Shown here: in pieces, positions 1 to 64,000 of the stretch
How the letters are laid out: each line of letters starts with the position of its first letter
Numbering within the stretch: the stretch's first letter is position 1
Source of the DNA: Loxodes magnus
Taxonomy: Eukaryota > Ciliophora > Karyorelictea > Loxodida > Loxodidae
Assembly (NCBI GenBank): GCA_946699065.1
Contig: CAMPDV010002440.1
Coordinates: 1 to 64,000, forward strand
DNA: 64,000 nucleotides
Direction: 5' to 3'
Translations under genes and position numbers: made by a program
The notes under the pieces: model-generated
Database searches by the model: none
Told to the model about the DNA's origin: nothing
The model's input: the letters and a program-made list of their open reading frames with translations, nothing else

Positions 1-2
1 AA

Positions 3-559
3 TGCCCTTTCTGTAATGATGCAAGAGAAAACGAAAGGCATATCATAGAAAAATGCTCAGAATACAAAGAAAGTAGATAAATATTTATTAGAAAGTTAAG
101 AACAATAGGAGTAGAAAGACAAGGAATGGAACTATTTGATATAATATGAGGTACGGCAAAATTCGAAAAATTCATTAGAACCTAAGAAGAGTAAAAAAGA
201 GCTAAAACTGACTTGATAATAAAAGATTATATCAAAAACATATTAGAAAAAAGAAAAAAGGATACTTAGAAAAGAAAATTGAATGAAAAAAAGAAATAGG
301 AAAAGATTATAGAGCAGGAAAAGGATAGTTTTTATGAGTTTATAAAAGGTTGATTAAGAAGAAAAGAATTAGAAACGAAAATTAGCAAAGTATGTAAAAA
401 AAAATAATGGACGCTTGTAACAAAGAATCAATAAAACGTAGATAGATAGAAGACAGAAGAACAAGAGATATTGAAGAAGAAAATGATGAAGATATGGAAC
501 TAATAAGAGAAGAATTTTTATTACCTGAAGGCTTACTTGAAGAAATAGACATGTGTTGA
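3..559 (+). CDS. LINE retrotransposon ORF2, C-terminal fragment
   Basis: This is the 3' end of a non-LTR (LINE) reverse-transcriptase ORF that enters from the left edge. The first residues, CPFCNDARENERHIIEKC, form the C-x2-C ... H ... C zinc motif typical of the LINE ORF2 C-terminus. A basic, Gln/Lys-rich stretch follows, with TAA/TAG read as Gln and two TGA as probable Trp. The frame changes within an A-rich run near 400-408; the new frame reads EEFLLPEGLLEEIDMC and stops at TGA (557-559), so a small indel has broken the ORF. The stem-loop and ATTT-rich tail of the element follow directly. No RT catalytic motif lies inside the window. Class call fairly sure; family unknown. Confidence 0.6.
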
Positions 560-567
560 AACATCTA

Positions 568-640
568 TTAAAGAGCTGCGCACCAACGTGGTGCTACGCG
601 CTCTATAATCAAATTTATTTTTTATTTATTTATTATAATA
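568..640 (+). repeat. 3' stem-loop and (ATTT)n tail of the LINE family
   Basis: An imperfect inverted repeat (AGAGCTGCGCACC ... GGTGCTACGCGCTCT) is followed by an AT-rich (ATTT/TTTA)n tail. The same hairpin-plus-tail occurs at 12405-12466 (minus), 34604-34660 (plus), 54012-54094 (minus) and 59655-59718 (plus), always at the end of a repeat copy. It is most simply the 3' signal recognised by the LINE reverse transcriptase. Confidence 0.7.
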
Positions 641-931
641 TTTTTTTATTTAATAAAGCTATTATTTTTAAAGTTAATTGTTGCTTTGTAAAATTATATC
701 GTGGTTAAAATCCTAAAGCTATTAAACATTAAATTAATACTTTTGATAGCACTAATCTAAGACTCTTAATTAAAGATTACTACTCACTCCATTTTGAGAG
801 TTTAACGAGATTTTATCGAAAAAATTTGCAAAGAAGAAGAAAATTAGAAATTTAATTGATTGATAAAAGATTAGGGATCTCATAAATTGACGTAGATATA
901 ATCATTAATTATAATAATTCGACAATAAGTT

Positions 932-1850
932 TCATTTCTAAAATCTTAAGTGAATAAAATTACAAGTTTTGTAGAAGTGATAATAATACAAAAGAGTTTC
1001 TTATTTTTTGAATTTTAAGACTAGAACTAATCAAGAGAAACAGTTTAAATACCTATGCTTCTTTCCTTATCATCTTTAAACTTCTCTCTTAAGCTACGGT
1101 TTAAAATCAAATCTTTAATTATTCAAATCTTCTGAATTTCGATGAAAAATTCATTTTTTACTTAGATATTCATATTTCTGATCTACTTCTTACTTCTTAA
1201 ATATCTTTAAACTAAAATCTATCCTTCAAATTTTTTAGTTTCTTTCTGTAATCAAATGAATCCAGTTTGCCTTATCTATACTTTTCCATATCTTGCTAAA
1301 ACTTCTCTCTAAAGCGCTTCTGAAAAGTAACATCTTCCAATATTCAAATCTTCTTTCTTTCAATGAAAAAATTCAATTTTTACTTAATTATGTTTTTTCT
1401 CTGTCTTGCTTCAAATTTTTTTCTTAAGTTTTTTTTTAAGTAATATATTCGCTATTCTAATTTCTATCTGTTAATTTATTCATTCAGCTTTACTTAGTTA
1501 AGCCTGATCTCTTTCTTACTTCAGACTTCACTCTTAAGTTTTGTATTAAATTTATATCTTAAAGTATTCTTAATTTATGTCTGTCATTGAATGAATCTAG
1601 TTGATAAATAGTTAAGATTTATCATTTTCTTACTTCAGAATTCATTCTTAAGCTTATTATTATAGCCACATCTTAAAGTATTTGAAAATTTTGTCTGTCG
1701 ATATTTTCATTCAGTTTTTCTTAATTATGCTTTTTCTTTGTCTGTTTCTTACTTCTCTCATAAGCTTATCATTATAATCTTATCTTCAAGAATTCTATTT
1801 TAAATTTCTTGAATCGTAAGTGATTCATTTTTAGATTATTTTTTTAACTT
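932..1850 (-). CDS. Lys/Gln-rich repetitive coiled-coil-like protein
   Basis: The plus strand is pyrimidine-rich and its complement encodes charged protein once TAR is Gln and TGA is Trp. Typical pieces are KIIMISLWEKQETDKEKAQ, SALERSFSKIWKSIDKANW and KRYLNC-type basic stretches. Sequence recurs with a period of roughly 110 bp, about 37 residues, each unit holding a [ST]EV-K-K core and a W-I-F/H segment. TGA codons at 934-932 or 1033-1031 could be the stop. At least one frame change near 1650-1690 needs an intron or marks decay. No family recognised; a cytoskeletal or structural coiled-coil protein is possible. The 5' end is not placed. Confidence 0.4.
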
Positions 1851-2465
1851 GATTTTCTTCTTTTTATTGCTTGCTTTTAATTTTACAAGTTTTTCTATCT
1901 AGATTTTTAAATATCTTTTTACATGTTTTTTTATTAAAATTTTTAAGTTTTTTTGCCATTTTTATTTTAAAATTTGATTGTTTAATATTTAATATTTTTG
2001 GCTATTATTATTTAATATTATTTTTAATTTCTTTTAATTTTTTTAAATTAAAACATAATATTTTGTTTTTTTTTGGCTTGATTATTACTTAAGATTTATT
2101 TTTTTCTATGTACTTTTTTATTTTTTTTAAACTTTTGTCGAAAATTTAAAACTTACCTTTTTTAGATTGTTTTAAAAAAAACTATTTAATTTATTTTCTT
2201 TATTAAATATAATATAAAATTTAAAAGGCTTTGCGTTTTAAACTAAGAGTTTAGCAGTTTTAATTTTTTTTTCAACGCTTTTTAGTGACATTATTTTAAG
2301 ACTTCACCATATTTGTTTTCCTTTATCACTTCAGGTATAATATAATATTCTAAATACTTTTTAGCAAGATATTTTGAATTTTTACTTTTAATATATACAA
2401 ATTTAAAATATCACGCTTTTAATGTATTTACTTATAAAATATTAATTAACAATATAATTAAAAAA

Positions 2466-3375
2466 ATGGTTGAAGGTTTCAAGTGAGGTTTCTATACCAC
2501 CTCTTCCTAAGCCAAAAAGGAAAGGAGGAAGCATGATACAAAGTCTTAATAATCTTAACAATCTTCTCTATCACAACCTTAACCAACACTGAACTAACAA
2601 CCTGGAATCTAACAAAACGAACGAAAGCCAACCTTGAAGAATATACACATGGAAACCCCAACCTCAAGTGAGAAACCGAGGAAACAGATGAAGTTTGTTC
2701 TCCACCAGGAGGTATCAGAGTTCAACCCTTCTGGCTTGATGAGCATGGAGTAACTCATCAAAGTGGTACTGAACCTCCAGGAAGAGGCCAAGAGATTGAA
2801 GAAGGACAATGATATGCTGATGGCAAAGCTAGACCTAGCAGAAGGAATTGAGTCAAGACTTATGTCCTAGGAAAGAGATCTTAACGCTTTTTGAAATATC
2901 TCACAAAGTCAGACTAACGAATCCGTAAAATTAGCTTTAGAAACAGACTGAACTGGATAACAGACTCGGAAAAATAGAAGAGAAATTGTAAACTTTTAAG
3001 AAAGAGTAAAGCGAAACTGGAGCTATACAAATAGAAATCGAAACCTAGAAAGAGCAAACAAATCAAGGAAAATAATTCAAAATAAAAAAGAAATGTTTCT
3101 GCTGTGGAAACGTATGACGTTTTTATCAGGAGTGAGAAATTCTAATAGAAATAAAGAAACTATTGGATAAAAGAGCAACAAAAGAAGAAAAAAGAAGAAG
3201 CAAGAATGAAAAGAATGTATTGCAACCTGGATGGTTCAATATACAAGATCAAGATGAAACCATATCAAGTAAAAGGAAGGAAAACTTGGAGAAACCCGAG
3301 TTCCCAATCTCGCTAATATTGGACGTCCCAAACATTTATATTAACAGCATTGAGCATGAACTGCTGTACTCCTGA
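2466..3375 (+). pseudogene. Gag-like ORF of a retroelement with 3' hairpin, copy A, frameshifted
   Basis: The ORF starts at ATG 2466 and runs through a Gln/Ser/Pro-rich N-terminus, a conserved block (HQEVSEFNPSG, MSMEQLIKVVLNLQEEAKRL) predicted to be a coiled coil, and a Cys-rich knuckle (KCFCCGNVW). It ends HELLYS at TGA 3373-3375. Compared with the copy at 22941, one extra base near 2930 shifts the frame, so the gene is broken. At aligned positions this copy has CAG where the other has TAG, and TAA where the other has CAG. TGA is shared before the NIS motif, which supports TGA as a sense codon. The 3' hairpin follows immediately. Its role is inferred to be nucleic-acid binding, like Gag or LINE ORF1. 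Confidence 0.6.
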
Positions 3376-3376
3376 C

Positions 3377-3420
3377 GGGTTGGAAATCCCTAAAAGGGAA
3401 AACTCTAAATTAATATTATT
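3377..3420 (+). repeat. 3' terminal hairpin GGG-TTGGAAAT-CCC and (TTA)n tail
   Basis: The stem GGG/CCC (3377-3390) lies two bases after the TGA stop, and the sequence then runs into a TATTATTATTA tail. Six related hairpins occur in the window next to the same type of ORF end. Confidence 0.6.
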
Positions 3421-5550
3421 ATTATAATTAACCATATAAAAAATTTAATAATTCTGATTCACATTTTCTTTAACATTAAATACTTTCATTTTATTTATTT
3501 ATAATAATTACCAATATAATTATAGGCCTTATTAATTGATTTTAAGCTTTTATTTCCTTAATTTTTATAAATGATATAATTTATCTAATTTTATTTATAA
3601 CTAGTTTATAAAATAACTAATTTATTAATTAAGATTTTATTTATCTACATTTATTTTTAGTTTCATTATTTTAGTTAAAATAATTTCGAAGAAAATATTT
3701 AGGTGATTAAGTCCTTCTAGAAATTTCAATTTCTCAAGTTTATTATAATAACATAAATCTTTGTTTCTCTTTGATTTTTTGCTTTAATCATAGCCATTCA
3801 ATCTTATAACTAATTACTTTTTAATCTAAAAATGTTTACAGTATTTTAATACACTTTGTAATTATCCTTCTGATTTTTGCTTATAAGGTTTTTACGCTTT
3901 AGCAAGTTTATTTTAATGAAGATAGTTCTTTTATTTCGATTCTTTCTAAAAATGAATCAATTTAGATCTTATAAGTAAACTTATCTTTTTTCAATTTTGC
4001 TATTTTTAAAGTTTTAACAACTTTAAAAAAACAGAATAAAAAGTTTAAAAATGTTATATAATATAAATTACTAAATTTATTTCATAATATTAACATTTAT
4101 TAGAAATGTTTATAAGAAAATGGAAAAAATATTATGTCATTTAAGATTTTGCATCCAATTTTTTAAATCTTTTTTATTGCGAAATTAAAATTATTAAAAA
4201 TCAATAAAAGAGAAATCAATCTTTAATATTACACTAGTAGTTTTTTCTGCTTTTTTGCTAAGACAAGCATCAAATTTAGAAAGATAGAAGTATCTGATTC
4301 TTTGCTTCTTAAATTAGTTGTTTATTTATGTAAATTATGTAATTAACTTTTAATTATTCCATTAGTTATATTTTGATCTAATTAAGATATATTTTTACCA
4401 AAACAATTTTACTTAAATTTGAATTTTTCATTTAATATCTTTTACAAATATATACTAAAATTTGATTTTGCATATTTATTAAATGTGATTATTTAAATTA
4501 TATCTAATTTGACAAAATATTTAAATTTAGCTTAATAAGCTAAATTTATCTAATAATTCATATTTCGTTACGATTTAATAAAGTATAAACTAAAAAAATT
4601 AAAAGAAATAACACCTTATCTATACTAATTAGGAAAAAGTAAAAAAACTTAATATTTCAAAATTTTTTCGTAAAAATAGATTTTATTTATAATAAAAGAC
4701 TGATCTATATTAATTTAAAAATATTTGATCAAAAAATCACACTATTTTTTACAGCTCCAAGATATCCATTTGTTTCCATAAAAAACATTTTTATAATACT
4801 ATTGGAAATAAATAATAGTGATTATTTAAGATTTGCATTTCTCTATTTTTAAAGTTACTATTTTGCCTATTTATAACTAAACTTATTATATCAATAAGTT
4901 TTATTTTGTAAATTTATTCCTTTTTGTGATAACTTGAATTTAAGGTTTTAAGTTTGTTATCACCTTTACAAATTTATTATTATGAGTAAGCAAATATTTG
5001 TACTCTGATAAAGCTAAATTTTTAATAATTAAAGTAGATTAAAATAATTTGATTGGATTATTGTTTTACTAGACTTTTATTTAATTATATTTATTCGATC
5101 CAATTTTAAGAATTATTCATAGCTTAATTTTAATTATTTTTGTATAAAAGCATGCAAATCAATTATTAGGTTAAAATGGCTAGTTACAATTATTTATAAT
5201 ATTTAGCATTTAATAAAAATTTATTTTAATTATAATTAAGAAATTTTTATGCTGATAGAAAAGAGCTTAAATAAGTAAAGAAATTCCAAGAATCATAGAA
5301 ATCATAGTAGAATCAAATTTCGACTATTAATTATAACCACTTTAGTATAGGATAATCTTGATAGTAAATAAAATGTGCTAAAATAGTAGGTTTTATACAT
5401 TATAAAAAATGCTCTATTTGATATGAAGAAATACTACAATTATAGCAAAAATTGCTTTAGCGAATTTAAGATATTGGTAAATATTAATGCATTAATGGAT
5501 ATTAAGTTATATAATTTTCAAGGATAAAGCACTTCAAACTAAAAAATGTC
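3421..5550. other. AT-rich interval, no gene recognised
   Basis: About 2.1 kb of AT-rich sequence. I saw no stretch with convincing protein-like composition in either strand under the TAR=Gln, TGA=Trp code and no repeat shared with the rest of the window. Weak coding segments with many introns could have been missed. Confidence 0.4.
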
Positions 5551-5559
5551 TCTTTTAAT

Positions 5560-6170
5560 AAAGAAAATTGATAAAATTTAATAAAAAGTTAAAAGTAGAT
5601 CTTAAAGTGATATAAAACCTTCAAGAATATCGCATCGGAAGTAAAATTGTAAAATGTGTTTGTTAAAAGTAGATGTAAAATGGCTTTTTAGAAAAATCTA
5701 ACTTTAATTTATGTTAATCTTAAATGAATTTAAAAAGGTTAAAAGTTAAAGGAAATAAAGAGTGAATTGAATAAAACAAACGAAATAAAAATATAAGAAA
5801 TCGCAAAAAATTGAGATTTTTATTTTAACTTACTAAATACTGATGTCTGGAATGAAAAAAGTTTCATATGTTAAATAGATCCTTCTTAAATAAATAAAGC
5901 CATTTCAAAATGCATTTTACTCAATAATGTATGGACTAACGAAAAGTTTATTAGAATAGCCGACAGAGTTTTTTAATATCTAACAACATCAAAAATTATT
6001 CATGAGTAACTTTTAGAAAGCAAGATGTGGAAATAGCAATAATTTTAGACTTTAACGAATTTGTGAAAGAAATTTTTTAAAATAAAGCTTATAAAGAGAT
6101 TTCAAATTTAGATTTGACTAAAAGCGAAGTCACTATTTTTTACTAAGTTAAAAATACAATAATAGAATAA
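5560..6170 (+). CDS. Unassigned protein-coding stretch
   Basis: One frame stays protein-like over about 200 codons. Readable pieces are NVFVKSRCKMAFQKN, KNWDFYFNLLNTDVWNEKSF and RIADRVFQYLTTSKIIHEQL. Hydrophobic and charged residues are balanced, unlike the Lys/Asn-only translation of AT-rich noise, and Trp comes from both TGG and TGA. No start codon is obvious (an ATG at the KMAFQKN segment is possible) and coding signal fades after 6170. The helical look of the C-terminal part is all that can be said about function. It may be the remnant of a longer gene. Confidence 0.4.
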
Positions 6171-6199
6171 TAGAAATTTCTAAAAACAAATTAAAAATT

Positions 6200-7600
6200 A
6201 AAAAGAGAACCGTGAGTTACATGCTTTAATATTTTAAAGATTTGTTTGAACATAAATATATAGAGAGAGAATTAAAAAATTATATAAAACATTTATTAAT
6301 TAAAAGATAAGTTTGATTAATGTAAAACTTTAGAACTTTAATTTTGATGCTAATTGCATGTTAGCAAAGAAAGAACATATGAATTTTAAGGTAAATTTTT
6401 CAAGCACTTGAATCTAAGCAAGACCTCATATGGGTCATAAATTATTTACAGAAATTTTAAAAAGAAAAAATAAAATGTTTTAAAGACGACATAACCGAAT
6501 AGCAAAAGAAATGTAAAGCAGATTGGAAATTATTAATAATTCTGAAAAGGCAACTATTTAAATAGATACAGGAAATTAAAATTAAGAAGATAAGATAGAA
6601 GAAAAAATATTATAAAATTTTAACCAATTTGAAAATAATCAAAAATCTTAACGGAATAAAAAAAAAGATGAAAAACTAAAACAAAATTTATGAACTTCAT
6701 AGAAAAAAACGAGTTAGGAATAATTTTTATAAGCATCAGATTTATTAGATTAATAGAGTAAGATTTTTATGAAGAAGATAAAAAATTTCGAGCTACTGAG
6801 GAACTTTGTTGTCATACTAGGGACTAAGATATACTACTTTTCTTCTTCACTTTTAATAGAAATTTTTTCATTCTTTTCTTGTTAAACTTCTATTATTTTA
6901 TAACTTTCAATTAAATTAAGATTAAATAAATAAGAAACAAACTCTAAAGATTATTCTTAAGACCCAGATCTCTTTATTCAATTAAATTTATAGATTGTAG
7001 AAAATTTGATATACAAAAAAAAGAACATAAACGACCAACTGGAATAAATCTAAAAAAACTTTTTACAAAATTAAAAAAAGTAAAGCCAAAAAATAAATTT
7101 TTTCCAAGTTAATTTTTAAAATCAGAAAAATAAACAAAATTTAAAGATGATTTTGAAATTCAATAAGTAATTCAATAGAAAATAAGCAAAAATTTTAATT
7201 TGCATGAATCAAGTTTGTATTACAATCAGATGAATATCTTTTAAAAAAATAAAATAAAAAATAAATTATCTATTTAATTTTAAATTCAAAATTTTGTGAA
7301 ATAAATATGAAAACTTTTTCGTGTAAAATTTATTTTATTTATCAAAGTTATCACTTCAAGTATAATATACACTTGATTTGCTACATAACTAAGGGGTTTT
7401 AAAATTAAATCAAGTATATTGATTACTACCCTTTAATTTTAAGTTTATAAAGAAGAATTTAATTAAAAAAAGCTTTTATTAGGATTTTTTTAATTTAAAC
7501 AAAATTTTAAGCATTTGAGACAAATAATATTTTTTAATAAAAGCTTAAAAACTTTTGCTAGTAAATATAAATTTTATTTATATATAAAAAATTTCAAATT
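6200..7600. other. Low-information AT-rich interval
   Basis: Mostly A-rich sequence on the plus strand. Short Lys/Glu/Gln-rich translations occur, but none persuades me of a real gene. No repeats shared with the rest of the window were found. Confidence 0.35.
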
Positions 7601-7679
7601 AAGCTTAATTTTAAGATAGAATAGTTATTTTCAAAAATTAAAATTGTAATGTACTTAAATTAGAAATATAATATTTTTT

Positions 7680-10600
7680 TCAAATGTAAATTAAATTTTT
7701 TAAAATAATTGCAAAGTTTAATTTTTTTTCATCTTTGGCTTACTCAAAGTAAATCTGAATAATTACAAGCTTATTTCTTTTAGCTTTTTTTTAGAATTTA
7801 ATTTGATGGTTTCTATAATTTTCTTTTTAAATTTCTTGTTATTATTTTACTATTTACGTTAATTTTTTAAAAATTTATGCAATTTTATGAGATTTTTCAT
7901 AAATTAATACTACTACCTATGTCATTTCTTCGAAATTTACCTTTTTAATTTTATGGCGATCATTTATTTTAAAATAAAGATTATTTTAACCGTTAATTTA
8001 AGAATAGTCCTGCTCTAAAGTTTCACCTTCATGATAAACTGTTGCTTTCAGTTTGTATATTTTTTTTTAAATCGATACTTAACTTTAATCTCGTTTCATT
8101 AAGTTTGTTAAATCAAGAAATTAATTATATTATAAATTTGGTTTTAAATTTTTTATTAATTTTACTCTATTTATTTTGTTCTATAAATAGCTATTCTAAT
8201 ATACACTATTTATAATTTTGTTGCTTGACCTTATTATTTTATTAGTTATGCTTTAAATTATCACATTTTCAATTTTAATCACTCTTCAAATCCTAAGTTT
8301 ATTATTCAAAATCGATTAAATTTTTTAAAGTTATTTCATGTATATTCTTTTCGCAAATATACTCTATTGTTGGTAAATGTAAAAAATAAGAAGAAAATAT
8401 AATATTTTAGCTTTAGTTACATTATTAAGTAGTATTTAAAGTAATGCAAATCAATCATAGGACTATTTATTTCTTTTCTATAATTTTCACAATCTTAATT
8501 ATATTAGCTATTATTTCTAGCATTTATTAAATATTTTAAGTTTTTAACAATAAGTTTATCGTCTCTCCAAAAGACAAACTTAATTATTTAAAGATAAAAA
8601 AATTGCTTCTTATTAATCTTATTATTATTCTTGAATGCTTAGCAATTATCACATATTTATTATTTTAACTAAGAATCACTCCTTTACATTTTCTAATTTA
8701 AAGTATTCTACATTTAAAAATTTCTGACTAATTTATATTTTAATATTCTAAGAATCAGCTTTAAATTTATCTAATTTGTATAGAATTGCGATAAACGAAT
8801 TTAATCAGCATCAAGAATTTGGATTATAAAATCTTATAAATTAATTTTCTGGACTTTCTAGTTACTATTATTATTGTTAGTTTATTTTTTTCTTTATTTT
8901 ATTATATTATTTTGAATGATTTTCATAATTTTTATTAACATCGTGATATTCTATTTTATTTAGATTTTTATCTTTTTAAATATTTGCTATTTTAAAGACA
9001 ATATTCTTATACGGTTTCAGATTCTATACACAAATTTTAGGATTATTTTTTAAGAAACTTTATCTTAATTTTTATTGGCTTTAGTTAAAGTCTTTAAAAA
9101 GTCTTTTTGATCTTCTTTTCTTTTATTTTTTTAATATTCTTTAAATTTATTAGTTCATTTTTTAACTCTTTTTTGATTAAAAAGCAATCATCTTCATTTT
9201 GTTAATGTAGTTTTTTCATATTAACTTACCTATTTTACTAATTGATCATTAGACTATGTATTCCATAATTATAGAAAAAATGACAATTTTGAAAGTTTTA
9301 ATATTCTTAAATTTTTAATTATTTAATTATTTCTATAAAGTTATTTTTTAACTTCACATATTGATTTCTTAATTAATTTTTATTCTCTAATCAAAGTTTT
9401 TCGTATTTTTATGTTTAAAAATCTTTTAAACGTAAATTCTTTAAAAGCTTTTAGCCTGTACTGTATTTCCAATATCAATAAAACTTTTCAATGTTATTCC
9501 TTAAAATTTATGATTAGTTTATGCATAATATTAAAGGAAATTATTTTCTATAATCCTAAATTTCATCGAGTGTAAAGCTATGTTTTACAGAAAATATGTG
9601 TACCAAATTATTACATTTTTTCTTTTTTAAATTTAGTTGATTATTTTAGTTGCCTTTCAATTCATAGACATTAATTTATGTTAAGAATAATCTTTATCCC
9701 ATCAGAAATATCTCTTCTGAAACCCGTGGCTCTATTTATTAATCCAAACTTAGTAATTAAATTTTCAGTTAACATAATTCAAGCATTTAAGATAAATATT
9801 TTTTCAATTCCTTATATTTTAATAATTCTTGGGCTTTATCTTCGATACAAGGCTTATTTAAACTTTATAAAATGTTTATGTTTTCTTTCTAAAAAAAAAG
9901 TTTAATTTTAAATTCTAAGTATTTGCTAAAAACTTATAAATAGTTATATAATTCTTTATCCATTTCTTGTTAAGATTTGTTATAAAAATTTAATTATCGC
10001 AGTTATTATTCTAGAAATACTACAGTATTTTAAATTAATCCTTCTATATCTTTTTGCTTTTTTAATTTTATTAAGAATATTTACTTACCTTTAACTGAGC
10101 AAAAACTCATACAAAAATGATATTAAAGCCTCAATATTTAATTTATTTATTATAGTCTTTTTTCAATTTAAAATCATTATTACTGAGCTTGCTTATTTCA
10201 TCTATACTTATTCAGTTTATATTTTATAATTAATTTTATTTTTCTTAATTACTTTTTATGTTAAATCTTTAAATTTACAAGTTAGATTAAGTAAAGAATA
10301 TACAGTAACTCCGTCAATTGCTTTTGAAGCTTCACCAGTTGTTGCACATTTCATTAAAAATTATTCTAATTATTTAATTAAAAAATATTTTCCAGTACCA
10401 GCAGATAATAATAGTTTACATTATATGCATTTTTAAATATATTATGAGTTTTTAACTTTCTGATAATTTATTATTTCTTCTACTTTAAGTTAATTTTTAT
10501 TATTTATTTTTCTATTTTTCTATTTTTCAATTCAATTTTTTAAACATTTTTTCGTAATCATGTTATGTTTTTACTCATTTATTTTAATAGTTTCAAATCA

Positions 10601-12360
10601 AAATTTTAATATTATGTTTAAATAGATATGGATAATTGAACTTAAATTTTTAAAATTACTTACTATTTAGCTTCATGTATTTTTTATTCTTTAGTTAAAT
10701 TATTATTTTCATATAAAATTGTAGTTTTCAAGCTAACAGATATCTTTAAGCTATTCAACTTTTAGTATGTTAATCATTATTAATATATGGTATAGGTAGC
10801 ACTATTATTTTATCTACATTTTTTTTCTTTATACTAATTTTTATTTAAAGTTTGAGCTAAACTCGTAACATGTCATTTGTTCTAAACTTGCAAATTTTTA
10901 AGAATATTAAGTTGGTATATATTACATTCTTTAAGCATAATATAATTGTTTTATTTAAAGAATTATAAATTTAATTATAATCATTTGCAGTTTAATTATT
11001 GTTAAATCTCAAGTATTTTCTTAATTTTTTTAAAATTAATTTATTTTGTGCTTTCTCAATTTTATTATTTAGTGAGAACATCCAGTTCTTTTATCTAAAT
11101 TTCGCATTATTTCTGGAATAATATAATCTTTTTACTCACTCTAGTTAATTACAAGTGTTAACTAAATATTAGTAAATAACTATTGTCATGCTTCTTTTTC
11201 TTTATTAAACTTAAATAAATATTATTCTATTTAATTTTCTTATAAAATTAATTAAGCAATTAGTTCTTCAAAATTACAGTAAAGGTAATATATTTTTTAA
11301 TTACTTTTTGCTATAAATATATATTATATTTGCTACTATTGTTTTTATTTGTATTTATTTAAATTAAGTTTTTTTATTATTTTAGAATGGAACTCTTCAT
11401 TTTTATTTTTCTTCTTAATAAACATTTATCATTGCATTTATGTTTCATAAATTATAAAATATCAAATAAATCTCTATTTTAAGCTTTATTAAATTGATCT
11501 ATAGATTTATTTTTTACTACTTTACTGATTTTTGTTTTAATTGGTACTTCAGAATCAAATATAATGTTTATAGCTTTAATTTAGCTATTCACTTTTTATT
11601 TATTAATTCTTTTAAATCATTAATATGTTCGTTTTCTTCTTTACTCAAATGTTTTTATTTATTTCGAATTATTCTAAACTAATTTTCCTTAAATAACATA
11701 TTTAGTCTATCTAAGCAGTTTTTTAATTTTATTAATAAATGAATACGTTCTGGCATTCTATTCTTCAAATTTAAATCAATCTATTTCAAACCATTAAGGT
11801 GTTTAAAATTAATTATACTAAAATATCAAAATAACTACTAAATGCGGATTATTTAATTCAAAGCTTTATTTTTGTAATTCTTATTAAATTTTATTTTAAT
11901 AACTTTCATATTTTTGAAAATCTTATTTTAATAATTACTTAAGTTATTCCAATGTAAAATTTCATTATTATGTTTTAACATATAAGCTCAAATGTTTTTC
12001 GATCAGTTATGTTTAAAATTAAAAACAAATTACAAAAATCTATAATTTTAGCTAATTTAATCCTAATACTATTTTTATTATTTAGAAATCAAATTATTAA
12101 ATGCCTCAAAATAATCAATTAATCTATTTTAACTAATCGGGTTAATCCTTATGGAAAAGGAAATAGTATTGTTGCTATATTTTATATTGAAAAGATTTCT
12201 TATTAATTTTTAAAATTAATTGTTCAGATAAAAATTTTATCTTTATCTTTTATAAATTTTTAAATCCAACTTAATTAATAATCATTGTTTTAACTGCAAT
12301 AAATCAAAATTTATACCTTTTCTTTATGAGTTTATTATTTTATAATGGTATGCACTAATT
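7680..12360 (-). CDS. Large protein with Pif1-like helicase domain, probable mobile element
   Basis: A minus-strand coding region of about 4.7 kb, close to 1,500 residues, ends at TGA 7682-7680 (last residues ILKNLIYI). In the middle, around 10,440-10,260, stands a helicase P-loop, LLLSAGTGKYFLIKQ, followed by TTGEASKAIDGVTVYS, which matches the Pif1 motif after Walker A (TTGxAAxxIxGxTxHS). Further on, near 9,740-9,660, MLTENLITKFGLINRATG matches the conserved Pif1 segment MLLxNL-GLVNGxxG. Motif II is not clear in the frame I followed. The Walker A serine/threonine is Tyr, so this copy may be inactive. The N-terminal third (11.3-12.3 kb) is coding (IDYFEAFNNLISKQQK, KEENEHINDLKELINKK) but unassigned; I could not find a convincing HUH nuclease. 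The C-terminus is basic with HEGETLEQDYSQINGQNN. Size and helicase suggest a Helitron-like or other replicative element. Introns or frameshifts near 11.25 kb are unresolved. Confidence 0.55.
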
Positions 12361-12404
12361 TTTAATACATTTTATTATTTATTTCTGTTAAAACAAATAA
12401 TAAA

Positions 12405-12828
12405 TAAATAAATAAAAATGATTATAGAGCGCGTAGCACCTCATTGGTGCGCAGCTCTTTCAATATTAATATTTAATATTAAGGAAATGTTCTCATGTTT
12501 CTAGTTAAAATTCTAGAGTCTCGAAGAGTCATGTCAGATTCTCCAAATGGGGAATTTTCTTATTAAAAATTATTCTTAAATCTTGAGTCAAATTCTTCAG
12601 TCTTCTTGAATAAGGTCAAAATAAGAATTAGTTATTAAGTCGGTAATTAGAAGGCCCGTCAGTCAAACTTTCATGCTGCTAGAGAGAACCCTCGGGGTAA
12701 GTTAGGTATATCTCAACGGAGTTTATCCACCCTTCCCCGTGGTGGCATCTAGTTCGAGATTACTCGCAATGCAGTATACACTGCACCAGATTACCTACTA
12801 GTTTGGCTGACGCGGCCGACATCCATTT
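12405..12828 (-). mobile_element. SINE-like retroelement A, minus orientation
   Basis: A GC-richer, non-coding unit of about 415 bp. Read on the minus strand it starts GGATGTCGGCC, carries a ~190-bp conserved head containing CAGTCAAAC and GGGTAAGTTAGG, and ends with the same hairpin and ATTT tail as the LINE at 568-640. A second full copy lies at 34243-34660 in the opposite orientation and a divergent partial copy at 61811-61990. A shared 3' end with a LINE is the classic arrangement of a SINE mobilised by that LINE. No clear tRNA-type A and B boxes were found, so the origin of the head is open. Confidence 0.6.
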
Positions 12829-13609
12829 TATATATAATATTTTATAAGCTTTGTTATTTTATTTATTCTTAAATTTTCTCGATTTTTTCTTTTATTTAGT
12901 TAATATTTAAACTGTTTGATTTCTTTTATCTATACTTTTTTTTAAATTTCAATTAACTATTTTTAGCCTTTTAATTTCAATAAAATTTTAAATCTATTTA
13001 ATTTTTTTGAATGTTTAATATTTTAATTTCTTCTTTTTGCTCTTAAAAATCTTAATATTTATTTAATAATTATTTAATTTTAATTAGTTTATAAAGTTCT
13101 AGTTAAAAACGCAATTTTAAAATGATTTATTATTTTTTATTCATTAATAGCTACATTATTCTAAATTTTATCATATGATATCTATTTTATAAGCTTATTA
13201 ATCTTTTCCTCCAATAATTTATAAATTTCTATTTGGTCTAAATTATGTGGCAAGATTTTTGATAAGGTAAATAAGCTTTCATTAATTGTTAAAATTTGCC
13301 TATTATTTTATTAGATTAAATATATTAAAAAATTATTTGCATTACGAATCGCTTCAAGCAATCAATAATTTCTCAAATTAATTTAAATCTTCTAATTCTA
13401 AAATTATTTCATTTGGTATCATGTTATTTTCTTTTCCGAAGTTAAAAAAGAAGATTATGATAAATTAAAATTCTAACCTTTTTAGTTAAGAACTAAATTT
13501 TAAAATTTATAATAGCTTACATTTTTACTGAAAAAAGAGATAAATTAACAGTGCTTCTTCTTATATTTCATATTTGATGCTTCTTATATGGATTAATATC
13601 TTATTGATT

Positions 13610-13870
13610 TAATATTTCCGAGGGGTGTATTGGAAAAGCGCAACTCTTGTCGAGGAACTACTTAGAAAAGTCTCTTAATAGATATAGTGATGATCGCTTA
13701 CTGCTGTCGTTGATCGCTATGAGTAATTAATGTCTTCTTCATAAACATAGAATTCAAGAATCTGCAAAATTGGAAATTGTCCAGTTGCGTTCCCTTTAAG
13801 ATTTTGAACCCAAAAGTTTAGAATCAAAATCAGATTTTCATAATTTTGTTCATACCATTCTATTATATAT
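13610..13870 (+). other. GC-richer island, possible coding fragment or structured RNA
   Basis: A 250-bp segment clearly less AT-rich than its surroundings. The plus strand can be read as EELLRKVSQQIQWWSLTAVV and later NSRICKIGNCPVAFPLRFW under the local code. It also holds a repeated GATCGCT motif (GATGATCGCTTACTG ... GTTGATCGCTATGAG) that could pair in an RNA. I cannot decide between a retroelement ORF fragment and a non-coding RNA. Confidence 0.3.
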
Positions 13871-14560
13871 TGACTTATTATCTTATTCATTCTAAAAAAG
13901 ATTAATTAAAAAATTAATAAATTTTAAATGAAAAGAAGGAAATTTTAAAATTGTTAAGAGAAAAAATAAACTAAATTTAAATAATATTTATAAAAGCATA
14001 ATCTGTAAAAATAATAAAAAACTATTTTTCTAATAAAGATAATTTATTTTATTTCTTTTAGTGAATTAAAAATTTATTTTTTCAAGTGAAACTAAAAGTA
14101 TTAATTGAAATTTTATGACTAAAAATTTAATTATTAATTTATAATTTAAAATATTTGATTCAACTATTTTGCTTTGAAAACTAAAGAGATTATAATTAAA
14201 TAGCACCAATTTTTTTTATAACTTGAATAATTTAAATTTTTAATTTGATTTTTAAAACTTAAATTAACATAAATAGATAAAAAATGTATTTGATAAAAAA
14301 TAAAAAAAATTAATATAAATAGGTTAAAACGAATAATCGTATTATTAATTAATTTCAAATTGTAATATTTATAATGTTAATTAATTTAAATCTCAAAATT
14401 TTATTACAATGTATTTTTTAAAGGAAATAATTTAATATAAAAAACATGTTAAATTTTTATGAGTAATTTCGCTTAAAGTAATCAAATAATTCTAATTTTT
14501 ACTTTTTTTATGATTAAGTTCAAAATTATTTTATAATTAAATCTTTTTTAACAAATGAAT
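13871..14560. other. AT-rich interval between the GC island and the LRR gene
   Basis: About 690 bp of AT-rich sequence. An ATG-initiated standard-code ORF on the minus strand (14164-14358) is Ile/Phe/Asn-rich and looks like composition noise. No feature could be supported. Confidence 0.4.
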
Positions 14561-14568
14561 TAAGTTTT

Positions 14569-16680
14569 TCAAAGTGACTTAAATTTTAACTAAAAATCTA
14601 AATTTCCATAAAATCTTGCTAAATTCTGGTTGTTTATTTTTATTTTAATCTTCTTAAATAAACCTTTTAAAAAAATAGCCAATTCTAGTTTCAATAAAGC
14701 GCAATCATTTATATCCAAGAATCTTAATTTTGTTCAGAACGGATAAAATATACCTTTTTCGTTTTTCAGCAGAAATCCATCAAACGACAAAGATTAATTA
14801 TTACTCAAATTCAACTTTTCTATATTTTTAAAATTTCTAATGGTTCAAACCAAATCTTTTTTGCAAATGTTGCAATTTTGAAGATTTAGATATACTAATG
14901 ATTATAAATTTGCTATTTCTTATATTCAATTTTGCCTTTAAAAAGAACAGTCAACAAGAGATAAGCTCTTAACTTAATTGTTTACTAGCTAAAGCATTTA
15001 AGTTTTTATATTTGAAATATTTGAAAGGAAAATTTCTCTTAATGTATTGCAATTTTAAAATAAAAAGCCTAAAGTTTCTTCAGTAATTTAATTCACACTT
15101 TAAAACTCTATTTTTTTAATATGTTAACTGTAAATTCCTATTTCTTTAATAGTTGGGTCCTTTATTTATTACAATTTTCTTAAATTTAATTACTCTAAAT
15201 TAGGAGAATTTTCTATTAATAATTATAAAATTAAGTCTTTGAATCACTAACAGTTATCGATAGTTATAGATCAAAGCTTTATAAATTATTAAAATTTTAC
15301 TTATTTAAATGCATTTGCATCTTCAAAATTTTATTCTCAAACTTTCGATGTTTGGTTCTAAATTTGTGATAATAAACTATTTTAAAAGCAATTAAACTCT
15401 TATATTTATTAGGATTTTATTAGTAAAAGTCACAAATTGTTAGGAGCAATTATATAAGGTTATTATTTCTAAATTTGTATTGTTCAAATTAGGTGAAATA
15501 GTTTCGATTTGGTTTTATTCCCTTAATTAAGTTAAAGCATTTGACTATTATTCTATGCTTATCTAAAATACATTAATTTAGATTCATTTAAGATATTTTA
15601 AGTTAGAAATTTGTTAGATTAACGTACAGAAATCACTATCGTTAAAATATTGTAAACCTATTATTTCTAAAACTTTTAACTAAGCGAGCTAAAGCATTGG
15701 AAACTTATTGAATTGCTGGATATTTTAAAGCCGAACTTACATCTCTTCTATGTTATCTCATCTATATTTTCCTAAAATTTAGTCATCTAAGTTTTATTTT
15801 CAATTGAAGTTAAGTCTTTTCAAATTAGGACAAAAATATAAAAACTAGTCAATATCTTAATTTCAATTAATTAGCATTTCTTAAAGTAAAAATCCTTTCT
15901 ATTTTAAGTAAATCTTCACTTACTCTGAATTTAACTATTTACTATCAATTCGTAATATTTTTAAATCTATACTTAAGCAATAATTTACTAAAAAAGCTTC
16001 AGTTATTCCAGAAACTTAGCATAGTTTTAATTATTCTAAATTAATTATGTTTGAAAGGAGATTAATTCTTAGTCTTCTAAACTTATAAAAAGCAAGAATA
16101 ATTATTTTAAAGATCTAAAGTTCTAAAAATCAGGAAGAGAAACATTTTACTTAGGTCGATTTTACATTTACATTTCCTGTATATTAATTAAGCAGTTGCT
16201 CGGTTTATTTTATTACTTTATTCAGACAATTTCATCTAATTTTATCTTAATCTCTTAACATGCTCTTATAGATAAGTCATTTCTATCTATTTAAACACTT
16301 TTTATATTATTATGTGCAAGTTATTTTAGACTTCATTCTATTTTACTTTTAGTAAGACAACCATCATCATATATCTTCATTATTTCTATTTTTTTAGCTA
16401 GTAGTAAAAACGGTAGAAATGCTTGTTGACTTACTATAAAGCACATATTTCTCTTAAATCTAAAAATTAGAAAACCAAGTCTTATAAATATTTATTCTAT
16501 CAAAGCTATTAGAATGCTTCCTTTACTTATAGCTTATTTCTTTCTGTTTCTATTATTTATTCTAGTGTTTCTTACTTTTCCTCCTCTTAAAGCTGCTATA
16601 ATTAAACTTTATCTTTTATTTTCTTTTATTATATAGATTGAATTTCTTAATCTAACCAGTGAACTTAATTACATTTCTAG
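14569..16680 (-). CDS. Leucine-rich-repeat protein
   Basis: The minus strand encodes regular LRR units: LSLVDCSFQ, LVYLNLQNCNICKKDLVW, IEKLNLSNNQSLSFDGF and LRFLDINDCALLKLEL. Spacing is about 25-28 residues, with the LxxLxLxNC/N pattern of RNI-type or F-box-associated LRRs. The N-terminal part (16.6-16.5 kb) is a charged helix (LQEEEKQETLEQIIETERNK). The C-terminus reads NLDFQLKFKSL and stops at TGA 14571-14569. TGA in KDLVWTIRNF and YPFWTKLRF is read as Trp. A protein-interaction role is expected. Introns between 15 and 16.4 kb were not resolved. A SINE-like copy sits just upstream of the presumed 5' end. Confidence 0.55.
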
Positions 16681-16759
16681 CAAGTAAATTAATTAAATTA
16701 AATATTTTGGGCTTTTTTCACATAGAGCACAAAATATTGGAGCATGGTAATTTGATATA

Positions 16760-17072
16760 TTAATTAATTTCAACTAAAAAAGTTGTTGAGCCGGAAAATC
16801 CTTTCCGATTGCACGACCCGACGCTCTCTTTTTATGGAATAACGGAGATATCTTGTTGTGCTCCAGGCACAGTTGCTAGGGAGCTCCATCGCTATGAGCA
16901 CCCAGGCTTCAAGCCCCTACAATGGCGGATAATCTTAAAGACAGTGTTTCTTCAGAAAATGACTCTGACCAAGGACTTTCTCAGAGACAGGAAAGGAACT
17001 TGTTCCTAGCCATAAAACCAGAAAGTTTAGTCACGAAGGTCATTCTCAGTTCCCACCATCTTTTCAATTATA
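16760..17072 (+). mobile_element. SINE-like retroelement B, copy 1 (about 310 bp)
   Basis: Starts TTAATTAATTTCAACTAAAA, carries a GC-richer body with CGACCCGACGCTCTC and ends CACCATCTTTTCAATTATA. Four further copies share both ends (25118-25435, 31880-32195, 57650-57962 minus, 58305-58615 degenerate). Because all copies have the same length and ends, the unit itself is the mobile entity and not a 5'-truncated LINE. It contains a short reading frame, MS(S)QASSPYQERI in the best copy. No clear target-site duplication for this copy. Confidence 0.65.
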
Positions 17073-17399
17073 AGAATAATTAAGATTTATAATTTAAATT
17101 TATTATATAAAAACTATCAATTTTAAATTAAAATTCACATCTTTCAATGTTTTTAATTAAAGATATACTTTTCTAAAGTCGGATAACTTTAAGATATTGG
17201 AAAATGAATGATATAGTTAGAAAATTAAATAAATTAAAATTACGATATTTTAATATTATTTTTGTTTAAAAAGAAATAAAATTATATATTGATTTTGATT
17301 TAAAAAAATATAAAAAATTAACAAGAAGCATTTGTATAAAATTCAAAAGAAAATAAAGTAAAATACATCTTAATAAATTAAGAAAGGTGAAAAAATTAA

Positions 17400-18120
17400 C
17401 TGGAAAATTATGCATCAAATTACATCTACAACCTCTGAAGTAAAGACTAAAAATAGATTAAGTCATTATTGTATTAAGAGTTCTTAATTTACTACAACTT
17501 AATAAATATGTTGTGATTTTCTAGTTAAGAGTTTCTGAAAACATTACATAAATTAATAGAAACAAAAATAAAATTATTTAAGATTAATGTCACAAGAGAG
17601 AAAATTTAACTACCTTTGGACTACGCAATAAAGTTAAAATCTTTAATCTATCAAATATGGTTAAAATAAAATAATAGGATGGAAAATATTATATAGTATA
17701 AAAGCGCAATAAATTTTATACTAAATTGAAAGAAAAGATTAAATAAATTATAAAGTGCAAGTAGAGGATATAAAGATCGAAAACATAAAACTAAGATAGT
17801 AAAAATTCTTTCGCAATTCATAGAAGTATCTCTGCAAAAAATTTAAAAGTTTCTACCGAAAATTTTTAAATGTAAAAAAAGTAATAAGATACAATTAATA
17901 TTTAAGAAATAATACTGAAAGAATGTAAAGAAATAGCAAGAAAATTATAAATAATATACTAAAATAATCTTAGGGAAAAAAGACTAAACTGAAGATAAAA
18001 GGAGATATTATAAAAGAAGAATACAAAGATTAATAACAATTTTTAAATCATTAAATTTTATTAAACAACTGGATAACTCTAGAAGTAGGTGGGAAAGAGG
18101 TCGAAATATCTCTGAAGATA
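17400..18120 (+). CDS. Unassigned plus-strand coding stretch
   Basis: One frame reads LRVLNLLQLNKYVVIFQLRV, TTFGLRNKVKIFNLSNMVK and later FIKQLDNSRSRWERGRNISE. The middle part resembles, at DNA level, the region around 30,200 next to the kelch pseudogene (both have CGACTACG/ACTACGCAATAAAG). It may be a decayed relative of that locus. Start and end could not be placed and several frames compete, so treat it as a possible pseudogene. Confidence 0.3.
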
Positions 18121-18282
18121 TCAATTTTTAATCTAACTTTTATATATATAAAATCATATTTTTTAATGTTATTGAAATATTTTTTTATTTAATTTTCAAA
18201 AATATTATAAATAAACAAATTTAAAGATAGGAAAAAATATAATTCAAATTTTCGATTATTTTGCTTGAAAATAAAATGTTAT

Positions 18283-18306
18283 TCATAATAATAATAATAA
18301 TAATAG
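18283..18306 (+). repeat. (AAT)n microsatellite
   Basis: About eight AAT/ATA triplets. Read from the minus strand it is the (TTA)n tail of the retroelement that follows at 18329-19135. Confidence 0.7.
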
Positions 18307-18328
18307 GAATTAATATTTTCCTTTATTA

Positions 18329-19135
18329 GGAGATTTCAACTCCATCTGGATAGCAGTAGTTCATGTACCTTGCTGTTTAATATTAAGTTCTTGATATATA
18401 TTTTCGAAACAGGGTACTCTAATTTCTTCAGGTTTTCTTTCCACATCCTTCTTGCTTCACTGTATCCTCCTTTCTTACGATTGATTTTTTTCTCTTGTGT
18501 AATGTTCCATCTTGCATGCAGAACATTCAGTTCATTTATTTAAGTTTTTTCTTTTACAGAGATAATGCTTTTTTTCTTTCTTGTTCTTTTTTCAATAGTA
18601 TTTGTTTCAATCAATTCTTTATCTCTTTTTAAATTTTTTGTAATTCTTGTAAAGTTGATAGTGACTTCTTCAGTAATAGAATTTTACTTAGTTGGTTTAG
18701 TTACTTTCTATTGATGGCTAAGAATTATTTTTGCTCTATTTCCATTTTGTCAGCAGCTAACTTTCGTTCTTACTGTCTTATATTAAAGAGTTTTAAGTTT
18801 TCCAGATTTTAATCTTGCTTTTCTAATTAGGTATTTACTCTAGTCGTATTAGATGGTTCAAAATTTATCCATTTATCTTCCTTAGGTCATCAGCTTCTAT
18901 CCATTTTATTCAAATTATTACTCCAGTATCAGAATGAGTTTTTTATTCAAAATCTTGAGCATACAATTTCCTAAAGATTGACAATAATCAACATATGTTG
19001 AGCAATTTTCACTCACTCCCTCCAAAGTTCAATTCTCGTACTGCCTGTGCCTATCTATTCTCTATTGCTTCATTGACTTCTCAGCCGAATTTCAAGGGTA
19101 ACTTCTTTTTCCTTTCCAAAATTTATAAATTATTG
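18329..19135 (-). mobile_element. Gag-like retroelement copy E with 3' hairpin
   Basis: The minus strand encodes a long charged protein with pieces NRQAQAVRELNFGGSEWKL, WIKWIEADDLRKINGQIL and a Cys/His motif CSACKMEHYTRE. It ends QELNIKQQGT at a TGA (18363-18361). A hairpin GGAG-TTGAAAT-CTCC (18329-18343) and a (TTA)n tail follow. Layout and hairpin match the elements at 22941 and 60307, but the protein is divergent, so this is a separate subfamily. Its role is inferred from the zinc-binding motif and context. The 5' end is uncertain. Confidence 0.5.
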
Positions 19136-19139
19136 TAGT

Positions 19140-20750
19140 TGATTTTTTAAGACATCGTGTGATAAAAAATTAACACTTCTTGCTTTCTCTAATACTTTTA
19201 GTTAATTATAAAAAGGCATTTCTTGAAATTTACTATCATTTTTTTCAGAAAGTAAGTTATCAAAATAATATTTAAAAAATAATAATAATATTACTAAGAC
19301 ATTTATTAAATAACTTATTATTCATTTGTTAATAAGCATTATATTTGTTTTGCTTGCTTTAAAAATTCATAAAATAAGTTTGGAAACAAGTTTAACTTAA
19401 TATTTTTAAATATTTTGATTATAGTACACTATTTAATTAACTTAATACTATTTTAAATAAAAATAAATATTTTAAATATAAAGAGACTAAATTTAAATAA
19501 TTTTCTATTATATGCTTTTAACAGCTATTTATAATATATTTATAAGTGTTTAATCAATTATTGAAATGCATATTATTTCAATATTTTTAAATTTTTTATT
19601 TATAATTTATTTTTCGCTAAAATAAGGTTTAAAGTAGTAGAAATAAAATTAAAATTATAAATATTTCAGCGTGAAAAAATAAAAGAAAAGCGTCTTTAAT
19701 TTTTTAGTTTTAATATTTTATAATGTTGACATTCATTAATTTTACTCTAGTTTACTTGATTTCTTTATTCATTGACTAGCCACCTAATATTTTTATCATT
19801 ATATTAAACTCTTTTAGATCAAAACAACATTTTTGTTTTTCTTGTAATTATCTTAGTAAATTTTTAATTTCAATATAATTATTGGAAGTCAAAATAATTT
19901 ATTGACTAAAAATATTTTATTTAAAATAAGTTCAGAATTAAATTTTTTTTTAATTGATAAATGTATATTTAATCCTCAATTAATTTAGATTTAAAATATA
20001 AAATGTATAAGCTAAATTTCTCTGTATATATTCTCAGATAAATAAATACACTTTTATTCCAATTTTTCTTATTGTTGTATCTTTTATGAAACTGTGATTT
20101 GTTTGTATTCAAATAAAAGTGCTTAATGTTTTAACACATTCTACCAACTTAGAAAATACTGATTTTGATGTATCTTCACTAATATATCTTGCTTTAGTTA
20201 TTATAAATCTTTAAAAAAAGCAATAATGAGGTAACTTTAATGTAATTTTTTTCCTAATTATGGCTTAAATTTTTTTTAATTGAAAATATAAAAATTAAAT
20301 TTTGCAAATTGATAGTATAATAAAAAAATAAAAAAAGAGTATGCAACAATTTTTTTAAATAAGAAAAGAAAAAGTTAAAAAACATAAATAATAAACTTAA
20401 ATATACAAACTTCTAAAAATTTAAATTTAATAAACTTTTATGATATAAATTAAAAAAAATTAAACGTTTATGAATTTAATTTAGTCATTAGTTAATCATA
20501 TTGTAAGAATAAAATTTTATAATCTAATTTATTAACTTAAACTATAAGATAAGAATAAATAATATAATAATCTAATTTCATTTTTTCTTTAGAACTAAAA
20601 GTTATAATCTTTTAAATAATAATAATTATGATAAAATAATATTTTAAATATTTTGAGTTTGATTTTAATAAAATATATTATTTTATTTTAATAATTTTAA
20701 ATTTTAAAATTAAATTAAAAAATAAGAGAAATTATATTATAGACAAAATA
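19140..20750. other. AT-rich interval without recognised gene
   Basis: About 1.6 kb, more than 80 percent AT by eye, dominated by ATTT/TAAA runs. No coding frame with balanced composition, no repeat shared elsewhere. Confidence 0.4.
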
Positions 20751-20761
20751 ATTTGCTCTTT

Positions 20762-21490
20762 TCAGATTCTTTTATCGCTCTCCGAACTACCCAAAAGTAT
20801 GAAACCAAATGGATAAATAAAAATGTTCAAAAGGGGTTTTTAATAAGTTCTGAATCTCAAAAATCTAAAATTTCTTAGAACTTTTCTCTATAGGTTTCTT
20901 CTTGATTTTTTTGTATATTCTTGCCCTTTTGCTTCACAATGATTCAGGCTTTTTCCTTGCTTAATATAAAATACATGACCTTCCCGAATAATTACTAGAA
21001 AAATTTAATTATTTTAAATTTTTTAAGAAGTTTCCTTAACATTATGATCAGGTACAACTCTTTTCCTTTTCTTCTAAAGCTCCCTTTTAACTATTTAGAT
21101 TTTATTAAGCACTTCATTTGCTTCAGTATATTACTTAGATTTTTTTTATGAATATTCTACATAATTACATTCTTATGATAATTTTATTTGCTAAATCTAG
21201 CAGAATAGTCATTTAAAATTTTAAAGAAAACTTAATTTTACTTAACTATATTGTTTAAGCTGTCTTAAGTTTTCTAAATATCCTCCTAAAATTATAGGTT
21301 TTAGTTTATTGCTTTTTAATATCTTCCTTTAAGTTAAGCACAGCTTAACAAATTGTTTTAGTTATTTTTTCTGCTTTTACATAATCTTTTGCTTATAAAT
21401 TCCTGAAGTTCCTTTAGAGGCTTAGGGATTTGAAAATTAGATATTTTTAAGGTTTTTATCTATCTCAGAAAAATAAATTTTAGAATTTAT
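20762..21490 (-). CDS. Small basic protein, function unknown
   Basis: About 240 codons on the minus strand without frame change. Pieces include PIILGGYLENLRQLKQY, CNYVEYSQKKSKQYTEANE and KKRKRVVPDHNVKETSQ; the end is LLGSSESDKRI followed by TGA 20764-20762. Lys/Arg-rich with helical stretches. The final 30 residues (FIYPFGFILLGS) are hydrophobic and could be a tail anchor. No family recognised. Start codon not identified. Confidence 0.45.
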
Positions 21491-21499
21491 TTTTAATAA

Positions 21500-22935
21500 G
21501 AGAAATAAAATGAAACAAATTACAGTATAATATATGTATAAAATAAACATAATCTAACTAACACTTTTTACATTTTTTCTAATAGCACAGAAAGATTTTC
21601 TCATAAGTATCAAAGATAAAATGTAAATATTATCTAATTAGCTAATTATAAATAACTATCGATAATTAAAAAAACATTTAAAATATCAAATTTTTGTTTA
21701 TAATAGATGAATTAAAAATTAGGAAATTTGTATAAAATATTTAATTAAAATTTTTAAAATTAAGGAAAATTTGAAAGAAGAACATTTGTTCATTTTAAAA
21801 CGGGATAAAGAAATAAATTATTTCATATCTAGATGATTAAATTTACAAAGTTAATAAAAAAAATAAATAATAAGTTAATATATTTTTCTAAAAACAGAAA
21901 CAAAAATAAAAATAATTTTCAACTTTTTAAGACAAATTTTATTATTTTTTAATTTAAATGAAATATATAAATATTTTACACTACTTAAAAAAAAATTTAG
22001 ATAGTTTTATTTAGAACTAGTAATTTTTTCAAATAATAAAATAAAAAATTTTTATTTTATTATTTAAATAAGTGAATTTAAAATTTATTCTTTAAAAACA
22101 ATAAAATCAAAGATTAATTTAATCAATTATTTTTACTTAATACTTTTTAAAATAAAAAATTAATTGATTATTTTACTAAAATTTGTATTTTTTTATTTTT
22201 AAAGAATAAAATTTATGTTTTTTATAAATTTAAAAGCTTTTAGATATTTTTATAATGATGATAAAAATTTTCAATATAGAAAACTTTATGCAACGATTTA
22301 AATTAATTCTTAATTAATTAATTTAAAAAATTTATTCTCACTATTATTTTTAAAATTAACTTAATAGCTTTTTTATAATTTTTTTAAACTAATTTTCTTA
22401 AATATTTTTGAAAATTTTTTGTTAAACTTTTTATTTTTATTTCGTTTCGGCTAAGATAATTTATTATTAAAAATAAAAAATTTAAATCTTCCATCTTTTT
22501 ATTTAGGATTTTATCTTAACAAATAAATGCAAAACAAGTTTTAAAAAATTAGGAAAAAGAATGCTTTTAACTGTATTAAAATAAAATATTAAAAAGAATA
22601 TTAAAGGAAATTAAAAATTAAAGTTTTGATATTTAAATTATGTTTTTTATAAAGAATTTAAAGGAAAAACAAAAAATTTTAAACCCATAAAAATTTATTT
22701 TTTATTTATCTTTCTTTTATAAATTAAAAAAATGATGTTTTTGAGTTTAATTATTAATAAAAAACATTAAGCACTAAAAATTAAAAAAATGATTAAAAAA
22801 ATATGAAAATCTTTTAAAATATGCAAAAATTTTAAATTTAATTAGATTCAAATAATATGAAAAAACCTCAAAGTAGTAAAATTTCATATAAAATTATAAT
22901 AAAAAATGTATAAATAAAGTTACATTTAAAAAATA
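21500..22935. other. AT-rich interval without recognised gene
   Basis: About 1.4 kb of very AT-rich sequence leading up to the retroelement ORF at 22941. No feature supported. Confidence 0.4.
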
Positions 22936-22940
22936 AAAAA

Positions 22941-23815
22941 ATGGAAGGATTCAAAAGTGGTTTCTACACCACATCCAAAAAGTTGGAGGGGAAACCTGAA
23001 TCCAATCTTGGATAGTCTTCTTACCCTTAACCCTAACCTTTTTCTTAATTCTAATAACCTGAAGAGGAACAGAAACAAGCTCAGAAGACAACACATGAGA
23101 TAACTCCTACCTCAGAAGAGAAGCCCAGAAAGTAGATGAAGTCTGCTCTGCACCAGGAGGTCTCAAAGTTCAATCCTTCTGGCCAGATGAGCATGGAACA
23201 GCTCATCAAAGTGGCACTAAACCTCCAGGAAGAGGTTAGGAAACTGAGAAAGGACAATGAAAAAATGATGGAAAAACTCAACCTAGCGGAAGGAATAGAA
23301 TCCAGACTTATGTCCTAAGAAAGAGAACTAAGCGCTTTCTGAAACATATCTTAAGATTAGAGTAGCTAATCCTAAAATTAGCTTCGGAAACAATCTGAAA
23401 TGAGTATTAGACTGGAAATACTAGAAAAGAAATTAGATGAACAAAGGGGAGATCCAATGATGATTGAAGAGACCAATAGGAAGACTAAAGTTAAACTCCA
23501 AAAAGTAGTGAAGAAATGTTACTACTGCAATTCAACAGAAAACTTATGAAGACACTGCAAGGAATTCCAAAATTTCAAGACGTAGTACTGGAATAAATAA
23601 AGAACCATACAAGCACAGTAGAGGATGAAAAAACAAATGTAGTAGAGACAAATAAGAGAAAGATTATACTTAAATGAATAAGGATACATTTACAAGAGAA
23701 AATTTAATTAGAAATAAGGCTAGATCCGGAAATAACAAGAGTAATAGGAGGAGAGAGGAGTAGAGACATCTAAAACTTTATTTTTAACACTGGAGCAATC
23801 TGGTGTCCAGCATGA
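22941..23815 (+). CDS. Gag-like ORF of retroelement, copy B (best preserved)
   Basis: Starts at ATG 22941 (MEGFKSGFYTTSKKLEGK). It has a Gln/Pro-rich segment, then the conserved block HQEVSKFNPSGQMSMEQLIK with a coiled coil (LNLQEEVRKLRKDNEKMM) and a Cys-rich knuckle (KCYYCNSTENLWRHCKEF, Trp from TGA). The C-terminal segment reads LDPEITRVIGGERSRDIQN and ends FIFNTGAIWCPA at TGA 23813-23815. The last part is in a different frame from the knuckle, so one indel lies between about 23620 and 23680. The copies at 60323 and 50799 share the FIFN-x-x-AIWCPA-TGA ending. NTGA resembles a retropepsin DTGA with Asp lost, but that is only a resemblance. Presumed nucleic-acid-binding retroelement protein; no RT follows in this copy. 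Confidence 0.6.
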
Positions 23816-23816
23816 A

Positions 23817-23860
23817 GAGGTGAAAATCCTCGAAAATTGCTAAACTTAATTTATCCTATT
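23817..23860 (+). repeat. 3' hairpin GAGG-TGAAAAT-CCTC and tail
   Basis: A perfect 4-bp stem (23817-23831) begins two bases after the TGA stop; sequence then runs TAAACTTAATTTATCCTATTATT. The same 3' end is found, inverted, at 60290-60321 and 50765-50798. Confidence 0.7.
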
Positions 23861-23861
23861 A

Positions 23862-24520
23862 TTATTTAAATTTACTAAAAATGTCTATACTATATTATTT
23901 ATAATAATAAAAAAGTTTGAATTTTGGAGCTCTCTCTCAATTCTTCTACCCTTGTATTAAATTTTATTCTAACTCTTCTTTTACAGTTAATGTGTTGATT
24001 TAATTTCACTTTTTTAAAATAGAAGTTCTTTTTCAAACATTTCTTTTTACTCAATGATTTATATTCTTCTTCTGAGCAGTTTTTTATGAAAAATCTTGAT
24101 TCTAAGGTCAATTTTCTTGAGCTACTGAATACTTGTAAAATTTTCATTTAAATATTTTTGGTTATAGGTTAAGAGCTTTAATAAATCATAATTTTTTAAG
24201 TCTTTAAATTCTTCAATTAACTCTTTCAAGACCTCACATGTTGGAATATGTTTAAAAGTATCAGGTCTCCGCAAGAACATGTTTTAGAGCTTTAAATGTT
24301 ATAATGCTTTTACAGCAAATCATATTAGAAGTTGTAGGAAAATGTTCTAAGCTTATAAATCGATAAAATTTCTCTTACCATATGTTTGTTAAGATTAGAG
24401 TAACTGTAAATTGGGAATTATGAAGAGTTATTGTCAATTTCATCTGAACATAAGCATTCTGTAAGCATTAAGTTCATTCTTCTTATTGAATCTTAATAAA
24501 ACTTTTGTCTTATTTTATTA
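23862..24520 (-). CDS. Unassigned helical protein, 3' part
   Basis: The minus strand reads RRPDTFKHIPTCEVLKELIE, KNYDLLKLLTYNQKYLNENF, LKKIDLRIKIFHKKLLRRR and FEKELLFQKSEIKSTHQ. The composition is clearly protein-like, with long amphipathic helices. The frame runs open into the tail of the retroelement at 22941-23860 without an intervening TGA, so that element may have inserted near the 3' end of this gene. Upstream, to about 24,500, an in-frame FAVKALQHLKLQN segment continues it. No family recognised. Confidence 0.4.
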
Positions 24521-24529
24521 TAAACTAAT

Positions 24530-25095
24530 CGTAGGAATTATTTGTTTTCTTTAACATCCACATAATCAATTTAAAAATGCTAGAATAGTTTCTAAAACTT
24601 CTTAAAATAATTAAGATTACTGTTTTATTTTGAGTTTATAAAGTATAAAAACAAAATGGATTTAATAATCATATATTAAATTTAATAAATATCTTTTACA
24701 TATTTATCTATTCTTATTTTAAACATTTAAACTAATTTCCTTTTAGTTTTTTTAATTTTCTTTATTATAACAGATCAATAAAAATAAATTATTCCTAGGA
24801 TTGTATATACTGTTTTACCCCAGAGCTTTATTACGAATAGATAGAAAAGCTTTAAAATAAATATTAATATTATTATATGATTCTATTATAAGTATATTAT
24901 TTCTTTTAAAAATATTCTATTTACATTATTTAATTTAACTTTTTAATCAATAATACTCCAACAAATATTTGCTTTTTTTAATTAAAATATCAATTTTATC
25001 CTTAAATATAGATTAATATATTCTTCTCTCAAAGAAATTACTTAGAAACATAAAGAAAAAGCGGAGAATTAAAAGGAGAAAGATTAAAAAAAGTT
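24530..25095. other. AT-rich interval upstream of SINE-like copy 2
   Basis: Contains nothing I could support apart from the possible 5' continuation of the minus-strand gene ending at 23862. Confidence 0.3.
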
Positions 25096-25100
25096 AAAGT

Positions 25101-25449
25101 TCATCGCAAGAAGTTAATTAATTAATTTCAACTAAAAAAGTTTTTGCACCGGAAACTCCTTTCCGATTGCACGACCCGACGCTCTCTTTTTATGGAATAA
25201 CGGGGATATCCTGTTGTGCTCCAGGCACAGCTGCTAGGGAGATCCATCGCTATGAGTAGCCAGGCTTCAAGCCCCTACCAAGAGCGGATAATTTCAAAGA
25301 CAGTTTTCCCTTCAGAAAATGACTCTGACCAGGGACTTTCTCGGCGACAGAAAAGGAACTTGTTCCTAGCCATAAAACCAGAAAGTGTTGTCACGAAGGT
25401 CATTCTCAGCTCCCATCATCTTTTCAATTATATCATCGCAAGAAGTTAA
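25101..25449 (+). mobile_element. SINE-like retroelement B, copy 2, with 17-bp target-site duplication
   Basis: The element (25118-25432) is flanked by a perfect direct repeat TCATCGCAAGAAGTTAA at 25101-25117 and 25433-25449. This is strong evidence for target-primed insertion and for a relatively recent event. It begins TTAATTTCAACTAAAA and ends CATCATCTTTTCAATTATA. A frame starting at the ATG near 25251 (MSSQASSPYQERIIS) stays open through the whole copy even in the standard code, but in other copies substitutions interrupt it, so protein coding is doubtful. Confidence 0.8.
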
Positions 25450-26197
25450 ATTTAGGATTTTATCTTTAGAGAGAACGAAGAACAAAGATGTTCAAAAACT
25501 TTAAAGTCAGCTAAATCGAATTTAAAAATTAATCTAAAAGCTTTTAAAAAATTGAATTAAAAGAAAAGATCAGAAATTTAGGTGCGATATTGACGACTAT
25601 ATTAATGAATAAATAATAATACATCCCCAACTAATCTAAAATAACTAAGTATCAGAGACATTTTATTACCAATAGATTGATTTTTTAAATGAAAATGTAT
25701 AATTATAGAAAATGACTAAGCTAATTTCATTTTTTTTAAGAATAAAAATTATGAAAAGACTAACAAAATTTTCAAATAAGAATTAATTGGATAAAATATT
25801 TTTAAAAATTCCAGAAAAATAGATCGAAAACTACTGACTCTAGATTGAGAAAGATTTTGTTTAAAAATATATAAGATAAAGATAAGATAATTAAAGTGAT
25901 ATCATCATTATTAATTAAAATTAAAATCATTTGAAAATATGCTAATAGCTTTCACATTTTAATTTAAGGTACAAAAATAATCTTTTTAATTGATGAACTC
26001 AGAAAATTCTAAATATCTTTAGATGAATTTTATAATTATTTCATTTAGTGAAATTTTAAGATATAAAAATTAAATAATATTGATAGTAAATTATTAAGAA
26101 AACTATTTTATTTAAGCAAATGATGCTACCTTTTTTACAAGGATAGATATTTTATTATTATTTACTTCTTTTAATAAAAAAATGGCGTGAGTAACAT

Positions 26198-26446
26198 TTA
26201 GATCTGTCTTAATATATCACTAAACTTTGGGAGATTGCTAGTTGGATTCGAGTCTTGAAGAGAAAGTATCTGAGTGCCTATCTGGCCTTGGTAAAACTTA
26301 AATCTATAGATATGGAGTATGTAGTCCCTGATTGTAGAAATAATCAACACAATATCCCCATTATGTACATAAAAGACACTTAAGAATAAACAGAAAGCGA
26401 AGATATGCTGCTTTAAATACTCAAAGTTAATCATTATCTTCATTAT
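26198..26446 (-). CDS. Small ORF of uncertain status
   Basis: An ATG-initiated frame (MKIMINFEYLKQHIFAFCLF ...) that is open even in the standard code and ends with a polar stretch (LQDSNPTSNLPKFSDILRQ). It lies downstream of the retroelement-like ORF at 26470-27271 on the same strand and could be its next exon, part of its 3' UTR, or chance. Composition is moderately protein-like. Confidence 0.3.
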   Translation of the reverse strand: MMKIMINFEYLKQHIFAFCLFLSVFYVHNGDIVLIISTIRDYILHIYRFKFYQGQIGTQILSLQDSNPTSNLPKFSDILRQI

Positions 26447-26476
26447 AAATTAAATTAAATTAAATTAAATTAAAAA
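26446..26476 (+). repeat. (AAATT)n microsatellite
   Basis: Five to six tandem copies of AAATT between the two minus-strand ORFs. Confidence 0.7.
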
Positions 26477-27271
26477 TTTTAAGGTAATGGAGTGTTCCCT
26501 TAAAGGATCCATAACCCCCTGTATTACCTTTTACAGAGTCTCGAAATCCCCGGTGTCTCCACACAAGTTCACTTCTGAGCTTTCCGAACGGTCTTGGAGT
26601 TATCTTCTTACGTCATAATTAACCATCTGAGGAAGGATAAAACATGGTCAATTCATTTCAAATATTTTTTCTAATTTCCTTATTTCCCTAGTATCTTCTT
26701 CAAAGATGATATTGACTGCCACATATGTAGCACTTTTTTTGAAGTATTTTTCTTAAGTCATGAGTTGTTCTTCTATTATCATTGAATCTTGATTTTTTAT
26801 GGTTATTAGCTCTCTAATTTCTCTAAACTTTGCTTAATTTCTTAAATTGCTAAAAGGCATTTTCATATTTTTAAAAGTCTATTCCCATTTATTCATCTAG
26901 TCTAACAATATCGCATTCTATTTCTTGATATCTGTTATTAATATCCTATTTTATAACAAATTCAGTGTGTGGCTTCTCTTCGTCCACATGATCTTATAAA
27001 TCTTGTTATAATCTGATAACATAATGCTCGAGATTCTCGATTTTACAGTGTAGTCGAAAATAATTTCCACGAGTTATTCCTTGTCTAAATTCATTAGTTG
27101 ATTAAATGTATGCCTCTTTTTAGGAATTTTTGCAGGTAGTTATTTTTCTTCTGATATTTTGCAATATTTTTTCTTTTAAATCTTAGTTGGTGTTTGTTAA
27201 TTTTAGACAGATTGATCAGTAGTATTACGAGTAATCTTTTCGATAAGAAAATCTTTGTTTCAACTCTCCAT
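26470..27271 (-). CDS. Unassigned ORF, possibly retroelement ORF1
   Basis: A clean minus-strand frame of about 260 codons from ATG 27271 (MESWNKDFLIEKITRN) without frame change. Pieces: NQLMNLDKEQLVEIIFDYTV, SRISSIMLSDYNKIYKIMW, NAILLDQMNKWEQTFKNMK, FEEDTREIRKLEKIFEMNW and SEVNLCGDTGDFETLQKVI. Largely helical and charged, with four in-frame TGA read as Trp. The moderately higher GC content and lack of relatives in the window leave host gene or retroelement ORF1 open. No zinc knuckle in this frame. A further basic ORF start (MGEEPNKNFGRSQERRQRIK, near 28,147 minus) lies upstream on the same strand and may belong to the same unit. Confidence 0.45.
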
Positions 27272-27984
27272 TTTTCTGGGTATTATATATTATCTTCATT
27301 ATAGAATTATTTTAAAAATATTTTAGTTTTAATAAATTTATTGAAAAGATTAATTAAAGTCAGAATACAGTATTAGCTTAAATTATATTTAAACTACATA
27401 CCTATTTTTTAACTTTGTTAAATGTCAGAATTATTATCTCCTTTTAATGACAAAAATATTATGAAGAGTTCTTCATTATTCTTTCAATCTGATCTCCTCC
27501 TTATTTTTAACTCTTCTTTTACGCCTTTCTAATTATAAACATCTCAATTTCTCTTAATATACATATTTGGAGAAATAATTTGTATAATTCTAAATATTAC
27601 AGTTAGTTCATGAAAGGAGTTCATATAATTTCTGTAACATAGTATTAGACATCTTAAATCATATGTCAAAATTGTGGAAATGCAATATTCTAATATTAGA
27701 ATATTATATGCATTTTGATTTATGTTCAATATTTAAAATTTCTTACAAAAGAAAAAGGAATTATTAATAGATTTATAACCATCTTTAAGATTATTGCGAA
27801 AATTATAAGATTGAAATGCGATTTATTATACTGGTCATTCATTATTTATACCTCAGTTAAAAAATATAGCCCGGCATTTTTACCAAATAAAATTAGAAAG
27901 ATAAAAATTAATAAGAATGTAAAGAGAAAAAGCAGAAACATCAAAACCGTGGAAGAGAATATTTACACTTAAAAAGTAATAAGA

Positions 27985-28200
27985 AATTCCAGTGTTATCA
28001 TGTGAGTCTCGTTTTCTATAGGACTTGATCGGAATGCTCCCACCTTAGTATCTGACATCTTTCATCAATAACGTTACTTGATGCCTCTTTATTCTTTGTC
28101 TTCTTTCTTGGCTCCTACCAAAATTCTTGTTTGGTTCTTCGCCCATGGATATTTCCTGGTAACAGATCTTAAGTCAATGTCAGTTGGAGGATCGCTCCTA
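27985..28200 (-). CDS. 5' end of a basic ORF, possibly retroelement
   Basis: A GC-richer 200-bp block. On the minus strand it reads MGEEPNKNFGRSQERRQRIK ... QGGSIPIKSYRKRDSHDN from an ATG near 28,147, preceded by a small inverted repeat GGAGCGATCCTCC. The frame continues toward 27,970 without obvious relatives. The arrangement resembles the start of a retroelement transcript. Moderate to low confidence. Confidence 0.35.
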
Positions 28201-28834
28201 TTTATTTATAAAATAAAAACATTAAAAGATGCAAAATGTTCTATACTTTAATCTAAGAGCTAAGTTAGAATAAACTTTATTATTGATTTAAAATAAATTA
28301 TTTTTTCTATTTAGCTTATACTTTTTTTTAACTTTATGTAGCAACTTATTAATTTTAAATTTCCTAATATTATTTATAAATGTACTCATTTTTTAAATCT
28401 GGTATGTTTGTGATTAATGTTAAAAAAGGAATTTAATAGATGTAAATTAGATTAAATTGATTTTACTTGATAGTATTAAGTTGTTAATAGATAATTTGGA
28501 AATAACTGAGAAACTTAAATTTTTACATGCAAAATGCTTATTAAATGACGTTTTTTTAAGGATCTACATTATACTCAATCTTAATTTATCAAAGTAGTTA
28601 AAAAATTACTTAAAAAAGAAATTTTAATATATATACATTATAAAATAATTATAGGAATATTAAAAAATAAATTAGTTTTAAAGCTTTTCATAGTTCTAAT
28701 GTATATTTAATTAAAAAATGAAATAAATTTACCAAGCTTTACTTTTTTATTTTTCAATCATTTTTATAGAAATTTTAGATTTAATTTATTATTTTATTTC
28801 AAATTCAAATTCAAACCTTTTTTCTATTTTTAAT

Positions 28835-29450
28835 TCAGTATAATTTTTATCCAGTCTTTTACTTATCTCCTTTTATTTGTTCAAAACTTACTTCTTTTAT
28901 AACCATTTCTTTTGGTTATAAATTTATTTTATAACTTTTTTAAATATGTCAAATAGTTTACCGAGATTTGCTAGTGTCAATAAAAGTAATTTTATTTTTC
29001 AATTTTGTTGCCTCGTTCTAAGCTATGCTGTTTAATAAAATCTGCTTTTGAAACTTATTTATTGAAATTTTTTAGATTTTATTGTTATCTTTATATTTTC
29101 TCTTTATTAGTAGATCCTTATCTTTTATATCTATTATAATTTAGATATTTTTGCTTTTTCATATTTAAAAACAAGTTAATTAATTTCTCATATCCTGAAT
29201 CTTATTAAATGAAGGTTCTTTTCTTTTAATCTCTAAAATTTTTTAGATTAGCGCTTGTTCCGCTTTTACTTCTAAGTAAATTAACCAGTTAAAAAAGTAT
29301 CCTAACTTCTGACAAATATTCAAACTTTTTTAATATCATTTTTTTGATAAATAGATATCTTAGTCCTAGAGAGTAATTTCTATTTCTTTTTTATTTTTAT
29401 TTCTCTATTTAAATATATCTTTCCTTCTTTCTTTTTATAAACTAAAGATG
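28835..29450 (-). CDS. Coiled-coil-like protein with a 17-nt intron
   Basis: The minus strand reads YKKKEGKIYLNREIKIKKKQ ... SIYQKNDIKK, then jumps frame and continues KLGYFFNWLIYLEVKAEQAL, KILEIKRKEPSFNKIQDMRN, LIKRKYKDNNKIQKISINK and MVIKEVSFEQIKGDKQKTGQ before TGA 28837-28835. The frame jump is exactly repaired by removing GTTTGAATATTTGTCAG, 17 nt, at 29325-29309. Charged helices dominate. Family unknown, start codon not placed. The intron is important evidence that functional introns of this size exist here. Confidence 0.5.
29309..29325 (-). other. 17-nt GT-AG intron (predicted)
   Basis: GTTTGAATATTTGTCAG joins NDIKK to KLGYFF in frame. Same size class as the intron-like units of the array at 45969-47634. 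Confidence 0.55.
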
Positions 29451-29514
29451 GAATATGATTAAGATAAGAATTACTTATAAAGTTGCTAGTTCTTAGAAAA
29501 ATTTGCGAGTATTA

Positions 29515-30100
29515 GAACGAAATTAATTTAGTTGGAAAATTCTTTTATGATTAACAAGTATGAAATTTGTTCAAATTTCTGATTTCTCTAGCTATTCGAA
29601 ATTCAGCAATATTATTAGACTAAAGTACTTTATCTTCTTTCAACTTTTCGAAATGTCAATTAGTAAATACAAAAGTTCAAAATATTTAGAGTACAAACTT
29701 ACAATACTTACGTAAGATAAATAAGAGAAAGCATCTGAATTATATCTGGAGGGGAACATTAACCTTTAAAGAGATCAACCATACTTTAATAAGCTTCTGA
29801 TTTACTTTAAGTTTAGGATCTTAATACCATATTTAATAGAAATGATCATTAACTATATTTGATGATAAAATCTTAGTTAGTTAATAAAGGAAGAAGCTCA
29901 CAGATCTAATAGTTTTATAATAATAAAACTTGAAGATTACTCCTTGCTTAGCAGATTTTTAGACATTTATTTTTAACAATCAATTCAGAATCAAAGATTC
30001 TTTTCCTTACTGAAAATTTAACTAACAACTAATTTCAGGACCATATATATAAGTCTTATATCCAAATATAGATATCTACGAATTTCTTGCTAAACTAACT
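29515..30100 (+). pseudogene. Kelch-type pseudogene, paralogue of the gene at 55111
   Basis: Begins MINKYEICSNF like the intact gene (MINKYEIFPNL), then aligns through YVRQIRESIWIISGGE (YVEQIKDDLLIYSGES) and NRNDH ... TIFDDK (RSHHGTIFDDK) to KITPCLADF (KFTPCCEDF). The alignment needs a frame change near 29,855, and the glycine pair of the kelch blade is lost. It lies just upstream of the tRNA pair at 30576. Decay is seen directly; kelch identity rests on the intact paralogue. Confidence 0.55.
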
Positions 30101-30575
30101 AACAATTAATTGAAGGTTGAACAAAGGTAGAGCTTAATTATTTATTTTTAATATTAAAGCAAACAGTTACAAAATGCTGATTACAACAGTTTTAAATTTC
30201 ATATTCGACTACGTAATAAAGCTCTTAGAAATATTTAATAAATAGAATTTTGATAAAATGTGTAAACCAAGTATTTGTCTTATTAATATAAAATTAATTT
30301 TAAGTATAAAGGGAAATAATAAAAGTGACTTTTAATCTATTTTGAATTATCAAGTTTTTTAATACTTAAATCAAAAAATCCTAAATTGAAATATAAATTC
30401 AGAGTAATAGTTAAGGCTTAAATAAAATTTATTTAAGTATCTAAAGATTAGTTAAAGTTTTGTTAGTGTAATAAAATAACTTTAGGGAGTTTAAACTAAA
30501 AAGCTTAGTTAAGTTATAATTATTAAAGCTAAGATAGGATTTCTAATATTTAAGCAACTTCAGTTTTATAAAGTA

Positions 30576-30648
30576 GCCCGGCTAGCTCAGTCGGTAGAGC
30601 GTCAGACTCTTAATCTGGTGGTCGTGGGTTCGAGCCCCACGTTGGGCG
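30576..30648 (+). tRNA. tRNA-Lys (CTT)
   Basis: A 73-nt cloverleaf: acceptor GCCCGGC pairs with GTTGGGC (two G-T pairs), D arm TAGCTCAGTCGGTAGAGC, anticodon loop CTCTTAA with anticodon CTT at 30609-30611, T arm GTGGGTTCGAGCCCCAC, discriminator G. Internal A and B boxes are intact, so transcription by RNA polymerase III is expected. A T-run follows at 30649. An inverted second copy lies at 52354. Confidence 0.93.
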
Positions 30649-30686
30649 TTTTTAATTTTATAACTTAGTAGGAATTAGCAAAATAG

Positions 30687-30758
30687 TTCCGCATCCGGGG
30701 CTTGAACCCGGGTCTTTCGGGTGAGAGCCAAATATCCTAACCACTAGACTAATGCGGA
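30687..30758 (-). tRNA. tRNA-Glu (CTC)
   Basis: A 72-nt cloverleaf on the minus strand: acceptor TCCGCAT with ATGCGGA, A box TAGTCTAGTGG, anticodon CTC, T arm CCGGGTTCAAGCCCCGG. It is convergent with the tRNA-Lys 38 bp away. The normal Glu anticodon argues against TAG being read as Glu by this tRNA. Confidence 0.92.
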
Positions 30759-31559
30759 TTCAATTTAACAGCAACAAAAATTATTTAATATGTTAAATAT
30801 TAAAAAAACCTATCATATCTTATGTTTAATCTACAGAACTAGCAAAAATATAAAAATCATAAATACAAATACAAAATTTATCTATTATAATTAAAGGTTG
30901 GAGATTAAATAAAAATATAAAAAGACTTATAAATATATTCTCTATACTTCTTACTTATATATTATATACTAAGTAAACTTAGGATTTATGCACATAATAA
31001 TTATTATTATTCAAGTTTATGAAGAAATAATATTCTAGATTTATAGGAAATATTGTAAATTTAAATAAATTATTTCAAGTATTTTATCTTAGTTTCTTAT
31101 ATATAAATTAAATCCTAAGCTTTATATATCATTTTTATAATTTGTAACATTAATACTTTAAACCTCATTTTAGAGATAACTAGATACATATCAAGGTTAA
31201 TATTTTTATTAAGTAAACTACTTTTTTATTTAGACATAACTTTAAAGTTAATTATTCTTTATTTTTTTGATTATGAAACTGGAGGTTTATTGATATATAA
31301 TAGTTTGTAGAGATATTTGATACTCACTTAATTAATAGACAGATAAGATATGATAAACACTTTATGATAGATTTATAAGTATTAATAGGAAATGAATTGA
31401 TTATATTTATTCTTTTAATTCTTAATCTAAAGTTATTATATAACTTATACATGCTTAAATATGTATTTACTATCTTCAGAATTATAGATATTCTTCATAT
31501 AATTTATTTTAATATGAAAGTTATATTCAATAGATTAAAAAGGATTATTATATTAAAAT

Positions 31560-31880
31560 TAAATTGAAGATAAGAGTTTAAAGGAATTATTTTAGGAGAT
31601 TAAATATTACTTATATTTGATTAAAGGAAAACAAATATAGTGAAGTGAAGAAATAATCCAAGATAATTGATCAATATCTTTCACCGAAATTTTAAAATTT
31701 TAGTAGAAAAATAATGAGATGCTGATACTGCAAATGTAAAGGGCATATGGTAAGATAATGCTTTGAATTTCTCTAAAAAAAGCGTAAATAGGAAAAAGTT
31801 TTTACATAATATTTTTGAGATATATTGATCATCGAACGGAAAACTCTAAAGTGTTGTGATAAACTTTATACTATATAATT
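31560..31880 (+). pseudogene. Retroelement gag-like remnant with CCHC zinc knuckle
   Basis: One frame reads DQYLSPKFQNFSRKIMRC and then CWYCKCKGHMVRQC, a perfect C-x2-C-x4-H-x4-C retroviral-type knuckle (Trp from TGA), followed by FEFLQKKRKQ. The 3' end GGAAAACTCTAAA resembles the end of copy A (3396-3410). It is a short remnant of the same general class of retroelement; no complete ORF. Confidence 0.5.
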
Positions 31881-32195
31881 AAATTAATAATTTTAACTAA
31901 AAGAATTTTGGGAAATGAAACTCCTTTCCAGTTATACGACCCGATTCTCTCTTTTTTAGGAATACTGGGGATATCCTATTGTGTTCCAGACACAGATGCC
32001 AGGAAGTTCCATCGCTATGAGCAGCCAGGCATCAAGCCCATACCAAGAGAGGATAATCTAGAAGACAGCGTTTCCTTGAGAAAATGACTCTGACCAAAGA
32101 CTTTCTCAGCGACAAGACAGGAACTTTTTCCTAGCCAGAAAGTTTAGTCAAGAAGGTCAATCTTAGCTCCCACCATCTTTTAAATTATATTATAT
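31880..32195 (+). mobile_element. SINE-like retroelement B, copy 3
   Basis: Same body and ends as the copies at 16760 and 25118. The flanks share TATATAATTAAAT (about 31870 and 32190), a probable 13-bp target-site duplication, although the AT-rich setting weakens this. It has inserted immediately after the gag-like remnant. Confidence 0.6.
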
Positions 32196-32199
32196 AATT

Positions 32200-33580
32200 A
32201 AATAATTCTCTATAGCTTTCTTTCTTATTTCTTTTGGTGTGAAAGTTATGCTAAATTTTGAAATCTGAAAGAAAGATTGTTAAATTTTTTTTATAGTCAT
32301 TAATGAAATAACTGTTTTAACTGAAGTAAAAATAAGCAAATTATGCTAAAAAATTACGAATGGCAAAATGGAAAATAATAAAACTAAAATGTTTATAATT
32401 GAAAGGATCAAAAATTATAACTTTTTTATAATTTAAATGTTTTTTGTTTTTAGTCATTAAAAAATCTGAAATCCAGCATTCTAGCTTAATATTTATAGAA
32501 TAAAGTGTCTATTAAAGTTAATAATAAATAAAAAATTTATATAAAATTTTAATTTTGCTTAAGAACACAATTTCGGAATCAAGAAAGCCTTAAATACAAC
32601 ACATAATTACCTCACTAGAATCTATGCTTGAGAATTGATCTTTTCTACGCCTAATTTGTAGATAATGCCAAGTCATCATCGAATCTCCAATCCATTATAA
32701 ATATTGTGAAATATTAGACTCCAAACCTCCTTATCTAAATCTCATATTCCCAAAATAGTTAAGAAAGCACACTATCTCATTCACCAATTAAAGGGTACAA
32801 TAACCAAAATAATTACTTGAATTTAACTGCTTGTACCATTTCCCTTTTTTTCAATATTTAATTATATCATTTTTGATATTATACTAAATTATTCTATTAA
32901 AGTTAGCTTTTTGAGATTAAAAAATACAAATCTAACGTGTAAACCTAATTATCTTAAATAAGTCCTTATATTTATATGTAAACCTGAGAAAGTCTTATAA
33001 TTTATTTTTGCAAATAAATAAATTATTTTTTATATAAGTGATTTAAGAAATTACCTCCTTAATAAATAAAATTTTATACAATATTCTATTTATTTTATTA
33101 ATACTGCATATAAATTTTTTGCTTACTTTGGTTTTTCAACGATTTGGATATTTATGGTGATTTAAACAAAATTAAAAAAATTTAAGTTGCTAAATTTCTG
33201 TTAAAATGTTAGCAAAATTTTTTTAAATTAGGCTTATATTATTATGCTAATATAATTAGTATAACTAATATTTTTAAATCATAAAATAATAATAATTTCA
33301 TAAAGATTGTGTAAAAGAGTATTTAAATTTCAAAATTTTAATTTAAGATTAAATATGAAATTTTTATAATGATCTAACATGTTTCACTCACTTATTTATT
33401 AAAAGTAACTTAAGATGTCGATAATAATTTCAACTTAATTTTTTATAAATCCTACTAGATTTTTTAATTTTTTTAATATTAATATAAATTAATTTTTTTT
33501 TAAGTTTTAGCCTTTTGTATTTTTACTTCTTTTTAAACTTATAATTTATTTTTTAAGAATATTATAAATTAAATTAATTA
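32200..33580. other. AT-rich interval without recognised gene
   Basis: A short GC-richer part at 32,590-32,830 has no coding frame I trust. Nothing else supported. Confidence 0.35.
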
Positions 33581-33589
33581 AAATTGAAT

Positions 33590-33835
33590 TAGGTTCTTCT
33601 TTCGTCTTTGTTGAATCTACAAAATGGTATAATTTCTTGTTTCTCTCTACGATACCACTTAAATAATACTTACCTTTCCTCAAGAAAGGCTAGAAAGGAT
33701 GAGATCAGAATGGAATGATTTTGTCCTCAAAGCTGAAAGCTTCCAAACAGTGTTGGTGTTCAGTATTAATTGCGCACCTCCGCTTACTAGATTGCCAAAA
33801 ACTTCCACAGCCAATTTCCATCTGTTCTCCATTTT
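33590..33835 (-). other. GC-richer island, possible retroelement 5' end
   Basis: On the minus strand an ATG near 33,832 opens a frame (MENRWKLAVEVFGNLVSGG ... WKLSALRTKSFHSDLILS) for about 60 codons. The base composition differs sharply from the surroundings, as in the other transposon-derived blocks. No relative in the window. Could equally be a small host exon. Confidence 0.3.
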
Positions 33836-34242
33836 TTATATAATTTTAGATAATTAATAAATTCTTAATTTATACTTATTTTATGTTAATTTTTTAACTT
33901 AATTTTGATATATTTATAATTTATACCGCTTAAACAATTTTGAAAACTATTAAGTTTAATTAAAATATTAATAGTAATTTAATTTCTAATTTAATAAAAA
34001 TTTATTCAAAAGTTCATATAATTTAACCATTTTTATTTCTGTTATTTTAACTTTTGCAAAAGCCTTGAATAAAATTAAATTTTTAGTAAAAATAATAGAA
34101 TGAACGTGAGCTTAGTCATCAAAATAAAACTTACAGAAGTAAATTAAAAAATGCGGTTAATAATGATCCTACTAAAGTTGCATAAGCAGTAGTTTAAACT
34201 ATAATATCATAATTATGAGTTTACTTTTTTTAATGAATATAT

Positions 34243-34660
34243 GGATGTCGGCCGTGGTCAGAAAAACTAGTATGTAATCTAGTGCAGTGTATTCTGCAGT
34301 TTATACTGTATTGCGAGTAATCACGCACTAGATATAACCTGGGGGAAAGGTGGAAAAGCTCGGAAGAAACAAATCTAACTTACTCAGGGGTCCTCGCTAT
34401 CAGTATGTACATTTGACTAACGGGCCTTCTAATGGCTTAATTACTAATTCTTATTTTGATCTTATTCAAGAAGACTCGAGCATTTGATTCAAGATTTGAG
34501 AATAATCTTTAATAAGCAGATTCTAATTTGATAAAGCTGACGTGACTCATTGGATGGTTAGAATGACTACAAGAAGCACGAGAAAACTTTCTTTTAATAT
34601 TAATATTGAAAGAAATGGACGCCATCTAGGTGCTACACGCTCTATAATCATAATATTTAT
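34243..34660 (+). mobile_element. SINE-like retroelement A, plus orientation
   Basis: Second full copy of the element at 12405-12828: ATGGATGTCGGCCGTGGTCAG head, CGGGCCTTCTAATGGCTTAA middle, and the LINE-type hairpin (degenerate, GACGCCATCTAGGTGCTACACGCTCT) and AT tail at the end. Divergence between the two copies is visible throughout, so neither is very young. Confidence 0.6.
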
Positions 34661-34669
34661 TTGATATTT

Positions 34670-36030
34670 TAAAGCCATAAAGGCTTCCGTAACAATTTTC
34701 GTCATAATATTGCTAAAATTGACATCGAAATTAGTTCCAATTTATCACATTCACTGTCAGAAAAATTTCTTAAGCCATAGTTAGGAGTTAATCGGAACTT
34801 AAAAATTTTCAAAATTATAATTGTGCTAGCACTTTAACTTTATATTAATAAATTAATTTGAATCTTGTTCTAAATTTTTTTCACTTTCTTAGTTTCCAAG
34901 TACCATTACCGTAAATTTTCGAGTTTTAATATTTTTATTTTTAAACCCAAGATTTTTGAGTATTTCACCCTTGGCACTTTTTCTTATCTTTACTTCGTGG
35001 GTCAGTGTTTCAAGTTATCTGATGACACTTTTTGACTCATTTCCTGGTTCTATTCTCTATTAATATCTATTTTAAATTTTTTAGATGCTAATTATATCAA
35101 TATTAGTTTTCTCTTTTACATTAAAAAAAATTATAGTGAAATTTTATCACATTTAATCAGAAGTTATTAAACTATTACATTTAAGAAGGAGTAAATATAA
35201 AAAGATCTAAAAATAATTTCTTAACATATTGGATTATTTTGATAATTCTTTTTAAGACTTTCATTTCTCATCAAACAGACTTCTGATAATTAAAAAAAAA
35301 TATTTTTTAAGAACAATATAGATATAGCAAAAGAGAATAAAAAAATGTTCTATCATTTCTTCAAATAAATTATTTTATAAAAAATTAATAAAGTTTTAAG
35401 TTTTAACTTGAGGAATATAAAATAACTTTTTCCATTAATTAAATATATTTTATTTTTTATTATAAAATAAGAGACTTATTATTCAATAGTATCTCTAACT
35501 TTTTATTTAAGATTCTAATTTTAATGTTTTTTCATTCAATATTGCAATTTTTTTTTAATTCTTAGATACAAACTTTATATTTTTAAACTTTTCTCTCAAA
35601 GATTATGCAATAAAAGTGCATTTTATTATTTAAAAAGGTTTAAAGGATGTTTAGAATTTCTTTCAAATTTCTTGATTTTATATTTTTTTATAATTAGCAT
35701 CAAGATTAAAAGTAGGATTATTTAGAAATTTTATGAAGACCGTGCTTTAGATTAAATTTATATAAAATTACTTTTTCTTTTTTCTTAATATCTTAAATTA
35801 ATCTTTTCCTGGGTATATTTTTCTTAAAGTTGAATATATCTTTTATTAAACTAAAATTAATTTTTTCTATTATATTAAATATTTTCTTTTTTTATTCGTT
35901 TTAAAAATAAAAAAAATGGAAAAAATTTAAACCTGTTAAACGCTGGATGAAAAACGTAAAGCATTTATAATTTTATATTATATTTCATTTAATAAAATAA
36001 AATAAAATATATACATTTTAATAAAACCAA
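34670..36030. other. AT-rich interval without recognised gene
   Basis: No coding frame or repeat could be supported; a weak GC-richer part at 34,680-35,060 has no clear ORF. Confidence 0.35.
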
Positions 36031-36039
36031 TCTAAAGAA

Positions 36040-37260
36040 AAAAAGTTTTAATATTTCTACAAAAAAGTTTACAAAAATTAAAAATAAATTAAAAATAAAT
36101 TAAAAATAAACTTTAAAAAGTAAATCGTAAGTAAAGTAAAGCCAAAAAAAACAATATATAAGATAAATATTTTAAACGAAAATGTTAATGAAATAATCAA
36201 AGAAAATACAAAACATAGAATTTATAACCTTATATTGAAAAAATTGTATGTCTAAATTAAAAAATTAAAACAAAATTAATAGAAAGATTGAAATAAAACG
36301 AATAAAAATAGCCAAAATCTTAAATTTTAAACAAGCAAATTTCAAAGATGGTAAAAAAAATACAAAAGTAAACATAAAAACTTGATTAACAAATCTAAAA
36401 AAATACTTGCAAAATAAAAATAAGAATTAAAAAAGAAATATCAAGTCGAAAAAAATGAAAAAAATAATCTAAAAGTGAATCAATGAAAATCCCGAAATTT
36501 AAAAAATAATGATTGAAAACTACAATATAAAGAAAAGTAAATAATAATAGTTTGAAGTAGCATAAGAATCAAATTAAGGAAAACTGAATGAAAATTAAAA
36601 AAAAGAACTTTCAAAAACTTTAGAAAAATTTAATAAAGAGTCTAAGAGAGAAATCGAAAGTAAAAAAATTACAATTTTAAATTTCATATACTGTTCTCAT
36701 TCAAAGTACAGTAAATCAAAAATACTTTAATTTAAAATTATAACATGAAAAAAAAGAGATCTTACAAATAAAAGAAAAAATTATATTTAAGTAAAACAGA
36801 AAAAAAAACTCAAAAAAGAGAGATCAGAATACGAAAAACTAACTCAAAAAAGAAATCAGAAACATGAAGAAAAAAAGCAAAACTTAAAAATATCAAAAGA
36901 TTAAAAAAATTAAAAAGAAAATAATACCCTAAATATAAACGAGATTGTTAAAAAAAATTATTATAAAAAAGAACATATATTAAAAAAAGATTAAAAAAAA
37001 TTCCAGAAAAGAAGAATATGAGTCTGCAATATCTTTCGTTAAAAACGAAAACAAAACAGAAAAAAAAGTTAGTTGTTTAGAAAATCGATATCAAAAAAAT
37101 CTTAAAAAAAAGTACTAAAAGAAAAAAACAAAAAAGACAAAACTTATAAAATTATGTAAAAGCTGAAGAAGACAAAAAAACATTGCAAATTCAAAGATAA
37201 AAAGTAAAAAATAGGAAAAAACGAATATAAGCCAGAAGAAATCTTATGAAATAAATTAGC
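36040..37260 (+). pseudogene. Lys-rich coiled-coil-like region, probably degenerate gene
   Basis: The plus strand is strongly purine-rich and translates into Lys-dominated sequence with occasional convincing pieces (KEEYESAISFVKNENKTEK, NYVKAEEDKKTLQIQR), but in different frames. Either a coiled-coil gene interrupted by indels or introns, or a low-complexity tract. Strand asymmetry is the clearest signal. Confidence 0.3.
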
Positions 37261-37309
37261 CAAGATTAAAAAAAAATAGAAAAAGGCTGCTTAAATAAAA
37301 AGGAGGGAA

Positions 37310-39075
37310 AAACCTTTATTTTTAAGTAGATTGGATTGGCATTGCTTAGTTTTATAGCTTAGTTAAAACTTTCATTGGCTTTATTTGTTTTTCCTAATTT
37401 TTTCAGATCAACTACTTTATTATATGAGCACTTGCATTATTAGATCCTGCTTGAGATCTATATTGTAGCTCTAGGGGGCTTCGTTGTATTTTTCTTACTT
37501 TTAAAGTACAATTCCTTATTAAAATGAAAATTTGCTTTTTTAGAGTCTATTATAATAGCTATATCAAAATATTCGATAGCTTCAGTACTCCTTCCTGCTT
37601 TTCCAAATTAAATTCCTTATTAATTATATTATTACGCTTGAGATATTTTGTACAATGACAAAAGCAAGTATTGGCAATTGAATAGATAAAGTCAATAATG
37701 TAATTTTTAATTAAGTAATAAATATTTTATTATATTTGATCTTTCTCAATTTAACTACCTTTTACTAGTTTATTATTTATCTAATTCTTTTAGTCTTATT
37801 TAGATTTAAACTATTTACTTATGATAATTATATTATTAAGATTTGTATAGTAGTTGTAATAGTTTACTTATAATAATACATATCTATTATATTTCAATTA
37901 ATTATTGCTAATTATCTTTATTACTTATAGTTTTTATTATATAGCTACTTTTAATTTAATATCAATCTTATTTCTTTTATTCTATTTTTATTCTGTTTCC
38001 AAACTTAGAAAATGCTAGTTATCCTATTGATTTCTATTTGTTGGTTTATTTCTTTATAGCAATAAATATTTGTAAATTTATGCTACTAGTTAGAAAAGAA
38101 TATCTAAATAGCTTTCGCTCTGAAGGTAGAAATTAAAATTATAGTGCTGCTAAGATGTTAATCAATAGCCATTCCTATTTATACTCTACATACCATGATA
38201 TAGCTATTAGAACAAATAAGACTTAGCTTCTAATTAAATCAATATTTATATCCAAAAAACTATATCAAGATTATGAGAATGCTAGTAAGTAGATAGAACA
38301 TCTAGAATTTCTGAAAATAGGTTGAGAAAGAAGTAAATAAGTTAGGATTATTTAAAAGCTTAAATTCATAGAAGATGCTAAAGATAACAATATATAAACA
38401 TTTTAAGGTAATGCTAATATATTAGTGTCTAGCTAGTCAACTATAAACTTTTCCTAATAGGTTGTTAATTACAGATAGAAAGGAATAGATCTTTAACATA
38501 TGCATTTAATTTAAATATGAGTCTAGATATTGAAGTTATGATATAAAGAAAGATATATTTAAGCATTAAATGACAAGTACTTGCTTAAGAGAGAAAAGAA
38601 ATTAGTTTAAACTTTTAAGAATTTGTAGCTTAGCAGGAATATTTAAAGATTAAAATTGTTCTAAATTTAGTGGAAAAATTAATATATGTTTGGTTTTAAG
38701 AACAAGTAGGAAGTGTAAAGCTACTCAATATACTTTATAAAGCCACATTCATATCGTTAGGAGATTTGAACTTTATAGGTATCTTAGTTAAGTAATTTTT
38801 AAATTGAAGACAAATTAAGAGAAAAAATCAAGATTTTGATAATCAATGTATCTAAAAGACCATATTAGATTTTGGTAATCGAATAACTTAAGTCAAAACA
38901 AGAAAAGTCTGAAATTCTTAGTCAGCAATCATAATAAACTTACTAAAAAAAAGAAATAAACTTAAACGGATTTTCTTGCAAACCTAAAAGTACTCAACTA
39001 TTAAATTAAAGAGAGGATAGTAGAAACCCTAATATCATTAATTTTTTAAGTAAAATGATAAAAATGATTGAATGA
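37310..39075 (+). CDS. Polytopic membrane protein, function unknown
   Basis: The plus strand encodes several hydrophobic segments: LALLSFIAQLKLSLALFVF, IYIVALGGFVVFFLLL, IIIAISKYSIASVLLPAF and, after a frame change near 37,700, YLLVYFFIAINICKFMLL. A soluble C-terminal tail follows: RKEYLNSFRSEGRNQNYSAA, HSYLYSTYHDIAIRTNKTQ, QDYENASKQIEHLEFLK. The frame closes at TGA 39073-39075. A GT-AG intron near 37,690-37,720 would link the two halves but was not pinned down. It is convergent with the REJ gene, with stops 36-40 bp past each other. A transporter or receptor is possible; I do not recognise the family. Confidence 0.45.
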
Positions 39076-42000
39076 GTCTCTGAATTTCCTTTTTAGAATA
39101 TAGATTTAAAGGAAAATAACTAGATTAAGAAGGAACGATAATTTCTTCTTAGTTTTGCATAGTAGTTAATGTGTCTTCAGACTGATTTGTAATTTCTTTT
39201 TAATCTTCGAGTTTTCTTTTTACTATTTTTAAGAAATAATTGTTTTATCTCTCTATCTGCTTTACTCTTTATCTACCCATCATCATTGATATAGCCATTA
39301 CTCATATATTGGTCTTTAGTTTACTGATGTATTTAAGATTCATTAACATCACGTTATGTATTATCTATTTATGCTATAAAGTTGCTTTAATAAAGTAAGT
39401 CGGGCTATCTTCATAACATAGATGTTGAAGTTACTTTTAGGATAGTTAAGTCACTTCCTTTTCTCATTTTAACCTTCCTTCATCTAATTACCATCTTAAG
39501 GAGGATGAACTGCTTATGATATTTAGGATATAGTTTTATTCATTTGCAGTCTAAGCATCTTTTTGAGCATTATATCGCATTAAAAAGACTATAAAGAATC
39601 AAATAGAGATAATAGAAAAACTAGCTGATAAAGAGGCAAGATAGTCAAAAATTTTTTCTTCAGTGTTAAAAAACGTGAAAATGCATGAAATGGAATTTAA
39701 GAATAAAATACAGAAGTTAAAATAATAGCCTACTAGATTTTCTTAAATTATATTAGAATCTTTATGCAAACTACTTCCTTACAGGCATTCCTAAACCAAC
39801 TAAAACGTAAATCCAATATCTTAGCCTAAATTTTTCTATTAAGTAACAATTATAAGGTTTACCAGAAATCATCACAAAGCAATAGTAAAATCTATATACA
39901 AAATGAAATTTTTTTTAGAGTTTGGGATTGAATCCTTAATCAAGGAACTGTCATGAAAACATTAATTGCTCATTGGGATAGTTATGATAGATTTAAAGAA
40001 CTAAAATATAAAACTCTATCTAAATTTTCTTTTTTCTTTGACATTACATGCAGAATTATAAATATATAAATTGAAAAATATAAAGCATAAGATTATTAAT
40101 GATTAAGCAAGAACTAGATGCTTATAACTTGACTAATTTCCATTACCCTCTCTTTTTTCATTTAAGTCCAGTCCTAAGTTTGATTCTTTATAATTTTACA
40201 TTTCTTCCTTTCTCTCTTCCTAAATTTGATTCTTTTAATCTTGCTTTTCTTCATTTTTTCCTCATTTTCTTATTCTTCTACCTCTTATACAACTTAAACG
40301 AGTGAATAAGTCCTGACTAACTACAATTTACACCTATAATAGTTAGCTAGTTGGATTTTTTCTATTGAGCATGATGTTCCATTATCTCATTTGTATTCGT
40401 TGATATCTCACATTTGGCACACTACATTTGAAGGTGTTTAAGTTTGGTTACAGCTTAGAACATATTCAACTTCGAATTTCAATTTTTTCAGTTTACCCTT
40501 CTTATATAGAATCTATCTCTTCAGATATTTAATAAACAGAAAGATTTAAATAACGGATATAACTCAAATCATCTATTTCACATGAAATGCTTCTTCAAAT
40601 AGAAAGATTACAAAAAAACATCCTTTAATATCATTGGGCAGCTTAGGATTTAGGCAGCTTAGGATTTAGGCAGAGAAATTCCCTTTACTATCATTATTTC
40701 TCCTTTAGAGTTTCAACGGTTCAGATCATAAAAAAGAAAAGACTCGAGTCTCGTAACTCTATTTCTTTAGTAGAAATTTCTTTCTCCTTTCATAGAATAG
40801 AAGAATTATTTACAAGATTTATCAAATTTAGATTTTAGAAATTTTTATGTAAAAGTATGATTATTTATATACTTAAAGGTACTTCACCTAGTTATTAGAC
40901 TAGCTTATACTTCTTGTTCAATGTTAAGCTTTTTATATTAGAACTGTTTAATTATCTACGTAAGCAAAGACGTCTAATTTTAGGATATTTGGTACTTTAT
41001 TTGCTAGTTAAGACATTAGTAGATACTGTCTATATAACTCTGCAGGTTTTCAGATGTTACGTTTAGTCTTACTTCTTAGTAACTTGAAACTGCTATTGTC
41101 ATCTATTCTTGCTTCTCTATTTTTAGGATAGGATCATAAGAACTATTTCATATCTAGAGGAGAAAAATTAAGAGTACATAAATAACTAAAAGCTTTTAGT
41201 GCTAATATTCTTCATCTAATTTAAAGGAAATTCTTTATAGAATGATTCCATACAAAAGAACTGGTATCTTAAGGGATAATCTTCATCTAAATCAGTAGCA
41301 TCATCACGGTTTAGAGTAAATAAGGCATCTCATGCTTTTCCTTTTTGAGAGTTTACTATAAAATTTTCAGCTTGAGAAGCTCTGTATAGATTATTTTTGG
41401 CTAGTGCACTTGATCACTCTTTATACTTCAAAAGTTAATATATGATAATTTCCTTACTCTAGTTCTTATGCCTTAATTTATATAAACAATTTAGTGCAAA
41501 GAAGATAGCAGATTAAAATCTACCAGAACTATGGTATCAAGAAGCTGTCTTTATATCTACACTTGAATTAGAAGCAACTCCATACATTATAAAAAAATTA
41601 GCTGCATTTATTTTTGCTATATTCATTATTCGTATCATTATAGCCACTGGAGATACCTTATTATTGGTTATATTTAAGTACACTTTATCAGAGGTTTATT
41701 TTCGGTTGATGAAATCGACACATACATCAAGTTCTAAGAATGCTCATACTGGAAATTACTATCCTTATAACGTAATGGAAGATGTAATGAAATAACACTT
41801 TTCTTCTACTTCTTTTTTGATTGCCTCATTATATGAAGTCTATTTTTAGTCTATAACTTAACAATTTCATTCAAATCTTAATTCTTCACTCGGACTATCA
41901 ATCACTATTTTATACAATGCGCAGCTATCTTACTTAAGTCATCTCTATATACTCATCACTAGAGATATAAACCTTCATCGACTTAACTAAATTAGCAACC

Positions 42001-42600
42001 ATAAGAAGATTTAAAATCTTCATTTTACCAGAATCTTAGAATAAGAAAATTACAAATAGACCTTCATTATGCTATCTAAGTATCTTAATTTGAATCTATA
42101 AATCTAAAACTATTTGACTCGATGTCTTTTTGATGAGTTAGAGATTCTATTAGTTAGTAATTTTTTTTTCTAAAGCTTTTAGGTAGATCATTAAGAGAAA
42201 GGTCAGTATTATTAAAGTCTATTAATCTTGCCTCTGAGATATATTTTTGTAATATCTTTGGAGTTTGATATCATTTAAAATATGAGATCAGTTAGAGCAT
42301 GTAAAGTTATCTTTACTAAGTATTAAAATAACTATGTGATAAAAGCTTATTTCCAATGTAGCTTTAAACTCACTAAGGTTACTAAAGAAAAAAATAAAAA
42401 AACTTATTTATCCAATTTAAAATAACTAAAGCAAATACCTTTTGTCATAAAAAAGAGTACAAACTAGGATTTAAATATACAAGCTTTCTATTCAAATTTA
42501 AATTTCATTACTACAACTTATAACAATAGATAGGACAAAAAGCATTCAACATAATTTAGTTAAATAACAATACTCTTAATATAATGAAAATCCCTAATAA
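39035..42600 (-). CDS. REJ-domain transmembrane protein
   Basis: The minus strand reads continuously from 42.3 to 41.2 kb: ISEARLIDFNNTDLSLNDL, SFRFIDSNQDTQIAQW, QNEDFKSSYGCQFSQVDEGL and, after a 29-nt GT-AG intron at 41933-41905, SPSEELRFEWNCQVID. It continues through CYFITSSITL, PVWAFLELDVCVDFINRK and RDDATDLDEDYPLRYQFF. The W-x-C motif and the D-x-D-x-PLxYQF pattern are typical of REJ regions of polycystin-1-like and large ciliate surface proteins. The Trp is encoded by TGA. Downstream come LLMSQLANKVPNILKLDVFA, a charged tail and the end RLIQSFLSFYLKNQ at TGA 39037-39035. A Cys-rich segment (CPIYC) near 42.5 kb hints at an upstream furin-like region. Membrane segments were not clearly located, and several introns between 41.2 and 39.2 kb are unresolved. 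Confidence 0.55.
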
Positions 42601-42609
42601 ATAGGAGAT

Positions 42610-43420
42610 AATTAATTAACTAAGCACTGCATTTATAATTTAAGCGAAGAAGAATATACTTAATTATACCATATTTAGATCTATTTTAGTTGTAAAAATT
42701 ACTAAAATAAATTTATTAAGCTAGATAAACTTTTGTCTTAGCTTCTTGCTATAAATATAATAAAATAAGCAGTTTAGTAATTATTCTATTTCTTCTCTTT
42801 GAAAAGTGAATTAATGGACAATAATTAGAATCTCATATGTCCCTCATTTTATCAATAAAAATTATCCTTGCTATACTGGCTCTATTTAAGTTAGAAATGC
42901 CTACTCTAATTTTAAATTAATACTAAGAAGATTGAATTTAAAGTCTCTCTTTAGTGTTAAAATGAAAATAATAATCTTAATAACTTTTTTAATAACTATC
43001 TGATTTAAGAGTTTGAAATATGCTTATAATATTAAATAGAGAAATAAATAAAGAAAGTACATCCATTTATACTTTTAGTTATAATTATATAATCTCAAAC
43101 TTATTTAATAACTAAAGCTATTAATTCACTAATCCCTTCATAGTTAACTATAATCCTTTTATTTATAGGTACTGACTAACTTTCTTTTTTTGTTTTAGAG
43201 TATAAAATGCAGGAATAATATAGCTTCTTATTTATTAAATTGGAAAATAAAGGATTATTTATTTAGGTTACAGTTTAGTATTAATAGAGGTAAATTGTCT
43301 GTCTAACTTGTTAGCTTAAGAGTAAGTTAAAGCTTAACTCTTTAATACACTTCTCTATTTTTAGTCTAACTTAAGCAAGTCTTTAATGCTATTTATGTGT
43401 AAATAATGAAGCTAGTTAAT
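42610..43420. other. Interval possibly containing the 5' part of the REJ gene
   Basis: No frame persuaded me, but the minus-strand gene has no start before 42,600 and probably continues here with several introns. Confidence 0.3.
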
Positions 43421-44110
43421 TATAGGTTAAAAGTAAGGAAATACTGAGTAAATAAAGTTCAAATGATATCAAAAAGGAATAAAGTTAAATTGTTAGCTAG
43501 AAGATGTAAGTAATTTTAAAGGTGATAAATAGAAATAATTAGAACTATAGGATTGTAAGAGATATGAATAAGTATGAGTTGATTAGAGAAATATTAGGGG
43601 TGGGATAAGAATATTAGGATATAATATATCCATTACAAGTAATAATCGTTAAATTAACTTCATAAGCAATTTATGATAAATAGGCTACTATTAAGAAATC
43701 CCTTATTAGTTATAAAATAGTAAAGAAAGAGAATTAGAACTCTCATATTATTATCTTAAAACTTGTCTAGGAAAATAAGAAACTATGTTCATTAATATTC
43801 TTAAAGAAAGACCCAATTCGTTAAGGAATGGTAAAAGCTATTAGAAGAAGCTTCAAAGTAAAAACCACATAAAAAGTTTATCAAGTTAGATAAAGCATTT
43901 GCTATTATAATTTTTCAACGTAACTAATTAAATATTTCTAAAGCTTAGTAAAAAGATAAATAAGGAAAAAGAATGTAAGAAGTGACATCATATATAAAAT
44001 AATTGTTTTACTAATTATGTAATTAAGGTTTAAAACCAATTAATATAATTTTCTAGATTTTAACTGATTTAATATCTCTAATATTTAAGATACAAGTAAA
44101 TAAGATTATC
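43420..44110 (+). CDS. Unassigned plus-strand gene
   Basis: A clear coding frame: NQNYRIVRDMNKYELIREIL, YPLQVIIVKLTSQAIYDKQ, ENQNSHIIILKLVQENKK, KKDPIRQGMVKAIRRSFKVK. An upstream exon (KLNCQLED) may join in phase through GTAAGTAATTTTAAAG, 16 nt, at about 43507-43522. A Cys/His-rich end (ECKKWHHIQNNC, Trp from TGA) near 43,970 could bind zinc. No family recognised. A later stretch to 44,450 may continue it. Confidence 0.4.
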
Positions 44111-44149
44111 TACCTATCTCAAAGGGAAATAAAATAAAAAAATTTTGCT

Positions 44150-45440
44150 AAAGTAGAGATATAAAAATCCTTATGATTTGATAATTTTAATTAAATAGTT
44201 TGCCATTGTGTAGAATATATTAATTAATTGAAGAACTCTACATTATAATTTAATGTGATTAAGTATAAGAGATATCTTTAATCTCTTAATTCCAAAGAAA
44301 TTCCCAGTATAATTTTAAGAGATATTAAAAATAGGTAGAATAAGAGTCGGTATATCTTTTATAGATTGAAGATCTAAAACTTAATGAAAGCTGATGAATT
44401 TATTTAAGATTGTAATGTTTGATTTAATTATCTTAAGCAAAAACAAATAAAAAATTAAGTATTCATATAATAAAATCCAACAGCTATATGGTTATTTTCA
44501 TTAGAAAATCATTTCCTTATAAATCTTCTTTAGAATGGTCTGTAAAATATTTATTTATTTATGCTTCATAGAGATTAAATATTTACATACCAGTCACTCA
44601 TATAACCCTTTTATTTTAAATAAATAAATAATTAAAAAACATAAAATGGATTCTACACTTACTTCTGCTTAAACTATCTACTTTTTATTAAATATTCCTC
44701 TCTCTAATGTGACTATCTAGTTAGATAACACACGTTGATATGGGTTGTTAGTTTATGCAGTCATTATTATTAGAAAGCATCATACATTCTAAGTATGATT
44801 TTATCTTAAGATATAATATGTGGCATTTATTATTCATAAAAGTCTTTCTTCTAGCTGTAATCATGAGCTAATTTTTTGTATCAGCTTCTAAATAAATCAA
44901 ATTCTCTCTTCAATCTATTAACTTTAAATTATCTTATCTTCTCATAAGGTCTCTCATCTATGAAGTATAGGTTTCGACATTATATATAATTCTTCTAAAT
45001 AGCAAAATAAACTAAAAAGGCTAGCTTAGTAGAAAGGCCTTAATAAAATAAAATAATTAAGGAAGCAAATAATCCTTTAGAAAGCTACTAGTTATACTAA
45101 AAGTATATCCTTCCTACTATAAGTAAAAGTTCTATAAATAGATAACTATTAATAGTATACAAAAGCTATGATAGTAGCAATATTGATTGCATTAAAGTTC
45201 TAAATGATAGACTAAATAAGTATAGATAGATAGATAGTGTTGATAATACATGGATTCAATTGAATCAAATAATAGCTAAATGTTTACCTAAGTTAATATA
45301 TGAATTCTTAATTTAGAAAAGCTTCTGAATAATAGCTTTAGACTAGTTAATAACTATCTAATTATTAATAACTTATTTATTTTCTTAAGGTTTTGTTTAG
45401 AATTAAACATAAATAGATTTAAACTATTTGCTTTAATTCA
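44150..45440. other. AT-rich interval upstream of the RING/UBL gene
   Basis: No coding frame supported. It contains the presumed 5' flank of the gene starting at 45458; no promoter element recognised. Confidence 0.35.
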
Positions 45441-45457
45441 CTTCCATTATAATAAAT

Positions 45458-47708
45458 ATGGCTGAATCTAACAGGTGCAGCTCATGCTTAATCCATTTCG
45501 ACTCTTAAATACGAATTCCCGTAACCCTTCCTTGTGGACATAAAGTATGCCAAATTTGTATTCTTGAAGAATACTTAAAAGAGGGTTCTAATCAGTGCCC
45601 AAAAAGAAACTGTAGAAAAGTTTCATTCAATGATCCGAAAAATTTAATGAGCTAAAATAGCTAATCAAGTGAAAGTAACCAAGAATATAAATAACTTCGT
45701 CTTGAAGAAACTAAAATTGAGCTATCTTATTAGCAAAAACCAAAACTAATAAAAGTCAAGATTTTAAGTGAAAATGAAGAAGAAATAAACTTAAATGTAG
45801 AGGAAGGAGAAACAATTGAATAACTGAAATAAAAAGTAGAAAGATTAGAAGGAATTGACACTGATTTTTATGAACTTTATAGAGGATAAGAGGAATTAGA
45901 TAGTTAGCATAGAATAAATAAAATAGAGAATAAAGATGAAGTTTAGCTAGACTTAAAGTTGAAAGAATGTAATTAATATAAATTTAAGGAGGTGAGATAA
46001 TAAGATAAAATTTAGGAAGTAAATATTAAAAATAGGAAGTAATTAATCAAAATTAGTTTTGGAGATAATGAGAAAATAATAAGGTAAATAATATAATAAT
46101 AGAATGTAAATAATAAAATTAGAAAGTATTAAATAATAAAAAATAGGAGAAAGTAAGAAAATTTAAAGAAGGCTGAAATGACTTCGAAAAAAGTTTGAAA
46201 TAATGTACAGGAAGTAAATTTTAAAAAAGTGCGTAATATATTTATCAAAAGTTAGTAATACTTTAAAAGCTAGAAAGTAATAAATAAAATTTAAGAATGT
46301 AATAAAATAAATAAGATTGTAAAAATATAAGAAAGGGAGTAAAAACTAAATATAGAATGTAAAAAATAAAGAAGATTGTAAAAAAATTATGTTAAGCTGG
46401 TAATTTAACAAATCCAGAAAGTAAATTATTTAATATATAGCAAGTAAAAAAAACAAATAAAGGAGGTAAAAATTAAAATAAGATGGTATTACTAATAAAA
46501 ATAGAATGCATGATATTTTAAATATTTATAGAGTGTAAGATATTTTAAATATTTATAGTTGGTAAGATATTTTAAATATTTATAGGGAGTAAGATATTTT
46601 AAATATTTATAGTGAGTAAGATATTTTAAATATTTATAGCGAGTAAGATATTTTAAATATTTATAGATAGTAAGATATTTTAAATATTTATAGATAGTAA
46701 GATATTTTAAATATTTATAGCGAGTAAGATATTTTAAATATTTATAGTTGGTAAGACATTTTAAATATTTATAGAACGTAAGATATTTTAAATATTTATA
46801 GTTGGTAAGATATTTTAAATATTTATAGTGAGTAAGATATTTTAAATATTTATAGATAGTAAGATATTTTAAATATTTATAGCGAGTAAGATATTTTAAA
46901 TATTTATAGAGTGTAAAATATTTTAAATATTTATAGGGAGTAAGATATTTTAAATATTTATAGTGGGTAAGATATTTTAAATATTTATAGGGAGTAAGAT
47001 ATTTTAAATATTTATAGTTGGTAAGACATTTTAAATATTTATAGAACGTAAGATATTTTAAATATTTATAGTTGGTAAGATATTTTAAATATTTATAGAA
47101 CGTAAGATATTTTAAATATTTATAGGGAGTAAGATATTTTAAATATTTATAGAATGTAGGATATTTTAAATATTTATAGATAGTAAGATATTTTAAAATT
47201 TATAGGGTGTAAGATATTTTTTATTCATAGTTTGTATTTAAAAACTATTATAGCTCGTATTTTTTTATTATTATAAGAGGGTATTAAATTACCTCAGACA
47301 GTAAGAATCTACTTTAGGTATCTTTTTAATTTTTGATTGTAAGAAATAATTATAAGATGGTTTTGCTTTTATTGAAGCTAGTATTTGATTATATGAGCTT
47401 GTATTGTTTTACCTAAGTTAGTAAGAAAATTATATAGAATGTAATATTATTTTTATTTATAGGGGGTAATGATTGATTTGAAAAGAAAGTAATTCCTAAT
47501 ATAATGTATTAAAGAATGTTTAAGTAATTGTTAATTTTAGATTATTTATACTAGGTAACTTTTTTTTATTTTAGGATGTAAAGAATTTAATGATAAGTAA
47601 ATTTTTTATTATAGAGTGTAATTTTTGATATAAGCGGAGATGGATATAACATTTGACGACTTTAAATATTTATCTTAAATTAAAGTTTTATTATTTATTA
47701 ATTTTTGA
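45458..47708 (+). CDS. RING finger plus ubiquitin-like protein with an array of about 65 mini-introns
   Basis: Exon 1 (45458-45968, 511 nt) encodes MAESNRCSSCLIHFDSQ. A RING finger follows: C-x2-C, then LPCGHKVCQICILEEYL, then QCPKRNC. Next is a ubiquitin-like fold (KLIKVKILSENEEEINLN, EGETIEQLKQKVERLEG, DFYELYRGQEELDSQ, DEVQLDLKLKE). A C3HC4 RING implies an E3 ubiquitin ligase; the UBL domain would mediate ubiquitin-system contacts. Exon 1 ends one base into a codon. From 45969 to 47634 the sequence becomes consecutive GT...AG units separated almost always by 3 nt. Joining the spacers in phase gives ILEIMRKQQEQ, KGWNDFEKRMLKKYWKY, NNTIELVNTKWMGIELE and SQDSIFLIFDYATFKWEK, then MDITFDDFKYLSQIK and TGA 47706-47708. 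Predicted length about 275 residues. Caution: the first codon across intron 1 is TGA, so a shorter protein ending after the UBL domain is possible. Confidence 0.6.
45969..47634 (+). repeat. Tandem mini-intron array with single-codon spacers
   Basis: I count about 65 units. Flanking units (45969-46505 and 47210-47634) are unalike in sequence and 16-26 nt long, but each begins GTA (rarely GTG, GTT or GC) and ends AG. Adjacent units are separated by exactly 3 nt; the few longer spacers (27, 24, 21 and 6 nt) are also multiples of three. The central 46507-47200 part repeats GTAAGATATTTT...ATTTATAG (24 nt) with period 27. Its spacers run agt, ttg, gga, tga, cga, ata, ata, cga, ttg, aac, ttg and so on. 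Variable unit length rules out a simple in-frame peptide repeat. The units are AT-only apart from the splice-like ends. Confidence 0.85.
46507..47202 (+). repeat. 27-bp minisatellite: invariant 24-mer plus variable trinucleotide
   Basis: About 25-26 near-perfect copies. Differences inside the 24-mer are rare (GTAAGACATT at two places, GTAAAATATT once, GTAGGATATT once, GCATGATATT at the first copy). The 3-nt spacers take many values. Blocks of spacers recur in order (ttg-aac-ttg twice; tga-ata-cga and tga-cga-ata-ata-cga), showing expansion by multi-unit duplication. Confidence 0.9.
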
Positions 47709-47709
47709 C

Positions 47710-48940
47710 TTAGTTATTTTATTTATTTTAAAGTTACTAATCTTAATAGCATTATATTTTAAGATCTTTACTAAATTTCTCATTTTTTTCACTTTATTAA
47801 CCAAAAATTTATTCCTATTAAGGAGACGTGTGAAATAATAATTTAGGTAATATTTTGATAATAGCTATAGATTTTTTTCCTGATGTATTAGATTTCTTGA
47901 TAATAGTTCTTTGATTTTTAAAATATGTCTAGAATCTTGATTTTTATTCTTTCTATTAATCTTTAAAATAGCTTCAGTAATTTTTGAATAGGAAGATAAT
48001 ATGTAAGGATCTGATCTCCTATCTATAAAATGTGTGCTTTATGAATTATGAAATACTTAGCTTAAATAATAGTAAATAAACATGTTGTTAGTTAGTTTGA
48101 TTCAGCCATTCTTGTAAATGTAATAAAGTGTTAAAGTGTTACTGCGACATGGTTGCTCCTATTTTTTAAATTTTTAATAGATAATTACCTAATTTATAAC
48201 CTATAAAATGTAATAATATGATTAAAGCAGATGTAAGAATTTAGCTTATTTAACTTTATTATTCTTATTATAAATTACTACTTCATTATTTTCCTTTTCA
48301 TTACTAATATTATATCACACTATTCAGTCTATACTTTATAACCCTGTTTTATATTCTATTTAATATATTAACTACTTATTTTTACCTATTTATTAATATC
48401 CTCTATCTATATCTTCTATTTTATTTAATCTACTAATATTATTAGTAAGATTTCTCTAGTTTAATACTATTAAGATGTAGTGTACTCTTAAAATACTTTA
48501 TTTACATATTTTATGATTAACTTCTAATTTATGTCTATAATCATAGTTATTTATTTCTATTATCATTTCAAATCTTAAGTACACTCAAAAATTATTTCTG
48601 TCTTATTATATACAAAATTTTAATTATTACTCTGAAGACATCAAATAAAATCAGTTACCAATAAATGTCGCCAACAAGTGTAATTTACAAGGACAATTCT
48701 AAAATGGTATTTTGATTTTAAAAGTATAACATAGCATAATATAAAAGTAAATAGAATAAAAAATATAAACAAGTAACAATCTGTTCTAACTAAGCCTTTA
48801 TAAATATAATAACAAAAGATCTGCTTAATTAAATAAATAACATTATAATTTGCTTAGTATATGCTAAGAACATTTAATTATCACTCACAAAAATTGTATA
48901 ATCTAATCCAAAGTAGAGTAAATTTGAGTAAGGTTTAAAT
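47710..48940. other. Interval between the RING/UBL and LRR genes
   Basis: A hydrophobic frame (LKLLILIALYFKIFTKFL, 47653-47838) overlaps the presumed end of the upstream gene and may be chance. Nothing else could be supported. Confidence 0.3.
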
Positions 48941-48959
48941 TATGAAATGAAAAGTAAAA

Positions 48960-50459
48960 TAGAATATGAAAAATAGAAATAGTAAAGACTTAATTACAGG
49001 AAGTAAACAAATATTTCTATTAGTCTAATTTCCATTACGAAGCTTTATACATAGAAAATATAACAGAAAAGAGGCAAAATATATAAGAAACAAATTAAAC
49101 TGAGCTTTAAGATAATTAACTCATTTTTCTATTAAACATTTATTAATAGATGCATCGGATTTATCTAATAAAGTATGGTAATAGTTACAAAAGAAGTTAA
49201 ATGAAATATTTGTACTGAGAACAAAATAGTAAAAATAGAAATTAAAATATTTTAGAAGAACTATATTTATGGAATTTACCTATAAAGAATATAAAATTGC
49301 AAGACGTTTCTCTATGCAAATATTTAAAAATATTAAATTTTCACTGGATAAAATTGGAAGACTAAAACTTAGCCTTTCTGGAAAATTAAAAAAGTTTAGA
49401 AAGCATTAACATAGATTACTCAAATAATATAACAGGGTCGTTTTTATTAGATTATTATATAAACTTGAATTTAAAAGAATTATGTACCTATAGTAGGAAT
49501 CTGAACTATAATATTCTTAAGCAATATCTATAATTAAGAGGAATGCAAATTGAAAATCTAAACAGAAATTGAAATTAATAAAATTATTAACTTGTCCATT
49601 TATGTCCTAATTTGAATTAAATACAATTACTTAAACTTTTAAATTTATCTGATTCACTCTTAGATAAAATAAATACCAGCAAATTAAAAAAATATCTACT
49701 TTGAAGAAATTTTATTATCCTCTTTAGCTTTTTATAACTTTTTCTCTTAATAATTCCTAAGCCTTTAATTTGCTAGACTAGTTAATTGTAAGAATTTTAA
49801 TTAAATAAATTTAGAAAAATTGCTATAAAACTCACCTAAGTTGGAAGCAATAAATTTAGAAAATTTGGATTAATTATAGAAAGAAGATTACAAGTTAATA
49901 GGAATTTATTGCTAAAACTTAAAAAAATAATATTATAATCAAATAATTAGGATTTAGATGAAGAATTATAAATAATATTCTAAAAAAACAGAAAATGCAC
50001 TCAAATATAGCTTAAAATAAAATAAATTAAAAAAGAAACTTTAGTAATTATTAGAGAAAGAAGCCAATTTTTATAAAGCTTTCATTTTCTGATTGCTTAG
50101 TTAATAGTTAAAATTGAATACAAGAAATTACTCAAATATTGTAATTAAATAGACTAAGTCTTGATAACTGCAATTTATTAAATACTGATATGATTGAGAT
50201 AATAAAAGTATAGTAAAGATTAGAATATTTAAGCTTATAAAGAAATGAAAAAATTACATAAGAAGTTTTTCCCCTTTAAGACGAATGTAATAAAGACTTT
50301 CCAATTTATAAGATCTTAAGAAATTTAGAGCTATAAGGTTACAAATAAATAAATGAATAATCAATTAAAAGCTTGAAGCAAAAATATAACAAAATTAAAT
50401 TAAATTATGATGATAGCTATAAGCATCAAGAACGAGATGAAATAGATTTTGAGTTATGA
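48960..50459 (+). CDS. Leucine-rich-repeat protein with short introns
   Basis: Regular LRR units on the plus strand: HLLIDASDLSNKVWQQLQ, LEELYLWNLPIKNIKLQDV, LKILNFHWIKLEDQNLAF, LVHLCPNLNQIQLLKLLNL, SPKLEAINLENLDQLQ, LNRLSLDNCNLLNTDMIE and RLEYLSLQRN. The C-terminus (HQERDEIDFEL) ends at TGA 50457-50459. Frame changes can be repaired by GT-AG introns of 34 nt (starting in the ACTAGTTAATTG segment, about 49785-49818) and 25 nt (GTTAATAGTTAAAATTGAATACAAG split here as GTTAATAG and the rest, about 50100-50124). An upstream intron GTAAACAAATATTTCTATTAG is plausible near 49002. The pattern resembles RNI or F-box LRR proteins. One or two frame changes in the 5' part remain unexplained, so partial decay is possible. 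Confidence 0.5.
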
Positions 50460-50764
50460 TACTTTTTAGAATGCTAACTTAAATAAACTACTTTTTATTT
50501 TATTTTTGCAAATTTATAAATTCACCTTTCTTAAAATTAATTTTCCTTTATTTTCTTAACTTCTAATTCATATTTGAATTATAAATTTAAGCATAATTAT
50601 TAAATATTTAAAAAGTTGATAAATAAAAATGTTTTGAAAGTGTATAAAGTAAGATAATTAAATTTGAGAAGGATAAAAATTAATTTCTTTAACTTATGAT
50701 AATTAAATAATACTTTTGCTTATTATTGCTCTATTAATTAAGATAGAAAAAATAATAGGATAAA

Positions 50765-50990
50765 TTAAGTTTAGAAATTATAGAGAATTTTCACCTTTTC
50801 ATGCTGGACACCAGATTGCTTTGGTATTAAAAATAAAGTTTATAAATCTCTACTCCTCTCTCCTCCCATTGCTCTTGTCATTTCCAATTCTAGCTTTATT
50901 TCTAATCGAATTTTCTCTTGTAGATGTATTCTAATTCATTTAAGCTCTATTAATTAAGATTTTATTACATTTTGTAATTCTATTTGTAAT
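50765..50990 (-). mobile_element. Gag-like retroelement copy D, 5'-truncated
   Basis: Only the last 200 bp are present: the FIFNT-x-AIWCPA ending with TGA at 50801-50799, then the degenerate hairpin (AAAAGGTGAAAATTCTC on the minus strand) and the TTAATTTATCCTATTATT tail. 5' truncation with an intact 3' end is the signature of target-primed reverse transcription. Confidence 0.6.
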
Positions 50991-51099
50991 GTTAATAGAT
51001 TTAGACTCATATGAGACTATTAAATATTACTTAATAAGGATATTTAATATATTTTAATTAGCCACTTGTTGTGAATAGAACCTTACAGTATCTGTCTAA

Positions 51100-51760
51100 A
51101 ATTTTTCATTTTTAAAGAATAGTTATATAACAATAATTAATAAACATGATTTCACATATATTTGGTTCATCACAAATTAAAAGTTTATTACTAAATAAAA
51201 CAATTAACTCCAAATTTGCTTGGATCATGTCTATCATAAGTCTTGATAATTTTTTATTTGTTCGTTCTAATATTTTCCGATAGATAGAGTCCCGATTATT
51301 TCTTATTGAATTCATAAAATGCATATTAAATAAATGGAGATTCTTTGCTTAGTTTGAGTATTTTTTTCCTTCTTAATTGCAATAAAGTCTGAATATATTT
51401 ACCTATTAATTTTCTATGATTCACTTTTCTTTTAGTCTAAATTGGAAACCGGTTCGCATTTTATGTCCTGACCATTTGAATATCAACATCAAATTATTTT
51501 CCGATTGGTAATATAATTTATTATAGGTTGTTGTTCCACATCCATTGGATCATTCATCGATATCTTTTAGAGGAATATGCTTTCCATCAGCTCTGCGAAC
51601 TGCTTGAATTTTGTTTCTAATTAATCTATTCTGATATTCACTGCAAACTTATTTTCAGTTTTTGTATATTTGTATTAATCATCATTATTTCATCTTTTTT
51701 CGAGCTTTTATACTTGTCTTAAAAGTTTAAAACTTCTATTGCATAATTTTGAGATCTTAA
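51100..51760 (-). CDS. Unassigned minus-strand gene
   Basis: The minus strand reads RNKIQAVRRADGKHIPLKD, DEWSNGCGTTTYNKLYYQ and NLMLIFKWSGHKMRTGFQF, and further on MHFMNSIRNNRDSIYRKILE with NKKLSRLMIDMIQANLEL. Balanced composition and Trp from TGG and TGA make it coding. At least one frame change lies between the two halves. The compact G-C-G and W-S-G-H motifs are distinctive, but I do not recognise the family. Confidence 0.45.
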
Positions 51761-52243
51761 AGTATTATTTACTGATCGTAATTTGGCTGAGATGAATCCA
51801 TTTAAGAAGAGACACTTTTTAAAGAAATGTTCCATTTTATGCTAATAAGTTTATAAAATAGATCTTAAATATAAAAATATTTTAATTAATATAATTATTA
51901 CAAACCAGAAAACTTTAAAGCGTTATTTAATAATAAGTTTAATATATCTTTATGTTTGTATAAACTTTATTCAAATTATTAAATCTTTTTAATAAAAACT
52001 AAGAGGTTGTAATTCCTAAATAATTTTAGATAAAATAGACTCTACTTTTTTCAAATAATTATTCAAAAATAAAATAAAAGCACTTAAATAAGTAATCTAT
52101 CAGTCTCAAATTATGATAGGTATATTTTGTTCTAATTGCTTAAAAATTTTAAGATTTAGTTAAATCTAAAAAATTAAAATTAGATAAAGTAGTTTTCTTT
52201 ATTATTAGCATGTTTAGATTATTTTCATTTCTAATAAATTAAG

Positions 52244-52315
52244 TCCGCATTAGTCTAGTGGTTAGGATATTCGGCTCTCACCCAAAAGACCCGGGTTTAA
52301 GCCCCGGATGCGGAA
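52244..52315 (+). tRNA. tRNA-Glu (CTC), second copy
   Basis: Cloverleaf as in the copy at 30687, with a few substitutions, including GGGTTTAAGCCCC in the T loop (B box A for C), CCCAAAAG in the variable region and TTCGG in the anticodon arm. Acceptor and anticodon are intact, so probably functional. Confidence 0.9.
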
Positions 52316-52353
52316 CTATTTTGCTATTCCTTCCAATTATTTAAAATTAAAAA

Positions 52354-52426
52354 CGCCCAACGTGGGGCTCGAACCCACGACCACCAGATTAAGAGTCTGA
52401 CGCTCTACCGACTGAGCTAGCCGGGC
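52354..52426 (-). tRNA. tRNA-Lys (CTT), second copy
   Basis: Identical by eye to the copy at 30576, on the minus strand, with anticodon CTT. Perfect identity inside strongly diverged flanks indicates selection or gene conversion. Confidence 0.92.
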
Positions 52427-52749
52427 TTTACCTTATAAAAGTGAAATAACTTAAATATTAATTAAATCTATCTAAAATTAGAAATTATTATTTAACTAAG
52501 CTGAATATTTAATCTCCTAGATTTCACTTTACACACTAACAAAATTATAACTAATATTATACCTTTAAAATAATTTGATTTAAACCTTAATTATTAAAGC
52601 TTAATTTTATAATTAAGTTAAATAACTTTTTGATTTCAAATCTTATAAAAGTTGCTAATTTAAAATTAATTAATTTCAGTTTTATCATTTTCTTTTATAC
52701 TTTAGAGCTATCTTTTATTCAGTATGACAAGGTGCTTGGAAAATAAAAT

Positions 52750-54000
52750 TACTATAAATCCGTTTAGTAATTATTTCTGTAATTTGGTAAATATACCAAG
52801 TTAACTCATCTTAAAGTTATAGAGCGAGGATGGAAATAAAATTAAATATTTGAAAACAGAAGAAAAAATATAAACTTAAACTTATTTTATCTTTAATCAG
52901 TCTAAAAGCTTCTTTCTAAACATAAATCAAGTTTTTTGCTCAAATATTAATAACTTTATTTTTGCTTTTTTAGATTAGAAGAAAATATTAATTTTAGATA
53001 AAAGAATAAAGTGATTTAAAGCTTTGATGAATTTTAAATTAAAAGCTTTCTGATTTTTTTAAATAGAAAGATAGTAAAAATCTATTACTTGACTCTTTTA
53101 AAATCAGCTGACAAAATAAAGGAATCATATGGTTATATAATTAAATATTTTTTATTTATAAAATAATAATTTAAATTTAGTTTACTAACTAAACAAATCT
53201 ATTATTTAAGCAATAGCTCTAATAAATTTTAAATTTATACAAAAGAAAATTGTATATAAGTTAATGAAGCGAAGTTTATAACTCAGCAATTTATTAAAAA
53301 ATTGAAACAAAACATGCAACTCCTGCTTTTTATCAAAGCAAGATATTAATTAATTTTTACTAATAGAATTTAATAAAAAATATTAAATCACAAAGTTAAA
53401 ATCTTCTAAATTTAGATTGCTAGGTTGTTTCTAATTTTTTATTGATTGAAGATATTTATAACACTTCATCAAATAAAGCCTAGATAATGAAGAGACTGAA
53501 TATGTTGATATAAAACTTAAATTATTATTTAGCACTAAGGTTTTATTACAAGTGAATATAATAAGAAAACTAAGATCATTAATAAATTCCTAGTTTTCTT
53601 AAAATCTTTTAAGTTAAGATAAAATAAGCTGTAAATATCTGGTATTTTTTAGTTATAATAAGTTTTCTTTGCATGAATAAATTATTAAAATCATAAAAAC
53701 TTAAAAATTTTAATTTTTTGTTTATTTTTTAATTAACTAAGTTTTTTTAATTTTTTATTTAATTTGGAACCCCAAATTTTTTTTTTTTTTTTAAATCTCT
53801 TAAATTACTAGTTCATATCATATCATTTAAGTCATAATAAATAATTATAAGGATAGAAAGAACTATCTACTTGTAATTTAGAAGGAAAATTAAAAATTAA
53901 TAAATTAAAAAATTTTGCTAATTCAAAACTTTGGCAGCTAAATAAACATCTATTAGAATAAGTCAACCTAATATCTATAACTGTTTACTTATAAATGTTC
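52750..54000. other. AT-rich interval without recognised gene
   Basis: Possibly contains further diverged duplicated sequence related to 29.5-30.3 kb in inverted orientation, but the match fades beyond about 52,850. No coding frame supported. Confidence 0.3.
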
Positions 54001-54011
54001 GAATGTATGAA

Positions 54012-54545
54012 TTTTATTTTATAAATAAATAATAAATAAATAAATAAATTTGATTATAGAGCGCGTAGCACTCTCGTTGGTGCGCAGCTCTTTAAAAAAA
54101 ATGTTTCATACTGACAAGAATGTTTGTTACTGATAAAATTATCAGATACTGATAAACCTTGTTCAATACTGGTATAATTATTCAGTACTGATAAAAATGT
54201 TCAATATTGATATAATTTTAGAATACTCGTAATCTTTAATACTTGCTGGAGGTCCAAGGACATGGCAGGATTGTGTCTCATTGCATCACAAAGCAGAGGA
54301 CGACATGTGTCAATTATGGGTACTTAAATTCCCCACCTCTGATGAAGCTCGCAATATTATTTCTTTTTAGTTCCAGAATTAAAAATAAACGAAACCAAGT
54401 CAAGCCACCGTCGAAGGTCTAAGAATCTTATGTCTCGAGGTCAAACCAAAGCAGAGGAAGACATAAAGTCGATTATGGGTACTTAACTTCCCCAACCTCT
54501 GATGAAGATGACCTTGTTGTTCACCTTCGAACAACTATGCGGTTT
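54012..54545 (-). mobile_element. SINE-like retroelement C with LINE 3' end and internal duplications
   Basis: The minus-orientation 3' end is the LINE-type hairpin and ATTT tail (54012-54094). Next to it are about six imperfect ~20-bp repeats of the type TACTGATAAAATTTTTCA (54100-54230). The GC-richer body then contains a ~64-bp module twice (about 54290-54352 and 54450-54514), both with ATTATGGGTACTTAA and CCTCTGATGAAG. The body is unrelated to elements A and B. It is best read as a further non-autonomous retroelement using the same LINE machinery. Confidence 0.55.
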
Positions 54546-55110
54546 TAAAAAATAATATATATAATAAAATTTAAAAAAATTATTAAATTAGCTTTTTATA
54601 AGATTCTTTCTTATGCTTATTTATTTAAGCATTAATTAATGCAGCTCTTTATTTTTAATTTTTTCAAAGTTGGTAGCTCAGGATTCAACTAAGAAATTTA
54701 AGATTTCTATTTTTAATAATTTTGATTTACTTCAATAGAGATATTTCTTTTCTTATATTAACCTCTCGAAACTTATATAAAGCTTAAAAGCAAAAAAAAT
54801 TGATAAACATCATCTTCGTTATTATTTAGTTGGATCAATAAATTAGCAATATTTTATTTTTTAAGCTATTAATTAAGAATTTTATTAATTTGTTCTTTAT
54901 CTTCTAATTCTTTAGTTAATTTTGATTTCTGTCAAATAGTTAGGAATTTAATTAATAGCGCAACTTTAAATTCGATATTGTTTATTTATTTTATAGAAAG
55001 GATTTTCATACTAAGTCAGAATTTATTATCAAGTTGTTGTGTCTTAGAAAAATGTGAAAATACCATAGAAGGCTAAATAGCTTGGAGTGCTATTTAGCAA
55101 AGTACATTTT

Positions 55111-55968
55111 ATGATTAACAAATACGAAATTTTTCCAAACCTTTGCCATTAATAGTTTAAAATGTACTCTACTATTCTGTATTTTTCCAATACTTATCTT
55201 GCTCCAATTTTAGAAGTAGCTTATTAACGAATTCTAAAGTAAATGAAATTCCGAAATTTACAGGAAAATTATTACGTTGAATAGATAAAAGATGACTTAT
55301 TAATCTATTCTGGAGAAAGTAAATCTTCAAAAAGATTCACTATTCTTCAAATAGAAAATGATTATTATAAAACTTAAGAGTTGGAAACATTTTTTAGCAG
55401 AAGTCATCATGGGACTATATTTGATGATAAAGCTTCAATTTATTTAATAGGAGGAGAAACTACCAAATCACATGAAGTTTTTAATATGAAAACATTCAAG
55501 TTTACTCCTTGTTGCGAAGACTTTCCAATAATACTGAAAACGTTTGGACTTTGCTTAGTAAAAGAAGATTTTATTGCTTTTGCCAGGTTTGACTTTGATA
55601 AAAGATAATCTTAAAATTCTATTTATACTTATTCAAATATTGAATAGAAGTGAATACATTTATAAGTTTAATTTAAGAATAAAAGTTCATCAAGTGCTGC
55701 CTATTCAAAGAAAGAATAAAGTTGCTATATCTGATGTAGTGGTGGGGATTTAAGAAGAACTTTAGTTTATGACTTCAAATAAATAATAGATCATGGAGAA
55801 CAAATGGATGAAATTTCTTATATATATTCCAATCCTATTGTATAATGAACTTACATATTTTTCTTTAGAAACCCAGGAGAACTAAGGTTATATGCAATTA
55901 AAAGAGGAAAATGGAATTCAGCTAACATTTGTGGAAAAACACTAGAATTTGATAAAATATTAAAATGA
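55111..55968 (+). CDS. Kelch-repeat protein
   Basis: A single uninterrupted frame of 286 codons from ATG 55111 to TGA 55966-55968, using TAR as Gln. Kelch-like blades are visible: DLLIYSGESKSSKRFTIL, ASIYLIGGETTKSHEVFNM (double Gly), YTYSNIEQKWIHLQV and CYIWCSGGDLRRTLVYDF. Trp in QKW and YIW and in VQWTYIF is encoded by TGA, exactly where kelch blades carry aromatic residues. About five blades fit the length, short for a complete propeller, so a 5' exon may exist (the frame is open upstream). A role in protein-protein contacts, for example as a ubiquitin-ligase adaptor or signalling protein, is family knowledge, not seen here. The paralogue at 29515 is decayed. Confidence 0.7.
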
Positions 55969-55979
55969 AAATAAACTAA

Positions 55980-57600
55980 TGTAATAACTTAAGAAATATC
56001 TAAATAGTTAAAAATCTTAATTTACTGAAGCATATTTTAGTTTTTTTATTAAACTAAATCAGATTTAGTTTTTCAATAAATTGATTAAGACCCTCTTTAA
56101 TTACAATGATTTAGATTATAAGAATAAATATATAAAGCATAGTGTAAACTCAATAAAAAACAAAGCTATCATTGTATATTTTAGTGCTTATATAAAATAA
56201 TTTTATCATAAAAAATAAATAAAAACTAATTACCCATAAATGTTTATTCTTAGGTAAGAGATAAATAAATAATGCTTAAAAGGTTAAACAATTATAGAAA
56301 ATAACTACTATTACAGTTTACAAATTTAATTATTAATACTTTTAAGAATCTATTATTAACTAAAGTTAATAGAGATTTAGCATGTATTGCTTGCGTAGGT
56401 AAAAAATATAAGCTTTTATGGAGAATTTAATTAATAAAACTTATTATTATTTGAAAATTATTTTTATTTCATATTCAATTTAGTTAGGTTTTCTAGAAAT
56501 ATTCTAAGCTATTAATTATTTTATAAATTAAAAATAAAATAAAAACAACTTAACTTTGAAAATCTTAAATTTTTATAACCTTTTTTAAGCTATTCCTAAG
56601 AATTAAACCTTATTACAAAAAATTATTTTTAATCTTCTGTAAGAGAAATTTTTTGTTGCAAAATGTTTTTTTTTTAATTTTTATGAAGATAAAGTAAAAT
56701 AATAGATTTAATAAAATATTAATAATCTCTCATAAATTTATGGATTGCTTTAAAAGAGTTTATGAGAATTTCAAAATACTTAAATATATAGTAGAAATAT
56801 TAAATAAAACAATTATGAAAATAAAGGATTAAAATAATAATAATAATAAGATAAAAAAGTTTCAATAATTTGAGTATTGGGACATAATTACACTACTTAT
56901 AGTTTATTTCATGTGAATTATGTTTAGTATAAGATTTAATGTAATTTTATTATCAACCTCTAGTTAATTCTTCCTACTCCTGTCCTTTTGTTTCTTCTAT
57001 ATTGATTCTAAATTGTGTTCTCGCATTTTCCTCTCTCTTCTTATTTTCAATTTTCTTCTTATTTTTTTTCACAACCATTTCAAATAAGAAAATATTAATT
57101 CTATGAGATAAGAAAGTAAAATGCTTATATGACTATTAGAAACTCTTTAATATTTCTTTTTTCATTACTCCTAAAAATTAATTTCTTAATCATCTCTCTA
57201 TTATTTTTAAGGCTTAAATGCATTTCAACCTTTCATATTATAATAGTTAAATTTTAAGTTCTTTATATGCATAATTTATCATATTCAACTCATTAACATA
57301 TCAATTTCTAAAACGTACTTTTAAACATCAAATTGATTTAATTCATAATAATAAAAACTATAGTCAATAATTGAAATAATGATATAAGATTATATTATTT
57401 TAGTCTCTAAGGAGTATAGCACTTATTTGCTTAATCTATTTAGAATCATTTAATTATATTGCAATCTTTTTTAGCCTTCATTAATTTTATTAAGTATCTT
57501 CTTAATTAACATCATATCTATTGCTATTTAAATAAACTTAAATATATCTATTTGTATAAGAAATTCTATTCAATTATTAGAGAAAGTAATATTAGTTGCT
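55980..57600. other. AT-rich interval without recognised gene
   Basis: A weak minus-strand Lys/Glu-rich signal is visible around 56,950-57,100, otherwise nothing to report. Confidence 0.35.
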
Positions 57601-57649
57601 TATTTAACCTATTTAGCTTTTATACTTTTAATTATAGTCTAAATAATAT

Positions 57650-57962
57650 TAAAAAGATGCTGGGAGCTGAGATTGGCCTTCTTGACTAGACTTTCTGGTT
57701 TTATGCTAGGAGCAAGTTCTTTTCCTGTCGCTGAGAAAGTCCCTGGCTAGAGTCATTTTCTGAAGGAAACATTGTCTTCGAGATTATCCCCTCTTGGTAG
57801 GAGCTAGAAGCCGGCTATTCATAGCGATGGAGCTCCCTGGTAGCTGTGTTTGAACACAACAGGATATCTCCATTATTCCTTAAAAAGAGAGCTTCGGGTC
57901 GACTAATTGGAAAGGAGATTCCTATCTCCAAGCTCTTTTAGTTAAAATTAATTAATTAATAT
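57650..57962 (-). mobile_element. SINE-like retroelement B, copy 4 (minus)
   Basis: Inverted copy with the same ends: AGCATCTTTTTAATATT at its 3' end and AATTAATTTTAACTAAAAGA at its 5' end. ATTTAGACTA occurs on both sides (about 57,636 and 57,965), a likely 10-bp target-site duplication. Confidence 0.6.
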
Positions 57963-58304
57963 TAGTCTAAATATTTTTAATAAGGCTTATTTTAAATGCT
58001 CACAAATGAATATCAAGATATATAGATATAATGTATTATAATTACCACTTTTAATGCTTAAAAATTATTTAGAAGTAAAAAAGAGTAAAAGACATTTAAA
58101 GAATTAGTAAAAAAACTAAATTAAAATTATCCTTTAAATAATTAGATAAAGTAGATAAAGTAGAAAAAAGATTTTATTTCATAATGTTCCATTTATTTAA
58201 TTAAATAATAGCTTACTAAATTTTAAATTTTATTAATTTCAAATATTTAACAAAAAATTATTCTTTCAGGTGTAATTTAAAATTATTCATTAATTATAAA
58301 CTTA

Positions 58305-58615
58305 AAATGTTTCTCTCTTTCGAGGAACTGGAAACTCTTTTCTAGATAGATAATCCTGGACACTCTCTTGAAGCACATAACAAGGATATCCTGCTGCATA
58401 TTTTAATAAGTTTTTTGCATGGAAGTTCCATAACTTAGAGATACAGGCTTCAAGCTACTAGCAAAAGTAGATAACCGGATGGATTTTGTTTGCTTGTTGA
58501 GATTAATTCTAGCCAAGGACATTCTCACCGATAGAATATGAAATTGACCTTATCCATAAAACTAGAAAGTTTTATCAGAGAAGCAACATCAGTTCTCATC
58601 CTCTTTTTAATTTCT
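58305..58615 (+). mobile_element. SINE-like retroelement B, copy 5 (degenerate)
   Basis: Aligns along its length with copies 1-4 (GGAAACTCTTTTC, GGATATCCTGCTG, ATACAGGCTTCAAGC, CATAAAACTAGAAAG, CATCCTCTTTTTAATT) but with many substitutions, so it is the oldest copy in the window. Confidence 0.55.
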
Positions 58616-59329
58616 TATTTCTAACTTTCTATCATTTTATTCAAACTTTGTAAATAAAAAAGTTCAGAAATAAAAAAGGGATATCAGAGATTCCTGAAAT
58701 ACTCTTAATTAAGGCTTATTGATAGATTTTCTATTTATTATCTTTCAAAATTTCATTATTTTTTATTGGTTTGTAAGATATTATTTCTCCTTATATTACT
58801 TAAATTTTATATTTTCTCCTTCTTCATCTCTCTGACTATTTAGATTCTTAAATAGTTACTTTAAAATAATCTAAAAAGTGTAAATTTCTTAGACTATTTA
58901 GTAATTATTCTTTTTGTGTAAAACGAATTAGCAGTAGCTAAATTTAATCTACTCTGCTTTTACTTTATATGAAATCACCTTTTATACTTTCTATTTCTCT
59001 TCTACTATCTTTGTTAATTTTGCTAGTTGCATTTGAATTAGATATCTATAAGAGAATATTTAACTGAATATTAATATTTATTTATTAGCTAGCATAATCA
59101 AATATTTGTATAAGCAAAAATTAATTAAAAGAAAGATTTATAAATAAAAAAGTTTAACAATTTCTAGTTAATAGAAAAATTACCTTCCTTTGTTGGAAAG
59201 CATCATGCAGACTTTAGCATTATTATAATTTTTAATAATTTTAGCAAATATCTTCATTCTTCAGTAAACTAAAATATCCTATATTGCCATCTTTATAAAA
59301 GAAAATCGTTTTTTAATTAGGAATTCTAT

Positions 59330-59718
59330 ATTTTAAATAGGGGTGGAAAGCCCTTTCCTTCGGATGCTGCTTGGAGACCCAGTAAAGTAACTAAAAAATG
59401 AGCGCGGATGGAGAATAAACCGGAGAAAGAGAAACTAATAACAAGAAAAAGGAAGATTTTGACAAGGTGGAGAACTCTGAATTCCAGGAGAAAAACCTTC
59501 TTCATCATAGTTTGTGGAAAGATGTACCAGTAATTGCATATTGTATCCTATGTTTTTGGAAGGAAAAATTACAGGGACATACTGCAGGAAGAGAAAACAA
59601 GGATAGAGAGACCCATAAAATTTTATTTTTCGACATTAAAATAAAATTAATTTAAAAAGCTGCACACCAACAAGAGGACTACGCTCTCTATAATCCAATT
59701 TATTTATTTATTATTATC
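59330..59718 (+). mobile_element. Short non-autonomous retroelement with LINE 3' end
   Basis: Starts near GGGGTGGAAAGCCC, has a GC-richer body with an open stretch (MSADGE ... DFDKVENSEFQEKNLLHHSL) and ends with the LINE-type hairpin (AAGCTGCACACCAAC ... CTACGCTCTCT) and ATTT tail. The body may be a 5' fragment of the parent LINE ORF or unrelated. It shares only the tail with elements A and C. Confidence 0.45.
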
Positions 59719-60289
59719 AATTATGAAAAATATATCAGTGAGTTATTGAAGATAAATACCAAATTGTTTCTTTTAAAGTGATTTAAATGGTGAGTTAGTT
59801 GAAAATAAACAATCTAGTTTTAAGAAAAAATTAAATAATTAATTTTTGAGACTTTACTAAATTAAAAATTAACTTGCTACAGAATTTAGAAAATAAAAAT
59901 ACCCATAAAGTAAAATAATTTAATTTTAAGTTCTTAAATTTTCTTATTTAAAAAAGTATATTTATGTAATTAAGAGTTTACTTAAACTTATGGAAAAATA
60001 TAATTGTAAAAATTAAACAAAAATAAAATAAACTTCAAATTTCTAATTAAATTTATCGAAGATGTTTTATTTCTTCATCTTGAAATAAGAGCAATATTAT
60101 AGATGACCTTTTTATAACATAGTAAATTAAATTAAATTAAATTTCTTTTGGTTTATATTAATTATTAAATTGATTATTGTTTTCCAATTTATTTACTATA
60201 TATATAGTTCTTTTAATTTTTAAACTGAAATTTAAATTAGTTGTTGCAAAAAAGTATAGTAGATTTTATTAATAATAATAGGGTGAATT

Positions 60290-61210
60290 AAGTTTAACAA
60301 TTATCGAGGATTTTCACCTCTTCATGCTGGACACCAGATCGCTCAGATGTTAAAAATAAAGTTTTAAAGGTCTCTCTTCCTCTCTCCTCCCATTGCTCAT
60401 GTCATTTCCAATTCTATCTCATTTCTAATCAGATTTTCTCTTGTAGATGAAACCTAATTCATTTAGGTATAATCTCTCTCTGATTTGTCTCTATTTAATT
60501 TGATTTTTCTTCCTCTGCTGTGCTTGCATTCTTCTTTGTTTATTCCAATATTACGTCTTGAAATTTTGGGAATTTCATGCAGCGTCTTCACAAGTGTTTT
60601 GTCGAATTGCAGTAGTAACAATTCTTCACTGCTTTTTGTGGTTTAATCTTAGTCTTCCTGTTGGTCTCTTCAATCATCATTGGATTTCTCCTTTTTTCGT
60701 CTTGCTTTTTTTTTAATTTTTCCAGTCTGTTACCCAAATCAGATTGTTTCTGAAGCTAATTTTAGGATTAGTATATATGGTCTTAGAATATGTTCAGAAA
60801 GCACTTAGTTCTCTTCTTAGGACATAAGTTTGGATTCTATTCCTACCCGCTAGGTTGAGTTGTTCCATAAGCTTCTCATTATCCTTCCTCAGTTTCCTAA
60901 CCTCTTCCTTAAGATTCAGCACCACTTTGATGAGCTACTCCATGCTCATCTGACCAGAAGGGTTAAATTCTGACACCTCCTGGTGAAGAGCATACTTCAT
61001 CTGGTTTCTTGGCTTTTCCTCCAATGTAGGACTTATTAAGTGAATCGCTTTCTAGGATTTCTTCTGTTCGTTATATCCTGTTTAAATTCCAAGTTGTTAA
61101 GATTAAGAAGAAGGCTAAGGTTAAGAAAAAGACGACTGGCCAAGATTGGATTCAGGTTTCCTCTCCAACTTTTTGGAGGTGTTGTAGAAACCTCTTTTGA
61201 ATCCTTCCGT
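60290..61210 (-). pseudogene. Gag-like retroelement copy C (minus), start codon lost
   Basis: Nearly full-length relative of copy B. The start is ACG (61210-61208) instead of ATG, then EGFKRGFYNTSKKLERKP, HQEVSEFNPSGQMSME and a CYYCNSTKHLWRRC knuckle. The end is AIWCPA with TGA at 60325-60323. Frameshifts are present in the middle (for example around 60,840-60,850). Hairpin GAGG-TGAAAAT-CCTC at 60321-60307 and TTAATTCACCCTATTATT tail follow. TGA at the shared Trp positions is conserved between copies B and C. Confidence 0.6.
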
Positions 61211-61439
61211 TTTTTTTCTCTATAAAAATAATTTGAAAGTATTATTATTGCTATAATTTTAATTGGTAGCATTAATTATTTTCTAATATAATAATTTTTA
61301 TTATTAAAATTATTTATAATGTTTAGTTTTTATTTTGCTGATTATTATTATTATTACTTTTACTAATATTTTTTTAATTGTTTTTTATTTTATTGGTATT
61401 TTAATTTTAATTATTATTATTATTTAAGTTATAATAATA

Positions 61440-61604
61440 ATTAATATTATTTATTATTATTTTAACTAAATGTAAAATTAAAGTTTGAATATCCTGGATT
61501 TCAACCAGGTTTCTGCTGACAAGTTTTTTTCCGTGGCTGTTCTCCCACGATCTTTTTATAAAATGGATGGCTACCACGAAGGATTCCCTTAGTTTCTTGT
61601 TCAT
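61440..61604 (-). mobile_element. Retroelement 3' fragment with perfect hairpin (copy G)
   Basis: The minus strand reads MNKKLRESFVVAIHFIKRSW and runs into CCTGG-TTGAAAT-CCAGG (61509-61493), a perfect 5-bp stem with the same loop as the other elements, followed by a long (TAA/TTA)n tail. It is another 5'-truncated copy of a related subfamily, or a solo 3' end. Confidence 0.5.
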
Positions 61605-61810
61605 AGTTTCTATTTATATATGCCTTACTCAGTAATCAAAAGTTGTTTAAGTTTCTTCAAGTCCTTTATTCTTCATTGTACTTGAGTTATCTTTATTTCT
61701 TACAATGTCTTAGTAAATGATACCAAGATTAGCAGTACCCAACAATTAAGTTATAACTATATTATATTTTATTATTATTAGAATAATAATTATTATATTA
61801 TATATATAAA

Positions 61811-61990
61811 ATATGGAAGATGACTACTGTCGGTAGGGCTTTCAATCTGGATGATGTAACGAATAAAGGTGGATGAATCCTAATATGAGATGCCTAACTT
61901 ATTCGGGGTAGCGCTTCAGAGAAGGTTTGACTGATGGCGGACTCTTAATCAAAAACTCCTAGCTTTAGATCTTATCTCTGCTTTCCCATG
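61811..61990 (+). mobile_element. Divergent fragment of SINE-like element A
   Basis: Shares with element A the order GATGAAT-like head, GCCTAACTTATTC, GGTTTGACTGATGG and GGACTCTTAAT, but the first 50 bp differ and the 3' tail is missing. It indicates a second subfamily or a recombinant. Confidence 0.4.
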
Positions 61991-62196
61991 TTGAAAAATA
62001 AATTAGTAGATTTGAGAAGTAGGAGAAAAGACATGTAAAAGGTCTATTATTTTTGATTTACTATTCTGCTACCCACTCTGCCATAGTGTCTTAATTTTAT
62101 ATGCTTTACTTCACTTAAAAACCTTACTGTAGTTCTCTGACATAAACTAGTTTACATCTAGTTATAAAATGTATAAAATGAAAATTATACTTTCTG

Positions 62197-64000
62197 TCAT
62201 TCTAATAATAGACTTTAAAAGAGATTATTTTAGAAGCAAATGTTCCGTGTTTTTAAGTTAGACAACATTTTTAAAAGTGAAGTAATAGGAATTCTATAAA
62301 TATGCTTGTTAATAAACTTATAATATTTAGAATAAAACAAAAGAACTATCAAACTGTAAAAGATATAGCAATCATGTTTAATTATATCTACCTTTTAACA
62401 CCCAAATAATTAGTTCCTCAATAATTCCATAATATCGCAATAAAGTTACTTCATTTGGAATAACAAACTTTTGACATACTATCAAGATCTTCTTTAATAA
62501 TATGTTTTATTCTTATATTTTTTCCTATGTAAAACTTACAAACAATATCTTACCAAATTTCTTCAGGATTATCTTAGCATTCATTATTTTTACATTTTTT
62601 ATAAATCTATAGATATAAAAACTTCTTTCTGTCTTAGAATCTTTTATTTAAATTGTTTTATCATTACTTCCTTATATTATAATCTGTTATCATTAGTTAT
62701 CACTACTGAACTAGCATAACTAATATGACTTACTAACTTTGTCGATTAACAAAAATTATCCTAACTCATTTTTGCATTATTAAAGTTGCTTTGCCTCAAT
62801 CATGCTCTACTGAAATTAACTTTATTCAGATTAGAATTTCTCAAATCACAACTGTCAAATATTGAATCACTCAAACCTGCTTCAGCTACTTATCGATCAA
62901 AAAAGTTCTATTGCATAAACTGATAATCCATCCATTTCACTTTTGAAATACAGTTAATAGCTATCTATTATAACTTCTTATTTTCTTTTGTCAACTTTAC
63001 TATCTCCAACAAATATTTTTCATAATTCACTCGCTCATTTATTTCACAAACTATTATATCTCCTAAGTGTCCACTATAGAATACTTATTTATATGGTGAT
63101 TCTCAATGATGTTTCTATTACTTTGTAAATTGAGAGCTATATTTACTGTATCCCTTGCGATATAGTAATCTCTTATCGAAGTATGGATAAATTAAAATAT
63201 TTTCTTTTAGTTCTAATTTTTGGTTTATATCCTATATGGTTTTTCAGTAAATTACTGAATTAACTTTTAAGTAGCTTAATCTATCTAACTCTAACTGACC
63301 CCTTAACATTTAATATGGTGCACTTATCTAAATATGCTGAAATATTTTTCTAGTTGATTGCTATTGATCGTAACCTATATCCTGCAACTTTTTGTATATC
63401 TTTTCATTCCATATAAAGATATATTTTTGGTTTTATAGTTTTTAAATAGTTGATTATTTGTTCTTCACTCATATATATAACAAAAATGGATTATTAAAAA
63501 TATCGATTAATCCTGGAATATTTGAGATAATGTTGATATATTCTTTAACCTCAGTATTTTGTATTTACTTTTCTTTGTACTTGTATTTGGATTTTTATTT
63601 TGCTCTTTATCTAGTTTCCCTCATGAATAACTTTATATATTTATTCTATCTAATTTTTATCAAAAGCTTTAAAACTCTTCCAACTCTTATGTTTAAGCCT
63701 TTTCATTTTTGTAAGGAGAATAGAAATTCCTATAGTTTTCAGCTGTCATAGTTAATTCTGCATATATATATTGCTTAAGGATATTTTTTGCTTATTGCTA
63801 CCGATAATAGCTATATACTAGCCTAATTCATCATATGCGTCCTATAAAAATAGTAGCTTCTTAAGTTTCAAATTTTCGTTCAATTTAATAGTTGATTAAA
63901 GCAGATTCTACTAAATTGTTTTCAAATGCTTTAATAGTTGGAAGGTTTACGTATATAGGGTAAGTACTCATGCTTTTACTCCAGATACTTTAATGCTAAA
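62197..64000 (-). CDS. NACHT-type NTPase with pentapeptide repeats (3' part)
   Basis: The gene enters from the right edge; its P-loop lies outside. Inside are a Walker B-like KLKKLLFLQDAYDELG, the following SNIYMQNQLWQLK, KAFDKNQIEQIYKVI and, after a 19-nt intron at 63568-63550, EYINIISNIPGLIDIFNNPF with LLYIWV. This order (LxxDGYDEL, PFxxxQIxxYI, tPFxLxII) matches the STAND/NACHT NTPases abundant in ciliates. Toward the C-terminus, GLSDSIFDSCDLRNSNLNK and VNFSRAWLRQSNFNNAKM look like pentapeptide repeats. The frame stays open for about 1.35 kb to TGA 62199-62197. Expected role: ATP-dependent oligomerising sensor or scaffold (family knowledge). The frame continuity and perfect intron repair make coding status strong. 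Confidence 0.65.
63550..63568 (-). other. 19-nt GT-AG intron (predicted)
   Basis: GTAAATACAAAATACTGAG is the only nearby segment whose removal joins QVQRK to VKEYINIISN in frame. Its form (GTA ... AG, AT-rich, under 25 nt) is the same as the units in the 45969-47634 array. Confidence 0.6.

Follow-up and report, generated by a model that had tools for sequence, protein, structure and literature searches.

A predicted array of single-codon exons between tiny introns in a RING gene family of Loxodes magnus

Within the 64,000-nucleotide stretch of Loxodes magnus DNA analysed here (the window), a RING-finger exon is followed at 45969-47634 by a series of GT/GC...AG units, which are spaced by exactly 3 nt and in most cases measure 16-26 nt. 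The units are best explained as spliceosomal introns separated by single-codon exons, which would together constitute a frame-neutral, hypervariable coding array; comparison of the sequence with its relatives makes this reading highly probable in our judgement. The spliced product would be a RING and ubiquitin-like (UBL) protein, probably an E3 ubiquitin ligase, whose head and tail are predicted to be conserved and whose middle would be hypervariable.

In the proposed model, introns of 16-26 nt break up the coding sequence past exon 1 into single-codon exons. The head and central introns would all follow a codon's first base, so that each 3-nt exon completes one codon with two bases and opens the next with one. 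As 3-nt exons leave no room for it, exon recognition is ruled out in the model, and the introns would be recognised singly, by intron definition. Because the exons are 3 nt long and share one phase, the loss, gain, skipping or recombination of units would leave the frame intact. In the sub-family to which the window belongs, tandem copies of one 24-nt intron would have taken the place of the middle of the array or enlarged it, and the intervening 3-nt exons would have become a hypervariable series.

Layout of the array and its first exon

Table 1. Predicted features of the gene (positions in the window)
Feature	Position	Strand	Content	Basis
Exon 1	45458..45968	+	RING finger followed by ubiquitin-like domain; final base opens a codon (phase 1)	
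5' head zone	45969..46507	+	23 diverse introns of 16-24 nt and 23 exons	Parse, 39-copy alignment, divergent paralogs
Central zone	46508..47205	+	26 near-identical introns of 24 nt with variable 3-nt exons between	
3' tail zone	47206..47634	+	17 diverse introns of 17-26 nt	Parse, aligned tails, divergent copy
Last exon	47635..47708	+	Reads EMDITFDDFKYLSQIKVLLFINF, ends in TGA	

The first-pass annotation had proposed about 65 mini-introns with single-codon exons, a number that the parses confirm. Dynamic programming favouring 3-nt exons chained 65 introns from 45969 to 47634, while a hand count, made after the 3' end had been parsed again with the help of relatives' aligned tails, gave 66 introns; of the 65 internal exons, 58 measure exactly 3 nt. 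A parse of 45900-47640 without exon-length preference assigned exactly 3 nt to 59 of 67 internal exons. The longer spacers had been taken to be multiples of 3 throughout, which is true of those of 27, 24, 21 and 6 nt but not of all the last exons, which measure 9, 14 and 22 nt and sum to 45.

Head-zone exons are mostly 3 nt, the others measuring 27, 6 and 24 nt, and the joined peptide contains KGWNDFEKRMLKKYWKYSETRDE. Near 46147-46192, the exon pairs GAGAAA/24 nt and AAA/21 nt represent alternative acceptors 3 nt apart, both in frame. The central zone is a 27-bp tandem array with variation confined to the 3 nt between the 24-nt introns; its first intron has GC-AG ends and its last is 23 nt long. 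The tail zone combines single-codon exons with exons of 21, 9, 14 and 22 nt, and joins to SQDSIFLIFDYATFKWEKCLNYLYQDVKNLMIKS. The last exon is 74 nt long in 35 of 36 aligned tails, although the stop itself is gone in several copies, and a related reading occurs in the divergent copy L056/L057. Internal exons in the head and centre begin at codon position 2 and one late 22-nt tail exon at position 1; the array exons form symmetric runs, the skipping of which keeps the frame.

The array is far beyond chance. Its longest strict chain with exactly 3-nt spacing comprises 46 units. Spacings of 0, 1, 2, 4, 5 or 6 nt and the opposite strand yield only 2-3 units, the remainder of the window no more than 3, and 500 dinucleotide shuffles no more than 5. 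Stop-to-stop ORFs surveyed across the window were uninformative, the DNA being too AT-rich.

As had been claimed, exon 1 (45458-45968) ends one base into a codon and enters the array in phase 1. Its RING scores 24.6 bits against Pfam zf-C3HC4 (cut-off 21) and carries the C3HC4 zinc-ligand pattern, with the zinc ligands retained in a 58% identical paralog; matches among PDB sequences are the RINGs of TRIM21, TRIM25 and TRAF6. The UBL scores 22.7 bits against Pfam ubiquitin, under the cut-off of 25.4. Exon 1 evolves under purifying selection, with a pooled pN/pS of 0.35 (31 distinct copies) and a dN/dS of 0.51 relative to an old paralog. Neither exon 1 nor the spliced part found a relative among about 5.8 billion proteins, leaving no protein homologue outside this genome.

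Variation among copies of the family

The RING+UBL family gave 135 matches at about 134 places, a count that may include both haplotypes. Forty-one close copies (39 distinct arrays) and five far older copies were read. Seven array loci beyond the close group (C77, C4, C76, C27, C10, C52 and C69) have the family exon 1 or appear to be broken or truncated copies; the comparison with introners, which concerned dispersal into unrelated genes, covered seven loci, those on C5, C6 and C12 being left out. A fragment of the array used as a DNA query returned no match, such a search being uninformative for simple repeats. The size of the family would suit a spreading or decaying repeat carried in a multi-kilobase unit, with most copies unexpressed. 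Homology indeed extends beyond the gene on both sides, a downstream stretch scoring at 40 places, of which 38 lie on contigs with a listed family copy, and some family copies are broken. However, the selection on exon 1 speaks against wholesale decay, as does the finding that 22 of the 39 copies are free of defects in head, central chain and tail as tested (the tail was not reached or aligned in 4 copies). We consider a mostly silent repeat family unlikely; it would be compatible with the single-codon array.

Among the 39 close copies, 13 of the 23 head introns vary in length, and the only changes in head exon length are a deletion in L037, in frame by reading, and a one-base loss in L033. Diversity at splice ends is 0.014 in the head and 0.002 in the tail, as against 0.058 and 0.073 in intron interiors. 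In the central zone, GT/GC...AG ends are present in 2305 of 2336 introns and are their most conserved positions: among the 2194 introns of 24 nt, G1 is changed in 6, the final A in none and the final G in 2. The slots between introns are exactly 3 nt in 2321 of 2336 cases, but indels per base are about equally rare in slots (15/7008) and in introns (142/56064), so that slot length alone is weak evidence in this zone. The 24-nt introns are near-identical, while the 3-nt exons between them are hypervariable, also where copies share an identical exon 1, and form a series private to nearly every close copy.

Since a 24-nt intron is a multiple of 3 and contains no TGA in the exon-1 frame, the central zone could be read as an unspliced 27-bp coding minisatellite of 9-residue repeats, and in 16 of the 39 copies all central introns are indeed 24 nt. 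In the other 23, however, central introns of 22, 23, 25 or 26 nt occur (142 of 2336), none a multiple of 3. Intron lengths are mixed throughout the arrays of old paralogs, and conservation is strongest at the splice ends. We deem an unspliced coding repeat highly improbable; the changes in intron length and the old paralogs led to the rejection of both it and a plain satellite.

The older copies separate exon length from intron sequence most clearly. With the first exon left out and a parser without exon-length preference, internal exons of exactly 3 nt number 87 of 99 in C77, 98 of 108 in C4, 36 of 41 in C76, 39 of 42 in C27 and 82 of 99 in C10, whereas base shuffles of these paralogs yield 0-3. 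All 102 introns of C77 are distinct, including fully diverged central introns, and the 3-nt spacing is mostly retained. In matched head exons of old paralogs, length varies at 0 of 15 positions, compared with 13 of 15 for the introns. This bears out the earlier suggestion that the flanking units conserve their ends and 3-nt spacing but not their sequence, as paralogs change both intron sequence and length. It also lends strong support to a spliceosome that handles dozens of 3-nt exons in a row, given that splice ends and 3-nt exons are kept while the introns change.

Reading frame, genetic code and intron removal

The joined chain had been thought to look protein-like in the phase set by exon 1 and to continue to a TGA. 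The first point is supported by the old paralogs, which conserve the peptide best in that phase. Their head pN/pS is 0.49 in the exon-1 phase, a value that 19 of 1000 column shuffles equal or undercut, and 0.73 and 0.69 in the others. Joining single-codon exons in the exon-1 phase gives the conserved peptides DYATFKWE, DYALFKWE and DYQLFKWE; EDDYALFKWE of C77 and EEDYQLFKWE of C10, one codon per exon, agree at 80% over 10 residues, the C10 RING region being 26% identical. The FKWE-type motif appears neither in the two other phases nor in 20000 exon-order shuffles. The best match of the window tail to C10 (E 0.003) lies in another phase and lacks the motif, and the DYATFKWE/DYQLFKWE match has E 0.016; a value of 5e-5 against C10 in the exon-1 phase comes from the C77 tail only. 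Further, the parse of C10 includes three exons that are not multiples of 3, so the phase of its tail depends on that parse.

On the second point, the chain does reach a stop, running to MDITFDDFKYLSQIKVLLFINF and then TGA, but TGA must be read as tryptophan on the way, as in the karyorelict code. The first codon past the exon 1 junction is T|GA in the window; 38 of 39 close copies and four divergent heads have TGA there, and none has TGG. The conserved tryptophan of LKKYW appears either as T|GG or as T|GA, depending on the copy. In joined central exons, TGA makes up 14 of 2271 codons in the exon-1 phase as against 289 of 2321 and 234 of 2271 in the other phases. Shuffling slot order revealed no depletion beyond slot composition (14 seen, 11.5 expected); the low TGA lies in the slot alphabet itself, and the argument is therefore the comparison of phases, not the shuffle.

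The TGA at the junction would, if a stop, favour a gene that consists of exon 1 with a short tail, followed by a non-coding minisatellite. Without any splicing, too, the frame meets TGA after 201-265 codons in 37 of 39 copies and after 62 and 465 codons in the remaining pair. Moreover, close copies display no amino-acid constraint over the array: pN/pS in the exon-1 phase is 0.74 in the head and 1.20 in the tail, the other phases giving 0.39 and 0.59 (head) and 1.08 and 0.90 (tail). Exon diversity (0.075) is comparable to that of intron interiors (0.064), and the amino-acid composition of close-copy heads scores slightly better in another phase. A gene ending so early would nevertheless leave unexplained why splice ends are conserved far above the rest, why 102 different introns retain 3-nt spacing, why joined peptides are kept in the exon-1 phase between old paralogs and why TGA is low solely in that phase. 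We rate it very unlikely.

A translated central zone is predicted by the single-codon reading. Alternatively, head and tail might be spliced and the central zone skipped, as a block or variably, its slots being translated rarely or combinatorially. Identical donors and acceptors invite skipping, every skip would be in frame, and the slots are as hypervariable as unconstrained bases would be. Yet the slots keep their 3 nt with few exceptions, TGA is low solely in the translated phase, 27 of 39 copies have their best amino-acid composition in the exon-1 phase, and C77 mostly kept the spacing through the divergence of all its central introns. Central skipping seems distinctly unlikely to us.

As to how the units would be removed, the passages of PMC11441545 on introns give RNA-seq introns of L. 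magnus a mean length of 19.3 nt and a mode of 17 nt, 93% being at most 25 nt, with lengths that are multiples of 3 avoided. The array introns fall within this range at 16-26 nt, share the genetic code of the published genes and have the GT(GC)-AG ends of Loxodes-type spliceosomal introns. They depart from the species' habit in that central introns are mostly 24 nt, with no depletion of multiples of 3. The intron and exon passages of the same paper describe neither single-codon exons nor such a family. In the model, the array introns would be removed from RNA. The first-pass annotation had also entertained elimination from DNA, with units resembling internally eliminated sequences (IESs) excised in nuclear development to leave a contiguous macronuclear gene. 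Ciliates are known for such elimination, and the units are short and AT-rich. However, the units are present in an assembly of 705,730,643 bases, whose size suggests macronuclear identity (706 Mbp for the macronuclear genome in PMC11441545); the part of that paper concerned reports no canonical IESs in L. magnus, and GT...AG ends suit introns. DNA elimination is thus extremely unlikely.

Known systems and possible significance

In the literature covered (open-licence PMC papers), no gene with arrays of single-codon exons was found by title or abstract. Schistosome micro-exon genes contain runs of symmetric micro-exons of 6-36 nt, which can be skipped without frameshift, and encode secreted products. 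Runs of exons skippable in frame are common to both systems, but the schistosome exons are larger (58 of 65 array exons are 3 nt, outside the 6-36 nt range), their introns are ordinary and they have no arrays of one repeated intron. TRIM-type RING ligases have an N-terminal RING and a fast-evolving recognition region. The Loxodes gene likewise places a variable region after an N-terminal RING; unlike in TRIM-type ligases, the variability sits in single-codon exons, and a Pfam scan of the spliced reading found no SPRY/B30.2 domain.

Aphid bicycle genes are similar in forming a large, fast-evolving family whose many tiny internal exons nearly all begin at codon position 2; as described in the relevant part of PMC9168663, they average about 17 exons, and one megacycle gene has more than 100 microexons. 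The Loxodes array differs in having 58 of 65 internal exons of 3 nt, introns of 16-26 nt and homogenised introns beside variable exons. Introners, in the passages of PMC9860276 concerned, also comprise many near-identical introns, whereas the Loxodes copies are observed in tandem within one array. Exons of 1 nt are reported in Arabidopsis (PMC4674806) and in Fusarium CYP621A (PMC12940212); as presented in the portions of these papers that treat them, they are isolated, whereas the Loxodes exons form arrays.

If the array is spliced, exon recognition plays no role in it, and spliceosomes act 3 nt apart, dozens to more than 100 times per transcript, which would test the limits of intron definition, of exon-junction deposition and of fidelity. 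Ordinary gene prediction would probably miss such arrays because they resemble low-complexity tandem repeats, and 3-nt exons would probably escape a spliced aligner.

The array inverts the usual pattern, its introns being conserved and its exons hypervariable, which suggests introns as frame-safe recombination sites for protein diversification. Only tentatively, and with more doubt than confidence, do we extend this to a frame-neutral codon cassette, an old one-codon-per-exon format for a protein, with introns providing the homology for recombination and exons the variation. Were this true, unequal exchange between identical introns, possibly together with RNA skipping, would give each RING-ligase copy a private hypervariable segment. 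The resulting repertoire would be analogous in logic to variable antigen-recognition genes, at a cost of roughly 60 to 170 tiny introns removed per transcript.

Architecture of the array in the window

The first-pass annotation had described a chain of mini-introns with 3-nt spacing downstream of an exon encoding a RING finger and a ubiquitin-like domain (UBL), and the parse bears this out. GT/GC...AG units at 3-nt spacing run from exon 1 to 47634, and the longest strict chain, with the spacing fixed at exactly 3 nt, comprises 46 units. Spacings of 0, 1, 2, 4, 5 or 6 nt on either strand gave at most three units, as did the window outside the array; dinucleotide shuffling of the array, done 500 times, gave at most five. 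A hand count, made after the tail had been parsed again on the alignment of relatives, yields 66 introns and 65 internal exons, 58 of them single codons; without any exon-length preference, 59 of 67 internal exons are single codons. Joined in the phase continued from exon 1 and with TGA as tryptophan, the head reads EWGRILEIMRKQQEQREKGWNDFEKRMLKKYWKYSETRDEQ, the centre FGMTNNTIELVNTKWMGIELERKYRF and the tail SQDSIFLIFDYATFKWEKCLNYLYQDVKNLMIKSEMDITFDDFKYLSQIKVLLFINF.

In translation table 27, TAA and TAG encode glutamine. The window agrees with this code, having TAR inside exon 1 and TGA inside retroelement-like frames. Some of these frames, as read by eye, carry a CCHC-like motif with TGA at a place where tryptophan would fit; a Pfam scan of 22941-23846 and 60370-61210 gave no match. 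The karyorelict ciliate Loxodes magnus, with a macronuclear assembly of 706 Mbp, uses TGA as tryptophan or stop (table 27), and its introns are short (mean 19.3, mode 17, 93% ≤25 nt; PMC11441545). Retroelements and tandem repeats abound in its genome, in which no canonical internally eliminated sequences were found (PMC11441545). The assembly searched here (G000) holds 705,730,643 bases in 7,843 contigs, and the window covers bases 1-64000 of its contig C2440.

Coordinates of the array and of other features (in the window unless a contig is named)
Feature	Position	Strand	Remark
Exon 1	45458-45968	+	RING finger and UBL, ends in phase 1
Array head	45969-46507	+	
Array centre	46508-47205	+	slots between near-identical 24-nt introns
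Array tail	47206-47634	+	
First splice	45968-45991	+	
Retroelement-like frame	2487-3329		repeated
Retroelement-like frame	22941-23846		repeated
Retroelement-like frame	60370-61210		repeated
Kelch-like and pentapeptide-repeat coding stretches	55186-55953; 62662-63102	+; -	
Exon-1 pattern places	C473:25305-136930	one strand	eight, mostly ~17 kb apart
Distant paralog (L064)	G000:C10:1007900-1011900		
Satellite	G000:C6:517092-517525		10-bp units
Intron-like run	G000:C5:20645-20747		3-nt spacing
Intron-like run	G000:C6:137639-137723		3-nt spacing
Intron-like run	G000:C12:964967-965068		3-nt spacing

A multi-copy family with variable slots

A genome search with the spliced protein, in which 134 of 2,746 candidates were scored, returned 135 matches, a figure that may include both haplotypes; apart from one short match, the second piece of a copy, all start in or cover exon 1. 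Further, a RING-centred pattern occurs at 195 places, against none in a reversed control. Forty fetched loci (L016-L055) and the window make 41 copies; L022 and L023, whose series of slots (the variable 3-nt exons of the centre) is that of L020, were dropped to leave 39. In all 39, the head and a central chain were recognised, the chain having 21 to 134 units (median 57), and 35 have an alignable tail: 36 tails were found, with L024 unaligned and L025 showing a one-base exon loss, and L038, L040 and L045 have none within the fetched stretch. On both sides, homology to the window extends beyond the gene, in many cases for as far as the fetched sequence reaches. Sequence lying 2.3-2.9 kb downstream of the gene was scored at 40 places, and 38 of these are on contigs with a listed family copy. 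From this shared flanking sequence, the gene is taken to be part of a larger repeated unit. The exon-1 pattern places on contig C473 look like family copies clustered in tandem.

In the heads of the 39 copies, length varies in 13 of 23 introns; exon lengths are constant except for a deletion in L037, which on our reading keeps the frame, and one base missing in L033, which carries further lesions. Diversity is 0.014 at intron ends versus 0.058 in interiors in the head (without L037) and 0.002 versus 0.073 in the tail (without L024 and L025). In the centre, 2321 of 2336 slots are exactly 3 nt, 12 of the 15 exceptions sitting in L024, L030 and L035, and 142 of 2336 introns differ from 24 nt, none being a multiple of 3. 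Against a constraint on slot length, length changes per base are about equally rare in central slots (15/7008) and central introns (142/56064). Across the 2194 central introns of 24 nt, G1 is changed six times, the final A never and the final G twice; position 2 is altered 68 times, at least 44 of them to C, giving GC donors, and positions 3-22 are altered 3 to 148 times each. No defective intron or exon was found in 22 of the 39 copies across the tested head, central chain and tail, in a test that omits a few units between chain and tail and includes four copies without a usable tail.

Slot series differ among the 41 copies except that L020, L022 and L023 share one, which makes 39 in all. Six copies that do not differ in the 510 nt of exon 1 carry six different series of 47-64 units, and the window and L036 have exon 1 in common, yet 26 and 76 units. 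Among 587 confidently placed units, slots (1761 bases) show 287 differences versus 122 in introns (~14,088 bases), counted in unit alignments of non-independent pairs passing a similarity filter, where unit shuffling may be mistaken for substitution. In close pairs, L053/L054 and L031/L034 for example, blocks have been gained or lost, with no slot changes in confident units. Given the slot-intron contrast and this block gain and loss, the array seems to evolve by unequal exchange together with slot change that is rapid relative to everything around it. From ~1080 nt past the start codon of L025, a GC-AG intron variant repeatedly accompanies slot CGG; this two-unit block, present about nine times, looks like a recent tandem duplication.

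At the level of sequence, the intron chain with its phases and 3-nt spacing, the family, the constraint on splice ends and the hypervariability are established. Every intron would be removed individually, and the product would be a RING-UBL protein whose head and tail are conserved and whose middle varies. The identical introns would offer a substrate for recombination, and 3-nt exons would render any gain, loss or skip frame-neutral. A function as a recognition repertoire is speculation.

Results for and against coding in the joined exons

In the joined centre, TGA makes up 14 of 2271 codons in the exon-1 phase versus 289 of 2321 and 234 of 2271 in the others. Shuffling the slot order leaves the exon-1-phase figure unchanged (11.5 expected), so the scarcity is a property of the slot alphabet. 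In 27 of 39 copies, the exon-1 phase has the best amino-acid composition, and codon position 2 of the centre is A-rich, like that of exon 1. On the coding strand, C content is 2.6% in slots and 0.5% in central introns (46508-47205 and relatives), and 11.9% in exon 1; its near-absence would leave the RNA of the centre almost without G-C pairs. Divergent copies point in the like direction on small counts (TGA 3/182 versus 11/194 and 12/182). Among close copies, pooled pN/pS in the right phase is 0.74 for the joined head and 1.20 for the tail, not below the other phases, and the diversity of array exons equals that of intron interiors; exon 1 has a pN/pS of 0.35. These values count against coding among close copies: selection on the amino acids that the array would encode is weak over recent time and shows up only when old paralogs are compared. 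Finally, splicing exon 1 to the first micro-exon would create a TGA codon in 38 of 39 close copies and in four divergent heads, and in no case TGG. Regulated termination is thus possible, and this junction may be a regulated stop/sense site.

Old paralogs and known genes

The strongest evidence comes from comparing sequences at five distant loci. C77 has an intact RING-UBL exon 1 of equal length (58% identical on average, RING ligands kept), followed by 102 introns of 16-25 nt, no two alike. Exon 1 identity is 62% in C4, 51% in C27 and 47% in C76, which lacks part of the RING. The parser first applied to these loci prefers exons of 3 nt and by design counts the end of exon 1 as its first exon. 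An unbiased parse, with no exon-length preference and the first exon excluded, gives exactly 3-nt exons in 87/99 (C77), 98/108 (C4), 36/41 (C76), 39/42 (C27) and 82/99 (C10) cases; base-shuffled arrays give only 0-3. Somewhat lower values come from two broken copies: C52, whose exon 1 is damaged (22/29), and C69, where no exon 1 was found (20/26).

With the parser favouring 3 nt, exon length varies at 0 of 15 matched positions in six heads (window, L045, C77, C4, C76, C27) and intron length at 13 of 15. Their pN/pS is 0.49 in the exon-1 phase, a value matched or undercut in 19 of 1000 column shuffles, versus 0.73 and 0.69 in the other two; for C77 against 38 close copies, the corresponding dN/dS values are 0.36 versus 0.58 and 1.26. 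The motif [LS]KK[YF]WxYxExR[DE]E is conserved in the joined heads. Its Trp codon is split T/GG in the window, L016, L045 and the divergent L060, and T/GA in the divergent L056, L059 and L061, which is synonymous only if TGA is Trp and the exons are joined.

The C10 paralog is more distant (RING region 26%, UBL piece 38% identical), with one in-frame TGA in exon 1, which ends in the same phase as that of the window. Its parse gives 99 small introns, 97 of them distinct, without a homogenised centre, and it is possibly the ancestral state of the architecture. Three exons of the automatic parse are not multiples of 3 nt, two of which shift and then restore the frame. In the exon-1 phase, with one codon per exon, the tails read EEDYQLFKWE (C10), EDDYALFKWE (C77) and FDYATFKWE (window), a motif absent from both other phases and from 20,000 exon-order shuffles. 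Against this count the three C10 exons that are not multiples of 3 nt and a longer match between the window and C10 tails, without the motif, in another phase (E 0.003).

Single-base exons are on record, occurring singly (PMC4674806, PMC12940212), whereas the L. magnus array has many single-codon exons in series. In aphid bicycle genes, nearly all of the numerous tiny exons begin at codon position 2, and one megacycle gene contains >100 of them (PMC9168663), but as described there these genes are not built of single codons between 16-26 nt introns. A search of open-licence PMC titles and abstracts found no gene of single codons split by 16-26 nt introns, and passages on introns and exons in the main text of the Loxodes genome paper do not describe single-codon exons (PMC11441545).

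Across the genome, the three-unit pattern TAG-3 nt-GTAAG occurs at 24,167 places versus 551 for the reversed pattern, and a looser array pattern at 5,455 versus 161. All seven array loci examined outside the close group have a family exon 1 or appear to be broken or truncated copies. The plain satellite on contig C6, with the unit TAGGTAGTAT, fits the loose pattern by accident. Short intron-like runs on C5, C6 and C12 lie outside the listed family copies.
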